DNA of 64,000 nucleotides from Enterobacteriaceae bacterium ESL0689. GTDB lineage: Bacteria > Pseudomonadota > Gammaproteobacteria > Enterobacterales > Enterobacteriaceae. The position numbers were made by a program, and so were the translations under genes. Of this stretch, positions 1-64,000 are shown one piece after another; within the stretch, counting starts at the first letter, position 1, and every line of letters begins with the position of its first letter. The stretch is taken from positions 992,001-1,056,000 of the forward strand of contig JAQTIF010000001.1 in NCBI GenBank assembly GCA_029433525.1, given 5' to 3'. The notes beneath the pieces are model-generated. The model did no database searches and was not told where the DNA came from. It worked only from the letters and a program-made list of their open reading frames with translations.

Positions 1-432
1 GATGGTGTCACCGATCCGCATAATCTCGGAGCCTGCCTGCGTAGTGCTGATGCCGCGGGAGTACATGCGGTGATTGTTCCCCGTGACCGTTCAGCCCCGC
101 TTAACGCGACAGCGAAAAAGGTAGCCTGTGGCGCGGCAGAGAGCATTCCGCTGATTCGGGTCACCAATCTTGCGCGGACTTTGCGTTTTCTGCAGGGGGA
201 AAATATCTGGATTGTCGGCACCGCAGGTGAGGCCGATCATACCCTGTATCAGAGCAATATGACGGGCGCACTGGCACTGGTGATGGGAGCGGAAGGCGAG
301 GGTATGCGTCGTCTGACGCGAGAGCACTGCGATGAGCTGATTTCTATTCCGATGGCCGGTTGTGTCTCTTCGTTGAATGTCTCTGTCGCCACCGGTGTTT
401 GTTTGTATGAGGCGGTGCGCCAACGTGGTTAA
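1..432 (+). CDS. rlmB: 23S rRNA (guanosine-2'-O-)-methyltransferase RlmB, 3' part
   Basis: RlmB methylates the ribose of G2251 in 23S rRNA with S-adenosylmethionine. The window starts inside the gene: the frame is open from base 1 and encodes the last 143 residues (E. coli RlmB is about 243). All three SpoU/TrmD-fold motifs are present: [20 protein letters not shown] at the start, [20 protein letters not shown] in the middle (knotted SAM site), and [20 protein letters not shown] at the end. The start codon lies upstream of the window. In E. coli it follows rnr and begins the region leading to yjfN and ula, as seen here. Family assignment is firm; only the truncation by the window edge limits it. 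Confidence 0.96.
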
Positions 433-481
433 TGAAGGGCGGATAGTGGCTCAGTCAGTGATCAATTTGTAACACCCGTGA

Positions 482-514
482 CCTGACATCCTCATCAGAG
501 ACGAGGATGTCAGG
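482..514. terminator. perfect 12-bp hairpin between rlmB and yjfN
   Basis: CCTGACATCCTC (482-493) and GAGGATGTCAGG (503-514) form a perfect 12-bp stem with a 9-nt loop. It lies where rlmB and yjfN converge and overlaps the yjfN stop codon. There is no T-tract, so terminator function is inferred from position and stability. Confidence 0.5.
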
Positions 515-785
515 CGTAGAGTATCGCTTGTACCCACCAGTTATCGGGCTGCAGATTCTCACGCATCCGGATGATGCGATACCACGAGGCACCTTGCTCA
601 CCAGCTTTCATCGCGATCGCATGTTCAGCATCTTGCTGACTGCCAGTAATATTATTGATGAAAAGAAAGCCTATTTCATTCAATCCGGTCACGCAATCGG
701 CGTAAGCACATTCTGCCGGTTTGGCGTAAGCCGCTACCGTCGCCGCGCTCAGTCGCTGGTACGATAAAGTCAGATATCGTTTCAT
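510..785 (-). CDS. yjfN: YjfN, DUF1471 (YdgH/BhsA/McbA-like) protein
   Basis: A 91-residue protein of the DUF1471 family, small periplasmic or envelope proteins linked to stress and biofilm phenotypes; its molecular function is not established here. The C-terminal two thirds carry the family pattern: DCVTGLNEIG, an INNITGS strand, GEQGASWYRII, and a C-terminal WWVQAILYA. The start at 785 was chosen because GGAAG lies five bases upstream, and it gives 91 aa, the length remembered for E. coli YjfN. The N-terminus has a basic start but only a weakly hydrophobic stretch, so export is uncertain. The place between rlmB and yjfP/ulaR matches E. coli, where bsmA also lies here; bsmA is absent. Confidence 0.75.
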   Translation of the reverse strand: MKRYLTLSYQRLSAATVAAYAKPAECAYADCVTGLNEIGFLFINNITGSQQDAEHAIAMKAGEQGASWYRIIRMRENLQPDNWWVQAILYA

Positions 786-914
786 AATCACTTCCATTTC
801 GCATAGTCCCTGGGTCGATTCAGTATGATATTCAGAAGAACGTCAATGGACGCAATGCGCTGAAGTGTGGTATCGCTTATGGCATCCTCATGGCGAAAAA
901 CCGTTATGCCTTAG

Positions 915-1056
915 AGCCTATCCCATTAGGCTATTTTACTTGCCATTTTGGCCCTGAGCAGTGCTCGAAATCCTCACGTACTCCGTGTACGCTGCGGTTT
1001 CTCCGCGCTGTTCGTGTCCAAACTGGCTGCGCCAATAACGCCTGGTGGGATAGGCT
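915..1056. repeat. Dispersed ~142-bp MITE-like repeat, copy 1 (best preserved)
   Basis: The ends are inverted repeats: AGCCTATCCCA at 915-925 against TGGGATAGGCT at 1046-1056, extending with mismatches to about 16 bp. The interior has GC-rich inverted segments and no ORF of its own. Degenerate relatives are seen near 26384-26520, 39243-39385 and 55901-55962, sharing core words such as CTTGCCATT, GGTTTCT and AACGCCTGGTGGG. It lies between yjfN and the IS256 element, where bsmA would be in E. coli. It is non-autonomous and intergenic; mechanism unknown. Confidence 0.7.
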
Positions 1057-1083
1057 TTTATTATTGCCAGAAACGACAAGGCG

Positions 1084-2359
1084 GAGCCTGTAATTTAAAT
1101 TGTGTATCTGCCTGTTTTTGATATCTTCACTGCAACAACAGAGGCAGGTAAATTATGGACGAAAAAAACTCAGAACACTGGCAACTGAACTGGCCAAAAA
1201 CCTGAAAACTGAAGCTGACCTCAGTCAGTTTACCCGGATGCTAACGAAGCTGACCGTCGAAACAGCGCTCAATGCAATGCGGAGTTAACTGAGCACCTCG
1301 GGTATGATAAAAATACCAGAAAATCAGGCACAAATACCCGCAATGGCTACTCATCTAAAACCCTGCTTTGCGACGACGGCCAGATTGAAATCAGTACGCC
1401 ACGTGACCGCGAAAATACCTTTGAACCTCAGCTTATTAAGAAGAACCAGACCCGTATCACACAGATGGACAGCCAGATTTTGTCCCGGTATGCCAGAGGC
1501 ATGACCACACGTGAAATCGTTGATACATTTAAGGAAATGTATGATGCGGATATGTCACCCACTCTGATATCTAAAGTCACTGATGCGGTGAAAGAACAGG
1601 TTATCGAATAGCAAAACCGCCCGCTGGATGCCTTGTATCCCATTGTTTACCTTGACTGTATTTTCATAAAAGTCCGTCATAATGGCAGCGTGATTAACAA
1701 AGCCGTGTTCCTCGCGCTGGGTATTAATACCTCAGGTCATAAGGAACTGCCGGGTATGTGGCTGGCTGAAAACGAAGGGGCAAAATTCTGGCTCAGTGTC
1801 CTGACAGAGCTGAAAAACCGGGGACTTCAGGATATCCTGATTGCCTATGTGGACGGCCTGAAGGGCTTTCCGGATGCCATCAACAGTGTTTACCCGCAGA
1901 CCCATGTCCAGTTGTGCATCATTCACATGGTACGCAACAGTCTGAAATATGTGTCGTGGAAGGACTACAAAGCCGTTACCGGTGGCCTGAAAGCGGTGTA
2001 TCAGGCCGCCACAGAGGAAGCGGCACTGATGGCACTGGATAAGTTTGCCAGCGAATGGGATGAGAAATACCTACAAATCAGTAAGAGCTGGCGTGCGCAC
2101 TGGGAAAATCTCAATACGTTCTTCGGTTATCCGCCCGATATCCGCAAAGCCATCTACACGACCAATGCCATTGAATCGCTGAACAGTGTGATCCGTCAGG
2201 CGATAAAGAAACGAAAGGTATTCCCGACGGACGACTCGGTACGGAAAGTGATTTATCTGGCAATCCAGTCAGCCTCTATTATTGAGTTTGGTGATCGCCT
2301 GAGCGGGCACCTTTAATACGGTAATACGGTGGCAGTTACACAGAATGATTTACAGAGTC
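1084..2359 (+). mobile_element. IS256-family insertion sequence, decayed, with target duplication
   Basis: The left end (1084-1112) and right end (2331-2359) are imperfect inverted repeats of about 28 bp, around CTGTAA...TGTGTATCTGCC on the left and GGCAGTTACACAG on the right. The flanks are ACAAGGCG (1076-1083) and ACAAGGCC (2360-2367), 7 of 8 identical, as expected for an IS256-family duplication. The transposase inside is disrupted (see the pseudogene entry), so the copy is probably immobile on its own. A rearranged relative lies at 22178-23074. Confidence 0.88.
1155..2316 (+). pseudogene. IS256-family (mutator type) transposase pseudogene
   Basis: Once about 400 aa, of the DDE IS256/mutator class. 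Recognisable blocks are the N-terminal KKLRTLATELAKNLKTEADL, the central DRENTFEPQLIKKNQTRIT, the catalytic region with YLDCIFIKVR and DGLKGFPDAIN, IYTTNAIESLNSVIRQA near the end, and FGDRLSGHL at the C-terminus. Four lesions are visible: one base missing from the A-run just after the ATG; a 5-bp tandem duplication near 1275-1285 that shifts the frame; an amber TAG at 1609-1611 where the other copy has Trp; and an in-frame loss of about 17 codons after AIQSAS, near 2278. The lesions are seen directly; comparison with intact family members is from memory. Confidence 0.9.
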
Positions 2360-2647
2360 ACAAGGCCACCTGCGCCTTAATTTGTCCTGTCTCCTGATAA
2401 CCACAGTGTAGCCATAGACAGAATAATATTTCTCCAGAATGTTTCTAAAATGTTATCTTTAGCGCGTTTTTTATCCAAAAATAAGATGAAAATGTAATAC
2501 AGCTCTCAATATTGCCGATAATGGTTTCTCTGTTTTCTTGTCTCCCGATTCACCATCAGACCGTCGCTTTACCGATCGCGTTGTGACATGCTGCTCTGAT
2601 TGCCTTAATATCACGGAATAACAGGGGTGAATAAAAGGAGATAAGAA

Positions 2648-3364
2648 ATGATTACCGTTGAGACATGCCAGCTCGCGGGAAGTGAAGTGTTACATGCCTG
2701 CCCTCAACAGGCGATGGATAATCCGCTGCCATGCGTCGTTTTTTATCATGGTTTTACATCGTCAAAGCTGGTGTATAGCTATTTTGCTGTCGCACTGGCA
2801 CAAGCAGGATTACGGGTGATTATGCCTGATGCTGTCGATCATGGCAGCCGTTTTGATGGTGATGAGAACCTGAGAATGCAGCGTTTCTGGCCGATTTTAC
2901 TACAAAACATGGCTGAGTTTCCCGCGTTGCGTAAAGCGATTATCGCACAAGGATGGCTACAGGATAATCGGCTGGCGGTGGCAGGCGCATCTATGGGCGG
3001 CATGACGGCACTGGGGATCATGGCCCATCATCCGGATTTGAAAAGTGCAGTATCGCTGATGGGGTCCGGTTATTTTACTGATCTTTCACAAACGTTATAC
3101 CCTTCACATTTCACCAATACTGAACAACTGGCGCAATGGGAGATCAGCCATCGGCTTGAGGCACTGGCTAGCCGGCCTCTCTTGCTGTGGCATGGTGATC
3201 AGGATGATGTGGTGCCAGTGACACAGACACAGCGGCTCGAATCGGCACTAAAAGAGAACGGTCTGGCCTCTTTGCTGAGTTGTATTTATCAGAAGGGCGT
3301 TCGTCACCGTATCACCCCGGAGGCGCTGGCCGCAACGGTGGCTTTTCTGCAAAAAACACTTTAG
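2648..3364 (+). CDS. yjfP: YjfP, alpha/beta-hydrolase esterase
   Basis: A 238-residue cytoplasmic carboxylesterase of the alpha/beta-hydrolase fold. Motifs: oxyanion-side FYHGFTSSK near residue 33, nucleophile elbow GASMGGM (catalytic Ser near 116), an acid in [10 protein letters not shown] near 184, and a C-terminal His in [10 protein letters not shown]. It has no signal peptide. AAGGAGA precedes the ATG by a normal distance. The gene sits just before ulaR on the opposite strand, as in E. coli, and its TAG stop overlaps the 3' end of ulaR by a few bases (convergent). The E. coli enzyme acts on small acyl esters; the natural substrate is unknown. Confidence 0.92.
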
Positions 3365-4116
3365 ACGCCAATCACTTGTACACCCTGGGCTTCAAGTTGT
3401 CTGAGGATCTGCTCATCCGCTTTCTTACCAGTAATAACCAGGTCAATCTGGCTGGCTTGGCTGAAGAGCATACCAGCACGCTCGCCGACTTTGCTGCTAT
3501 CAACCAGCACAACCAGTTTACCGACAACATTCAGCATCTTTTGTTCAGCCATCGCGGTAAGCATATCTGTTTTATAGAGTCCTTCTGCCGTGAGCCCCTT
3601 ACCACTGGTAAACATCCAGTGCCCGGCATACAGGCTGTTCTCACTGCCCTGTGGACTCAGGGTAATCGCATGGCTACGATTATATTGTCCCCCCATGATG
3701 ATGACGCTGTCGTGTTCCTGATCGATCAAATAATTCGCCAGTGGCAGGTAATTGGTAATGATTTGGACGGCTTTTCCACATAACTCTTGCCCTAGCAGAA
3801 ACGCGGTCGATCCACAATTGATCACAATACTTTCGCCAGGGCTTACCAGTTGCGAAGCCGCATGGGCAATGCGTATTTTCTCATCATGGTTTTGTGCCTG
3901 GTGAATATTCATCGGTGACCAGCGCGGGCGTTGCTCATTGACTGCTTCAGCGCCATTGCGTACTTTTTTCAGCTTGCCGTTTTCGTCAAGTTTATTGATA
4001 TCACGCCGGGCGGTTGCCGGAGAGACACCCAGTCGCGAAATAATCTGCTCGACGGTGACAAATCCTGTTTGCGCCAGCCAGTCGAGTAAAATTTGATGTC
4101 TTTGTGCTTCAGCCAT
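3361..4116 (-). CDS. ulaR: UlaR, DeoR-family repressor of the L-ascorbate regulon
   Basis: UlaR represses ulaG and ulaABCDEF and is released by L-ascorbate 6-phosphate. The 251-residue protein has an N-terminal DeoR winged helix ([20 protein letters not shown], then the recognition segment [12 protein letters not shown]) and a C-terminal DeoR sensor domain with [20 protein letters not shown] and [15 protein letters not shown]. The ATG at 4116 was preferred to an upstream TTG at 4122 because it gives MAEAQRHQ and the E. coli length of 251. It is transcribed away from ulaG and separated from it by a hairpin. Palindromic AT-rich sites between ulaG and ulaA are its probable operators. Confidence 0.95.
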
Positions 4117-4187
4117 GAGCAAACTCGCTTAAAAATGATAAGCAATGATGATATTTGAAATAATATGAAAATAGCAACAGGGATAGC

Positions 4188-4221
4188 TTCCGGCGGCAAG
4201 ACAAGATGTCAGTCGCCGGAA
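4188..4221. terminator. hairpin downstream of ulaG
   Basis: TTCCGGCG (4188-4195) pairs perfectly with CGCCGGAA (4214-4221), loop 18 nt. It lies just after the ulaG stop and before the ulaR start. A T-run follows only on the plus strand (ATTTTTTAC), where no gene reads into it. For ulaG it is a stem without a good U-tract, so this is a tentative call. Confidence 0.4.
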
Positions 4222-4226
4222 ATTTT

Positions 4227-5291
4227 TTACAGGAAAGATTTGAAGGGTAAATCGGGTTCTATCGTGAAACAGTCGTCGAATCCACGCGGATAGTGGTACT
4301 CAAGGTTGTCTTTATCTAAAGGCCAGGTGAATTTGCCACCAACCTGCCAGATGAAAGGCTTAAAGCCATACTTCAGACGATCTTTTTTCATTTCCCATAG
4401 TAACCGGATCTCCTGGGGATCGGCCTGAAAGTTTGACCAGATATCATGATGGAACGGAATGACCACTTTGGCATTCAGTGATTCGGCCATACGCAGAATA
4501 TCTGCACTGGTCATTTTGTCAGTGATACCACGCGGGTTTTCGCCATAAGACCCCAGCGCGACGTCAATCTGGTAGCGGTTGCCATGACTGGCGTAGTAGT
4601 TCGAGTAATGAGAGTCACCACTATGATAAAGCGTACCAGCAGGTGTTTTGAACAAATAATTAACCGCGCGTGAATCCATACCGTCAGGCAGAACACCGGC
4701 TGCTTTTTGTTCCTCTGGCAAAGTGATTAATACGGTGCGATCAAAGGCATCAAGGACATGAATTTCAACGTCTTTTATTTTAATAACATCACCCGGTTTG
4801 ACCACTTTACAGCGCTCTGGCGGCACCCCCCAGCCTACCCACATGTCAACACAGGTTTGTGGGCCGATAAACGGCACATCATCTGCACAGTTTTGTAATA
4901 CGGCGGCGGCAACATTGACATCAATATGATCATTATGATCATGTGTTGCCAGTACCGCATCAAGCTGGCGAATAGCGAAGGGGTCGAGGACGAAGGGGGT
5001 GGTGCGCAGGTTAGGTTGTAATTTTTTTACGCCTGCCATACGCTGCATCTGATGACCTGTTTTCATGAGGGGATTACGGTGACTCTGTTTACCTGTCCCG
5101 CACCAGAAATCGACACACAGATTGGCTCCTCCTTCTGACTTTAACCAGATCCCGGTACAGCCTAGCCACCACATAGCAAACGTGCCTGGTGCGACCACCT
5201 CTTGCTCAATCTCTTCATTCAGCCAGCTTCCCCACTCCGGAAAAGTATTCAGGATCCATGATTCACGGGTAATAGAACTCACTTTACTCAT
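4227..5291 (-). CDS. ulaG: UlaG, L-ascorbate-6-phosphate lactonase
   Basis: UlaG hydrolyses the lactone ring of L-ascorbate 6-phosphate made by the UlaABC phosphotransferase, giving 3-keto-L-gulonate 6-phosphate for UlaD. It is a cytosolic Mn-dependent metallo-beta-lactamase-fold enzyme. The translation is 354 residues, the E. coli length, with the metal motif HDHNDH at 117-122, a later DSHYS segment and PFHHD near the C-terminal third. A good SD (AAGGAG) precedes the ATG at 5291. It is transcribed divergently from ulaABCDEF across a 347-bp control region, as in E. coli. No defects seen. Confidence 0.96.
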
Positions 5292-5307
5292 TTTGATACT
5301 CCTTGTT

Positions 5308-5337
5308 AATAATCAAAAATAATCATAATTTGATTTA
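5308..5337. promoter_or_regulatory. candidate UlaR operator near ulaG
   Basis: AATCAAA (5311-5317) is an exact inverted partner of TTTGATT (5329-5335), separated by 11 AT-rich bases, about 20 bp upstream of the ulaG start. The half-site word matches the second candidate at 5544-5578. UlaR binding in this divergent region is established for E. coli; assignment to these exact bases is inference. Confidence 0.5.
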
Positions 5338-5543
5338 TATTGTCACTGACATCATCGCCATGCAAGTCTGTTTTTGTCATTTTGATAAGCGTGAATCCTG
5401 ATGGCGCATCGATGAAATGAATATTTTATTTATGTTCATTTTTATATAATAAATTGAATTTAAAGTGATATTTTTAATTTTTACTCGTGGGGTAGCGGAC
5501 GTTGCAGCGTACAGATAAATAAATTGCGTGGCGTATCACAAAT

Positions 5544-5578
5544 AATCAAAATTAATCTTGTTGTGATTGATTTTGATT
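5544..5578. promoter_or_regulatory. candidate UlaR operator near ulaA
   Basis: AATCAAAATTAATC (5544-5557) and GATTGATTTTGATT (5565-5578) form an inverted repeat matching at 13 of 14 positions with a 7-bp centre, 60-95 bp before ulaA. ATCACAA and TTGTGAT words flank it. It shares the AATCAAA half site with the ulaG-proximal palindrome. The rest of the 5292-5638 gap is AT-rich and holds no ORF. Confidence 0.55.
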
Positions 5579-5602
5579 AATAGAGTGGCAGCAATGACAT
5601 GA

Positions 5603-7033
<1,431 letters not shown>

Positions 7034-7035
7034 TT

Positions 7036-7341
7036 ATGACAGTACGTATTCTGGCAGTTTGTGGCAATGGGCAAGGCAGTTCCATGATCATGAAAATGAA
7101 AGTGGATCAGTTTTTAACACAGTCAAATGTTGACCACGCTGTGAGCAGTTGTGCTGTGGGTGAATACAAAAGTGAACTGAACGGTGCGGATATCATTATC
7201 GCTTCTACCCATATTGCGGGTGAGATTAGTGTATCCGGTAATAAATATGTCGTTGGTGTGCGCAATATGTTATCGCCCGCAGATTTTGGCCCCAAATTGC
7301 TGGCGATCATCAAAGAGCACTTTCCCGACGATATCAAATAA
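7036..7341 (+). CDS. ulaB: UlaB, PTS ascorbate-specific EIIB
   Basis: A 101-residue cytosolic EIIB that takes phosphate from UlaC on a cysteine and hands it to ascorbate during transport through UlaA. The P-loop cysteine lies in [11 protein letters not shown] (Cys9). The ATG at 7036 was chosen over an in-frame upstream codon because TAAGGAG lies at normal spacing and it gives MTVRILAV, the E. coli start, and 101 aa. It sits two bases after the ulaA stop and nine before ulaC, typical of one polycistronic unit. Confidence 0.96.
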
Positions 7342-7350
7342 GGACGCATC

Positions 7351-7818
7351 ATGAAATTACGTGATTCACTGGTGCAGAACAATTCCATCCGTCTCCAGAT
7401 GGCAGCAGATAGCTGGCAGGAAGCGGTAAAAATTGGTGTTGACCTGCTGGTGGCCGCCGATGTGGTCGAGCCACGTTATTATCAGGCCATTCTGGATGGT
7501 GTTGCTCAGCATGGCCCCTATTTTGTCATTGCACCGGGTCTGGCGATGCCCCATGGCCGCCCGGAAGAGGGCGTCAAAAGAACCGGTTTTGCGCTGGTTA
7601 CGTTACAAAAACCCCTGGTGTTTCATCATGAGGATAATGACCCCGTGGATATCCTGATTACTATGGCCGCCGTGGATGCCACGACCCATCAGGAAGTCGG
7701 CATTATGCAGATAGTTAACCTGTTTGAAGACGAAGCGAACTTTGATCGTTTACGTGCCTGCCGTAGCGAGCAGGAAGTGCTGGATTTAATTGATAACGCC
7801 ACTGCGGCAGTTGCTTAA
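7351..7818 (+). CDS. ulaC: UlaC, PTS ascorbate-specific EIIA
   Basis: EIIA of the mannitol/fructose type, 155 residues. It accepts phosphate from HPr on a histidine and passes it to UlaB. The phosphorylated His is in [12 protein letters not shown] (His about 67). A later ITMAAVD segment is also typical of the fold. Translation starts at an ATG ten bases after an AAGGA site, directly after ulaB and 14 bases before ulaD. Confidence 0.96.
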
Positions 7819-7832
7819 TAAGGAAGATAAAC

Positions 7833-8483
7833 ATGTCATTACCTATGTTGCAGGTTGCACTGGATAACCAAACGCTGGCTGATGCCTACGGAACAACTCG
7901 CCTGATTGCGGAAGAAGTCGATATTATTGAAGTTGGCACAATTCTTTGTGTTGGCGAAGGCGTTCGTGCCGTTCGCGATTTAAAAGCACTATATCCGGAC
8001 AAAATTGTACTGGCAGATGCCAAAATTGCCGATGCGGGAAAAATCCTCTCACGGATGTGTTTCGAAGCTCATGCTGACTGGGTGACTGTCATTTGTTGTG
8101 CCGATATCAATACTGCCAAAGGCGCGCTGGACGTTGCAAAAGAGTTTAATGGCGATGTGCAGATTGAGCTGACAGGGTACTGGACATGGGAACAGGCCCG
8201 GCAGTGGCATGATGCAGGTATTCAGCAGGTGGTTTATCACCGCAGTCGTGACGCACAAGCTGCTGGCGTGGCATGGAGCGATGCGGATATCGACGCGATT
8301 AAACGCCTGGCGGATATGGGCTTTAAGGTGACTGTCACCGGTGGACTGGCGCTGGATGACCTGCCGCTGTTTGCGGGGATTCCGATCCATGTATTTATTG
8401 CCGGACGTAGTATCCGTGATGCGGCATCTCCGGTCGACGCTGCGCGTCAATTTAAACAGGCTATTGTCCGGTTATGGGGATAA
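7833..8483 (+). CDS. ulaD: UlaD, 3-keto-L-gulonate-6-phosphate decarboxylase
   Basis: Decarboxylates 3-keto-L-gulonate 6-phosphate (the UlaG product) to L-xylulose 5-phosphate and CO2. The 216 residues form an orotidine-decarboxylase-suprafamily barrel with the active-site DxKxxD signature DAKIAD (Asp62, Lys64, Asp67), a [13 protein letters not shown] segment and [13 protein letters not shown] for the phosphate loop. Length equals E. coli UlaD. AAGGAAG precedes the ATG. It lies mid-operon, nine bases before ulaE. Confidence 0.96.
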
Positions 8484-8492
8484 GGAGCGGGT

Positions 8493-9359
8493 ATGTTGTC
8501 AAAATCAGTTCCGCTGGGTATCTATGAAAAGGCACTCCCAGCCGGGGAAGACTGGCTGGCACGGCTGAATCTGGCCAAAACACTGGAATTTGACTTTGTC
8601 GAAATTTCGATTGATGAAACCGATGCACGCCTGGCGCGACTTGACTGGAGCGGTGAACAACGCCTGGCGCTGGTCAATGCCGTGGCTGAAACCCATGTTC
8701 GTGTTCCATCAATGTGCCTGAGCGCCCATCGCCGCTTTCCGCTGGGCAGCGAAGATGACGCGGTGCGTGCTCAGGGACTCACGATCATGCGTAAGGCGAT
8801 TCAGTTTGCTCAGGATACCGGTATTCGGGTGATTCAGCTTGCAGGCTATGATGTTTACTATCAGCAAGCCAACAATGAGACACGGCGTCGTTTTCGTCAG
8901 GGTTTGCAGGAAAGTGTTGCGCTGGCGAGCCGTGCTCAGGTGACATTAGCGATGGAAGTCATGGATTACCCTTTAATGAACTCGATCAGTAAAGCGCTGG
9001 GTTATGTCCATTATCTGAATAACCCGTGGTTCCAGATATATCCCGATATCGGTAATCTGTCGGCATGGGATAACGATGTGCCGATGGAATTACAGGCTGG
9101 CATTGGACATATCGTGGCGGTACATGTGAAAGATACCCGACCTGGCGTCTTTAAAAATGTGCCCTTTGGCGAGGGGGTTGTCGAATTTGAACGCTGTTTT
9201 GCGACGCTTAAACAGAGCGGTTATTGTGGGCCATACCTGATAGAAATGTGGAGTGAAACGGCAGAAGATCCGATATCCGAGGTGGCAAAAGCACGAGACT
9301 GGGTGAAAGGGTGCATGTCTCGTGCTGGTCTGATGGAGGCGCAATCATGCAAAAATTAA
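8493..9359 (+). CDS. ulaE: UlaE, L-xylulose-5-phosphate 3-epimerase
   Basis: Converts L-xylulose 5-phosphate to L-ribulose 5-phosphate, the step between UlaD and UlaF. A 288-residue AP-endonuclease-2-type TIM barrel (E. coli 284). Metal and active-site segments include [52 protein letters not shown] and YLIEMWSE. A strong AAGGAG precedes the ATG. The last codons run into ulaF by 13 bases, implying translational coupling, and account for the slightly longer C-terminus. Confidence 0.95.
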
Positions 9360-10033
9360 AGCAGCAGGTATTTGACGCCAATATGGATTTACCACGTCAT
9401 GGTCTGGTGACTTTCACCTGGGGTAACGTCAGCGCCATTGATCGTGAGAAAGGGCTGGTAGTGATTAAGCCCAGTGGTGTTGCTTATGAAACGATGAAAG
9501 TCGATGACATGGTGGTGGTGGATCTGGAAGGGCATGTCGTGGCAGGACACTACCGCCCCTCTTCTGACACGGCGACTCACCTGGCGCTGTATCAGCACTA
9601 TCCGGCGCTAGGGGGCGTGGTTCATACTCACTCGACTCATGCGACGGCCTGGGCGCAGGCCGGGCTTGCTATTCCTGCCCTGGGCACGACACATGCCGAC
9701 TATTTTCTGGGCGATATTCCATGCACCAGAGGATTGAGTGAACAGGAGGTTCAGGCGGCTTATGAACTCAATACCGGAAAAGTCATTATTGAAACACTCG
9801 GCGATAATAACCCGATGTATACGCCGGGCGTTATCGTATATCAACATGGCCCGTTTGCCTGGGGAAAAGATGCGCATGAAGCGGTACACAATGCGGTCGT
9901 GATGGAGGAGGTCGCCAGGATGGCATGGATCGCCCAGGGTATTAACCCCCAGCTGAATCCAATTGATTATTGGTTGATGAATAAGCATTTTATGCGGAAA
10001 CATGGGCCTGATGCCTATTATGGGCAGAATTAA
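9347..10033 (+). CDS. ulaF: UlaF, L-ribulose-5-phosphate 4-epimerase
   Basis: Last enzyme of the pathway: epimerises L-ribulose 5-phosphate at C4 to D-xylulose 5-phosphate, which enters the pentose phosphate pathway. A class II aldolase fold of 228 residues with zinc ligands in VVHTHSTH (His93, His95), an acid in PSSDTATH, and a C-terminal His near EAVHNAVV. The ATG at 9347 was chosen because it gives MQKLKQQVF, the E. coli start and length, with GGAGG upstream; it overlaps ulaE. It is the last ula gene; the accessory island begins 157 bp downstream. Confidence 0.96.
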
Positions 10034-10117
10034 AAAAACAGGCTCGGGCATCGGCAAATTATCTGCTGTTGAGCACCTGATAATGACAGGTAAATAAGCC
10101 TGGCTGGCCAGGCTCTT

Positions 10118-10146
10118 AAAGAAGGGAAATGTTATTTTCCTTCTTT
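10118..10146. terminator. hairpin after ulaF
   Basis: AAAGAAGG (10118-10125) pairs with CCTTCTTT (10139-10146) and the stem extends inward through GAAA/TTTT with one G-T pair. A second shorter palindrome (GCCTGG...CCAGGC, about 10098-10113) precedes it. Both lie between ulaF and the IS630 left end. Neither has a classic U-tract; probable but unproven terminators of the ula operon. Confidence 0.4.
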
Positions 10147-10189
10147 ATCAGCGAGTTGTTATCTTCTTTTATCGTATCGGCATCAAGCC

Positions 10190-11345
10190 TAAATAACTTC
10201 TCATATTAACGCTCCACTTTCGCCAGCCCCGGGCAGTTACCGGGAAATGGGGAGGCAACTTTCATAAACTGCTTCACCTGTTTCAGTAGCTGCCACATGT
10301 ACCGGCACGAATGATTCCGTGTGACTGTTTCATGTAAGGACAGCCACAACCGTTCTACTGGATTCAGCCACGGTGAATATACCGGCAGGAACAACACCCT
10401 GAATTTTTTATTCCCGTCCAGCCAGTGCTCCACTTTCCGGCTTTTATGAATAACGTAGTTATCTGCTATCACCGTGATGGTCTTTGCCCGACGGTATGTG
10501 CGGCGGAGTGTTTCCAGCAAACGGATAAATAAATCAGAGTTCTTATTGCTGCCACTGACGTAATGAACTTTTCCTGTATCTGCATGCAGCGCCCCGGCCA
10601 GGTAATGCTTCTGATTCTGTCCCGGCGTGGCAACTCGTTTCTGTTGTCCTCTGAGCATCCAGTCAGCGCCGATTTTTGGGTTCAGGTCAATATCAACTTC
10701 ATCCTGATAAAACACCGGATTTTCTGCCTGATCCTGAGCCAGAGCCTGCTCTATAGCGGACTGTTTTTCATCATAATGCGGGTCTCTGATTTTCAGCGTG
10801 GGCGCTGCTCTTCTCCAGACTATTCCCGCCTGTTTCAGGTAGCGGTGCAGCGTTGAACGATGAAGCGTTATATTAAAAACCTAGTTGACGATACGGGCCA
10901 GCAATTCTGTACTCCACCGTGAACGTAACCAGCCATAATCTTTCGGGGTACGCTGAATCAGCAATGGCAGAACCCGTAAGATATCGGTAACAGGCCAGTG
11001 CTGCTCTCGTCCGGGTCTGAGGCTTCTGAGGCCTTCAGTACCCTATAACGTGAACCCGTTTATCCAGCGGCCCACAGATGAACGGGCGGCACAGAGCAGC
11101 CGGGCGACATCGGTAACAGTCATTCCCTGATGCAACATAAGCATAGCGATTATCCGCCGTGCATCGTTTTTATCGCGAGTCTGCTGTGCTTCTTTACGCA
11201 TAAAACGTCGTTCTTCAGGAGAAATAGCTGCTATGATCGGCATCGCTCAGTCCGGTTTGTGATTTGTGATGTCTGGCGATTGATCAGATCGCAAAATCCG
11301 GGCTGAGTTCCCTCAAAGTGATCTATTATTTTGCGAAGTTATTTA
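10190..11345 (-). mobile_element. IS630-family element, copy 1 (left edge of accessory island)
   Basis: The element runs between TA dinucleotides with inverted ends: TAAATAACTTC from 10190 and its complement GAAGTTATTTA up to 11345, the TA-targeted termini expected of IS630/Tc1 elements. The 5' flank of the transposase is nearly identical to that of copy 2 up to the same end (24000), which defines the boundary. The transposase is on the minus strand and carries two in-frame amber codons. Confidence 0.85.
10206..11243 (-). pseudogene. IS630-family transposase with two in-frame amber codons
   Basis: About 345 codons in one frame. The N-terminal HTH region has SPEERRFMRKEAQQT and TDVARLLCAARSSVGRWING; the middle has YLKQAGIVWRRAAPTLK; the DDE core has FYQDEVDIDLNPKIG, VIADNYVIHKSRKVE and YSPWLNPVERLWLSLHE. 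Reading is broken by TAG at 11043-11045 (after INGFTL, also present in copy 2) and TAG at 10881-10883 (Gln in copy 2). No frameshift is seen, so only the two nonsense codons block a full-length product. IS630 tnp ORFs are normally single-frame. Confidence 0.88.
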
Positions 11346-11594
11346 GGTAGAATCGTCCTCGTCCTGGTTCTTTTTTGCTTGGTCTGGGGATTCGTCGGCA
11401 GTCAACAATAATGGATTAAGTGATAAAAGGTGTCTGGAAATATAGGGGCCAGTTCAAATAATTTCCGTTGTTGATTAAGTCCGGACGGATTGAATGAATT
11501 AGATTAATTTTTTTTTTAACTTAGGTCTTTGAAGGCCAGAAAACAAGCTACACTAAATATGCTGCATGATGGCAGACTGGTACAAGGAGTTTTT
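11346..11594. other. non-coding left part of the island
   Basis: Between the IS630 end and the first lipoprotein gene. It is AT-rich with a run of ten T (about 11509-11518). A plausible but unproven promoter for the lipoprotein pair lies near TACACTAAATATG, about 11548-11560. No ORF or recognisable element. Confidence 0.4.
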
Positions 11595-11825
11595 ATGAAA
11601 AAAGTAACGCTGGCCGTTCTTTTAGCTTCATTTACTGTTTTCGCCATAACAGGCTGTTCTTCTAATCAGGCTATAAAGACTACTGATGGGCGTACTATCG
11701 TAACCAACGGAAAACCAAGTATTGATAACGATACAGGACTCGTTTCTTACAAGGATGCCCAGACAGGGAAAACCGAGCAGATAAATCGTGATCAGATTAC
11801 TAATATGAGTGAGCTGGATAATTAA
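11595..11825 (+). CDS. YgdI/YgdR-family (DUF903) lipoprotein
   Basis: A 76-residue precursor with a classic lipoprotein signal: basic MKKVT, a hydrophobic stretch, and lipobox AITGC (Cys about 20). The mature part has the DUF903 pattern TTDGRTIVTNGKPSIDNDTGLVSYKD followed by EQINRDQI. Such proteins are small outer-membrane lipoproteins of unknown function; E. coli has YgdI and YgdR. The ATG at 11595 was chosen because AAGGAG lies just upstream; the open frame begins earlier. A paralogue follows 13 bases later, so the two are probably cotranscribed. Their presence in an IS-bounded island suggests acquisition, but the ancestral locus is unknown. Confidence 0.85.
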   Translation: MKKVTLAVLLASFTVFAITGCSSNQAIKTTDGRTIVTNGKPSIDNDTGLVSYKDAQTGKTEQINRDQITNMSELDN

Positions 11826-11838
11826 ATAAGGATTAGTT

Positions 11839-12066
11839 ATGAATAAAAAATTTCTGTTTCCGTTAGCTGTGGTTATTGTATTATCAGCGATAACGGGTTG
11901 TACTCGTACCAGCTACGCGATACATACTAATGACGGGCGAACCATCGTCAGTGATGGTAAGCCAAAAGAGACAGAAACTGGTCTGCTGGGTTATAAGGAT
12001 GCTAATGGTGTGGAGCAACAAATTAATAAAACTGATGTAAAACAAGTTAATGAAATACCGCATTAA
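11839..12066 (+). CDS. YgdI/YgdR-family (DUF903) lipoprotein, second copy
   Basis: A 75-residue lipoprotein precursor, paralogous to the gene just upstream. Signal peptide MNKKFLFPLAVVIVLSAITGC ends in the lipobox; the mature part has HTNDGRTIVSDGKPKETETG, GYKDANGVEQQINKTDV and a short acidic tail. It resembles E. coli YgdI more closely than the first copy does. AAGGA lies ten bases before the ATG. Function unknown; predicted outer-membrane anchored, since residue +2 of the mature form is Thr, not Asp. Confidence 0.85.
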   Translation: MNKKFLFPLAVVIVLSAITGCTRTSYAIHTNDGRTIVSDGKPKETETGLLGYKDANGVEQQINKTDVKQVNEIPH

Positions 12067-12075
12067 CTGAAGTTT

Positions 12076-12109
12076 CTGCCCAGAACCTGTAATGACAGGC
12101 TCCGGGCAG
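12076..12109 (+). terminator. possible terminator of the lipoprotein pair
   Basis: CTGCCC (12076-12081) pairs with GGGCAG (12104-12109), and CCTG with CAGG inside, separated by 4-nt internal loops. It starts ten bases after the second lipoprotein stop. No U-tract follows, so this is tentative. Confidence 0.35.
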
Positions 12110-12405
12110 ATAACCATCTAAACGGGGAAAACTGCTCCAGAGATGATTTATTCAATAACGCAAATATGAACATTAAATCCTGCCGGGAGGAGCAAAGGGG
12201 ATGCAAACCGTAAAAATCAGATGAAGCATCACTTAACTCAATGAATATTGAAATAATAAAGGAGACAAGCAGTGGCTGAATGCGTTACCAGGCTGCAGCA
12301 CTCACTTTACCGTTTACCATATCCCACCATAAACCGGAAAATCAAGCCACAGGCTGGTGACAGGAAAAGGAAAAAACCAGTGATTATTTCATTTCCGTCA
12401 GTCAA
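12110..12405. other. gap without a confident gene
   Basis: Between the lipoprotein pair and the small membrane ORF. A GTG-started reading frame of 49 codons (12272-12421, plus strand) has a GGAG upstream but overlaps the next gene's 3' end and resembles nothing known. No repeat or RNA gene recognised. Confidence 0.4.
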
Positions 12406-12549
12406 CTATAAGGTGGTATAGTATATTAATATTGCCAGAATGACCATTCCAATAAAAGAGCTGGCAGCTGCGATAACCCCCATGACCTGCCAGACGTAGC
12501 CACTCACTGACAATATACTAATTGTAAGAAAAGTCCATAGATAGATCAT
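12406..12549 (-). CDS. candidate 47-aa hydrophobic membrane protein
   Basis: A short reading frame on the minus strand, too small for usual ORF cut-offs. The product begins MIYLWTFLTISILSVSGYVW and continues with GVIAAASSFIGMVILAILIYY before a short TTL end: two hydrophobic segments joined by a glycine/glutamine turn, so probably a two-helix inner-membrane protein. AAGGAGGAC lies directly upstream and gives ideal spacing to this ATG (12549); an adjacent ATG at 12552 is too close. I do not recognise the family with certainty. The strong ribosome site and clean membrane pattern make translation plausible, but no homologue could be checked. Confidence 0.5.
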   Translation of the reverse strand: MIYLWTFLTISILSVSGYVWQVMGVIAAASSFIGMVILAILIYYTTL

Positions 12550-12552
12550 CAT

Positions 12553-13167
12553 GTCCTCCTTCTGTTTACTCTAAGATTATGCCAGATTTCATATTGTTAA
12601 CCTATTTATTTTATTACAAAAATCACAGACTGAAAAGAAAATCAGTGATGAAAGAATACGTTTAAACACATGGAGCTGATTTTCCGCATGTAACTCAGAT
12701 ATCCGTAGGTTGTTGGTAATACAGTTGTTCATATGATGTGACGGCCTCTTGTTACCCGGTTTTATATTGATGTTTTCTCTTAAATATTCATTTTAAATCA
12801 TACTAATAGCTCTTATTAAAGGTTTCTTCCTATATCCCCTGGTTTTTTCTTCGCTTACGATTCAGTAGCTGGAAAATTTTTATGCAATAACAAGATTGCG
12901 ATAATTATCATGTTATCACCAGTTCATTTCCGTACATGTACTTTCAGGAAAAAGTGCCGTTTGCACTAACAACCTGATCCGAATGAGCAATATTTTCTCT
13001 TGTTCCCACGTGTCCTCGACAACCTGTCCAGGAGCATATTGTTTGTATTCCATTCTGTACAGGCCATATCTCAGAACAAATATACAATTACTGTAAGGTA
13101 TGACCACCTTTCGTGTGTACTGGTATTAACGAAGGCCTCTCTTTAGTAAATGGGTATTAAATATTGC
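12553..13167. other. AT-rich stretch without a supported gene
   Basis: Minus-strand frames of up to 63 codons exist (for example 12916-13107), but none has a convincing ribosome site or familiar motifs. The stretch lies just 3' of the Rob-like pseudogene and may contain more of its decayed surroundings. No terminators or repeats of note. Confidence 0.4.
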
Positions 13168-14027
13168 TTAACAACATGAATATTTTTTTCTAGTTTCGCT
13201 ACTGTTAAATGGCGAGATGATTATGATATCATTGTCTGGTCTCCTTATACATGAAGGGGAAGGTAATGTATTATAGTAAATAAATTTTATTTCGTTATGT
13301 AAGTTAGCCACTTTTTCCGACCAGGTAAAGGTCAGGTATTTTCCCGTTTTTAATGTTTTTTCCTGAAGTGAATGAGTTTTAATGTTGTTTTGGTCAATGT
13401 ATTCAGGAATCAAAAACTCACAACTGAGGCCAGGCCTTTCACCTGAATTAATATGAAAATAATTTTCAGAATATAAAGCCTGTTTGTTTTTAAAGGGGTT
13501 TTAGCAATAAGCCGTCTCAGGGTAGATAATGCTACCTCCTCCATAATAAATTGATTGTCAGGATGCTCTGTATTGATAAAATGGGTGTATTTTTTACATA
13601 GACACAACGTGATGGTATTTCCGTGATCAAATATTTTAATAGTACTGGAACAGATAGATTAATTGGTGGAGTTATTATTGTAAAATCCCATTTTTTTCTG
13701 AACGCCCGGCCCCAGGGGTAACCCGAAATGAGATTTAAAACTTCTGTTTAAACTCGTTTGTGAATCAAAACCGTAGCGCATTGTAATATTAAAGACAGGC
13801 TGCTTTGTGAGTTTGAGCGCTATTGCAGTGTTGCTAATACACCGTTGTTTGATGTATCCTCCCAACTTAAGTCCAGTTACATTGCGAAAAAGACGTTGCA
13901 GATGCCGCTAACTATAGCCCGATTTTTCTGCTACATCTTTTATTTTAATGGGATGCTGCTCAAGGCTATCCTCGATCCAAGGTAGAAGAGTAGAAATAAA
14001 TTTATCCAGTTGATTCTCTTTAGACAA
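13168..14027 (-). pseudogene. AraC/Rob-like regulator with GyrI-like effector domain, broken
   Basis: The 5' part encodes a MarA/SoxS/Rob-type double HTH: FISTLLPWIEDSLEQHPIKI, DVAEKSGYS, then HLQRLFRNVTGLKLGGYIKQ and MRYGFDSQTSLNRSFKSHFG with the typical PLGP end. An amber TAG at 13908-13910 interrupts it where relatives have a residue before the RHLQRLF helix. A TAA at 13659 and frame changes separate it from a second part whose LKTGKYLTFTWSEKVANLHN and IKFIYYNTLPSPS resemble GyrI/Rob effector-binding domains. The start at 14027 (TTG) is a guess; no ribosome site is seen. An AT-rich, probably foreign gene now inactive. Confidence 0.65.
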
Positions 14028-14124
14028 TCGCAGAAGAGAAAGTTATATTATCTTTTGATTACAAAACACAATTTTCTACGGCATGAAAAATCTTGAGCAT
14101 TTACCTGAAATCAAATAATTTGCC

Positions 14125-14168
14125 TGCCATATGATAAAATCAAGGGTTTTTAGATTGAACATATGGCA
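14125..14168. repeat. 9-bp perfect inverted repeat
   Basis: TGCCATATG (14125-14133) and CATATGGCA (14160-14168) are exact inverted copies 26 bp apart. It lies in the gap between the regulator pseudogene and the EexN-like remnant. It could be a protein site or a hairpin; nothing decides between them. Confidence 0.35.
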
Positions 14169-14213
14169 TTTTCCCTAAAGAGTGTATGAGACTAATAAAT
14201 CTGATCAATGAAT

Positions 14214-14466
14214 TCAGAATTCCAGAGATTTCATATCGAGATAGCCGGGTTGCAACAAGCGCAATTGTATGTCTGTCTTCGAGACATTGAGGCAATTCGG
14301 TGTCCCGCTCATTTCAGCCGGATTGGTTGTACATTGCACAATCATCTGTGTTCTCGTCGGCATGTCTCCTGTAGCAGTCGACAGTACAGTCTGGATGGGG
14401 GTTCTTCCGTGCATGCGATCTGGTGGTGATCATGATCAGGGCAGCGATTCGAACATTGTGTTTCAT
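14214..14466 (-). pseudogene. EexN-like entry-exclusion lipoprotein remnant, frameshifted
   Basis: From the ATG at 14466 (AAAGGAG nine bases upstream) the frame reads MKHNVRIAALIMITT, then CTVDCYRRHADE, and soon stops; a one-base shift joins it to QMIVQCTTNPAEMSGTPNCL with a short C-terminus ending KSLEF. The pattern VDxYxxHxxE...C..NP.E...TPNC is that of EexN-family lipoproteins, which block entry of related conjugative plasmids and usually accompany trb genes. The lipobox is degenerate, and a Trp expected in VDWY is Cys. I see no trb or tra genes nearby, so this is a relic of a conjugative element. Family assignment rests on motif memory. Confidence 0.5.
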
Positions 14467-14486
14467 GTACGACATCTCCTTTGAAA

Positions 14487-15161
14487 TCAATCGCGGTCTG
14501 CTGGTTGCTTCAGCCCCGTAGTGCGAGGCAAATCAACATCGACGACAGCATTCAGCCCACCCAGCGCAAAACGCTTAAAATGTTCTGCCAGGCGTTCTTT
14601 TTCCATAGCATAAATTGTACTGACGGGTCCCGGTACTCTTCCTGCTGAAACGATGAGCATCAGGCAGGGAGCCACCACATTCAGTGTGCAGAGCAACAGT
14701 CGCGGATCATTTTCGGATAGACCTGACACTTCACTCATAATCTGTCTGATTGAGGCGATTTTTTTCGACCCTTCAAATTCAACAAACGCATTCAGTTCGA
14801 CAGAAGGTGAAAACAGCTCCCGAAAAAAGACCTGGCTGTACCATCCCGCCATGCCTTTCAGTTTCATGACCAGCATATCGATGAAAGCGCTGAACTTGTC
14901 GACAGGTGCCTGCTGACTTTCCGCAAGTGCCTGTAGTTCAGCACCATCAACAAAATGCCGGTGTGCTTCAGAAAGCACGGAGAGATAAAGCCCCTCCCGT
15001 CCGCCAAAATGATAATTAATGGCAGCCATATCAACCCCTGCTGCTTGTGCAATGGCCTTATTGCTGGTTCCGGCATAGCCGTTCCGGGCAATCAGTTCGC
15101 CAGCAGTCCCGAGAATTTTCTGACGTGTTGCTTCCCCGTCTTTGCGGCGTGGTCTGTTCAT
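14487..15161 (-). CDS. TetR-family repressor (CecR/YbiH-like)
   Basis: A 224-residue TetR regulator. The N-terminal HTH is clear: GEATRQKILGTAGELIARNG, then SNKAIAQAAGVDMAAINYHF and GGREGLYLSVL. The rest is the all-helical ligand and dimer domain, as in CecR (YbiH), which controls ybhGFSR in E. coli. The start at 15161 was chosen for the GGAGG just upstream and the MNRPRRKDGE beginning. It is divergent from the efflux genes; a perfect 7-bp-armed palindrome in the shared gap is a likely operator. Inferred to repress the exporter and respond to its substrate; the ligand is unknown. Confidence 0.88.
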   Translation of the reverse strand: MNRPRRKDGEATRQKILGTAGELIARNGYAGTSNKAIAQAAGVDMAAINYHFGGREGLYLSVLSEAHRHFVDGAELQALAESQQAPVDKFSAFIDMLVMKLKGMAGWYSQVFFRELFSPSVELNAFVEFEGSKKIASIRQIMSEVSGLSENDPRLLLCTLNVVAPCLMLIVSAGRVPGPVSTIYAMEKERLAEHFKRFALGGLNAVVDVDLPRTTGLKQPADRD

Positions 15162-15221
15162 TGTGCCTCCGTAAAAAATTATCCCTGAAGGATACACTTT
15201 TCTTCTTCTTTAGATTAAGTT

Positions 15222-15240
15222 TAAATTAAATTGTAATTTA
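15222..15240. promoter_or_regulatory. candidate TetR-family operator
   Basis: TAAATTA (15222-15228) and TAATTTA (15234-15240) are perfect inverted arms around AATTG. The site is centred between the divergent repressor and the membrane-fusion protein gene, where TetR regulators usually bind. No binding data; inference from symmetry and position. Confidence 0.45.
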
Positions 15241-15288
15241 CATTTTGACTGAATGATACTGTTGATGACCTTTAAGGGATATGTTGCG

Positions 15289-16320
15289 ATGAAAAAATCA
15301 TTAATCGCCGCCGTAGTGATTATCGTTTTAGTGGGGGGGGCGGCAACATTCTGGCTGAGCAGGAGTTCATCAGGGAATGTCGGTGAAGTGACGCTGCACG
15401 GGAATGTGGATATCCGCCAGGTGTCACTGGCTTTTGAAGAGTCCGGCAGGATCAGGAAACTGGATGTCCAGGAAGGGGATCGGGTGCATGCCGGTCAGAT
15501 TCTCGGTAACCTTGATATAGAATCGCTGGAGATTCAGGCGCGGCAAGCAGCGGCAAAACTGGCTGCCCAGGAGCAGACCGTTCAGGAACAACAGGCCGGC
15601 TCCCGTCCGGAAGAAATTGCCCAGGCGCGGGCACAGCTGGCATCCGCCCGGGCGCAACTGGCAAAGGCGGAGCAGGATTTAAAACGACTGCAGAATATTG
15701 CAGCCAGTACCGGGGGAAAAGGTGTCAGCAAACAGGAGACTGACGCAGCCAGAAGCAACCAGCGGGTGGCGGCGTCAAATGCCAGGGAAAGGCAGGCTAA
15801 TCTTGATTTGCTGCTGAAAGGGGTGCGCAGTGAACAGCGCCAGGCCGCTGTTGCACAGACTGACGCGCTACGGGCGGATCTGGATTTACTGCACTACCGT
15901 ATTTCCCAGGGCACGCTGAAAGCGCCTGTGGATGCCGTTGTGCGGGCCCGTTTGCTGGAGCCTGGCGATATGGCCGGTCCGCAGAAACCTGCCTTCACGC
16001 TGGCCCTGGATGATCCAAAGTGGGTCAGGGTCTGGCTGAGTGAAAGCGATCTGGGGCGGGTCAGAACCGGGATGACAGCACAGGTCTTCAGCGACACCTG
16101 GCCGGACAGGCCTGTCACTGGTCAGATCGGCTATATCTCTTCCGTGGCGGAGTTCACACCAAAATCAGTACAGACCGAAGATCTGCGCACTAAGCTGGTC
16201 TATGAGGTACGGGTACTGGTGAATGACCCGAAAAACACCCTGCGGATGGGCCAGCCCGCCACCGTCAAAATTGCGACGGACACGACGCAGAATGAGACCA
16301 GCCGTCATGCAGGGCTATGA
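15289..16320 (+). CDS. HlyD/YbhG-like membrane-fusion protein of ABC exporter
   Basis: A 343-residue periplasmic adaptor that links the inner-membrane ABC transporter to the outer-membrane channel. An N-terminal anchor (LIAAVVIIVLVGGAATFWL) is followed by a biotinyl-lipoyl half-motif (GNVDIRQVSLAFEESGRI, VQEGDRVHAGQILG), a long coiled coil rich in Ala, Gln and Arg (about residues 85-190), and the second lipoyl half with LKAPVDAVVRARLLEPGDM. The start at 15289 has AAGGGA upstream. It overlaps the ATPase gene by 14 bases. E. coli YbhG is the closest family member I recognise. The GC content is visibly higher than in the flanking chromosome. Confidence 0.88.
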   Translation: MKKSLIAAVVIIVLVGGAATFWLSRSSSGNVGEVTLHGNVDIRQVSLAFEESGRIRKLDVQEGDRVHAGQILGNLDIESLEIQARQAAAKLAAQEQTVQEQQAGSRPEEIAQARAQLASARAQLAKAEQDLKRLQNIAASTGGKGVSKQETDAARSNQRVAASNARERQANLDLLLKGVRSEQRQAAVAQTDALRADLDLLHYRISQGTLKAPVDAVVRARLLEPGDMAGPQKPAFTLALDDPKWVRVWLSESDLGRVRTGMTAQVFSDTWPDRPVTGQIGYISSVAEFTPKSVQTEDLRTKLVYEVRVLVNDPKNTLRMGQPATVKIATDTTQNETSRHAGL

Positions 16321-18085
16321 GGATGCGGTGGTTGCCGGCGAGCTGTTGATGACCTTTGCCGGCAGCAGTAAAAAAGTACCGTCTGTCAGGGCGGTGGACG
16401 GTCTGAATCTGCGCATCCGTGCCGGTGAGCTGACAGCACTGGTGGGACCTGATGGCGCCGGGAAAACCACGTTTTTGCGGCTAATCGCGGGGCTGTATGT
16501 GCCCACATCGGGCACGCTGACCGTACTGGGGACGGATGTCATTGCTCATCCGCAGGCCGTTCAGAACCGGATCAGCTATATGCCGCAGCGGTTTGGCCTG
16601 TATGAGGATCTGAGCATTCAGGAAAATCTCGAACTGTATGCCGATTTGCACGGTGTGCCACAGGAGACGCGTCGGGAGCGTTTTGCCCGCCTGCTGGCAA
16701 TAACCGATCTGGCCCGTTTTTCCTCCCGCCCCGCCGGGAAATTGTCCGGCGGGATGAAACAAAAGCTGGGGCTGGCCTGCACGCTGGTGCGTTCCCCGGA
16801 TCTGCTGCTGCTTGATGAGCCCAGCGTCGGTGTGGATCCGCTTTCCCGCCGGGATTTATGGCAAATTATCGACCAGCTGGTGAAGGAGGAGGCGCTCAGC
16901 GTCATCATCAGTACCGCCTATATGGATGAGGCGGAACGCTGTTCTCAGGTCAATATCATGTATCAGGGAAAAATTCTGGCGCAGGGGGCTCCGGCCGAAC
17001 TGACTGAAAAGGCGCGCAATCTGACCTGGGAAGTCGCTCCGCCGCCGGGTATGAAGGCGCGAACCTTGCAGGCTGCGCTGCTGGAAAAAACGGAGCGGGT
17101 TGCCGATGCAGTACCGAAAGGCGATACGGTGCGTTTTATCTGTCGTCCCGACGTCACGCCGATCGACGCCGGCGATCTACCGGACGGTACCCGGATGCAG
17201 GCCCGCGAGCCGGATCTGGAAGATGCTTTTATGTTAACCCTGCACCAGGCGCAGCAGCGCGACCATTCCGCTGCTGCCGGGATGGTCAGGACGGATATGG
17301 TTTCAGCTCAGCGGCATGATACGGTGACGGGCGATCCCGTGATAGTGGTACGCGACCTGGTGAGGCAGTTTGGCGATTTTACGGCCGTCGCCAGTACCTC
17401 ATTTGACGTCAGGCGTGGTGAGATCTTCGGCCTGCTCGGACCTAATGGGGCGGGTAAAACCACCACCTTTCGCATGCTGTGTGGATTGCTTCCTGCGACC
17501 AGCGGCCAGCTTGAGGTGGCTGGTCTTAATCTCAGAACGGCCAGGGCACAGGCGCGGACGCGTATTGGTTACGTTTCGCAGAAATTCGCCCTCTACGGTA
17601 ACCTCACGGTGGAGGACAATCTGACCTTTTTTGGTGGGGCGTATGGGTTATACGGAAAGAAACTCAGAACGCAGATCCGGACGGTGATTGACCAGTTTGA
17701 GCTGACGGCGGGAGCAAAAAGCGACGAGCTTCCCGGTGGATTTAAACAGCGTCTGGCGATGGCGGCGGCGCTGTTACATGAGCCGGAGATTGTGTTTCTG
17801 GATGAACCCACCAGTGGTATTGATCCGCTGGCGAGACGCGCCTTCTGGTACACCATCGGCGAGCTGGCCAACAAGGGTATCACCATTATCATCACCACGC
17901 ATTTTATGGAAGAAGCGGAATACTGTGACCGGATAGCCATTCAGGATGCGGGAAAGATGCTGGCGCTTGGCACGCCTCGTGATGTGCGCGCGCAGGCCGG
18001 GACGGAATACGCTGCTGATATGAACAGTGCGTTTATCGCCATCGTTGAGCAGGCCCGGGCGGCAGGCACCAGGGGGCAGTCATGA
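16307..18085 (+). CDS. YbhF-like ABC exporter ATPase with two nucleotide-binding domains
   Basis: A 592-residue tandem ATPase that powers the export permeases. Domain 1: Walker A GPDGAGKTTF, signature LSGGMKQKLGLA, Walker B LLLLDEPSVGVDP. Domain 2: Walker A GPNGAGKTTTF, a variant signature ELPGGFKQRLAMA, Walker B IVFLDEPTSGIDP and switch His in TTHFMEEAEYCDR. The first switch region has STAYMDEAER, so its His is replaced, as in E. coli YbhF; site 1 may be partly degenerate. The ATG at 16307 was preferred; an in-frame ATG at 16292 is also possible. Both overlap the adaptor gene. Its 3' end overlaps the next gene by four bases. Confidence 0.9.
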   Translation: MQGYEDAVVAGELLMTFAGSSKKVPSVRAVDGLNLRIRAGELTALVGPDGAGKTTFLRLIAGLYVPTSGTLTVLGTDVIAHPQAVQNRISYMPQRFGLYEDLSIQENLELYADLHGVPQETRRERFARLLAITDLARFSSRPAGKLSGGMKQKLGLACTLVRSPDLLLLDEPSVGVDPLSRRDLWQIIDQLVKEEALSVIISTAYMDEAERCSQVNIMYQGKILAQGAPAELTEKARNLTWEVAPPPGMKARTLQAALLEKTERVADAVPKGDTVRFICRPDVTPIDAGDLPDGTRMQAREPDLEDAFMLTLHQAQQRDHSAAAGMVRTDMVSAQRHDTVTGDPVIVVRDLVRQFGDFTAVASTSFDVRRGEIFGLLGPNGAGKTTTFRMLCGLLPATSGQLEVAGLNLRTARAQARTRIGYVSQKFALYGNLTVEDNLTFFGGAYGLYGKKLRTQIRTVIDQFELTAGAKSDELPGGFKQRLAMAAALLHEPEIVFLDEPTSGIDPLARRAFWYTIGELANKGITIIITTHFMEEAEYCDRIAIQDAGKMLALGTPRDVRAQAGTEYAADMNSAFIAIVEQARAAGTRGQS

Positions 18086-19215
18086 GCCAGTCCTCTTTTG
18101 TGGTGCGCCTTGTCTCGCTGATCCGCAAGGAAACCCGTCAGCTGCTGCGGGACAGGAGTAATCTTGGCGTGGGGCTGTTGCTTCCGGTGGTGTTGATCCT
18201 GCTCTTTGGTTACGGGCTGTCATTTGATCTGTCAAACACCCGTGTCGCCGTGGTGATGGAGCAGCATTCGCCGCAGGCTGATGATGTGCTGTCCGGGCTG
18301 GCGGGCAGCCGGTATCTTACGCCGACGCGATATCCTGACATGGCGTCGGCCCGACAGGCCCTGCGCCGTGATGAGGCTGATGCCATCGTGCGTATTCCGC
18401 CGGATTATGCTCAGCAGGTTAATCAGGGGACGGCGAAAATACAGCTGATCCTCAACGGTGCCTCCACGAGCGTGGCCTCTTCCACACAGGGCTATGTTTC
18501 AGGGGCGCTGGCTTCGGATGCCGCGATCCAGGCGGACAGAGCGGCCAGCGACACGAGCGGTACCGGGAGCGTCACTATTGAACAGCGTATGTGGTTTAAC
18601 GAATCGGGGAACAGCACCTGGTTTCTGGTTCCGGGGCTGATTGTTCTGATCCTGACGCTTATCGGGGCGTTTCTGACCGGGTTGCTGATTGCCCGTGAAA
18701 AAGAGCGCGGTACGCTGGAGGCAATTTTCGTGACGCCCGTCCGGCCGCTGGAGCTGGTGCTGGCAAAGCTGGCGCCATATATGATCCTCGGGTTTATCGA
18801 TTTGCTGATCTGCCTGCTGGCCGCCCGATTTTTGTTTGAAGTGCCTATGCGCGGTTCGTTGCTGGCCATTATCGGCGCCTCGTTGCTCTACCTGCTGGTT
18901 TCGCTGGCGATGGGGCTGATGATTTCAGGCATGGCGCAGAGCCAGTTCCAGGCCAGCCAGATGGCGCTGCTCGCCAGTTTCATGCCGGCGATGATGTTGT
19001 CCGGTTTTGTATTCGATACCCGCAACCTTCCGCTGGCGATACAGGTTATCAGTCAGGTGCTGCCGGCAACGCATTTTATGTCGCTGATCAAAACGCTTTT
19101 CCTCGGTGGCAATGACTGGCCGCAATATTTTCGCGAATGTTCCATCATGTTGCTGTACGCGCTGGTGCTGGTGAATGCCGCGCGCCTGTCGTTACGCAAG
19201 AGGCTGAAGGTGTAG
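18082..19215 (+). CDS. YbhS-like ABC-2 exporter permease
   Basis: A 377-residue inner-membrane half-permease of the ABC-2 type, the same length as E. coli YbhS. A cytoplasmic RKETRQLLRDRSN precedes helix 1 (LLLPVVLILLFGYGLSF), a large periplasmic domain follows (about residues 45-175), then five helices in the C-terminal half, including FLVPGLIVLILTLIGAFLTG and the coupling segment AREKERGTLEAIFVTPV typical of the family. Its ATG overlaps the ATPase stop by four bases. It works with the next gene as a heterodimer, by analogy with YbhS/YbhR. Confidence 0.9.
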   Translation: MSQSSFVVRLVSLIRKETRQLLRDRSNLGVGLLLPVVLILLFGYGLSFDLSNTRVAVVMEQHSPQADDVLSGLAGSRYLTPTRYPDMASARQALRRDEADAIVRIPPDYAQQVNQGTAKIQLILNGASTSVASSTQGYVSGALASDAAIQADRAASDTSGTGSVTIEQRMWFNESGNSTWFLVPGLIVLILTLIGAFLTGLLIAREKERGTLEAIFVTPVRPLELVLAKLAPYMILGFIDLLICLLAARFLFEVPMRGSLLAIIGASLLYLLVSLAMGLMISGMAQSQFQASQMALLASFMPAMMLSGFVFDTRNLPLAIQVISQVLPATHFMSLIKTLFLGGNDWPQYFRECSIMLLYALVLVNAARLSLRKRLKV

Positions 19216-19217
19216 TT

Positions 19218-20333
19218 ATGGAAACATGTATTATCTGGCTCCGGCGTGTAGGGTTTCTTATCCGTAAAGAGGTGCTGACTATCCTCAAGGAGCCGGCCAA
19301 CCGGGTGATTTTATTTGCGCCGGCGTTTCTTCAGGCACTGTTGTTTGGCTATGCGGCTAATTATGATGTCAACAACGTTGATTACGCCGTGCTCGATCAG
19401 AGCAGAAGTCAGCCATCCACGCTGCTGATTTCTCATCTGGACGGCACCGGTGTCTTCCACCGGACTGCCACCCTGACCTCCGCGTCTGAAATTGCCGACA
19501 CCATAACCAGCGGCAGGGCGTTGCTGGTTATCACTTTTCCGCCGGATTTTGCGGTGAAACTGAACGGGGGGGAGGCATCCCCGCTGCAGGTGATCCTTGA
19601 TGGCCGGAACTCTTCTACGGCCGGCGCTGCCGCGAGCTATGTGAGCGCAGTGGTGTCTGATTTTAACCAGCAGAATCGCGGTACTTCAGCCGCCGTCTCC
19701 CTGGAAACCCGGGCCTGGTATAACCCGAATCTGGAGTCCCGCTGGAGTATGATGCCGACGCTGATTGCCTCGCTGAGCATGATGCAGACGCTGCTGCTGG
19801 CTTCTTTGTCGGTGGCACGGGAGCGGGAGCAGGGCACCTTCGATCAACTGCTGGTCACCCCTTATACCCCGATGCAGATCCTGATCGGTAAGGCTCTGCC
19901 CTCCATCGTGGTCGGGCTGGTGCAGTCCACCATTATTCTGCTGATTATTCTGTTCTGGTTCCGTATCCCGATGAACGGTTCGCTGTGGCTGTTGTACCTG
20001 GGGTTGTTGGGTTTCAATATTGCGGCGGTTGGCCTGGGACTGTCGTTGTCGGCGGTGTCCGTTAATATGCAGCAGGCCATGCTGTATACCTTCCTGCTGA
20101 TCATGCCGCTGATGTTGCTTTCCGGACTACTCACACCGGTCCAGACGATGCCGGATTTTCTGAATACGCTGACCTATGCCAACCCACTGCGTTTCGCCAT
20201 TGACCTGGTGCGCCGGGTTTATCTGGAAGGCGCCGTATTCTCCGATATCGCGTTTGATTTTATTCCACTATTGATTATGGCGGCCATTACGCTACCGCTG
20301 GCGGCCTGGCTTTTCCGCAACCGTCTTTACTGA
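19218..20333 (+). CDS. YbhR-like ABC-2 exporter permease
   Basis: Second half-permease, 371 residues. It has the same layout as its partner: RKEVLTILKEPANRVIL, helix 1 with a short periplasmic entry, a large periplasmic loop, then helices beginning with MMPTLIASLSMMQTLLLASL and the family loop REREQGTFDQLLVTPYTPMQ. The start at 19218 was chosen because it lies two bases after the YbhS-like stop with AAGG upstream; the open frame extends further back inside that gene. It is followed 15 bases later by the outer-membrane component. Confidence 0.9.
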   Translation: METCIIWLRRVGFLIRKEVLTILKEPANRVILFAPAFLQALLFGYAANYDVNNVDYAVLDQSRSQPSTLLISHLDGTGVFHRTATLTSASEIADTITSGRALLVITFPPDFAVKLNGGEASPLQVILDGRNSSTAGAAASYVSAVVSDFNQQNRGTSAAVSLETRAWYNPNLESRWSMMPTLIASLSMMQTLLLASLSVAREREQGTFDQLLVTPYTPMQILIGKALPSIVVGLVQSTIILLIILFWFRIPMNGSLWLLYLGLLGFNIAAVGLGLSLSAVSVNMQQAMLYTFLLIMPLMLLSGLLTPVQTMPDFLNTLTYANPLRFAIDLVRRVYLEGAVFSDIAFDFIPLLIMAAITLPLAAWLFRNRLY

Positions 20334-20348
20334 CAGCAGGTTTCTGAT

Positions 20349-21851
20349 ATGACATCTTGTTTTACCTCTGCTTCGCACCCCTCTTTGCTTGCTATGCCAG
20401 CACTGGCGCTTATGCTGGCGCTGAGCGGTTGTACTGTTGGCCCGGATTATCAAAAACCACAGGTTGACCATCCTTCGGACTGGTCGGCATGGCGCAGTGG
20501 CGATGCGTCGCTGCATCAGTTGCCGGGAAGCGATGCACAGATCAATATCCGCTGGTGGGAAAGTTACCACGACCCCATTCTTAATCAACTGGTCACGAAG
20601 GCGCTGAGCGCCAGCCCGGATTTGAAAACCGCAGCGCTGAATTTTGCCGCCGCCCGCGCGCAGGGCTCTCAGACTTCGGCGGCGCAGTTGCCGGAAGTCA
20701 CCCTTTCGGGAAAAGTCAGCCGGGAAAAGATCGGTGAGAAGGGGAGCAGCACACGGCTTATCAGTGAAGTCTATTCGGGTACGAATGCAGACTCGTTGCT
20801 TGACATGTTCGGGCAGCCGTACTCCTGGTATCAGGCAGGCGTGGATTTTTCCTGGGAAATTGATTTATGGGGTCATGTTCGCCGGGCCGTGGAAGCCGCC
20901 GGTGCCGACACCGAAGCGCAGAAAGCCCTGCTGGCGCAGGCGCAACTGAGCATCATCAGCGATGTGGTGACGAACTATTACACACTGCGGGATATTCAGC
21001 AGCAAATTGCGCTGGCAAAGGAAGATGAGCGGTCGATGGATGAGCGGCTGGCCTTAATCAGGGCGCAGACACAGGGGGGCTCGCTGGATTACAGCGCGCT
21101 GGAGCGTCAGCAGGCCGAACTGGCTGCCACCCGGGCAAAACAGGTTGATCTGCGTCGGCAGGAGGGACAGACCATCAACCAGATCCTGCTGCTGCTGGGT
21201 GAACGACCAGGGGAACTTCAGAAAGAACTGGGCCCGCAATATAACAGCGCCGGTCAGACCGCACTGCCGGCACTGAACGCCGGGCTGCCCTCGCAGGTGG
21301 CAATCAACCGTCCGGATATCCGTTCTGCCGAAGCAAAACTTCATGCCGCCACCGCGCGGATTGGTGTAGCTAAAGCGGAATTGTATCCCAGCATCACGCT
21401 GGGCGGGCGCTTTGGCTATGACACCTGGAAGGGGAGTGATTTTGGTCAATGGGGTACCCGAACCTGGTCCATTGGCCCCAGCCTCGACCTGCCGTTGTTC
21501 GATTATGGCAAACGGAAATCGGTGGTGGTGTTGCGTGAGGTGGAACAGCAGCAGGCGGCCGTGGACTTTCATAAAACCGTGCTGAAAGCGTGGCAGGAAA
21601 TCGATGATGCCCTGAACCGGTATACTGCGGCGCAGCAAAAACTGCATCAGCAGCAACAGCAGGTAAAAAGCGCTGAAGAAGCGCTGTCCATCACCGATGC
21701 CCGTTATAAAGGCGGAATGACGGATTTTATCAACGTTCTGGACAGCCAGCGCAGCGCAATCCAGGCGCGAACGGCTCTGGTGGACAGCGAAAGTGAGGTG
21801 AGAAAAGCATTTGCGGCTGTGAACAGGGCGATCGGAAATTATCCCCGATAG
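20349..21851 (+). CDS. NodT/OprM-family outer-membrane efflux lipoprotein
   Basis: A 500-residue TolC-like trimeric channel subunit. A lipoprotein signal ends in LALSGC with the family start TVGPDYQKP right after the Cys. The mature part has two similar OEP halves: IRWWESYHDPILNQLV and later ARAQGSQTSAAQLPEVTL, then, in the second half, RPDIRSAEAKLHAATARIGV with AELYPSITLGGRFGY, and long amphipathic helices rich in Gln and Ala. It completes the exporter from cytoplasm to outside. E. coli ybhGFSR lacks an adjacent gene of this type, so the cluster is a variant with its own exit duct. It is the last gene of the operon. Confidence 0.9.
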   Translation: MTSCFTSASHPSLLAMPALALMLALSGCTVGPDYQKPQVDHPSDWSAWRSGDASLHQLPGSDAQINIRWWESYHDPILNQLVTKALSASPDLKTAALNFAAARAQGSQTSAAQLPEVTLSGKVSREKIGEKGSSTRLISEVYSGTNADSLLDMFGQPYSWYQAGVDFSWEIDLWGHVRRAVEAAGADTEAQKALLAQAQLSIISDVVTNYYTLRDIQQQIALAKEDERSMDERLALIRAQTQGGSLDYSALERQQAELAATRAKQVDLRRQEGQTINQILLLLGERPGELQKELGPQYNSAGQTALPALNAGLPSQVAINRPDIRSAEAKLHAATARIGVAKAELYPSITLGGRFGYDTWKGSDFGQWGTRTWSIGPSLDLPLFDYGKRKSVVVLREVEQQQAAVDFHKTVLKAWQEIDDALNRYTAAQQKLHQQQQQVKSAEEALSITDARYKGGMTDFINVLDSQRSAIQARTALVDSESEVRKAFAAVNRAIGNYPR

Positions 21852-22177
21852 TTTCCGGCTGAATCACTGAACGTGTATTCCGGCGAAAAATATCACGATT
21901 TTGCACCATGACCATAATTACTGTTCATTTTGTCAGAATCGGCATTCATCCGGCCGGAAGGGCGTTTATCTCGCCAGAATTATTCTTAATGCATTGATTT
22001 TTAATCCATATCTCTCCCCCATCATTCTGGAGAGAGGGGTATGCCTGGTAAGAGAATCGCAATACGTAAAATCCAGAATCCGTGGAATTTTAAGGCTGGG
22101 TTTTGACGTCGGGCTCACTGAGCCTTAACTATTGTTGTCTGAAGTTAACATCTGAGACAATACACATGATAAACAAA
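21852..22177. other. gap at end of efflux operon with possible IS21 istA remnant
   Basis: No intact gene. Around 22040-22128 two plus-strand frames together resemble the start of an IS21-family IstA transposase: MPGKRIAIRKIQ in one frame and IRGILRLGFDVGLTEP in another. Short inverted words (CTCTC...GAGAG near 22014-22035, GGCTCACTGAGCC near 22112) are present. The IS256 fragment begins at 22178. The IS21 assignment is tentative. Confidence 0.35.
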
Positions 22178-23074
22178 GGATATCGGGCGGATAACCGAAG
22201 AACGTATTGAGATTTTCCCAGTGCGCACGCCAGCTCTTACTGATTTGTGGGTATTTCTCATCCCATTCGCTGGCAAACTTATCCAGTGCCATCAGTGCCG
22301 CTTCCTCTGTGGCGGCCTGATACACCGCTTTCAGGCCACCGGTAACGGCTTTGTAGTCCTTCCACGATACGTATTTCAGACTGTTGCGTACCATGTGAAT
22401 GATGCACAACTGGACATGGGTCTGCGGGTAAACACTGTTGATGGCATCCGGAAAGCCCTTCAGGCCGTCCACACAGGCAATCAGGACCCCGGTTTTTCAG
22501 CTCTGTCAGGACACTGAGCCAGAATTTTGCCCCTTCGTTTTCGGCCAGCCACATACCCGGCAGTTCCTTATGACCTGAGGTATTAATACCCAGCGCGAGG
22601 AACACGGCTTTGTTAATCACGCTGCCATTATGACGGACTTTTATGAAAATACAGTCAAGGTAAACAATGGGATACAGGGCATCCAGCGGGCGGTTTTGCC
22701 ATTCGATAACCTGTTCTTTCACCGCATCAGTGACTTTAGATATCAGAGTGGGTGACACATCCGCATCATACATTTCCTTAAATGTATCAACGATTTCACG
22801 TATGGTCATGCCTCTGGCATACAGGGACAAAATCTGGCTGTCCATCTGTGTGATACGGGTCTGGTTCTTCTTAATAAGCTGAGGTTCAAAGGTATTTTCG
22901 CGGTCACGTGGCGTACTGATTTCAATCTGGCCATCGTCGCAAAGCAGGGTTTTAGACGAGTAGCCATTGCGGGTATTTGTGCCTGATTTTCTGGTGTTTT
23001 TATCATACCCGAGGTGCTCAGTTAACTCCGCATTACATTGAGCGCTGTTTCGACGGTCAGCTTCGTTAGCATCC
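22178..23074 (-). mobile_element. IS256-family fragment, copy 2 (both ends lost)
   Basis: Same element as 1084-2359 but on the minus strand and cut at both ends: similarity stops at GGATATCGGG (22178) on one side and at a junction with IS630 sequence at 23072-23074 on the other. It keeps Trp where copy 1 has the amber codon, shares copy 1's 5-bp duplication, and has lost 11 bp around 22489, shifting the frame after LTELKNRG. It lacks its terminal repeats and cannot move by itself. Confidence 0.85.
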
Positions 23075-23898
23075 AGCCAGTGCTCCACTTTCCGGCTTTT
23101 ATGAATAACGTAGTTATCTGCTATCACCGTGATGGTCTTTGCCCGACGGTATGTGCGGCGGAGTGTTTCCAGCAAACGGATAAATAAATCAGAGTTCTTA
23201 TTGCTGCCACTGACGTAATGAACTTTTCCTGTATCTGCATGCAGCGCCCCGGCCAGGTAATGCTTCTGATTCTGTCCCGGCGTGGCAACTTGTTTCTGTT
23301 GTCCTCTGAGCATCCAGTCAGCGCCGATTTTTGGGTTCAGGTCAATATCAACTTCATCCTGATAAAACACCGGATTTTCTGCCTGATCCTGAGCCAGAGC
23401 CTGCTCTATAGCGGACTGTTTTTCATCATAATGCGGGTCTCTGATTTTCAGCGTGGGCGCTGCTCTTCTCCAGACTATTCCCGCCTGTTTCAGGTAGCGG
23501 TGCAGCGTTGAACGATGAAGCGTTATATTAAAAACCTGGTTGACGATACGGGCCAGCAATTCTGTACTCCACCGTGAACGTAACCAGCCATAATCTTTCG
23601 GGGTACGCTGAATCAGCAATGGCAGAACCCGTAAGATATCGGTAACAGGCCAGTGCTGCTCTCGTCCGGGTCTGAGGCTTCTGAGGCCTTCAGTACCCTA
23701 TAACGTGAACCCGTTTATCCAGCGGCCCACAGATGAACGGGCGGCACAGAGCAGTCGGGCGACATCGGTAACAGTCATTCCCTGATGCAACATAAGCATA
23801 GCGATTAGCCGCCGTGCATCGTTTTTATCGCGAGTCTGCTGTGCTTCTTTACGCATAAAACGTCGTTCTTCAGGAGAAATAGCTGCTATGATCGGCAT
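22178..23898 (-). pseudogene. IS630-IS256 chimeric transposase ORF
   Basis: Reading from 23898, the IS630 HTH region (SPEERRFMRKEAQQT) meets the same TAG (23698-23700) as in copy 1. After it the frame stays open through the IS630 core to KSRKVEHWLD, then crosses a TCC microhomology junction (23072-23074) into IS256 sequence, AELTEHLGYDKNTRK, without a stop. The fused open frame (23619 to 22279) is 446 codons, but it switches into a wrong IS256 frame at the 11-bp deletion. It has only a TTG as possible start and lacks the final third of both catalytic domains, so no active transposase is expected. Confidence 0.8.
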
Positions 23899-24000
23899 CG
23901 CTCAGTCCGGTTTGTGATTTGTGATGTCTGGCGATTGATCAGATCGCAAAATCCGGGCTGAGTTCCCTCAAAGTGATCTATTATTTTGCGAAGTTATTTA
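23072..24000 (-). mobile_element. IS630-family fragment, copy 2 (right edge of accessory island)
   Basis: Nearly identical to the transposase 5' two thirds of copy 1, including the terminal GAAGTTATTTA that ends at a TA at 24000. The other end is lost at the IS256 junction. It lies in the same orientation as copy 1, so the two are direct repeats around about 12 kb of cargo, and the rpsF leader begins just beyond 24000. Confidence 0.87.
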
Positions 24001-24084
24001 GTGAGCAGAAAAATTATTTATATCATCTGCTTGTCTTCTCCAGATGACGAAAGTAAAATGGCGCGTCAATTTTTCGGCCGTCCT

Positions 24085-24554
<470 letters not shown>

Positions 24555-24559
24555 TCCTG

Positions 24560-25106
<547 letters not shown>

Positions 25107-25147
25107 TCGGTCGCAGTCCATTAATACGACTTTAAGAGGATAAGGTA

Positions 25148-25597
25148 ATGCAAGTTATTCTGCTTGATAAAGTAGCAAACCTCGGTAGCCTGGGTGATCA
25201 GGTTAATGTTAAAGCAGGTTATGCTCGTAACTATCTGGTACCACAAGGTAAAGCGGTTCCGGCTACTAAAAAGAATATTGAGTACTTTGAAGCGCGTCGT
25301 GCTGAGCTGGAAGCAAAACTGGCCGCCACCCTGGCAGCTGCTAATGCACGTGCTGAAGCCATCAATGCACTGGCAAGCGTGATCATCACCTCTAAATCAG
25401 GTGATGAAGGTAAACTGTTCGGTTCTATCGGCACGCGCGATATTGCAGATGCAATCACTGCTGCTGGTGTCGAAATTGCTAAAAGTGAAGTACGCTTGCC
25501 GAATGGTGTTCTACGCACCACCGGTGAACACGTCGTACACTTCCAGGTTCATAGCGAAGTCTTCGCGGAACTGGTAGTCAATATTGTCGCTGAGTAA
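25148..25597 (+). CDS. rplI: 50S ribosomal protein L9
   Basis: L9, 149 residues, at the base of the L1 stalk; it influences frame maintenance. The N-terminal domain ([36 protein letters not shown]) is joined by a long charged helix to the C-terminal domain ending [16 protein letters not shown]. Last gene of the rpsF operon, followed by a strong terminator. No irregularities. Confidence 0.97.
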
Positions 25598-25619
25598 TTT
25601 ATTACCCGGTTGATATCAA

Positions 25620-25650
25620 AACGCTGGCATTAAGCCAGCGTTTTATTTTT
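25620..25650 (+). terminator. rho-independent terminator of rpsF operon
   Basis: ACGCTGGC, loop ATTAA, GCCAGCGT, then TTTATTTTTT: a textbook stem and U-tract 23 bases after rplI. It also lies before the converging ytfB 3' end. Confidence 0.9.
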
Positions 25651-25688
25651 TGCGTTATCGCTACCGGTTTGCTCCTACCGTGAATGCG

Positions 25689-26351
25689 TTAGCGTGTACG
25701 AATAAAACGACCATCTGGCTGACGAGTAAACAGCACCTGTTGTCCCTTGTCGGTATCAATCGCCAGTCCGGTGACCACGCCACTCGCATTATGTCGGATC
25801 TGTACTGGTTGTCCGGTGCGTAATGTGCTTAACGGTTTATCCGCACCTTCTATTTGAGCCATCGCATAGACGTCGGCAGGGGGAAGGTTATGATCACGAA
25901 ATAGCTGGGCGAGTGTTTTGCCCGCTTCTATATGATAAATATACCATTGTTGTCTCTCTCCCCTCGCGATCACCGGTTGTTGTTGGATCGGGGTAGCAGT
26001 GTGATTTCGTTCCACGATTTCTTCCTGTACAGGTTCCGGAACCAGCGGGGCGATTTGATCATCATCATTGATTATCAAAGAGGAGGTCACCGGTGGTAAT
26101 GACATGGCCTGCTGAGAGAGTGAAGAGGATGGCGCGACATCGATTTCCTGCAGGTGCTGAACCGGTGGTACAGGCTCCTCTCCTGGAAGTAAAATACCGA
26201 TAATAATTAATATAATACATGCCATTATCCCCCGCCGATGCATCAGTGGCAGAAAAGCCATTATGCGAACATGATCCGTTGCGTGCCAGATCGTTTTCAC
26301 TATTGTCTGAATATCAATCGACTGCGGTATGATTTTTTTCTTGCTAGGCAT
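25689..26351 (-). CDS. ytfB: YtfB/OapA-type cell-envelope protein
   Basis: A 220-residue inner-membrane protein of the OapA family; E. coli YtfB binds glycan strands and affects cell division. Cytoplasmic N-terminus with a conserved WHATDHVRIM segment, one transmembrane helix (GIMACIILIIIGILLPG), a proline- and glutamine-rich linker, and a C-terminal LysM-like/OapA domain with WYIYHIEAGKTLAQLFRDHN and ASGVVTGLAIDTD, ending TRQPDGRFIRTR. The start at 26351 was chosen because it gives the MPSKKK beginning and near-E. coli length (212); the open frame upstream runs into a dispersed repeat. Divergent from fklB. Confidence 0.85.
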   Translation of the reverse strand: MPSKKKIIPQSIDIQTIVKTIWHATDHVRIMAFLPLMHRRGIMACIILIIIGILLPGEEPVPPVQHLQEIDVAPSSSLSQQAMSLPPVTSSLIINDDDQIAPLVPEPVQEEIVERNHTATPIQQQPVIARGERQQWYIYHIEAGKTLAQLFRDHNLPPADVYAMAQIEGADKPLSTLRTGQPVQIRHNASGVVTGLAIDTDKGQQVLFTRQPDGRFIRTR

Positions 26352-26383
26352 ATCGTTATTTTCGCTCCCTGGAGTATCAGAGT

Positions 26384-26520
26384 AGTCTGGCCCATCAGGG
26401 CTAATTTGCTTGCCATTCTGGCCCAGGGCCGTGGCAAAAATCTTACCTGCTGGCGGTACGCTGCGGTTTCTCACGCTGTCCGTATCCGGACTGGCAGAGC
26501 CTGGTATGCCAGGTGCTAAA
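26384..26520. repeat. Dispersed ~140-bp repeat, copy 2 (degenerate)
   Basis: Shares with copy 1 the order CTTGCCATT-CTGGCCC, then GGTACGCTGCGGTTTCTC, CGCTGTCCGT and CTGGCAGAGCCTGGTATG. Its ends are imperfect inverted repeats (GTCTGGCCCATCAGG at the left, CCTGGTATGCCAGG at the right). It sits between the divergent genes ytfB and fklB, just upstream of the ytfB start. Confidence 0.55.
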
Positions 26521-26692
26521 GGGGTTGTCGAAATAAAAATATTTTCTCACCCGATTGCGCTGACATGACTATTGTTTCCGTTTCGCGCTGATTTGTCATT
26601 ATTCCCGACGACAAAGTTTTACCCGATCGGCAATGGCTGATATGCTTCGCCTTTGTTTTCAGTATCGATCTCCCTGAAAAAAGGAATAATAA

Positions 26693-27313
26693 ATGGCAAT
26701 CCCGACATTTGACATACTTGAAGCACAGGCAAGTTATGGTATTGGCCTGCAGGTAGGACAACAACTGAGCGAATCCGGTCTTGAGGGGCTACAAGTGGAT
26801 GCGCTGACTGCCGGTATCGCTGATGCGCTGGCAGGCCAGCAACCGCAAGTGCCCGTGGAAACGATTCATCGTGCATTACGTGAAATGCATCAGCGTGCTG
26901 ATGCCGCACGGCGTGAACGCTCACAGGCGATGGCGGCAGAAGGTCAGAAATATCTGGATGAAAACCGTGAACGAGAAGGCGTAAACAGCACTGAATCGGG
27001 TTTGCAATTTCGTGTGCTGACTCAGGGACAGGGGGCGATCCCGGCGCGTTCTGATCGGGTTCGGGTACACTATACAGGTAAACTGATAGACGGTACGGTG
27101 TTTGATAGTTCGGTGGCACGCGGTGAGCCAGCAGAATTTCCGGTTACGGGGGTGATTGGTGGCTGGATCGAGGCACTGACGCTAATGCCTGTTGGCTCGA
27201 AATGGGAACTGACGATCCCGCACCATCTGGCTTATGGTGAACGTGGGGCAGGGGCTTCTATTCCTCCGTTTAGCACGCTGATTTTTGAAGTTGAACTCCT
27301 GGATATTATCTGA
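26693..27313 (+). CDS. fklB: FklB, FKBP-type peptidyl-prolyl isomerase (FKBP22)
   Basis: A 206-residue proline isomerase, the E. coli length. The N-terminal helical dimerisation domain (to about residue 90, [20 protein letters not shown]) is followed by an FKBP domain: [72 protein letters not shown]. The active-site aromatic and Asp residues of the family are retained. No signal peptide; E. coli FklB is mostly cytosolic. AAGGAA precedes the ATG. Confidence 0.95.
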
Positions 27314-27684
27314 TTGCGTCGCGCTTCCCCCCTTGTTGGGGAAAGCGCTTCAACGGCTGTGACTGACGGCAGTAAATCGATTCACAACCATTTAGATTGC
27401 CTATATGCTGACGACGGAATCAGTGAGCCTGATTTTTATTTCCGTCGATCAGTTCAGGGAATGAATCCGGCAATCTGAATGGTGTACGCAGCCATCGTGT
27501 ATTGTCGAGGGATACAAAATAATCCTGATGGACCAGGTTCTTAATGAAACTATAAAAATTTTTGTTGTAGCAAAATCATCGTATTCATCTTTTCGATTCT
27601 TATCTGATATCGGGCAATATTTTGCGGAATGATGCCGAATGATGAGCCATCAGAACCTGAACAACACAGACAGGAAAAAATGAC
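27314..27684. other. fklB-cycA gap with cycA leader
   Basis: No gene. A stem GCGCTTCCCC/GGGGAAAGCGC just after fklB (about 27320-27346) could terminate fklB. Near the cycA start the leader has AACAACACAGACAGG, a CA-rich region of the kind bound by GcvB small RNA, which represses cycA in E. coli; the extension to this organism is inference. Confidence 0.4.
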
Positions 27685-29091
27685 ATGGTAGATAATAGCA
27701 AAGTCGATGCCGAAACGCCGGCGACAGGCGAGCAGTCGCTGCAGAGAAATCTTACCAACCGACATATTCAGCTGATTGCTATTGGTGGCGCTATCGGCAC
27801 CGGGCTATTTATGGGGTCAGGAAAAACGATCAGTCTCGCCGGGCCATCGATCATTTTTGTTTATATGATAATTGGCTTTATGCTGTTTTTTGTGATGCGG
27901 GCGATGGGTGAGCTGCTGCTGTCAAATCTGGAGTATAAATCATTCAGTGATTTTGCCGCTGACCTGCTTGGGCCATGGGCGGGCTATTTTACCGGCTGGA
28001 CTTACTGGTTCTGCTGGGTCGTTACCGGAATGGCCGATGTCGTTGCGATCACCGCCTATGCGCATTTCTGGTTTCCCGGGCTTTCTGACTGGGTGGCCTC
28101 GCTGACCGTGATCCTGCTACTGCTGGGTCTGAATCTGGTCACGGTGAAAATGTTTGGTGAGATGGAATTCTGGTTTGCGATGATTAAAGTTATCGCGATT
28201 ATTGTACTGATCGTGGTAGGTCTGGTGATGGTACTGATGCATTTTACATCCCCTGACGGTATAGAAGCTTCTTTTGCCCATCTGTGGAATGAAGGCGGCT
28301 GGTTCCCGAAAGGCATCAGTGGATTCTTTGCCGGTTTCCAGATAGCGATTTTTGCTTTCGTTGGGATTGAACTGGTGGGGACGACGGCAGCAGAAACTAA
28401 AGACCCAGAAAAATCGCTGCCACGGGCGATTAACTCTATCCCGCTCCGTATCATCATGTTTTACGTTTTTGCTTTGATCGTGATTATGTCGGTAACTCCG
28501 TGGAGCGCGGTGGACCCCGCACGCAGTCCCTTTGTCGCTCTGTTTGTGCTGGCAGGGCTCCCTTCTGCCGCCAGCCTGATTAACTTTGTGGTGCTGACTT
28601 CCGCTGCCTCTTCGGCTAACAGTGGTGTCTTCTCGACCAGTCGTATGCTGTTTGGTCTGGCGCAGGATGGTCAGGCCCCCGCGATGTTTGCCAAACTTTC
28701 AAAACGCGCCATACCGGCAAAAGGTCTGACCTTCTCCTGTATGTGTCTGCTGGGGGGCGTGGTGATGTTGATTGTTAATCCCAGCGTTATTTCTGCGTTT
28801 ACTATGATCACCACGGTATCGGCGATTCTGTTTATGTTTGTCTGGAGCATTATTCTGTGCTCGTATCTGGTCTATCGCAAAAAACGCCCGCAACTACATC
28901 AGCAGTCGGCCTATAAAATGCCATATGGTCGATTCATGTCCTGGGTTTGTCTGGCGTTTTTTGCCTTCGTTCTGGTGCTGTTAACGCTGGAAAAAGATAC
29001 CTGCCAGTCGCTCATTGTGACGCCATTGTGGTTTATTTTGCTGGCAGCAGGATGGCTACTGACGGGCAATAAAAAGCGCGAAGGAAAGTAA
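27685..29091 (+). CDS. cycA: CycA, D-serine/D-alanine/glycine transporter
   Basis: A 468-residue APC-superfamily proton symporter (E. coli 470) with 12 predicted helices. The hallmark IQLIAIGGAIGTGLFMGSGK opens helix 1; FAGFQIAIFAFVGIELVGTT and ETKDPEKSLPRAINSIP mark the middle. It imports glycine, D-alanine, D-serine, and D-cycloserine when present. The ATG at 27685 gives MVDN, as in E. coli. A strong terminator follows. In E. coli ytfE and ytfF lie downstream; here the next gene is qorB. Confidence 0.95.
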   Translation: MVDNSKVDAETPATGEQSLQRNLTNRHIQLIAIGGAIGTGLFMGSGKTISLAGPSIIFVYMIIGFMLFFVMRAMGELLLSNLEYKSFSDFAADLLGPWAGYFTGWTYWFCWVVTGMADVVAITAYAHFWFPGLSDWVASLTVILLLLGLNLVTVKMFGEMEFWFAMIKVIAIIVLIVVGLVMVLMHFTSPDGIEASFAHLWNEGGWFPKGISGFFAGFQIAIFAFVGIELVGTTAAETKDPEKSLPRAINSIPLRIIMFYVFALIVIMSVTPWSAVDPARSPFVALFVLAGLPSAASLINFVVLTSAASSANSGVFSTSRMLFGLAQDGQAPAMFAKLSKRAIPAKGLTFSCMCLLGGVVMLIVNPSVISAFTMITTVSAILFMFVWSIILCSYLVYRKKRPQLHQQSAYKMPYGRFMSWVCLAFFAFVLVLLTLEKDTCQSLIVTPLWFILLAAGWLLTGNKKREGK

Positions 29092-29095
29092 AAAC

Positions 29096-29140
29096 GAGGG
29101 CTAACAGCCGGGTGTGACAAGCTGTTAGCCCTGTTTTTTT
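29096..29140 (+). terminator. rho-independent terminator of cycA
   Basis: GGGCTAACAGC, then GCTGTTAGCCC, then TGTTTTTTT, directly after the cycA stop: a strong stem and T-run. Confidence 0.9.
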
Positions 29141-29204
29141 ATCTGTAACCGGTCACCTGCGTTGTGTGATCAACTGAGAACGCGGTACAAATCGCGATCA
29201 GAGA

Positions 29205-30053
29205 TTACAGAATGGTGCGGATACTCTCCGTCAGGGATGTCGTGGGGTGACCCATCAGCGCACTAAGGGCATGGCTATCGTCGAATAAACCGCCTTTCGA
29301 CGCACCGATATCTGAATTTGCCAGCATCTCTGCCAGTCCCGCTGGCAGGCCAGCACTTTTCAGTGCATCCACGAAATCAGCTTCGCTGAGATTCTGATAG
29401 GTGACGTTTTTACCACTTTGCTGACTTAGCTCCGCCACCAGTTCACTCAGTGTCCAGCTTTTATCGGCGGCCAGCTCATAGACTTTTCCGGCATGACCGG
29501 TTTCAGTCATCACCCTGGCCGCTGCCTGGGCATAATCAGCGCGCGGCGCGGCGGCAATTTTTCCCTCACCCGCCGCACCGATAAAGACGCCATGCTCGAG
29601 CGCCGCTGGCACACTGGCAAGATAATTTTCAATGTACCAGCCATTGCGCAGGAGTGTGTATGGAATACCGGCGTCAGCCAGCATTTGCTCAGTGACAATA
29701 TGTTCATCACAGAGGCCAAGCAGGGCTTTATCTGCATGTAGCAGGCTGGTATAAGCGATAAATTTCACACCGGCAGTTTTAGCCGCATTGATAACATTGC
29801 GGTGTTGCTGTATGCGCTGACCGGGCTCGCTGGCAGAGATAAACAGCAGCTTATCGATGCCCTGTAGCGCCTTCTCCAGTGCGGGCTGATCAGTATAATC
29901 CGCCTGGCGTATAGTAATCCCCTGCTGGCGCAGCCCTTGCGCTTTTTCCGGGTTACGGACAATGGCCACAATCTGGCTGGCCGGTACAGTTTTTAACAGA
30001 TTTTGTATCACCAGTTGGCCCAGCTGGCCAGTGGCACCGGTAATTGCGATCAT
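29205..30053 (-). CDS. qorB: QorB, NADPH:quinone oxidoreductase 2
   Basis: A 282-residue NmrA-type atypical short-chain reductase (E. coli 286) that reduces quinones with NADPH. The N-terminal nucleotide-binding motif ITGATGQLGQ starts at residue 4; later YTSLLHADKALLGL and IPYTLLRNGWYIENYLA are typical. The start at 30053 was chosen for its GAAGGAGA site and the MIAITGATG beginning; the open frame continues 70 codons further back into the ytfH side without support. It is divergent from ytfH, and both promoters share an 83-bp gap with palindromes. Confidence 0.93.
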   Translation of the reverse strand: MIAITGATGQLGQLVIQNLLKTVPASQIVAIVRNPEKAQGLRQQGITIRQADYTDQPALEKALQGIDKLLFISASEPGQRIQQHRNVINAAKTAGVKFIAYTSLLHADKALLGLCDEHIVTEQMLADAGIPYTLLRNGWYIENYLASVPAALEHGVFIGAAGEGKIAAAPRADYAQAAARVMTETGHAGKVYELAADKSWTLSELVAELSQQSGKNVTYQNLSEADFVDALKSAGLPAGLAEMLANSDIGASKGGLFDDSHALSALMGHPTTSLTESIRTIL

Positions 30054-30082
30054 CAGATTCTCCTTCGTATTGAGTGACAATG

Positions 30083-30116
30083 ATGCTAAATTAGCATTGT
30101 TACTAACTTTTAGTAA
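30083..30116. promoter_or_regulatory. palindromes between qorB and ytfH
   Basis: ATGCTAA-A-TTAGCAT (30083-30097) is a perfect 15-bp palindrome; TTACT-AACTTTT-AGTAA (30100-30116) is another inverted pair next to it. Both lie in the divergent gap, probably the operator of the HxlR-type regulator YtfH. Inference from symmetry and position. Confidence 0.5.
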
Positions 30117-30136
30117 GTACGTACAAAAAGGTAAGT

Positions 30137-30520
30137 ATGAAAAAGAATAGCCTAACGCTGAGTGAACAGATATGTCGTGGTAATCTGTTCGCTGAAGCCT
30201 GCCCATCGCGCGATGTCCTGAAACATGTGACCAGCCGCTGGGGAATATTAATTTTGATGGCACTACGTACAGGTACGCACCGCTTCAGTGAGTTACGACG
30301 TAAGATGGGTGGCGTCAGTGAAAAGATGCTGGCCCAGTCATTGCAGGCGCTGGAAGAGGATGGTTTTATTAATCGCTTTTCCCGGCCGGTCGTGCCGCCG
30401 CATGTCGAATACAGTCTGACCCCGCTCGGCGAACAGGTGAGTGAAAAAGTTGCTGCATTAGCCGACTGGGTTGAGTTGCATCTGCCGGTGGTACTGGCTA
30501 ACCATAAGAAAAGAAAGTAA
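30137..30520 (+). CDS. ytfH: YtfH, HxlR-family transcriptional regulator
   Basis: A 127-residue winged-helix regulator of the HxlR/MarR-like group (E. coli 126). Typical segments are the N-terminal ACPSRDVLKHVTSRWGILIL, THRFSELRRKMGGVSEKMLA, QSLQALEEDGFINR and VEYSLTPLGE. The Cys near residue 21 is the conserved HxlR cysteine sometimes used for redox or electrophile sensing. Divergent from qorB, which it probably controls; AAGGT precedes the ATG. Confidence 0.92.
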   Translation: MKKNSLTLSEQICRGNLFAEACPSRDVLKHVTSRWGILILMALRTGTHRFSELRRKMGGVSEKMLAQSLQALEEDGFINRFSRPVVPPHVEYSLTPLGEQVSEKVAALADWVELHLPVVLANHKKRK

Positions 30521-30577
30521 TGGCGTTATTGTTCTGCTATCCGCATGGCTGAAAGGGGATAGTCATAGGGAGGAAAC

Positions 30578-31321
30578 ATGTTAGGCCAAATAAGTCAGAT
30601 TGCACGTACTGCCGGTCACGCCATTATGGCGGTTTATAACGGCGAAAAACCGGTTAATATGACCCTTAAAGCAGACGACTCTCCGGTAACGGCGGCAGAT
30701 GTTGCGGCTCATGAGGTGATACTTCATGGCTTGCAGACGCTGACACCGGATATTCCTGTGCTCTCTGAAGAGGCACCGGAGAAGTGGCCTGTGCGTCAGC
30801 ACTGGCAACGTTACTGGCTGGTCGATCCGCTGGATGGTACGAAAGAGTTTATTAAACGTAATGGTGAATTTACTGTCAATATTGCACTGATTGAGCAGGG
30901 AAAACCGGTTCTTGGTGTGATTTATGTTCCTGTCTTCCAGGTGTTGTATTGCGCCGCCGCGGGGCGGGCATACAAAGAAGAAAAGGGGGTTCGTCAACCT
31001 ATTCAGGTTCGGGATAGTCAGCCGCCGCGTATTGTTATCAGTCATTCCCACGCGAATGATCGCCAGTTGCAGGCGTATCTGGCAGAAATCGGTGAACATC
31101 AGACAACATCGATCGGTTCATCACTGAAATTTTGTCTGGTAGCAGAAGGAGCCGCTCAGATCTATCCCCGCTTCGGGCCGACCAATATCTGGGATACAGC
31201 AGCGGGTCATGCTATCGCCCTGGCGGCAGGGGCACATATTCGCGACTGGCAGGGAGCAGAGCTGGACTATACGCCACGCGAATCTTTCCTGAATCCCGGC
31301 TTTCGGGTCTCTGTTGACTGA
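30578..31321 (+). CDS. cysQ: CysQ, 3'(2'),5'-bisphosphate nucleotidase
   Basis: Removes phosphate from PAP, the by-product of sulfate activation, and so keeps sulfur assimilation going. 247 residues, an inositol-monophosphatase-fold Mg enzyme. Motifs: VLSEEAPEK, the signature [16 protein letters not shown], and a C-terminal [26 protein letters not shown] precedes the ATG. In E. coli cpdB lies next to it; cpdB is absent here. Confidence 0.95.
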
Positions 31322-31359
31322 TCGGCTGCAGGCAGGGGCGTGTTAAAGGGATGAGCGCG

Positions 31360-31384
31360 GAAAAACGGCTCCCTCAGGAGCCGT
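31360..31384 (-). terminator. rho-independent terminator of ytfL
   Basis: Read on the minus strand just after the ytfL stop: ACGGCTCC, loop TGAG, GGAGCCGT, then TTTTT. It also lies downstream of cysQ on the plus strand, but the T-run faces ytfL. Confidence 0.85.
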
Positions 31385-31390
31385 CAGCGA

Positions 31391-32737
31391 TTATTGTACC
31401 GACTCCTGTTCGCCCGCTATCTCTTCATCGTGTTTGACCGGAGAGGCCGCGGTTTTATCGTCGATCCGGGTTACCAGTAACTGGTCGATGCGGTAATTAT
31501 CGATATCGACCACTTCAAACTTATAACCGGAGAATTTTACCGCGTCAGTACGTTTGGGGATCTTACGCAGCATAAACATCATAAAACCGCCAATTGTTTC
31601 ATAGCTGTCAGATTGCGGAAATTCATCAATATCCAGTACCCGCATGACATCATCAATCGGTGTTCCCCCATCCACCAGCCATGAATCACCATCTCGCGCG
31701 ACAATTTGTTCTTCCAGCCCCTGGCCGACCAGATCGCCCATCAGGGTTGTCATGACGTCATTAAGGGTGATAATTCCCACCACTAACGCATATTCGTTCA
31801 TGATCACGGCAAAATCTTCTCCCGCCGCTTTAAAGCTCTCCAGAGCATCTGACAAGGTCAGGGTATCAGGCACAATCAGCGTATTACGGATCTGGACACC
31901 CCCGGTCAGTACCAGGCTTTGATTAGCCAGAACCCGGTTGAGTAAATCCTTTGAGTCAACGTAGCCAATAATATGGTCGATATCTTCATTACAGACCAGA
32001 AATTTGGAGTGCGAATGGGCGGCAATTTTTTCCTTCAGCGTTTGTTCATCTTCATGTAAGTCAAACCAGATAACACTTTCGCGCGGCGTCATGGATGAGG
32101 GTACGGTGCGGGATTCCAGTTCGAATACGTTCTCGATCAGTTCATGTTCCTGTTTACGCAGCACGCCTGCCAGGGCACCGGCTTCGACAACCGCGTAGAT
32201 ATCATCAGACGTAATATCTTCTTTACGCACCATCGGAATATTGAAGAAGCGAAAGAGATGGTTCGCCAGCCCATTGAATAACCACACTATCGGGCGGAAA
32301 ACCAGCAGACAGAAGCGCATCGGGTTGATGATTCGTAAAACCACGGTTTCCGGTTCAGTCATCGCGATGCGTTTCGGAGCCAGGTCAGCAAACAGAATAA
32401 ACAGACTGGTGACCAGCGTAAAAGAGAGAATAAAGCTCAGTTGTTCGGAAATTTCATGGGGCATATAGCGGCTCAACAGGCTATTGAAAACCGGTGAGAA
32501 CGCAGCGTCGCCGACGATACCGCCCAGGATCGCCACCGCATTAAGCCCAATTTGTACTACAGTAAAGAAGGTGCCGGGGTTCTCCTGCATTTTGAGAACA
32601 TGTTGCGCGTTCACATTACCATCGTCAGCTAATAATTTGAGCTTAATTTTACGTGAAGCAGCCAGAGAAATTTCTGATATCGAAAAAAATGCACTGGCGG
32701 CAATCAGACCAAAAATGAATAAAATGCTATTTAACAT
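31391..32737 (-). CDS. ytfL: YtfL (PaeA), CNNM/CorC-family membrane protein
   Basis: A 448-residue inner-membrane protein (E. coli 447). An N-terminal DUF21/CNNM domain of three or four helices (SAFFSISEISLAASR, VVQIGLNAVAILGGIVGDAAF, LVTSLFILFADLAPKRIAM), a cytosolic CBS pair (about residues 210-330), and a C-terminal CorC_HlyC domain (GQGLEEQIVARDGDSWLVDG). E. coli YtfL has been linked to cadaverine and putrescine export and renamed PaeA. In E. coli msrA lies between it and tamA; here that 277-bp gap holds none. Confidence 0.93.
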   Translation of the reverse strand: MLNSILFIFGLIAASAFFSISEISLAASRKIKLKLLADDGNVNAQHVLKMQENPGTFFTVVQIGLNAVAILGGIVGDAAFSPVFNSLLSRYMPHEISEQLSFILSFTLVTSLFILFADLAPKRIAMTEPETVVLRIINPMRFCLLVFRPIVWLFNGLANHLFRFFNIPMVRKEDITSDDIYAVVEAGALAGVLRKQEHELIENVFELESRTVPSSMTPRESVIWFDLHEDEQTLKEKIAAHSHSKFLVCNEDIDHIIGYVDSKDLLNRVLANQSLVLTGGVQIRNTLIVPDTLTLSDALESFKAAGEDFAVIMNEYALVVGIITLNDVMTTLMGDLVGQGLEEQIVARDGDSWLVDGGTPIDDVMRVLDIDEFPQSDSYETIGGFMMFMLRKIPKRTDAVKFSGYKFEVVDIDNYRIDQLLVTRIDDKTAASPVKHDEEIAGEQESVQ

Positions 32738-33014
32738 AGTTTATCCAGCTAAATTAGCCGGATCCTCGGAAGGGAAGTTAATGACTTTCATATAAAACAG
32801 ATAAAAAAACGGTTCGCAAATGCTGAACAAATAATAACGCCGATTAGTATAGCGTAACTGACTGTAAAATCGCCAGAGCATTCCTGCTTTCTCCTGATTG
32901 GCCAGGCCTTAAGTCGTGTTAATATTATCTTTTGACTCTCGATAATTGGTTTTTTTGTCAGACCGTGAACAAAGCGTTCGTTTCTGCGGAGTAACGAAGA
33001 TTTCAGGAGAAAGC

Positions 33015-34748
33015 GTGCTACAAATCAGCCGGTTATGTGCCATAAGTCTGTTGCTTATCAGCGGTGCGGTCAGTGCTGCCAGTGTGCGTTTACAGGTCGA
33101 TGGCTTATCGGGAGATCTGGAAAAAAATGTCCTTGATCAGCTCTCTACGATCAAAAGTGATGAAGTGACCGCTGACCGACGTTTTCGTGCGCGGGTTGAT
33201 GACGCCATTCGTGAAGGGTTGAGAGCGCTGGGTTACTATCAACCGACTATCGACTTTGATTTACAGCCATCGGCCAAAAAAGGGCACCATTTGTTGCGTG
33301 TTAAGGTCACGCCCGGCGAGCCGGTGCGTATTGGCGGCACAACGGTTCTTTTGCATGGCAGTGCCCGCACCGATCAGGATTATCTCGATTTATTAAAACA
33401 GCGCCCGGCAATCGGCACGGTGCTTAATCATGGCGATTATGACCGTTTTAAACGTTCCCTTAATCAGCTTGCGCTGCATAAAGGCTATTTTGATAGTGAA
33501 TTCACCAAGAGCCAGCTTGGCGTTTCTCTCGATCGTCATCAGGCTTTTTGGGATATCGATTATAACAGTGGTGAACGTTATCGTTTCGGTCAGGTTTCAT
33601 TTAGCGGTTCACAGATTGACGATCAATATCTACAAAATCTGGTGCCATTCCATTCGGGAGATGACTACACATCAGATGATCTGGCAGAGCTCAACCGCCG
33701 TCTGACCGCAACGGGATGGTTCAGTTCCGTAGTCGTCGCGCCCGATTTCACAGACTCACGGCAAAGTAAGGTGTTACCCCTGCATGGCGTGGTAGTGCCA
33801 CGGAAACAGAACAGCGTCGAAACTGGTATCGGTTATTCGACCGATGTCGGACCGCAGTTAAAAATGACGTGGAAAAAACCGTGGATCAATGCGATGGGAC
33901 ATAGCCTGAGCACCAGCGTTAGCCTCTCCACCGTAGAGCCAGAAGCGGATTTCAGCTATAAGATGCCACTATTAAAAAATCCACTGGAACAATACTATCT
34001 GGTGCAGGGCGGATTTAAGCGCACTGATCTGCATGATACCAACGCAGACTCCGCCACCGTGGGCATTTCCCGTTACTGGCAAATGTCGAGTGGCTGGCAA
34101 CGTGCGATCAATTTACGCTGGCGTCTTGATCACTTTACGCAAGCGAGTATTACCAATACCACCATGCTTATCTACCCAGGCATATCGGTCAACCGCACAC
34201 GAGCTCGGGGCGGGCTGATGCCAGTATGGGGCGATTCTCAACGTTACTCAATAGATTATGCCAGTACCGCCTGGGGATCAGATATCAATTTACTGATCCT
34301 GCAGGCCCAGGAGGTATGGATCCGCACACTGCGTGATCGTCATCGTTTTGTGCTGCGCGGTAATCTTGGCTGGATGGATAGTGACAGTTTCAGCCGGGTG
34401 CCACCCGATTTGCGCTTCTTCGCGGGCGGCGATCGCAGTATCCGGGGATATGCTTATAAATCCATCTCGCCTGAAGATAACGACAATGAACTGACAGGCG
34501 CATCAAAGCTGATGACCGGATCGCTGGAGTATCAATACAATGTGAGTGGCAAATGGTGGGGAGCGCTGTTCATGGATAGCGGTGAAGCCGTCAATGATAT
34601 TCGTCGCAGCCATTTCAAAACCGGAGCGGGTCTGGGGGTACGCTGGCAGTCACCTGTCGGCCCTGTTAAGCTCGATATCGCACGCCCGATCGCCGACAAA
34701 GACAAACACGGTGTGCAGCTTTATCTCGCGCTGGGACCTGAATTATGA
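33015..34748 (+). CDS. tamA: TamA, outer-membrane subunit of the TAM complex
   Basis: An Omp85-family protein that acts with TamB in envelope assembly and lipid transport. The GTG start at 33015 has AGGAG at ideal spacing, gives a signal peptide ([15 protein letters not shown]), and gives exactly 577 residues as in E. coli; an ATG-type frame further upstream lacks support. Three POTRA domains (to about residue 260: [51 protein letters not shown]) precede a 16-strand barrel with [15 protein letters not shown] and a C-terminal strand ending LALGPEL. Overlaps tamB by four bases. Confidence 0.95.
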
Positions 34749-37700
34749 GTCGCTGGAAAAAAGTCAGTGCTGGCATCGTCATTTTTTTACTGCTCCTGAT
34801 AGTAGCGGTAGGTGCGTTGCTGACCACGACCAGTGGCCTGCATCTGTTGCTCAGGGCGGCGGATCGCTGGACACCGGGGCTGGATATTGGTCGTGTCAGT
34901 GGTGGCTGGCGTGACCTAACCCTCAATGAAGTACATTTTGCCCAGCCAGGGGTGACGGTGAGCGTCGGCCAGTTACATCTGGCGGTAAAACTCCGCTGTC
35001 TGTGGGATCGCCGTTTGTGTGTCGATGATCTCTCACTACGCGATCTCGCTATCGTGATCGACACGCATAATATGCCGCCAGCAAAACCGGTGACCAACAA
35101 GGAAAAGCCGCTTAACCTCGCGCTGCCTTATCCTCTGGAACTGAAACATATCGCTTTGCAGAATATGCATATCGCGGTTGATGATACGGCCATTGCGATA
35201 CAGAATTTCTCTACGGCGATTCACTGGCAGGAGAAAAACCTGACCCTGATGCCCAGCTGGCTACAGGGCATGACGATAGTGTTACCCGAGACGAAAAAGG
35301 CCGCAGACAATCCGTCAGTGACGTCGGTATCCGCTCGCCCGCCATCCCCTGCAGAGCCGATTTCTGCTCTCTTCTCTCAGCCACTGTTAGCGAAAATCAA
35401 CGATGGCCATTTACCCCTGAATCTGACGATCGAAGCCTTTCATGGCGAGCGGTTACGGCTGAACGGAAACTTCCCGATCACGATCGGGAATTTATTGCTA
35501 AAAGTCCGTAGCCGTGAAGATGAGATAACCCTCGATACTCTGAATATCGATTCCGATCAGGGTAAATTACGTGCCTCAGGCGATATGCAACTTCACGGTG
35601 CATGGCCGGTAAAGCTGACACTGAACAGTATCCTGAACATCGGTGCGCTGGAAAATGAGCGCGCCACATTGAACCTCAACGGAGAACTGCGCAACAAGAT
35701 GCAGTTCGGGATGGCGTTAGCCGGGCCGCTGGCGGCGAAGCTGGATGGTGAAATAGTGCTAGCAGAAGCCGGGCTACCGCTGAATATCGCCCTCAATAGT
35801 CCCCATCTGTACTGGCCGCTGAGTGGCGAAAAACAGATCGAGGCCGATAATCTGCAACTGAATATCAGTGGCAAAATAACGGATTACACCATCGCATTCA
35901 GTAGCGCAATATGCGGAGCATCGCTGCCACCCGCGGGTGTGGCGCTTCATGCCAACGGCAATCAACAGCAGCTGAACCTGGATAAGCTGACGATCACAGC
36001 TTTGCAAGGGAAAACTGAGCTGCAAGGGTTGCTCGACTGGCAGCAGGCGCTAAGCTGGCAGGGTGAACTGACATTTAACGGCATTAATACCACGAAAATG
36101 ATACCTGACGGGCCTGTGAAACTGAACGGTCAGCTTAAATCACACGGCAGCCTGTATGGTGGAAGCTGGCAGGTCGCGGTGCCGGAACTGAAAATGAGTG
36201 GCAACATCAGAGGAAATAACCTGGATGTCAGTGGTTCGTTGCAGGGTAACAGCTATATGCAGTGGACAACACCGGGTTTGTCTCTGGTAGTGGGGAAAAA
36301 TCGCCTCGCCGTAAAAGGAGAACTGGGGGAAAAAAATCTGAATCTGGATGCGGTTATCGATGCCCCCAGACTGGATCAGACATGGACGGGACTCAGTGGG
36401 ACAGTGAAAGGTGAATTAAAAGCGCGCGGCACGGTGGATGCCCCCCAGTGGCTGGCCGATCTCAGTGCCAATAGCTTGCGCTGGCAGGAATTAACGATTG
36501 CCCACATCAGTATCGCTGGCGAGGTGCAACCCAGCGCCCCGGTTACCGGTAACCTGAATCTACGCCTTGATCGGCTGAACCAGCCGGGCATGACGATCAA
36601 ACAGTTACAGCTGGCGATGAAAGGCAATGAGAAACAGCATCATCTGACGCTAAAAGCAGAGGGCGATCCGCTTTCCGGGCAACTGGCGTTGACGGGAGCA
36701 TTTGATCGCCAGAGCGCAAGCTGGCAGGGAACGCTGAGCGATACACGTTTACAGACTCCGGTCGGGCCGGTTGCGCTGGTACACAATGTGGCGCTGGATT
36801 ACCGCTATGCTGCACAGGAAATGCGTATTGGCCCACATTGCTGGCGTCACCCTCAAGCGGAGCTTTGTGCACCACAAACTATCGAAGCCGGGCGTTCCGG
36901 CCATGTGGTCGCCCGGCTCAATTATCTCAATTTAGCGATGCTGGCACCCTTTTTACCACCAGAAACTCATGCCAGTGGGGTATTGAGTGGTCATACCGAT
37001 ATTCGCTGGGACACCACGCAATCATCGCTGCCGCAGGGAAAGGTCACGTTAAGCGGGCGGGATGTTAAAATCAGCCAGACGATCAATGAAATAGCGCTAC
37101 CTTTCGCCTTCGATACCCTGAATGTCACGGCTTTGTTGCAGAATAATCGTGCACAGCTGGAGTGGCTGATGCGCCTGACGAACCACAGTCAACTGGATGG
37201 GCAAATCCAGATTAACGATCCACAAGGACGCCGTCATCTTGCGGGTCATATCAATATTGACCATATCGCGCTGGCCATGATCAAACCGCTGCTTGCCAGA
37301 GGAGAGGCCCAGGGGGAACTCAATGCCCATTTACGCCTCGCGGGGAGTGTCAGATCTCCGCAGCTCTACGGTCAGATGTTGCTGAGTGATGCCGATATAG
37401 ACGCTAACTTTATGCCATTCGATATGCAGCCCAGCCAGTTAGCCATCAATTTCAACGGTGCGCGTTCTACGCTACAGGGGACGGTGAATACTCGCCAGGG
37501 CGATATTGCGCTCAGTGGCGATGCCGACTGGACGCAGATCGATAACTGGCGGGCGCAGATAGCGGCCAGCGGTCATCAGGTGAGGATCACGGTGCCACCG
37601 ATGGCACGGCTGGATATCTCACCCGATATCAGGGTGACCGCCACCCCGAATTTGCTCACCCTGGATGGTCGTGTTGATATCCCGTGGGCGCGCATCGTTG

Positions 37701-38503
37701 TGGATCAAGTACCGGAAAGTGCGGTGGCGATCTCGGGCGATGAGGTGATGCTGGATAAAAATCTCAAACCGATTCATCCACAACACAGCAGTATGCCGAT
37801 TAACAGTAATCTGATGATTCATATTGGCAACGATGCCCGTCTGAGTGCCTTTGGTTTAAAAGCCCGCCTGACTGGCGATCTGCAAGTCTCGCAGGATAAG
37901 CAGGGGCTGGGACTCAATGGGCAGATCACCATTCCGCAAGGACGTTTTCATGCCTATGGTCAGGATTTACTGGTACGCAAAGGTGAACTGCTGTTCTCCG
38001 GTTCGCCTGAACAGCCGATGCTTAATATTGAGGCCATTCGTAATCCGGATGTCACAGAGGATGGCGTGATTGCCGGTGTGCGCGTCACGGGTACTGCCGA
38101 CCAGCCGAAAGCGGAGATCTTCTCTGATCCGGCCATGTCTCAGCAGCAGGCGTTATCTTACCTGCTACGTGGACAGGGATTGGGCAGTGAACAGAACGAT
38201 AGTGCCGCAATGACCTCGATCCTGGTGGGACTGGGGGTTGCACAAAGTGGTCAGATTATGGGTAAAATTGGCGAAACATTTGGTATCAGCAATCTGGTAC
38301 TGGATACTGAAGGCGCCGGTGATACTTCCCAGGTGGTGGTCAGCGGCTATGTGTTACCGGGTTTGCAGGTCAAATATGGCGTCGGTATTTTTGACTCGCT
38401 GGCAACACTGACATTACGTTATCGTCTGATGCCACAACTCTATCTCGAGGCGATATCTGGCGTCGATCAGGCACTTGACTTGCTCTATCAGTTTGAGTTT
38501 TAG
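34745..38503 (+). CDS. tamB: TamB, periplasm-spanning subunit of the TAM complex
   Basis: A 1252-residue AsmA-like bridge (E. coli 1259) anchored by one N-terminal helix ([20 protein letters not shown]). The long middle is a beta-rich repeat region forming a hydrophobic groove between membranes, and the C-terminal DUF490 domain (about the last 400 residues, with [20 protein letters not shown] and [15 protein letters not shown]) contacts TamA. It promotes phospholipid transport to the outer membrane with YhdP and YdbH in E. coli. Its start overlaps the tamA stop (ATGA), indicating coupling. No frameshifts. Confidence 0.95.
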
Positions 38504-38505
38504 CA

Positions 38506-38853
38506 ATGCGAATATTTGTCTATGGTAGTTTGCGACGCAAACAAGGCAACAGTCACTGGATGACCAATGCACAATGGCTGGGTGATCATCAGATCAACGG
38601 CTATCAGCTCTATAACCTGGGATTCTATCCGGGGGCGATGCCAGGGAAAGGTATTCTCTGTGGTGAAGTTTATCGTATTGACGCATCGACCCTGGCTGAA
38701 CTGGATGCCCTGCGTATTCAGAACGGTGAATACGATCGTCATTTGATCGCTACCCCTTATGGCAACGCATGGATGTACGTTTATCAGGGTCCGATCAACC
38801 ATGCGACCCGGATAGTGAGTGGTGACTGGTTAGATCGGGATCGGGGTATGTAA
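38506..38853 (+). CDS. ytfP: YtfP, gamma-glutamylcyclotransferase-like protein
   Basis: A 115-residue AIG2/GGCT-fold protein (E. coli 113). The family start MRIFVYGSLRRKQGNSHWM contains the YGSLR substrate loop; later GEVYRIDASTLAELDALR carries the acidic residue used in cyclotransferases, followed by AWMYVYQGPI. The biochemical role is not established. It starts two bases after tamB and is probably cotranscribed. A CCTCCAGC...TTGGAGG stem with TTTT lies about 20 bases after the stop (38867-38898). Confidence 0.92.
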   Translation: MRIFVYGSLRRKQGNSHWMTNAQWLGDHQINGYQLYNLGFYPGAMPGKGILCGEVYRIDASTLAELDALRIQNGEYDRHLIATPYGNAWMYVYQGPINHATRIVSGDWLDRDRGM

Positions 38854-38899
38854 TCGATCACAACACCTCCAGCGGCAAATCGCGTTGGAGGCTGCTGTT

Positions 38900-39214
38900 T
38901 TATACGCCCGCGTGCAGGATGCGAATATTCATATCCAGCACATGGTCTTTGGTTGCTTCATTGTACGCTTTCATATGCGGGGTTTGCAGATGGGCTTCGA
39001 GATGTGCCACGCTCTCCCACTGCTCAACCATCACAATAGAGTCTGGTGATGTGCTTTGAAAACTGACGCCAGCCGCATAATCAACCATCGGCATATAGCC
39101 GTGGCATCCGGCTTCCTGTAAAACCAGCGGGACGATTTTAGCGAATTGATCGAGCACCGCCTGGCGGTGATGCTGGCCTGGGCGTGTGCGAATTTCTGCA
39201 ATGACAGTCAACAT
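38900..39214 (-). CDS. ygiN: YgiN, quinol monooxygenase (ABM domain)
   Basis: A 104-residue antibiotic-biosynthesis-monooxygenase-fold protein, the E. coli length. MLTVIAEIRTRPGQHHRQAV, VSFQSTSPDSIVMVEQWES and HLEAHLQTPHMKAY match the family. E. coli YgiN works with MdaB in a quinone redox cycle. There it neighbours parE and mdaB; here it lies directly between ytfP and parC, a rearranged or deleted junction. AAGGAG precedes the ATG. Confidence 0.93.
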   Translation of the reverse strand: MLTVIAEIRTRPGQHHRQAVLDQFAKIVPLVLQEAGCHGYMPMVDYAAGVSFQSTSPDSIVMVEQWESVAHLEAHLQTPHMKAYNEATKDHVLDMNIRILHAGV

Positions 39215-39581
39215 GATGAACTCCTTTTTATAGATATGCAGGGCCTGAGAGGTGATCTCATTAGCGCTATTTTGCTTGTCATTTTGGCCTTGGGCAATAT
39301 CAGAAATCCTTACCGGTTTTGTGTCTGTTGCGATTTCCTGATGTCATCTGTCACCAAACTGACTGAGCAGCGATTCAGTTAAGCAAAAATAGTCCTCTGC
39401 GGTTTGTTATTTTTTGCCCCAGATCGGAATATTTTGAATCTGTCTGCCACGAGCTGGCGGGATTTGACTGACAATATCACCCGGTATCATGTTTTGTGAC
39501 TCAGGCGGTGAGATAGGGTATTATCGGCGCTAGTTTTGCCGTCCGTCTGGACGATATGCCGAGATTGAGGATTGACAATTA
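39215..39581. repeat. ygiN-parC gap containing repeat copy 3
   Basis: From about 39243 to 39385: TCATTAGCGCTATTTTGCTTG, TCATTTTGGCCTTGGGCA, AGAAATCCTTACC and TCACCAAACTGACTGAGC follow the order of copy 1 in degraded form. The remaining bases up to parC hold its promoter region. In E. coli several genes lie between ygiN and parC; none remain. Confidence 0.5.
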
Positions 39582-41840
39582 ATGAGTGATATGGCCGAGC
39601 GCCTCGCGCTGCATGAATTTACGGAAAATGCTTATCTGAACTACTCCATGTACGTCATTATGGACAGAGCATTACCGTTTATTGGCGATGGTCTGAAGCC
39701 TGTTCAGCGCCGCATCATTTATGCAATGTCTGAGCTGGGGTTGAATGCCAGCGCAAAATTCAAAAAGTCCGCCCGTACTGTGGGTGATGTGTTGGGTAAA
39801 TATCATCCACATGGCGATAGCGCCTGTTATGAGGCGATGGTGCTGATGGCACAACCTTTCTCTTATCGTTATCCCTTAGTGGATGGGCAAGGGAACTGGG
39901 GGGCACCCGATGATCCAAAATCCTTCGCGGCCATGCGTTATACCGAATCCCGGCTCTCAAAATATGCGGAGCTATTGCTCAGTGAGCTGGGACAAGGTAC
40001 GGTTGACTGGGTGCCGAACTTTGATGGCACTCTGCAGGAGCCGAAAATGTTACCGGCCCGTTTGCCCAATATTCTGCTCAATGGAACAACGGGCATCGCG
40101 GTAGGGATGGCAACCGATATCCCCTCTCATAATTTACGTGAAGTGGCGCAGGCCGCGATCACCCTGATTGATAAACCGCAGACCACGCTTGATGAACTGC
40201 TGGATATCATTCAAGGCCCGGATTTTCCGACCGAAGCGGAAATTATTACTCCCCGTGCTGAGATCTGTAAAATTTACCACACTGGTCGTGGTTCGATACG
40301 TATGCGTGCCGTGTGGAAAAAAGAAGAAGGGGCAGTGGTGATTAGCGCGTTGCCACATCAGGTTTCCGGAGCGCGCATACTGGAACAAATCGCGACACAA
40401 ATGCGCAATAAGAAATTGCCGATGGTCGATGATCTACGCGATGAGTCGGATCACGAAAACCCGACCCGACTGGTGATCGTACCCCGCTCTAACCGGGTGG
40501 ATATGACGCCGGTGATGAACCATCTGTTCGCCACCACCGATCTGGAAAAAAGTTACCGTATCAACATGAATATGATCGGTCTCGATAATCGCCCGGCGGT
40601 GAAAAATCTGCATGCGATCCTGACAGAGTGGCTGACCTTTCGCCGCGATACGGTGCGTCGTCGCCTCGACTATCGTCTGGAGAAGGTGCTTAAACGTCTA
40701 CATATTCTCGATGGCTTCCTGATTGCATTCCTCAATATTGATGAAGTGATTGACATTATTCGCCAGCAGGATGAGCCGAAACCGGCGCTGATGTCGCGTT
40801 TTGCCATTAGCGAAACCCAGGCCGAGGCGATTCTTGAACTGAAACTGCGCCACCTCGCCAGACTGGAAGAGATGAAAATCCGTGGTGAGCAGAGCACACT
40901 GGAAAAAGAGCGTGATCAGCTACAGGCAATCCTCGCGTCTGAGCGTAAAATGAATAACCTGCTGAAAAAGGAGTTGCAGGCCGATGCCGATACGTTCGGC
41001 GATGTACGGCGTTCCCCGCTGTGTGAGCGTGAAGAAGCGAAAGCGATGAGTGAGCATGACATGTTGCCCTCTGAACCCGTGACCATCGTGCTATCGCAAA
41101 TGGGCTGGGTACGGAGTGCTAAAGGTCACGATATTGACGCCCAGGGATTAAACTATAAAGCGGGAGATAGCTGGAAAGCCTCGGTGAAAGGCAAAAGTAA
41201 CCAGCCCGTCGTGTTTATTGATACCACCGGTCGTAGTTACGCTATCGATCCCCTCACCCTGCCATCAGCACGGGGACAGGGAGAACCGCTGACCGGTAAG
41301 CTGACATTACCGCCTGGGGCCAGCATTGAACATATGCTGATGGAAAATGATAACTGCAAACTGTTGATGGCGTCTGATGCGGGGTATGGTTTTGTCTGTA
41401 CCTTTAATGATCTGATCACACGCAATCGTGCCGGAAAAACCGTGCTCACCTTGCCGGATAAGGCCCGTGTCATGGCCCCGGTGATTATCGAAGATGAAAG
41501 CGATATGTTGTTAGCGATAACCCAGACCGGCCATATGCTGATGTTCCCGGTCAGCGATTTACCGCAGTTATCGAAAGGGAAAGGAAATAAGATTATCAAT
41601 ATTTCAGCGGCCGAGGCCGCAGCCGGACAAGATGGGCTGGCGCATCTATTTGTGCTACCCGCACAGAGCACACTGACGGTTTATGTCGGCAAACGTAAGA
41701 TAAAACTCTCCCCCCAGGAGCTACAAAAAGTGTGCGGTGAGCGGGGACGGCGTGGTGCTTTAATGCGCGGGCTGCAAAAAATTGATCGTGTGGATGTTGA
41801 TTCACCGCGTCCTGTGCCTGCGGGTGATAGCAAAGAGTAA
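39582..41840 (+). CDS. parC: ParC, topoisomerase IV subunit A
   Basis: The DNA-cleaving subunit of topoisomerase IV, which decatenates daughter chromosomes with ParE. 752 residues, same as E. coli. The winged helix carries catalytic Tyr120 in [10 protein letters not shown]. The quinolone-determining region reads [12 protein letters not shown] with Ser80 and Glu84, the wild-type susceptible residues. A coiled-coil gate ([16 protein letters not shown]) and a C-terminal beta-pinwheel domain follow. The N-terminus [20 protein letters not shown] is typical. The partner parE is not in the window. Confidence 0.97.
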
Positions 41841-41911
41841 CGAATAAGATGAGTGTTTCCTGCCCGGTGCGGGCAGGAACAGGCTAACAGGTTCTGGTTT
41901 TCGAGGTTGCT

Positions 41912-42649
41912 ATGCTATTTATTTTGCGGCTCATTGTTGTTGTTATTTATTGTATCCTGGTGTGTCTGCTGGGTTGTATTTACTGTTTGTTCACCCCCCG
42001 CAACCCGAAACATGTTGCCACTTTTGGCCATATGTTTGGCCGACTGGCCCCGGTATTCGGCTTACGAGTCGAAACACGCAAGCCCGCTGATGCTGAAGAG
42101 TATGGCAACGCTATCTACATTGCCAACCATCAGAATAATTATGATATGGTGACCGCCTCGGCAATTGTACAGTCACCGACCGTGACCGTCGGTAAAAAAA
42201 GCCTGGTATGGATCCCCTTCTTCGGTCAGCTCTACTGGCTGACAGGCAATCTGTTGATTGACCGTAATAACCGGGCCAAAGCCTATGATACAATCACTCA
42301 GGTGGTGGAGGCGTTTAAAACACGGCGGATCTCATTCTGGATGTTTCCGGAAGGGACACGAAGCCGTGGCCGGGGCTTACAGCCATTTAAAACCGGCGCT
42401 TTTCATGCCGCGATTGCGGCGGGGGTGCCGATTATCCCGATTTGTGTGTCCAGTACCAACAATAAAATTAAACTTAACCGTTTAAATAATGGTTTGGTGA
42501 TTGTTGAAATGTTACCGCCGGTGGATACCCGTTCGTATGGCAAAGAGGATGTCCGGGCGTTGGCCGCGCACTGTCGCGAACTGATGGTGGCGAAGATTGC
42601 GGAACTGGACAGTGAAGTCTCCCGGCGCGAGAGTGCGGCAAAGGGATAA
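41912..42649 (+). CDS. plsC: PlsC, 1-acylglycerol-3-phosphate acyltransferase
   Basis: Adds the second acyl chain to lysophosphatidic acid to make phosphatidic acid, at the inner membrane. 245 residues, as in E. coli. An N-terminal hydrophobic helix (IVVVIYCILVCLLGCIYCL), the catalytic HX4D motif NHQNNYD (His73, Asp78), FPEGTRSRG (145-153) and VPIIPICV are all present. GAGG lies before the ATG. It follows parC by 71 bases, as in E. coli, where the two are cotranscribed, and precedes ftsP. Confidence 0.96.
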   Translation: MLFILRLIVVVIYCILVCLLGCIYCLFTPRNPKHVATFGHMFGRLAPVFGLRVETRKPADAEEYGNAIYIANHQNNYDMVTASAIVQSPTVTVGKKSLVWIPFFGQLYWLTGNLLIDRNNRAKAYDTITQVVEAFKTRRISFWMFPEGTRSRGRGLQPFKTGAFHAAIAAGVPIIPICVSSTNNKIKLNRLNNGLVIVEMLPPVDTRSYGKEDVRALAAHCRELMVAKIAELDSEVSRRESAAKG

Positions 42650-42733
42650 CCGATCAAGGGGCGCCATCCTCTGAGCCTGGGGCCTGCAGGACATGATTTT
42701 TGTTGATTTATATCAGTATTTCATGGAGTTACT

Positions 42734-44146
42734 ATGTCATTCAGTCGGCGTCAGTTTATTCGGGCCACAGGCGTAGCACTGTGCGCGGGAGCGGTGCCGC
42801 TGAAGGTCTCTGCCGCCAGTCAGCAACCGGTGTTACCGGTGCCGCCGTTGCTGGAGTCGCGCCGTGGTCAGCCGCTGTTTTTAACTTTACAGCGCACCCA
42901 CTGGTCGTTTTCTCTCGGCACCCGCGCCACGGTATGGGGGGTCAATAACCACTATCCCGGGCCGACGATCCGCGTGTCAAATGGTGACGATATCAAGCTG
43001 ATCTACAGCAACCGTCTGACAGAAAATGTGGCGATGACGATCCGTGGTTTACAGGTTCCCGGCCCACTGATCGGCGGGGCGACACGGGTGATGGCACCCA
43101 ATACGGACTGGGCACCGGTGCTGCCGATTCGCCAGAATGCTGCAACCCTGTGGTATCAGGCGAATACGCCAAACCACATGGCCAGACAGGTCTATAATGG
43201 CCTGGTCGGAATGTGTCTGATTGAAGATAAAATCAGCAAAAGTTTACCACTTCCTAATCACTATGGTGTTGATGATTTACCACTGATTATCCAGGATAAA
43301 CGGCTGAATAATTTCGGTGCACCGGAATACCGGGAGCCGGGTAGCGGCGGTTTTGTCGGGGATACCTTACTGGTGAACGGCGCACAAAGTCCTTATGCCG
43401 AAGTGCCGCGTGGCTGGATACGCCTGCGTTTACTGAACGCTTCTCATTCCCGTCGCTATCAGCTACGGATGAGTGATAACCGTCAGATCTATGTGATTGC
43501 AGGTGATCTGGGGTTTTTACCGGTGCCGGTTTCATTGAGGCAGCTAGCGCTGGCACCGGGGGAGCGGCGAGAGATTTTAGTCGATATGAGTAGTGGTGAA
43601 GAAGTGTCGATCACCTGTGGCGAATCGGCAGGTTTTGTCGATCGTATTCGCGGCTTTTTTAAGCCATCAGGCACGCTGATATCGACATTATTGCTCACGT
43701 TACGTCCTGCGGGATTATTACCTATGGCCAGCGATAATCTCCCGGTGCGTCTGTTGCCATCAACGCCGCCGGTCGGTGCGCCAGTGAGTTCGCGTGATAT
43801 TTCGCTGGGTGAGAGTCCGGGAATTAATGGTCAGTTGTGGAACCCTCAACGTATTGATATTACGGCGTTACAGGGAACGTGGGAACGCTGGATTGTGCAT
43901 GCTGAATTACCCCAATCGTTCCATATCGAAGGCGTGATGTTCCAGTTACGTAACGTCAATGGTTCCCTGCCTTTCCCCGAAGATCGCGGCTGGAAAGATA
44001 CTGTCTGGGTCGATGGACAGGTGGAGTTGCTGGTGTATTATACGCAACCCTCTTGGCCCAACTATCCTTTTCAGTTCCTCAGCCAGACCCTGGAATTGGC
44101 TGATCGTGGGTCGATTGGTCAGTTACTGGTCAATCCGGCAACATAA
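42734..44146 (+). CDS. ftsP: FtsP (SufI), Tat-exported cell division protein
   Basis: A 470-residue periplasmic protein that stabilises the divisome under stress. The Tat signal SRRQFIRATGVALCAGA at residues 4-20 is followed by AxA cleavage after KVSAA. The three cupredoxin domains resemble multicopper oxidases (YQANTPNHMARQVYNGLVGM, DLPLIIQDKRL, SFHIEGVMFQLRNVNG), but the copper-ligand histidine motifs HxH are missing, so it is a structural relative without oxidase activity. The ATG at 42734 has GGAGTTA upstream. Third gene of the parC-plsC-ftsP series. Confidence 0.94.
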   Translation: MSFSRRQFIRATGVALCAGAVPLKVSAASQQPVLPVPPLLESRRGQPLFLTLQRTHWSFSLGTRATVWGVNNHYPGPTIRVSNGDDIKLIYSNRLTENVAMTIRGLQVPGPLIGGATRVMAPNTDWAPVLPIRQNAATLWYQANTPNHMARQVYNGLVGMCLIEDKISKSLPLPNHYGVDDLPLIIQDKRLNNFGAPEYREPGSGGFVGDTLLVNGAQSPYAEVPRGWIRLRLLNASHSRRYQLRMSDNRQIYVIAGDLGFLPVPVSLRQLALAPGERREILVDMSSGEEVSITCGESAGFVDRIRGFFKPSGTLISTLLLTLRPAGLLPMASDNLPVRLLPSTPPVGAPVSSRDISLGESPGINGQLWNPQRIDITALQGTWERWIVHAELPQSFHIEGVMFQLRNVNGSLPFPEDRGWKDTVWVDGQVELLVYYTQPSWPNYPFQFLSQTLELADRGSIGQLLVNPAT

Positions 44147-44264
44147 ACCTGACTGCCTTGTCATATCATGATGAGCGGCAGAAAGAACAGGCTTCATTTA
44201 TCTTATCGATCCGGCTTATAATCGCCGACCTTTGGTTATTTTTTATCATTTCTCCGGAAGTCAT

Positions 44265-46424
44265 ATGAGCGCAATATCCCTCATCCAGCCAGAACGAGAT
44301 CTTTTCTCCTGGCCAAAATACTGGGCTGCTTGTTTGGGCCCCGCGCCATTCCTGCCGATGTCGCGTGACGAAATGGATCAACTTGGCTGGGATAGCTGCG
44401 ATATTATCATCGTGACCGGTGACGCCTATGTTGACCATCCCAGTTTTGGGATGGCGATTTGTGGCCGGATGCTTGAATCACAGGGGTATCGTGTCGGGAT
44501 TATTGCGCAACCTGACTGGAACAATAAGCATGATTTTATGCGTCTCGGCAAACCGAATCTTTTCTTTGGCGTCACTGCCGGTAACATGGATTCGATGATC
44601 AATCGTTACACCGCTGATCGTAAACTGCGTCATGATGATGCCTATACCCCAGGCAATATTGCGGGTAAACGGCCTGATCGGGCGACACTGGTCTATACCC
44701 AGCGTTGTAAAGAGGCGTGGAAAACGGTGCCGGTCATTCTCGGGGGAATTGAGGCCAGCCTGCGTCGTACCGCGCATTATGATTACTGGTCCGATACCGT
44801 GCGTCGTTCTGTGCTGGTGGATTCGAAGGCGGATATGCTGATATTTGGCAATGGCGAGCGACCACTGGTCGAAGTGGCGCATCGTCTGGCTGCCGGGGAA
44901 AACATTAGCCAGATCCGTGATGTGCGTAATACGGCAATCATGGTTAAAGAGGCGCTACCTGGCTGGCAGGGCATTGATTCCACACGACTGGATACACCAG
45001 GGAAAATTGACCCGATCCTGCACCCTTATGGTGAAGACTTACCCTGTGCGGACAATAAAAAGGGGGGCGCTCAGTCACAAAAGGCCCAACCCGTGACCGT
45101 CCAGCCGCCGCGTCCAAAACCGTGGGAAAAGACCTATGTCCTGTTGCCATCTTTCGAGAAAGTCAAAGGTGACAAAGTGTTGTATGCCCATGCCTCACGC
45201 ATTTTGCATCATGAAACCAACCCTGGTTGCGCACGCGCGTTAATGCAAAAACATAGCGAGCGTTATGTCTGGATTAATCCGCCCGCGATCCCTTTATCGA
45301 CAGAAGAGATGGACAGCGTGTTTGCGCTCCCCTATCAGCGCGTTCCCCATCCCGCTTATGGCGATGCACGGATCCCGGCTTATGAAATGATCCGCTTCTC
45401 GGTAAATATTATGCGCGGCTGTTTCGGCGGCTGCGCATTCTGTTCGATTACCGAGCACGAAGGACGTATTATTCAGAGTCGTTCTGAAGACTCGATCATT
45501 GATGAAATCAGTGCGATTCGCGATACCGTCCCCGGTTTTACCGGGGTTATCTCTGATCTTGGTGGCCCTACAGCGAATATGTATATGCTGCGCTGCCAGT
45601 CACCACGGGCGGAACAAACCTGTCGTCGTCTGTCCTGTGTGTACCCGGATATTTGCCCGCATATGGATACCAATCACCAGCCAACCATCGATCTGTATCG
45701 TCGTGCCCGTAGCTTAGACGGGATCAAAAAGATCCTTATTGCTTCCGGTGTGCGTTATGACATTGCGGTCAAAGATCCCCGTTATATCAAAGAGCTGGTC
45801 ACATACCATGTGGGGGGGTATCTGAAAATTGCCCCCGAACATACCGAGATCGGCCCGTTATCGAAAATGATGAAACCCGGCATGGGCAGCTATGAGCGTT
45901 TCAAAGCGTTATTCGATAGCTATTCGCAACAGGCGGGAAAAGAGCAGTATCTTATTCCGTACTTTATTTCTGCCCATCCCGGTACACGTGATGAAGATAT
46001 GGTCAATCTGGCATTGTGGCTGAAGAAACACCGTTTCCGGCTCGATCAGGTACAGAACTTCTACCCGTCACCGCTGGCTAATGCGACCACCATGTATTAT
46101 ACCGCTAAGAATCCGCTGGTTAAGGTTGACTATCACAGTGAAGAGGTGGTAGTGCCGAAAGGGGATAAACAGCGTCGTTTGCAGAAGGCATTGTTGCGTT
46201 ATCACGATCCGGCCAACTGGCCACTGATCCGTCAGGCGCTGGAAGCGATGGGAAAATCCCATCTGATAGGCTCACGCCGGGATTGTCTGGTGCCCGCACC
46301 GACCCGTGATGAACTGCGTGAAGCGCGACGTTACCATCGTCATAGTCGCCCGGCACTGACCCGGCACGCGCCGATGACACATCAGCAGCAGCCTGCTTCA
46401 GTAGCGAAGAAAGGTCGCCGTTAA
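44265..46424 (+). CDS. ygiQ: YgiQ, radical SAM family protein
   Basis: A 719-residue iron-sulfur enzyme (E. coli 739); its reaction is not established. An N-terminal region (to about 340) precedes the radical SAM barrel with the cluster motif [10 protein letters not shown] (CX3CX2C), then [20 protein letters not shown] and [14 protein letters not shown]-terminal basic, proline-rich tail follows. The start at 44265 was chosen for CCGGAAG upstream and the [16 protein letters not shown] beginning; the open frame begins a little earlier. Downstream of ftsP; a CCTCC/GGAGG stem with TTTT ends it (46474-46495). Confidence 0.93.
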
Positions 46425-46473
46425 GAAGCCTTTCCCCGATCGGAACCTGGGCGGGATGTGTCAGTGACTAACA

Positions 46474-46495
46474 CCTCCCGCGAGGAGGCTATTTT
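46474..46495 (+). terminator. terminator of ygiQ
   Basis: CCTCC, loop CGCGA, GGAGG, then CTATTTTG. Short but well placed; it overlaps the 3' end of the converging yghB. Confidence 0.6.
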
Positions 46496-47154
46496 GACGA
46501 GCGACAGAATTTTTTTCTGATAACCACCGCCAGTGTCGCCAGCAGACCGGCGCACAACAAAACAACGGGCAGGATCATCAGACAGGTCATGACCTGATCT
46601 TCATGGCGTTTGACAAAAGGGATCATGTTGAGAAGATACCCCAGCCCGGTGATCGTGCAGACCCACAGTAACGCACTCAACCAGTTAAAAACCTGGAAAC
46701 GACGGTTGGGCAGACCGGAAATACCGGCCATCGTCGGTAATAGTGTCCGAATGAAAGCCAGAAAGCGCCCGGCGAGTAGCGCCAGCAGACCATACTGATC
46801 AAACAGCCAGGTGGCTCGCTGATGGTATTTGGGCGGCAGATGGGCGAGCCAGCCTTTGACCGTCGCGGTATTGCCGAGCCAGCGCCCCTGGAGATAACTG
46901 AACCAGCAGCCAAGACTGGCGGCGACAGTCAGTATCGCGACAGCGATAGCCGGATGCATCACCCCTTTAGCGATCAATGCACCGGTGAGCAGCAACAGGC
47001 TGTCTCCAGGGAGAAAAGAAGCCGGGAGCAGGCCATTTTCCAGCACCAGCGTGGCAAATATGATCAGATAGATAAATTCGATAACCTGTGGATTGGCCAG
47101 CGCGGCAAAATCATGATGCCAGAGCGCGGCAATGATCTCTTGAATGACAACCAT
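46489..47154 (-). CDS. yghB: YghB, DedA-family inner-membrane protein
   Basis: A 221-residue DedA/SNARE-associated (VTT) protein (E. coli 219), involved with YqjA in membrane-potential and alkaline tolerance and linked to undecaprenyl-phosphate or phospholipid flipping in this family. Segments: [19 protein letters not shown], the family motif [12 protein letters not shown], then FGRF-like [18 protein letters not shown], followed by two helices and a basic tail. E. coli also has yghB beside metC, both on the same strand, as here. Confidence 0.93.
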
Positions 47155-47235
47155 GTACTTTCCTGAATATCGTATGCTAACGAGCCATGAACGGCTCGTA
47201 CTTCAATATCACGACCATGATGATTGACGACCACT

Positions 47236-48423
47236 TTACACGATACGAGAGAATCCTGCTGCTAAATCAGCCAGTAAATCATCAACATTTTCTAAACCGA
47301 CATGGAGTCGAATCAGTGTTCCGCTGAAATCGATCTCGCTACCAGGGCGGATAGCGGCGATCTGTTCTGGCTGGCTGGCGAGGATCAGCGACTCGAAGCC
47401 CCCCCAGGAGTAGGCCATATGAAACAGGCGAAAATGATCCAGGTAAGCGGAGAGTTCAGCATCGGTAAGTCGTTTAGTGAGAATAAAAGAGAACAGGCCG
47501 CTACTGCCACTAAAATCACGTTGCCAGAAGGCATGCCCTTTACTGCCAGGCAGCGCCGGATGGTTAACCCGTGCCACCTGAGGATGTTGTGCCAGCCATT
47601 CGGCGATTTGCAGGCTGCTTTCATGGTGCTGGCGCAGGCGAACAGCCAGGGTACGTAAGCCGCGGCTGGTCATATAAGCGGTATCAGCGTCGACCATCTG
47701 TCCCAGCAGATAGGCATTTTCGCGCAGTTGATCCCAGCAGCGGGCATTGGCGACGGCGGTGCCGATCATCGCATCCGAATGGCCGATCAGATACTTCGTC
47801 CCCGCCTGAATAGAGATATCGATACCGAAGTCCAGCGCTTTGAACAGTACGCCCGCCGCCCAGGTATTATCGAGAATAATGATAGCTTCCGGTGCCACGC
47901 GGCGCACCGCCGCAACGATCGCGGGTACGTCATGAACTTCCATGGTCAGAGAACCGGGGGATTCGAGAAAAACGATGCGGGTATCAGGCTGAACCAGCCG
48001 GGCAATATCTGCACCGATAAGCGGATCGAACCAGTGGGTGGTCACCCCGAAGCGGGTGAGGATCTGGTGACAAAAATCCTGGCTCGTTTCGTAGGCATTG
48101 CTGGTCATCAGAATATGATCACCTGCGGTGACAAAAGCGAGGATCGTATTGGCAATCGCCGCCGCACCACAAGGGAACAGCGCACAGCCTGCGCCACCTT
48201 CCAGTTCACACATGGCTTCCTGCAGAGCGAAATGGGTGAGTGTACCGCGACGGCCATAAAACAGCGCACCATTTGCCCGGTTATGGGCCGCCTGTGTTTT
48301 CGCCGCCACGGTATCGAAAACCAATGAGGATGCCCGTTGAATGACACTATTAACCGCACCATGAGTATATTTTTTACCCCGTCCGGCGTTGACCAGTGTG
48401 GTGGCAAGATGTTTATCTTTCAT
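47236..48423 (-). CDS. metC: MetC, cystathionine beta-lyase
   Basis: Cleaves cystathionine to homocysteine, pyruvate and ammonia in methionine synthesis; also acts as an alanine racemase side activity in E. coli. 395 residues, same as E. coli. A PLP fold-type I enzyme with the Schiff-base Lys210 in [14 protein letters not shown], and upstream [20 protein letters not shown] and [13 protein letters not shown]. Divergent from exbB across 252 bp that contains a Fur box. No MetJ-type repeats were seen with confidence. Confidence 0.96.
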
Positions 48424-48598
48424 AGAATTACCCTGATTTTATCCCTCTGTACAGAGGGATAAATTAACATGAATCTGCGGTTACGTACCGTGGTATCCCG
48501 ATGACAGGGCAAAATTTTGTTCTGTGGCAGGTTAACCTTTTTTTCGCGCTAACTCGTTGACAATATCGCCATTATTGACTACCTGATGTAAATAGTAA

Positions 48599-48613
48599 TG
48601 AGAACGACTATCA
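48599..48613. promoter_or_regulatory. candidate Fur box upstream of exbB
   Basis: TGAGAACGACTATCA matches the 7-1-7 Fur consensus TGATAATNATTATCA at 12 of 14 defined positions. It is 63 bp before the exbB start. Iron repression of exbBD by Fur is established in E. coli; the exact site here is inferred. Confidence 0.65.
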
Positions 48614-48675
48614 ATTCAGGGTTGTTTTGATATGATGTCTCTGGATTGAATGATTGATGGAGTGGAGACTTTAGC

Positions 48676-49413
48676 GTGGGGAATAATTTAATGCCGACGG
48701 ATCTTTCTGTCTGGGGTATGTATCATCATGCTGATATTGTTGTAAAAATAGTCATGATCGGCCTGGTTCTGGCCTCGGTCGTGACATGGGCTATTTTTTT
48801 TGGCAAAGGCGCCGAAATTCTCTCCAGTCAGCGTCGCCTCAAACGTGAACAACAGCAATTAAGTGCGGCACGCTCTCTTGAGCAGGCGAGCGATATCGCC
48901 AGCGATTTTCATACGCATAGCTTGATCACATCACTGATTGGTGAAGCGCAGGATGAGCGGGAACGTTCGGTCGGTGTCGAGAGCAACAAAGGAATTAAAG
49001 AGCGCACAGCGTTTCGTCTTGAGCGCCGGGTCGCGTTTATCTGCCGTCATATGGGGCGGGGAAACGGTTATCTGGCAACGATTGGGGCGATTTCTCCCTT
49101 TGTCGGGCTGTTTGGTACCGTGTGGGGAATTATGAATAGCTTTATCGGTATTGCTCAGACCCAGACGACCAACCTTGCTGTTGTCGCACCGGGTATCGCT
49201 GAAGCGTTGCTGGCGACCGCGATCGGCCTGTTTGCCGCGATCCCAGCGGTGGTTATCTATAATATTTTTGCCCGCATGATTGCCGGTTACAAGGCGCTGC
49301 TGGGAGATGTCGCGGCGCAGATATTACTGCTACAAAGTCGTGATCTGGATCTGGCTGATAGCCATCATCATCGTCATTCGGTTCGTCCGGCGCACAAATT
49401 ACGCATAGGTTGA
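48676..49413 (+). CDS. exbB: ExbB, TonB-system proton channel subunit
   Basis: With ExbD it harvests the proton motive force to energise TonB and outer-membrane iron and B12 receptors. 245 residues (E. coli 244). Three helices: the first near VKIVMIGLVLASVVTWAIFF, then NGYLATIGAISPFVGLFGTV and IAEALLATAIGLFAAIPAVV, with the conserved helix-3 acidic residue in AEALL. The GTG start gives MGNNLM, as in E. coli. Six bases to exbD. TonB itself is not in this window. Confidence 0.96.
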   Translation: MGNNLMPTDLSVWGMYHHADIVVKIVMIGLVLASVVTWAIFFGKGAEILSSQRRLKREQQQLSAARSLEQASDIASDFHTHSLITSLIGEAQDERERSVGVESNKGIKERTAFRLERRVAFICRHMGRGNGYLATIGAISPFVGLFGTVWGIMNSFIGIAQTQTTNLAVVAPGIAEALLATAIGLFAAIPAVVIYNIFARMIAGYKALLGDVAAQILLLQSRDLDLADSHHHRHSVRPAHKLRIG

Positions 49414-49419
49414 TGTTTT

Positions 49420-49845
49420 ATGGCGATGCATTTTAACGAAAACCTTGATGATAGTAATGAAATGCACGACATCAATGTGACGCCATTTATTGACGTCATG
49501 CTGGTGTTGCTGATTATCTTTATGGTTGCTGCGCCGCTGGCGACCGTAGATGTCAAAGTCAATCTTCCCGCCTCGACCAGTCAGCCGCAGCCGCGTCCGG
49601 AAAAGCCGGTCTATCTGTCGGTGAAAGCGGATAAAACCCTGTTTATCGGTAACGATCCCGTAACCGAAGAGAGCATGATTAACGCCCTTGATGCGCTGAC
49701 CGAAGGAAAAAAAGAGACTACCGTCTTCTTCCGGGCAGATAAAACCGTGGATTACGAGACCGTCATGCGGGTGATGGATACACTGCACCAGGCGGGTTAT
49801 CTCAAAATTGGTCTGGTGGGTGAAGAGACGATAAAAGCTGATTAA
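49420..49845 (+). CDS. exbD: ExbD, TonB-system proton channel subunit
   Basis: A 141-residue partner of ExbB (same length as E. coli). Cytoplasmic MAMHFNENLDDSNEMHDINV, a single helix TPFIDVMLVLLIIFMVAA with the essential Asp25, then a periplasmic domain that contacts TonB. It is followed by a hairpin (CAGCACAC...GTGTGCTG, about 49899-49930) that probably ends the operon. Complete; no defects. Confidence 0.96.
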   Translation: MAMHFNENLDDSNEMHDINVTPFIDVMLVLLIIFMVAAPLATVDVKVNLPASTSQPQPRPEKPVYLSVKADKTLFIGNDPVTEESMINALDALTEGKKETTVFFRADKTVDYETVMRVMDTLHQAGYLKIGLVGEETIKAD

Positions 49846-49898
49846 CCCACCACGCTTTCCCTGGTACTGCCGCCCTTGCCTTGATAAGAATAACCGAA

Positions 49899-49930
49899 AA
49901 CAGCACACCTCCCGATGGGGTAGTGTGCTG
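49899..49930 (+). terminator. probable exbBD terminator
   Basis: CAGCACAC pairs with GTGTGCTG across a 14-nt loop, then ATGGTTTATTCC. The T-run is weak, but the stem is perfect and well placed 54 bases after exbD. Confidence 0.55.
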
Positions 49931-50118
49931 ATGGTTTATTCCTGATATGTTTTTGTTATCGCTCAATTACCACTATCACCTGCAGCTGCATCATGCGTTG
50001 GATAAATCGCAGGCGTGGTATGATGATAAGCTTATCAGGTCACTGTTGTCGGCAGGATAAATCAGCGGCTGTTTTGTTTCATCCGGCTCCCGGATTGTAT
50101 TAATTTGAGGTCAGGCTA

Positions 50119-51990
50119 ATGAGTAAAGGTTTTACAAGCAGCGATGCCCCTTTTGGTACATTGCTAGGTTATGCACCGGGCGGCGTAGCCATCTATTCAT
50201 CGAATTACAGTAGTTTAAAGACGCAGGATCATGCCAACGATGCGACGTTTCGTAGTTACATCGGTAATGAGTATATGGGGCACAAATGGCAGTGTGTCGA
50301 GTTTGCCCGCCGTTTTCTGTTTCTTAATTATGGTGTTGTCTTTACTGATGTCGATATGGCCTATGAGATCTTCTCAATACGCTTTTTGCGCGAAGTGGTG
50401 AATGACAATATTTTACCGCTTCAGGCTTTTGCCAACGGTTCCCGTCGCCCGCCGATGGCGGGATCTTTGCTGATCTGGCATAAGGGCGGCGAGTTCAGGC
50501 ATACAGGCCATGTGGCGGTAATTACCCAGCTCATCGGTAATAAAGTGAGAATTGCTGAACAAAACGTGATTCATACGCTACTTCCCCAGGGCCAGCAATG
50601 GACACGGGAATTAACGCTGGAAGTTAATGACGGTTTTTATACTATCAAGGATACATTTGCTGATACTGAAATATTGGGCTGGATGATCCAGACTGACGAT
50701 ACCCAATATAGCATCCCACAACCGGTGATGTCCGGTGATGCCATGACGATCAAAGGCGCGCGCCTGCCGGATAAGGGGCAGTTTAGCGGTGACTGGCTTG
50801 ATGAGAAAGATCCGTTACAGCAAACCTATATTGCCGCCAATGGGCAAGTCATTAATCAGGACCCTTATCAGTATTTCACCATCAGTGAAAGCGCCGAACA
50901 GGAGCTGGTCAAAGCCACGAATGAGCTGCATCTGATGTATCTGCATGCCACCGATAAAGTGATGAAAGATGACAATCTTCTGGCACTGTTTGATATCCCA
51001 AAAATCCTCTGGCCACGTTTACGTCTGTCATGGGCGTGGCGACGTCATCACATGATCACCGGCCGGATGGATTTTTGCATGGATGAACGTGGTCTGAAAG
51101 TATATGAATATAATGCTGATTCCGCGTCCTGCCATGCTGAAGCGGGTCTGATCCTCGAACAGTGGCTGAAACAGGGGTATGATGGCAACGGCTATAATCC
51201 GGGAGAAAATCTGCTCAGTAATCTGGCGGATGCCTGGAAACACAGTAGTGCGCGACTTTTTGTTCATATCATGCAGGATAAGGATGCCGAGGAAAGCTAT
51301 CATGCTCGTTTTATTCAGCGTTCGCTGACTGAAGCTGGTTTTGACAGCAAAATCCTCTTTGGTCTTGATGAGCTGCAATGGGATGCTACCGGGCAGCTTA
51401 TTGATAATGAAGGACGTCTGGTCAATTGTGTCTGGAAAACCTGGGCATGGGAGACGATTATTGAACAGGTACGTGAAGTCAGCGCCGAGGAGTATGCTGC
51501 GGTGCCGATTCGCACCGGATACCGCCAGGGTGAGATGCGATTAATTGATGTCCTGCTACGCCCTGAGGTCATGGTATTTGAACCATTCTGGACCGTTATC
51601 CCCGGTAATAAAGCGATTTTACCGGTATTATGGTCGCTATTTCCACATCATCGCTATTTGCTGGATACCGATTTTGTGGTTAACGAAGAGCTGGCACAAA
51701 CAGGTTATGCCGTGAAGCCGATTTCCGGGCGTTGCGGAAGTAATATTGATCTGATTAGTCCACAGGATGAGGTGCTGGATAAAACCAGTGGCCAGTTTGT
51801 TGATCGTAAGAATATCTATCAGCAACTCTGGTGCCTGCCAAAAGTAGATGGTAAATACATTCAGGTATGCACTTTTACTGTTGGCGGCAGTTACGGTGGA
51901 ACATGCCTGCGTGGTGATGATTCACTGGTCGTTAAAAAAGAGAGCGATATTGAACCGCTCATTGTCCTGAGAGATAGCGACGACCAATAA
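50119..51990 (+). CDS. gss: Gss, glutathionylspermidine synthetase/amidase
   Basis: A bifunctional 623-residue cytosolic enzyme (E. coli 619) that joins glutathione to spermidine and can hydrolyse the amide. The N-terminal CHAP amidase domain has catalytic Cys59 (HKWQCVEFARR) and His131 (RHTGHVAVITQ). The C-terminal ATP-grasp synthetase has GRMDFCMDERGLKVYEYNAD, YLLDTDF and CTFTVGGSYGGTCLRGDDS. All expected blocks are intact. GAGG precedes the ATG. In E. coli gss is near but not beside exbD. Confidence 0.96.
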   Translation: MSKGFTSSDAPFGTLLGYAPGGVAIYSSNYSSLKTQDHANDATFRSYIGNEYMGHKWQCVEFARRFLFLNYGVVFTDVDMAYEIFSIRFLREVVNDNILPLQAFANGSRRPPMAGSLLIWHKGGEFRHTGHVAVITQLIGNKVRIAEQNVIHTLLPQGQQWTRELTLEVNDGFYTIKDTFADTEILGWMIQTDDTQYSIPQPVMSGDAMTIKGARLPDKGQFSGDWLDEKDPLQQTYIAANGQVINQDPYQYFTISESAEQELVKATNELHLMYLHATDKVMKDDNLLALFDIPKILWPRLRLSWAWRRHHMITGRMDFCMDERGLKVYEYNADSASCHAEAGLILEQWLKQGYDGNGYNPGENLLSNLADAWKHSSARLFVHIMQDKDAEESYHARFIQRSLTEAGFDSKILFGLDELQWDATGQLIDNEGRLVNCVWKTWAWETIIEQVREVSAEEYAAVPIRTGYRQGEMRLIDVLLRPEVMVFEPFWTVIPGNKAILPVLWSLFPHHRYLLDTDFVVNEELAQTGYAVKPISGRCGSNIDLISPQDEVLDKTSGQFVDRKNIYQQLWCLPKVDGKYIQVCTFTVGGSYGGTCLRGDDSLVVKKESDIEPLIVLRDSDDQ

Positions 51991-51996
51991 CAGCGA

Positions 51997-52027
51997 CCCC
52001 GAAGAGCACCGCAAGGGCTGTTCGGGG
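51997..52027 (+). terminator. hairpin after gss
   Basis: CCCCGAA pairs with TTCGGGG, extended by AGC/GCT, around ACCGCAAGG. It starts seven bases after the gss stop. There is no U-tract; tentative terminator. Confidence 0.45.
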
Positions 52028-52087
52028 AATAAGATCGGCTCATCAGGATGTACTAAACCCGCAAACATAACAATAAGACAGGATAAA

Positions 52088-53287
52088 ATGGAAAGGAAAA
52101 ATAACAGCGCCGATCAGCGACTTGCCGTTCGTGCCAGAGAATTAAAACCTTCCGCAGTTCGCGAACTGCTGAAACACAGCAAATTACCGGGGGTTATTTC
52201 TCTCGGTGGCGGTATCCCGGCACCCGAGCTTTTTGACCACGAGGGGCTGAACCTGGCGGTACAGCAGGTTATGAGCGGCCATTTTAATGATGCATTTCAG
52301 TATGGCTTAACGGAAGGGTATCCTCCTCTGCGTCAGGCAGTCAGTGAATTGTGTCAGAGGCGGGGTATCGCTTGCCCGGCGAGCCGTGTTTATATTACTT
52401 CAGGTTCACAACAATCACTGGATATTATTGCCCGGACACTGCTTGATCCGGGCGATATGATTGTTGTCGAGCGCCCGACCTATCTGGCCGCATTACAGGT
52501 ATTCCAGCTGGCGCAAGCGAATATTCTCAGCGTCGATACCGATGATAATGGGATGCAGGTTGAACAACTGGCAACGTTACTGGAAAATCACCCTGTTAAG
52601 GCGGTTTATCTGGTGCCCACTTTCGGTAATCCTGGCGGCAAAAATCTCAGCGAGCAACGTCGTCGCCGGTTGGTTGAGCTGGCAAAACAGCATCATTTTA
52701 TCATCATTGAAGATGATCCCTATGGTGAAATTAAATTCACGGATGCTGTTCATCGTCCGCTATATCAGCATGCGGTCGCACTGGGTTGTGAAGAGCAGGT
52801 GGTCTATACCTCGACCTTCTCTAAAATTCTGGCGCCAGGGATGCGGATTGGCTGGATTGTGATGCCAGAGTGGTTATCTCAACAGGCGGTTATCGTCAAA
52901 CAGGCAGCTGATTTGCATACCAATATGTTGTCGCAGGTGATTACGACACAGTACCTGGCCATGAACCGTCTGGATCATCAGATAGCACTGATCCGCGAAG
53001 ATTACCGTAAGAAATGTATGGCGCTGGCCGATGCGCTGGAGTCTCATCTTGGTGAACATATTACGTTTACACGTCCTGAAGGCGGTATGTTCCTGTGGGT
53101 CCGTTTTCGTTATCCGTTTGATACCATGGCATGGTTAAATAAAACCCTGGCAAATGGTGTCGTCTATGTGCCAGGTGAGGCGTTTTATAATGACCAGCCG
53201 GATACCCGCACTCTGCGCCTGTCCTACTCGACCGTATCGGAAGCAGGACTGTTGACGGCTGTCGAACGACTGGCGAAATCGCTCTAA
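52088..53287 (+). CDS. PLP-dependent aminotransferase (class I/II, LysN-like)
   Basis: A 399-residue fold-type I aminotransferase. It has the cofactor residues Lys246 (YTSTFSKILAPGMRIGW), Arg253 (phosphate), Asn181 and Pro182 in VPTFGNPGG, and Tyr212 in IIEDDPYGE; the substrate-binding Arg is in RTLRLSYST. The family covers 2-aminoadipate, aromatic and branched-chain aminotransferases, often annotated as LysN or MocR-like without the regulator domain; this protein lacks a GntR HTH. The true substrate is unknown. Its neighbour downstream is an anion transporter that might supply or remove the oxoacid. AGGA precedes the ATG. Confidence 0.85.
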   Translation: MERKNNSADQRLAVRARELKPSAVRELLKHSKLPGVISLGGGIPAPELFDHEGLNLAVQQVMSGHFNDAFQYGLTEGYPPLRQAVSELCQRRGIACPASRVYITSGSQQSLDIIARTLLDPGDMIVVERPTYLAALQVFQLAQANILSVDTDDNGMQVEQLATLLENHPVKAVYLVPTFGNPGGKNLSEQRRRRLVELAKQHHFIIIEDDPYGEIKFTDAVHRPLYQHAVALGCEEQVVYTSTFSKILAPGMRIGWIVMPEWLSQQAVIVKQAADLHTNMLSQVITTQYLAMNRLDHQIALIREDYRKKCMALADALESHLGEHITFTRPEGGMFLWVRFRYPFDTMAWLNKTLANGVVYVPGEAFYNDQPDTRTLRLSYSTVSEAGLLTAVERLAKSL

Positions 53288-53715
53288 ACTGACTCTACAA
53301 CCGCGCTGATAAACAGGCCAATGACAGAGCCGGCATTGGCCTGATATCCCGGCGCTCTCCGTTTTCACTCCCTGCCTGAGATCATAATATATCCTGAATC
53401 GTGGCTACTTTATGTTCAGATCAGACATTCAATATTATTACAAATAAATAATTTCATTGCTAATTAATAGCAAGAGGATAAAGAGAAGAGAGATCGGCGT
53501 TTATTGCTGTTAATGTAAAACATATCACAGAAACTAAAGGTAATACTCTGATATAACAATAAATGTTTATATCATGTTAAGTATACAGGATGTTTTATAA
53601 GGCAATGTAGTAATGAATATATCAGTAACGATAGATTGGATTTAGTTAACATCTTAATTTTTTATTTGCAACATACCAGATAGGTAAAATATTTTTATTT
53701 AAGGAATAGATTATT
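53288..53715. other. AT-rich regulatory gap with a CRP-like site
   Basis: No gene. TGTAAAACATATCACA at 53514-53529 fits the CRP pattern TGTGA-N6-TCACA with one mismatch, about 190 bp before the transporter start. The last 150 bp before the ATG are very AT-rich, and AAGGA lies ten bases before it. This suggests catabolite-controlled, transporter-specific expression; inference. Confidence 0.5.
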
Positions 53716-55167
53716 ATGCCAGGAGAAAAAAGTGGTGTCAGATGGATACCTTTTATTGTCATTATCATCATGGCAATATTGTTATGGCAATGCCCTAGTC
53801 CCGAAGGATTGAGTCAGCCCGCATGGCACTCGGCAATTATTTTTGTTGCCACTATTGCCAGTATCGTGGCCAAAGTATTGCCGATTGGTGCGGTTGGCTT
53901 AATTGGTATCACGGTTTTTGCTCTGACTTATGCCGCAGGGGATAGCAGTGCTTCGGGAGCGATTACAACGGCGCTGAGCGATCTCAATAGTTCATTGATC
54001 TGGCTGATCGTGGTCGCCTTTATGATCGCTCGTGGATTTATTAAAACCGGGCTGGGGCGGCGTATTGCATTATATATGATTCGCATCCTCGGTAAGCGGA
54101 CTTTAGGATTAGCTTATGGCCTGGCTTTTGCGGATTTAATCCTTGCCCCAGCTATGCCGAGTAATACCGCGCGCTGTGGTGGTGTTATCTATCCCATCGC
54201 GGACTCGCTGGCGCGCAGTTTTCAATCTTATCCTGAAGATGAGTCACGCAGTAAAATCGGTACTTTCCTCGTCACCTGTATTGGTAATGTTAATGACGTC
54301 ACGGCCGCCATGTTTATGACCGCCTATACCGGTAATTTGCTGGCGGTGAAGCTCGCCGCCAATGCGGGGGTGGTATTAAGCTGGGGAGGATGGTTTTTAG
54401 CGGCGGTGGTTCCTTGTTTAGTGTCATTTATCCTGGTTCCGTTGCTGGTGTACGCGATCACGCGACCAGAAATCAAACATACGCCTGATGCGCCGAAAAT
54501 CGCGATCACTGAACTGGCCAAAATGGACAAGATGTCGCGTGGCGAATGGGTGATGCTGGGCACCGTTGTTTTATTACTGGTGCTATGGATTTTTGGTACT
54601 CAGTTCGGCGTCGATCCCACTACCGCATCGTTTGTTGGCCTTTCAGTATTACTGCTTTCTGGCGTCCTGAGCTGGGAGGATGTTAAAAGTGAAAAAGGAG
54701 CATGGGATACATTAATCTGGTTCGCCGCACTGTTAATGATGGCGAATCAGCTTAAAAAACTGGGCTTCACAAAATGGTTTGGTGATCTGATTGGTGACTC
54801 TATCGGTTATGTTATGCACGATACCAACTGGGTTCTGGTGTTGTTAATTCTGAATGCCGCTTACTTCTATACTCACTATTTCTTTGCCAGTGGTAATGCG
54901 CAGATCGCAGCTCTCTATGCGGTATTCCTCGGTGTGGGGATTAATCTGGATATCCCTGCCGCCCCGATGGCGTTGATGCTTGCTTTTACCAGCAGTCTGT
55001 ACTGCTCACTGACGCAATATACCCATGCCCGTGGCCCCATTTTATTTGGTGCCGGTTATGTGCCGACAGGAGTATGGTGGAAAACCGGGTTCATCGTCAG
55101 CCTGCTCAATCAGTCGGTGTTCTTTGGTATTGGCCTGGCGTGGTGGAAAATTATCGGTCTGTATTAA
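53716..55167 (+). CDS. DASS-family (SLC13) anion/dicarboxylate transporter
   Basis: A 483-residue sodium- or antiport-type permease of the CitT/TtdT/YbhI group. About 11-12 membrane helices and the two SNT-type hairpins: LAPAMPSNTARCGGVIYPI (SNT at 149-151) and a later FFASGNAQIAALYAVFLGVG. The C-terminus LAWWKIIGLY is short. Substrates in the family are C4-dicarboxylates, citrate, tartrate and 2-oxoglutarate; which one here cannot be told. Two strong hairpins follow it. The AT-rich gap upstream carries a CRP-like site. Confidence 0.88.
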   Translation: MPGEKSGVRWIPFIVIIIMAILLWQCPSPEGLSQPAWHSAIIFVATIASIVAKVLPIGAVGLIGITVFALTYAAGDSSASGAITTALSDLNSSLIWLIVVAFMIARGFIKTGLGRRIALYMIRILGKRTLGLAYGLAFADLILAPAMPSNTARCGGVIYPIADSLARSFQSYPEDESRSKIGTFLVTCIGNVNDVTAAMFMTAYTGNLLAVKLAANAGVVLSWGGWFLAAVVPCLVSFILVPLLVYAITRPEIKHTPDAPKIAITELAKMDKMSRGEWVMLGTVVLLLVLWIFGTQFGVDPTTASFVGLSVLLLSGVLSWEDVKSEKGAWDTLIWFAALLMMANQLKKLGFTKWFGDLIGDSIGYVMHDTNWVLVLLILNAAYFYTHYFFASGNAQIAALYAVFLGVGINLDIPAAPMALMLAFTSSLYCSLTQYTHARGPILFGAGYVPTGVWWKTGFIVSLLNQSVFFGIGLAWWKIIGLY

Positions 55168-55183
55168 ACCTATCGTCATCAAA

Positions 55184-55217
55184 GCGTACCGGACAGCGTC
55201 GCATCAGTCCGGTACGC
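55184..55217. repeat. perfect 11-bp-stem hairpin
   Basis: GCGTACCGGAC (55184-55194) and GTCCGGTACGC (55207-55217) are perfect inverted arms with a 12-nt loop. It lies 17 bases after the transporter stop. No T-tract. Confidence 0.5.
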
Positions 55218-55221
55218 GATA

Positions 55222-55266
55222 GTTTCTCTGTGCGCAGGGCTCACCGATGAGCTAGCACAGAGAAAC
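55222..55266. repeat. perfect 12-bp-stem hairpin
   Basis: GTTTCTCTGTGC (55222-55233) and GCACAGAGAAAC (55255-55266) are perfect inverted arms, loop 21 nt, starting four bases after the first hairpin. The pair separates the converging transporter and DUF1097 genes. Confidence 0.5.
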
Positions 55267-55318
55267 GTCTGTAAAATCAATCGTCACCCGCAGGTAAAAG
55301 AGGTGCGTCAGGAGCGCA

Positions 55319-55816
55319 TCAGGCTTCACCTTTTTCCGTGCTGGAGATCGTGGGTGAATTTGTCGATTGTGTGAGCTGATGTAATTTGTAACCTGATAAT
55401 TTCATGAGATAACCGGTCACAAGACCGATAAACAGCGCTTCTAATGCACTGATTAATTGTCCTGATCCGGCAAATACGGTGCAGGAGCCGATGAACGCTG
55501 CCGGGACAAATGACAACCAGGCCAGTCGTGCCTGGATGCACATGATAAATGCAATAGCGCCTGTCACGATAAACAGGGCAATCAATGATCCTGAATAATA
55601 CCCGGCGACAGCGGAAGAAATACAGGCCATAAGAATACCTGACGTGAGCGTGAGTGCACAAATAATAAGCGCCTGGTAGCTATGTTTATTAATGGCAAAA
55701 TAGGTTGTACAGCCCAGAAATCCAGCCCATGCAGGAATATTAAGATAACTGGCAACAATAATCAGGCTCGCCGAAAGTAACGATGTTGTTATTGCGATGG
55801 AAAGATCTATCTTCAT
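55319..55816 (-). CDS. DUF1097 (YcdZ-like) inner-membrane protein
   Basis: A 165-residue hydrophobic protein with about four or five membrane helices. It matches the DUF1097 pattern remembered for E. coli YcdZ: LSIAITTSLLSASLIIV, IPAWAGFLGCTTYFAIN, VTGAIAFIMCIQARLAWLSF, VPAAFIGSCTVFAGSG, LFIGLVTGYLMKLSGY, with a polar C-terminus. Function unknown. The ribosome site is weak. Convergent with the DASS transporter; the rpsB control region follows on the other side, where E. coli has map. Confidence 0.8.
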   Translation of the reverse strand: MKIDLSIAITTSLLSASLIIVASYLNIPAWAGFLGCTTYFAINKHSYQALIICALTLTSGILMACISSAVAGYYSGSLIALFIVTGAIAFIMCIQARLAWLSFVPAAFIGSCTVFAGSGQLISALEALFIGLVTGYLMKLSGYKLHQLTQSTNSPTISSTEKGEA

Positions 55817-56083
55817 AATAATATGTCAACCTGGTATAAAAAAGAGTAATAGTCTGAACTATCCGCGCTATTGTCCTGACGGATAAGACGAAAAATCAGT
55901 ATGTTATGCTGTTCGTATACGGCGTGGCCGTGTGAATAACGTCTGGTGGGCTAAGCTCTAAATTAAATAATAAACCCGTATTGTCTACTTTTATTGTTCG
56001 TCCAGCAACCCTGGACACGATACTTTCCATCGTGATCTTTTGCCTCTGGTGTGGCGCGGACAGATTGTTCGCATCAACAAAAG
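55817..56083. other. gap upstream of rpsB with repeat copy 4 fragment; map absent
   Basis: No gene. At about 55901-55962 the 3' half of the dispersed repeat is recognisable: TGCTGTTCGT, GTGGCCG, AATAACGTCTGGTGGG and CTAAGCTCTA line up with copy 1's end. In E. coli map is divergent from rpsB at this place; no trace of it is seen. Confidence 0.5.
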
Positions 56084-56113
56084 TTGGTTTCTGGGCCTCT
56101 TTTGTGGTATAAA
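56084..56113 (+). promoter_or_regulatory. rpsB promoter
   Basis: TTGGTT (56084-56089) and TATAAA (56108-56113) are 18 bp apart, followed by a GC-rich discriminator GCGCGCC, the arrangement of a growth-rate and ppGpp-controlled ribosomal promoter. It matches the E. coli rpsB promoter as remembered. Confidence 0.7.
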
Positions 56114-56134
56114 GCGCGCCGGACTTCCATTGTC

Positions 56135-57007
<873 letters not shown>

Positions 57008-57042
57008 TAAGGTCTCGCCCTTATTACGTATCGTATATAGAC

Positions 57043-57067
57043 AGGGGCCTGTATGTGGCCCCTTTTT
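57043..57067 (+). terminator. rpsB-tsf intercistronic attenuator
   Basis: AGGGGCC, loop TGTATGT, GGCCCCT, then TTTTC, 36 bases after rpsB. As in E. coli, it probably lets only part of the transcripts continue into tsf. Confidence 0.75.
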
Positions 57068-57126
57068 CACTTTTCAATTTGTCTGGTTGATGAGCCAGGC
57101 AGGTTAGCTTTCCCGAGGATTAAACA

Positions 57127-57978
57127 ATGGCTGAAATTACCGCATCCCTGGTAAAAGAGCTGCGCGAACGTACTGGCGCAGGCATGATGGATTGCAAAAA
57201 AGCGCTGACCGAAGCGCACGGTGATATTGAGCTGGCAATCGAAAATATGCGTAAATCCGGTGCCATCAAAGCGGCGAAAAAAGCCGGTAACGTGGCGGCA
57301 GATGGTGTCATTATTACCAAAATCGAGGGTAACTACGGCATTATTCTGGAAGTTAACTGCCAGACTGACTTTGTTGCCAAAGACAGTGGTTTCCAGGCCT
57401 TTGCTAATAAAGTACTGGATGCCGCGGTTGCCGGAAAAATCACCGATGTTGATGTACTGAAAGCACAGTTTGAAGAAGAACGTGTGGCACTGGTAGCGAA
57501 GATTGGTGAAAACATTAATATTCGTCGTGTGTCTCTTCTGGAAGGTGATGTTTTAGGTGCCTATCAGCACGGTGCGCGTATCGGTGTTCTGGTTGCGGCG
57601 AAAGGGGCTGATCAGGAGCTGGTTAAGCAGCTGGCAATGCATATCGCAGCCAGTAAGCCAGAATTTATTCACCCGGAAGATGTTTCTCCTGAAGTCGTCG
57701 ACAAAGAATATAAGGTGCAACTGGATATCGCCATGCAGTCTGGTAAACCGAAAGAGATTGCTGAGAAAATGGTTGCTGGCCGCATGAAGAAGTTTACCGG
57801 CGAAGTTTCTCTGACCGGACAGCCTTTTGTCATGAATACCGACCAGTCTGTCGGTCAGCTGCTGAAAGCGCACAATGCCGATGTTACGGGCTTCATCCGC
57901 TTTGAAGTCGGTGAGGGCATTGATAAAGTCGAATCTGACTTCGCTGCCGAAGTGGCAGCCATGTCTAAGCAATCTTAA
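57127..57978 (+). CDS. tsf: Elongation factor Ts
   Basis: EF-Ts, 283 residues, the GDP/GTP exchange factor for EF-Tu. The N-terminal signature [20 protein letters not shown] is complete. The core has [13 protein letters not shown], which contacts EF-Tu, and HIAASKPEF. The C-terminal module ends [14 protein letters not shown] precedes the ATG. A strong terminator follows. Typical rpsB-tsf arrangement. Confidence 0.97.
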
Positions 57979-57988
57979 TGTTCCGCAA

Positions 57989-58015
57989 GAAGCCGCCTGA
58001 TGGCGGCTTCTTTTT
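57989..58015 (+). terminator. rho-independent terminator of rpsB-tsf
   Basis: GAAGCCGCC, loop TGAT, GGCGGCTTC, then TTTTTG, 11 bases after the tsf stop. A textbook terminator. Confidence 0.92.
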
Positions 58016-58127
58016 GTACTCATCTGGTGAATTCCGATAACGGATTATCATTATTGTACTGAAAAACGAGATACAATATCGCCAGAACCTCATTTATCTC
58101 ATTCATTGACCGGCTCAGGAAAGAAAT

Positions 58128-58853
58128 ATGGCTACCAATGCAAAACCCGTCTATAAACGTATTCTGCTTAAGTTAAGTGGCGAAGCGCTACAGGGTTCAG
58201 AAGGCTTCGGTATTGATGCAAGCATACTTGATCGTATGGCCCAGGAAATTAAAGAACTGGTTGAGCTGGGGATTCAGGTTGGCGTAGTGATTGGTGGTGG
58301 TAATCTGTTTCGTGGCGCCGGGCTGGCAAAAGCTGGCATGAACCGGGTTGTGGGTGACCATATGGGGATGCTGGCCACAGTGATGAATGGCCTGGCGATG
58401 CGTGATGCCCTTCATCGTGCTTATGTGAATGCCCGTCTGATGTCAGCCATTCCGCTGAATGGTGTCTGTGATAACTATAGCTGGGCAGAAGCGATTAGTT
58501 TGCTGCGTAATAATCGTGTGGTGATCCTTTCCGCAGGGACCGGTAATCCATTTTTTACCACTGACTCCGCTGCCTGTTTGCGTGGTATTGAAATTGAAGC
58601 CGATGTTGTGCTCAAAGCGACGAAAGTCGATGGTGTCTTTACCGCCGATCCGATGAAAGATCCTTCCGCGACGTTATATGAGCAACTCAGCTATGATGAG
58701 GTTCTTGAGAAAGAGTTAAAAGTGATGGATTTAGCCGCTTTTACCCTGGCGCGTGACCATAAATTGCCGATTCGTGTATTTAATATGAATAAACCGGGGG
58801 CATTGCGTCGTGTGATGATGGGTGAAAAAGAGGGAACATTAATAGCGGAGTGA
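58128..58853 (+). CDS. pyrH: UMP kinase
   Basis: Phosphorylates UMP to UDP, allosterically activated by GTP and inhibited by UTP. 241 residues, hexameric amino-acid-kinase fold. Motifs: [48 protein letters not shown] and [28 protein letters not shown] precedes the ATG. It has its own promoter region after the tsf terminator and is followed by frr 134 bp later. Confidence 0.97.
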
Positions 58854-58987
58854 TTCCCGATTGTGCTAAATGCAGGTAATATTCTGCTTGACTTCATGGG
58901 GGTGTCCCCCCCGATAATTTTCATTAAACCTGACGATGATGAGTCGCTGTCGGGTTTGTCTGAGATAAAATTTCAAGGATTTCTAAC

Positions 58988-59545
58988 GTGATTAGCGATA
59001 TCAGAAAAGATGCAGAAGCACGCATGGAGAAATGCGTTGAAGCATTCAAAACTCAAATCAGCAAAATACGCACGGGTCGTGCTTCCCCCAGTCTGCTGGA
59101 TGGTATTGTTGTCGAGTATTACGGTACGCCCACCCCGTTGCGTCAACTGGCCAGTATTACTGTAGAAGACTCCCGGACGCTGAAAATTAATGTGTTTGAT
59201 CGCTCGATGAGTCAGGCGGTTGAGAAAGCGATAATGGTTTCCGATCTCGGTCTGAATCCCAACTCTGCTGGCAGTGATATTCGCGTACCACTGCCACCGC
59301 TGACAGAAGAGCGTCGTAAGGATTTGACGAAGATCGTGCGTGCAGAAGCAGAGCAGGCTCGTGTATCCGTCCGTAATGTGCGTCGTGATGCCAACGACAA
59401 AGTGAAAGCATTACTTAAAGATAAAGAGATTAGCGAAGATGATGATCGTCGCTCTCAGGAAGATGTGCAAAAAATAACCGATGCGGCGATTAAAAGAGTG
59501 GACGCAGCCCTGGCGGATAAAGAGGCAGAACTCATGAAGTTCTGA
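58988..59545 (+). CDS. frr: Ribosome recycling factor
   Basis: RRF, 185 residues; splits the post-termination ribosome with [23 protein letters not shown], the conserved [29 protein letters not shown] and [17 protein letters not shown] are all present. Length as in E. coli. Own promoter region upstream and a terminator downstream. ACGTG overlaps the start with CAAGGA some bases before it. Confidence 0.97.
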
Positions 59546-59562
59546 TAAGTGGGTATGATCCC

Positions 59563-59612
59563 AACGCCGTTGGTCAGATTGCGAGCGATTGACCGGCGGC
59601 GTTTTTATTTTG
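59563..59612 (+). terminator. rho-independent terminator of frr
   Basis: AACGCCG...GGTCA pairs with TGACC...CGGCGTT (through 59601), then TTTATTTTG. It lies just before the dxr start. Confidence 0.88.
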
Positions 59613-59634
59613 TCTCAATTCTTCGGGATGTCTC

Positions 59635-60834
59635 ATGAAACAATTAACTGTCCTGGGTTCGACCGGCTCAATTGGCTGCAGTACGCTGGATGTCGTGCGT
59701 CATAACCGTGATCGTTTTTCTGTTATGGCCCTGGTCGCTGGCAAAAATGTTGATCGTATGGCGGAGCAATGTCTGGAGTTTTCCCCACGCTACGCGGTGA
59801 TGGATGATCAACATAGTGCGGATGCATTACGTATTCGGTTACGGGAATCGGGAAGCCGTACTCAAGTCTTGAGTGGTCAGCAAGACGCAGCGAAGATGGC
59901 GGCCCTCGACGAAGTGGATCAGGTTATGGCTGCTATCGTTGGTGTTGCCGGGCTGGTGCCGACGATGGCGGCGATCTGTGCAGGCAAAACGGTGTTGCTG
60001 GCGAATAAAGAGTCACTGGTCACTTGTGGCCATTTATTTATGGATGCTGTCCGGCAATATGGAGCGCGTTTGTTGCCTGTCGACAGTGAACATAATGCGA
60101 TATATCAGAGCCTGCCGCTCAATATTCAACACCATCTCGGCTATGCGGATCTCACTGAACAGGGAGTATCATCCATTTTACTGACTGGTTCCGGTGGCCC
60201 TTTTCGTGAAACGCCGCTATCAGAACTGACAACGATAACACCGGATCAGGCCTGTCAGCATCCTAACTGGTCAATGGGACGAAAAATATCTGTCGACTCT
60301 GCCACAATGATGAATAAAGGGCTGGAGTATATTGAAGCACGCTGGTTGTTCAACGCTTCAGCGCAACAGATAGAAGTATTAATCCATCCACAGTCGGTGG
60401 TCCACTCGATGGTACGCTATCTTGATGGCAGTGTTATTGCACAACTGGGCATCGCCGATATGCGCACGCCTATTGCTTATACGATGGGCTGGCCTGATCG
60501 TCTGCACTCTGGTGTACTGGCATTAGACTTCTGTCAGTTGACTAACCTGAGCTTTAGTAGGCCAGATTATGAGCGCTATCCCTGTCTGAAGTTGGCGATA
60601 GATGCGTTTGATAGCGGTCAGGCCGCGACAACGATATTAAATGCTGCCAACGAGGTCGCCGTAGCCGCCTTTCTGGACAGTAAGATCCGTTTTACGGATA
60701 TCGCGGCCGTTAATCTTGCGGTACTGGAGCAACAATCTTCGGCAGAACCGCACAGTATTGAGGATGTGCTAAAGATTGATGCGGAAGCCCGGATTCATGC
60801 GCAGCAACAGATAAAAAAGCGGGCGATAGGGTAG
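59635..60834 (+). CDS. dxr: 1-deoxy-D-xylulose-5-phosphate reductoisomerase
   Basis: Second step of the MEP isoprenoid pathway: DXP to MEP with NADPH. 399 residues. The NADPH-binding [16 protein letters not shown] is N-terminal; the metal and substrate site has [48 protein letters not shown] and the C-terminal helical domain. Target of fosmidomycin. Also called ispC. It supplies precursors that UppS, 300 bp downstream, polymerises. Stops with TAG. Confidence 0.97.
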
Positions 60835-61134
60835 TGATTGCGCGCAAGCGCCCAGGCAATATGGTGTAAAAGCGGCGGATAACCGGGCCAATACAGATGC
60901 CGTCAGCAGGATGACGGCGATATTTGTGGGCACTGAGTATCGGTGATATAGTCTGCGCCACCTTATCATTGTAAGTTAAAGATAGAGGCTCGTGATAGAA
61001 CACGACTCTTCGTGTTAGACCTGGCGTATAGCGGGTGTTAGCGCTTCAACACGGGGAAAAGTGCCTGTATCGCGCTGACGGGTTGCTTGCGTTGAGTTAT
61101 TGAGTTTAATCCTTATTACGGACTGAAAACGCGT
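60835..61134. other. dxr-uppS gap
   Basis: About 300 bp without a gene. A small hairpin AACACGA...TCGTGTT (60999-61016) lies in the middle without a T-run. No ORF with a plausible ribosome site. Confidence 0.4.
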
Positions 61135-61893
61135 ATGTTGTCTGCAAATCAAATTGTCAGCGAATTACCTCTCGCACATGGCTGCCGTCATATCGCCATT
61201 ATTATGGATGGCAATGGTCGTTGGGCGAAAAAACAGGGGAAGATCCGTGCATTTGGTCATAAGGCTGGAGTAAAGTCCGTTCGTCGGGCGGTCTCCTTCG
61301 CGGTAAATAATGGTATTGAAGCATTAACATTATATGCGTTCAGTAGTGAAAACTGGCGCCGTCCGGAACAGGAAGTGAGCGCCTTGATGGAACTGTTTGT
61401 ACGGGCGCTGGATAGTGAAGTCAAAAGTCTGCATCGGCATAATATTCGCCTGCGGATTATGGGTGAAACGCGGCGTTTTAATGCCCGGCTACAGGATCGT
61501 ATTCGGAAAGCAGAAGCGCTGACAGAGAATAATACAGGTCTGACGCTGAATATCGCTGCAAACTATGGCGGACGCTGGGATATTATTCAGGGTGTCCGCA
61601 CGCTGGCGACTCAGGTTCATAATGGATTACTCCGGCCTGAACAGATTACGGAACAGATGCTGAGTGAGCAGATTTGTATGCATGAACTGGCACCTGTAGA
61701 TTTAGTGATTAGGACCGGGGGAGAGCATCGCATCAGTAATTTTTTGATTTGGCAAATTGCTTATGCTGAACTTTATTTTACCGATGTTCTTTGGCCCGAT
61801 TTTACTGAACAGGATTTTGAAGGGGCGCTCCATGCCTTTATTAATAGAGAACGTCGTTTTGGTGGTACTGGAACCGAAAACAATTATGCTTGA
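61135..61893 (+). CDS. uppS: Undecaprenyl pyrophosphate synthase
   Basis: cis-Prenyltransferase that makes the C55 carrier lipid for peptidoglycan, LPS and wall polymers from FPP and IPP. 252 residues (E. coli 253), also called ispU. Catalytic P-loop [20 protein letters not shown] with the key Asp; later [38 protein letters not shown] and [15 protein letters not shown]. It ends with [13 protein letters not shown]. Overlapping control with cdsA, 12 bases downstream. Confidence 0.96.
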
Positions 61894-61905
61894 TGGGGGT
61901 TACTT

Positions 61906-62763
61906 TTGCTGAAGTATCGCCTGATATCGGCTTTCGTCCTGATCCCCCTGGTGATTGCCGTACTTTTTTGGTTGCCGCTGATGGGGTTTGCTATCGCCAC
62001 GTTGATAGTCTGTATGTTGGCCGCATGGGAGTGGGGGCCATTAAGTGGCTTCACGAAAAGAACGCAACGTACCGGATTATCACTGTTCTGCGGTTTACTG
62101 CTGGCATTGCTGTTTTTCCTGATGCCAGGTGCGGCTACTGATGCCCGGCAACCGCTGGTGGCGGGGTGGTTATGGATCTCATTTGGCTGGTGGATAGCAG
62201 CATTGCTGCTGGTTATTTATTATCCTTCCTCTGCGGTCTTCTGGCGACATTCCCGTGGGTTACGTTTACTCTCTGGCCTGCTGACTATCGTGCCATTTTT
62301 CTGGGGAATGATCGTATTACGTGGCTGGCATTATCCAGAAAATCAGTACAGTGGTGCGCAATGGCTGCTGTATGTCATGGTGCTGGTATGGGGTGCCGAT
62401 TCTGGCGCTTACATATTTGGTAAACTCTTTGGTAAACATAAGCTGATGCCGAAAGTGTCTCCCGGAAAAACCTGGCAGGGTTTTATCGGTGGGCTGATAA
62501 CTGCCGCCATTATTTCATGGGGTTATGGCCGATGGGTCAATCTGGATGTCGCGCCCAGGGTATTACTGATTTGTTCCGTGATTGCGACACTTGCGTCTGT
62601 ACTGGGCGACTTGACAGAGAGTATGTTTAAGCGTGAAGCTGGCATTAAGGACAGTGGTCATTTAATACCGGGTCATGGGGGAATGCTGGATCGCATTGAT
62701 AGTCTGACAGCGGCAGTGCCTGTATTTGCATGCCTGCTATTGCTGGTATTCAGAATAATTTGA
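61906..62763 (+). CDS. cdsA: CdsA, phosphatidate cytidylyltransferase
   Basis: Makes CDP-diacylglycerol from phosphatidic acid and CTP, the branch point for all membrane phospholipids. 285 residues, as in E. coli, with eight or nine membrane helices. Signature segments are [17 protein letters not shown] and [20 protein letters not shown] followed by [12 protein letters not shown]. The TTG start, with GGGGGT upstream, gives [15 protein letters not shown], the E. coli start. It links functionally to plsC in this window. Confidence 0.95.
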
Positions 62764-62774
62764 TGGAAGGTGTT

Positions 62775-64000
62775 ATGTCCGGCATTCTCTGGAATCTGAT
62801 TGCTTTTATCATTGCATTAGGTGTACTCATCACCGTACATGAATATGGTCATTTCTGGGTGGCTCGTCGCTGTGGCATTTATATTGAACGCTTCTCTATC
62901 GGTTTTGGCAAAGTGTTATGGCGACGTGTTGACCGACATGGAACAGAATTTGTCATTGCACTGATCCCCCTCGGCGGTTATGTCAAAATGCTTAATGAGC
63001 GTGATCAGCCGGTAGAGCCGGAGATGCGCCGTTATGCTTTCAGCACTAAAACCATTGCGCAACGTATGGCGGTGATCGCTGCCGGGCCGATGGCCAACTT
63101 TATTTTTGCTATTTTTGCTTACTGGATTGTGTTTATCCTCGGTGTGCCGTCGGTATACCCGGTGGCAGGTGATATCAAACCGGATTCGATTGCTGCGCAG
63201 GCGCAAATCAGTAAAGAGAGTGAATTTAAAGCTATAGATGGTATCGATACACCTGACTGGGATACTGTGCGTATGGCGCTGGTGTCGAAGATAGGTAATC
63301 CACATGTCGTGGTGACCGTTGCGCCTTTTGGTAGTCAGCAGCGTCAGGATAAAGTCCTGGATTTACAACACTGGGAAATCGATCCGGGTAAGCAAGATCC
63401 GTTGATGGCGTTAGGTATTTATCCCAAAAGTGCGCGACTGGATACGGTATTAGCCAAAATACAAAACGACTCAGCGGCACAACGTGCTGGTTTGCAAGTG
63501 AAGGACAGGATCGTTAAAGTCAATGGGCAGCCACTAACACAGTGGATGACATTGGTTAATCTGGTGCGTAATAATCCAGGACATCCGCTGGTACTGGATA
63601 TCCTGCGGCAGGATCATCCGTTACAAGTGATATTGACTCCGGATTCGCGATCTGAAAAAGGCAAAGTGGCAGGCTTTGCAGGTGTTATACCTGAAGTTAT
63701 CCCACTACCTGATGAGTATAAAACAGTGCGTCAGTATGGCCCACTGGCTGCGATGACTGAAGCGGCAGGCAAGACCTGGCAACTGACGGTGTTAACGGTC
63801 AAAATGCTGGGGAAATTAATAACCGGTGATGTTAAACTGAATAACCTTAGTGGGCCGATTTCTATCGCCCAGGGGGCTGGAATGTCAGCGGCGTCGGGAT
63901 TGGTTTACTATTTGATGTTTCTGGCGCTGATTAGCGTGAATCTCGGAGTGATCAATCTGTTTCCGCTTCCCGTGCTGGACGGAGGACATTTGTTGTTTTT
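62775..64000 (+). CDS. rseP: RseP, site-2 zinc protease (3' end beyond window)
   Basis: Intramembrane protease that cuts RseA after DegS to release sigma-E, and clears signal-peptide remnants. The ATG at 62775 follows GGAAGGTG; 408 codons are visible of about 450. The first helix carries the zinc motif HEYGH (His22, Glu23, His26). Two PDZ domains follow (about residues 115-310) in the periplasm, with the [15 protein letters not shown] helix before them. The third metal ligand segment [12 protein letters not shown] is just at the window edge. The frame is open to base 64000, so the gene continues outside. In E. coli bamA follows. Confidence 0.95.

Follow-up and report, generated by a model that had tools for sequence, protein, structure and literature searches.

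A 144-bp hairpin element and its relatives in the window

The window (the whole 64,000-nucleotide stretch of DNA that was analysed) belongs to an enterobacterial genome of 3.18 Mb, small for its family. Within it, yjfN is present at 513-785 and is directly followed by a complete copy of a short repeat, copy 1. An IS256-family transposase gene adjoins this copy at 1157-2316 and looks broken, because its ORF at 1633-2316 spans just model positions 121-336 of 338. The features of copy 1 are as follows.

911-913, no strand: target-site duplication, left, TTA
914-1057, + strand: copy 1, complete 144-bp element in the leading-strand sense; 167.8 bits (covariance model, window search)
915-925, + strand: left terminal inverted repeat AGCCTATCCCA; the G at 914 is the first base of the element
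1046-1056, + strand: right terminal inverted repeat TGGGATAGGCT; base 1057 is T here and C in most copies
1058-1060, no strand: target-site duplication, right, TTA

The initial annotation had placed the repeat at 915-1056 with exact 11-bp inverted ends. Those ends, AGCCTATCCCA and TGGGATAGGCT, are present, but the limits were one base short on each side and have been moved to 914-1057. The termini read GAGCCTATCCCATTAGGC on one side and GCCTGGTGGGATAGGCTT on the opposite side, with TTA abutting both. As RNA, positions 912-1062 fold into a single long hairpin of -74.3 kcal/mol (z = -10.2), and none of 200 shuffled sequences was equally stable. An Rfam scan of the window showed no family above its gathering score that covers the element.

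Three further places in the window had been proposed as degraded relatives. Scoring with a covariance model, for which 23 copies of the same genome served as input, had the following outcome.

26383-26516, + strand: copy 2, an older copy in the conserved ytfB-fklB gap; 62.2 bits, E 4.9e-12 (window search)
39272-39369, + strand: copy 3, the core of an old copy in the ygiN-parC gap, model positions 23-120; 39.5 bits, E 5.9e-7
55847-55849, no strand: TAA left of copy 4
55850-55958, + strand: copy 4, a remnant with an internal deletion, upstream of rpsB, right end retained
55959-55961, no strand: TAA right of copy 4

At the E values given, copies 2 and 3 count as significant relatives. Copy 4 is absent from the window search with the covariance model (E limit 10) and reaches just 6.9 bits when a 500-base stretch is searched with filters off. 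Its right end, 55935-55958, agrees with the family end at 21 of 24 bases; in a control, 20 block-shuffled windows combined gave two matches with six or fewer mismatches. TAA on either side of it delimits a 109-bp remnant at 55850-55958, so that it stands as a degraded relative by its right end and flanks, but at this place and not at 55901-55962 as first given. All four copies lie on the + strand, which is the leading sense in the window. Palindromes of about 20 bp that comprise hardly more than the two ends were also seen, in the window at 10096-10115 and about 27517-27540, and elsewhere at L046:4151-4170, L053:281-300 and in the flank of L016. Some of them adjoin TAA or TTA, and perhaps they are copies without the middle.

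Copy number and target-site duplication in the genome

The repeat had been described as dispersed, and the genome-wide search with the covariance model bears this out with at least 102 distinct places. This number is a lower bound: the best 150 of 1390 first-look candidates were scored with both strands listed, and copies 2, 3 and 4 of the window fall outside the set. BLAST of copy 1 against the same genome gave at least 44 rows with 40 of 197 candidates scored. A 17-mer pattern resembling the end, with one mismatch allowed, occurs 180 times in the genome versus 0 for the pattern read backwards.

Ends resembling GAGCCTATCCCA bound 29 of 30 copies on both sides at a length of about 144 bp, the exception being L016, and 28 of the 30 closest copies have an identical triplet on the two sides. 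A 3-bp duplication is found at 67 of the 102 places (38 TTA, 28 TAA and 1 TAT) and in 39 of the 43 best-preserved copies (at least 150 bits), copy 1 among these. When left and right flanks from different copies are paired at random, 32% are identical. One long stretch between element ends, C1:958944-960704 (L045:245-2005), contains two ORFs that by translation resemble an IS3-type transposase. We rejected it as an autonomous parent and take it for a copy into which another IS has inserted.

An IS5-family element with matching ends

A partner for the element was sought among the IS5-type transposases of its own genome, where 13 places carry a DUF4096 domain. Two of these, of a second type, bear ends like those of the element. 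The complete IS copy is 869 bp long (L073:1418-2286), begins with GAACCTATCCCA, ends with TGGGATAGGCTC (which is GAGCCTATCCCA reversed) and is flanked by TTA on both sides; the other copy matches it over 803 of 869 bases and is without the right end. Both ORFs of the IS score above the curated cut-off of NF033580 (IS5-family transposase), and PF13340 and PF01609 are present. Relatives of the IS are flanked by TAA/TAA in E. coli, TTA/TTA on a Klebsiella plasmid and TAA/TAA on a Proteus plasmid, which together with our own copy makes four of four. Their ends are the same as those of our IS, except that the Proteus relative, annotated as ISPrst3, differs by one base at the right. The E. coli relative is annotated with a programmed frameshift, and the ISPrst3-like IS has 20 places in E. 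coli F11 and 14 in TUM17543. The other IS5-type element, at the 11 remaining loci, has no pair of element-like ends around its transposase, and the sole end pair near these loci (L062) is an adjacent copy of the repeat.

The element and the ISPrst3-like IS share the outer 12 bp, with one mismatch at the left, as well as the TTA/TAA target that is duplicated. They differ in that the IS has 869 bp and a two-ORF transposase whereas the element has no transposase; no likeness to the IS was seen in the inner part of the element, and the common end is 12 bp. Because the same genome harbours an IS with almost identical ends and an identical target, we regard the repeat as a MITE with a likely autonomous partner. 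The suggestion that it might be a MITE had been made at the outset, and is borne out by the inverted ends, the 3-bp target duplication, a size too small for a transposase gene, the more than 100 copies and the IS with matching ends. From these sequence comparisons, the IS5-family transposase is the likely mover. It would recognise the element ends (GAGCCTATCCCA and its complement) and insert the element in trans at TTA/TAA sites, and the 102 or more copies would have arisen in this way. This provides a dispersed enterobacterial repeat with a probable source of transposase and with a target duplication that is exactly defined.

Orientation with respect to replication

Replication was laid out with dif at C1:2169430, dnaA at C1:546194 and oriC read at about C1:526300 from a GATC-rich cluster and DnaA boxes. 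Contig C2 was placed on the other replichore by replichore balance, so that its placement is inferred. Of the 102 copies, 84 are in the leading sense (P 2e-11), or 83 if dnaA is used as the origin. C1 alone has 68 of 79 leading copies; C2 alone has 16 of 23, which is non-significant (P 0.09). For the other IS5-type element, used as a control, 6 of 11 copies are leading.

Flanking genes show no such preference. Around the 99 copies with both neighbours called, as ORFs by length alone, the four gene arrangements number 30, 25, 25 and 19, and the leading copies within them 22, 21, 22 and 16, respectively. Flanking ORFs of at least 450 bases divide into 70 leading and 67 lagging. Where a copy has lagging-sense neighbours only, it is itself still leading in 26 of 31 cases. 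The orientation of the element is unrelated to its flanking genes. A strong strand bias without gene bias lets a replication cause be told apart from a transcription cause, a distinction difficult to draw where genes too follow the leading strand. The target motif was considered as a source of the bias and does not explain it, since of 66 copies 35 carry TTA on the leading sense and 31 on the lagging sense.

The same tendency is seen in other genomes. Fourteen relatives were searched with the model, and ten with three or fewer contigs were placed by dif and dnaA; in one of these, G028, the dnaA pieces fall below the cut-off. Among the copies listed for the ten, 42 of 48 are leading. This list is short of weak copies. 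Leaving out the G014 copy at 4605172, which is too near the origin, makes the count among listed copies 41 of 47; from there it becomes 33 of 39 without eight rows beside dnaA, or 41 of 49 with the two placed K-12 copies added. Both of these K-12 copies are in the lagging sense.

Overall, we give a probability of about 0.85 to the reading of this 144-bp non-coding hairpin as a MITE that is moved by the IS5-family transposase of the same genome and whose orientation follows the replication fork. In the mechanism with the best support, the IS5-type transposase would mobilise the element in trans, and contact with the fork would determine its orientation as it inserts. Transposition would then be coupled to the fork, for example through the lagging-strand template or the beta clamp. 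It counts against this mechanism that the two ends, although almost the same in sequence, would have to be distinguishable during insertion. PMC5371812, which cites Gomez et al. 2014 on IS orientation, reviews fork-related orientation bias for Tn7, for IS200/IS605 and for a number of IS families that contact the beta clamp. The pneumococcal BOX, RUP and SPRITE repeats are likewise mobile short repeats counted by replication strand; in PMC3049150 they are 61-63% leading, which is said to mirror coding bias, whereas the element is 82% leading with evenly distributed flanking genes. No description of such a leading-strand bias for this repeat family was found in the literature searched, which lacked the primary RSA papers. 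More than 100 natural insertions constitute a test set for fork coupling of non-autonomous transposition, and because the partner IS has close relatives in E. coli the question is testable in a laboratory strain.

Conservation of the hairpin and alternative explanations

The core hairpin was compared in 45 diverse copies from this genome and other genera. Twelve of its 21 consensus pairs are changed on both sides. Compensatory cells number 48 versus 9.6 in shuffles, a total that none of 500 shuffles reached. Of all cells, 93.5% are paired, versus 87.3% in shuffles and at most 49% when the alignment is slid. Compensatory changes across genera show that the hairpin is maintained.

These changes, together with the hairpin that 8 of 12 genomes examined carry between dnaN and recF, bring up an explanation other than orientation at insertion. 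The element could have inserted in both directions, with selection afterwards removing lagging-sense copies because the polar hairpin has a useful or a harmful effect on replication, repair or segregation. The bias on C1 also looks stronger in worn copies (below 150 bits, 42 of 46 leading) than in fresh ones (at least 150 bits, 26 of 33). However, this difference is non-significant (P 0.19), and fresh copies are already biased. Moreover, the DNA energies of the two strands in 43 fresh copies are almost equal, differing by about 1 kcal/mol of 34, too little for one direction to be clearly unstable; orientation-dependent hairpin instability was rejected as a cause on the same grounds. We consider selection after insertion a possible but rather doubtful account.

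Less probable still is that the element acts as an RNA hairpin on the transcripts that contain it, by terminating, processing or stabilising them, a role that has been reported for ERIC and YPAL. The very stable fold and its compensated core pairs would fit such a role, and in 42 of 43 fresh copies RNA from the + strand forms a better fold than RNA from the - strand. Among the 21 pairs of the + strand structure there are 176 G-U versus 28 A-C cells, but this excess is due largely to a few positions at which G-U is the commonest pair, and the 11 pairs shared by the two strands' folds have 7 G-U versus 18 A-C. The wobble evidence for one transcribed strand is therefore mixed, and the lack of any relation between orientation and flanking genes at the 99 copies speaks against an RNA role. 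Insertion by the IS5-family transposase with orientation following the fork remains our preferred reading.

Gene order around the copies

Gene neighbourhoods were checked by tblastn of K-12 proteins on the window. The initial annotation had held that three of the four copies lie where gene order differs from E. coli, and had suggested that the repeat marks or helped cause rearrangement. The first point is correct for copies 1, 3 and 4, while copy 2 sits in the conserved ytfB-fklB pair. In line with the proposal, bsmA is not found in the window, and the same is true of all nine genes that K-12 has between ygiN and parC. As for map, it is parted from rpsB but is not lost, with a match above the family cut-off at C1:1332864.

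Three of the four window copies lie in broken junctions, compared with 7 of 26 K-12 junctions that are broken (P = 0.047 by our own junction tally). The intact K-12 junctions in the window are mostly tight operon joints where insertion is unlikely, and broken junctions double as long gaps that tolerate insertion. Lost genes, and gaps in their place, are to be expected in a genome so small for its family. Recombination between two elements would leave flanking triplets that match with an expected frequency of 0.51. Identical triplets at 39 of the 43 best-scoring copies, and at copies 1 and 4, point to simple insertion. A recombination-prone repeat that caused deletions around itself is accordingly very improbable: copies 1, 3 and 4 do lie in gaps unlike K-12, but the duplications are intact, copy 2 is in a conserved pair, map was moved rather than lost, and the broken junctions are also the long gaps. 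The idea that the repeat marks or made rearrangements is thus not supported. Elsewhere in the window, about 14 kb (10206-24066) separate ulaF from rpsF, where K-12 has yjfY alone.

Known repeat families and distribution in relatives

The name that probably applies to the repeat is RSA (= BEE95). RSA occurs 6 times in K-12, with a length of about 152 bp. On this presumed identity, the element shares with RSA of E. coli and Salmonella the character of an enterobacterial intergenic hairpin family, and differs in copy number, at least 102 here versus a median of 5 places in each E. coli genome. An entry in the reference list of PMC3751351 equates BEE95 with RSA. The Sal-1 stem-loop family of S. 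typhimurium has 115 positions, 27 members and a predicted fold (PMC2267715); its length equals that of the conserved core of the element, a likeness of length alone. ERIC/IRU/RU-1 is likewise described as a hairpin of enterobacteria that resembles a MITE, is close to the element in size and has inverted ends. However, a table of PMC2229807 lists it with 5'-TA-3' termini and a 7-bp TIR, whereas the element has a 3-bp TTA/TAA duplication and an end in common with an IS5-family element. YPAL/RU-2 and RU-3 are small repeats of the same bacterial group, but identity with them was rejected, as the element has no significant similarity to the printed sequences (best E 0.63).

Matches were obtained in 18 of 60 relatives (one per genus) and in 5375 of 5426 E. 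coli genomes, with 6 places each in BW25113, CJ236, C600 and MC4100. In K-12 MG1655, two copies were placed, in the pheM-pheS and pyrH-frr gaps, and the best K-12 copy is 143 bp plus flanks. An Rfam scan of the pheM-pheS copy matches the Phe leader (RF01859) only beside the element, and the other matches listed are below gathering. The core kept in relatives covers model positions of about 15-130. In a 5.4-Mb relative, G022, the model gave at least 55 rows with both strands counted, the most among the 14 relatives searched, which is perhaps a second expansion.

At the ygiN-parC site, 80 parC loci of other genomes had no BLAST match (E 1e-3) upstream of parC, where gene content differs too; the two matches obtained at these loci are both downstream. 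The covariance model, run on 45 of the 80, also gave no match. Among the listed loci, our own ParC is nearest to those of Raoultella, Klebsiella and Superficieibacter (89-90%).

The dnaN-recF gap carries the hairpin in 8 of 12 genomes, each of another genus (L263-L266 and L271-L274) and one with a tandem pair; the 12 were picked partly for known matches beside dnaA. In two genomes without the hairpin, dnaN and recF overlap by 1 base. An alignment of nine gaps, including that of G014 without the element, has 18 of 39 pairs compensated as a raw count. The hairpin here is likely one old insertion, although several insertions of variants may instead account for it. More broadly, and with some hesitation, we suggest that hairpins of this kind in Enterobacteriaceae might be locked to the fork independently of transcription, through lagging-strand-template coupling or a signal role, and that some, such as that between dnaN and recF, could have become conserved host features.
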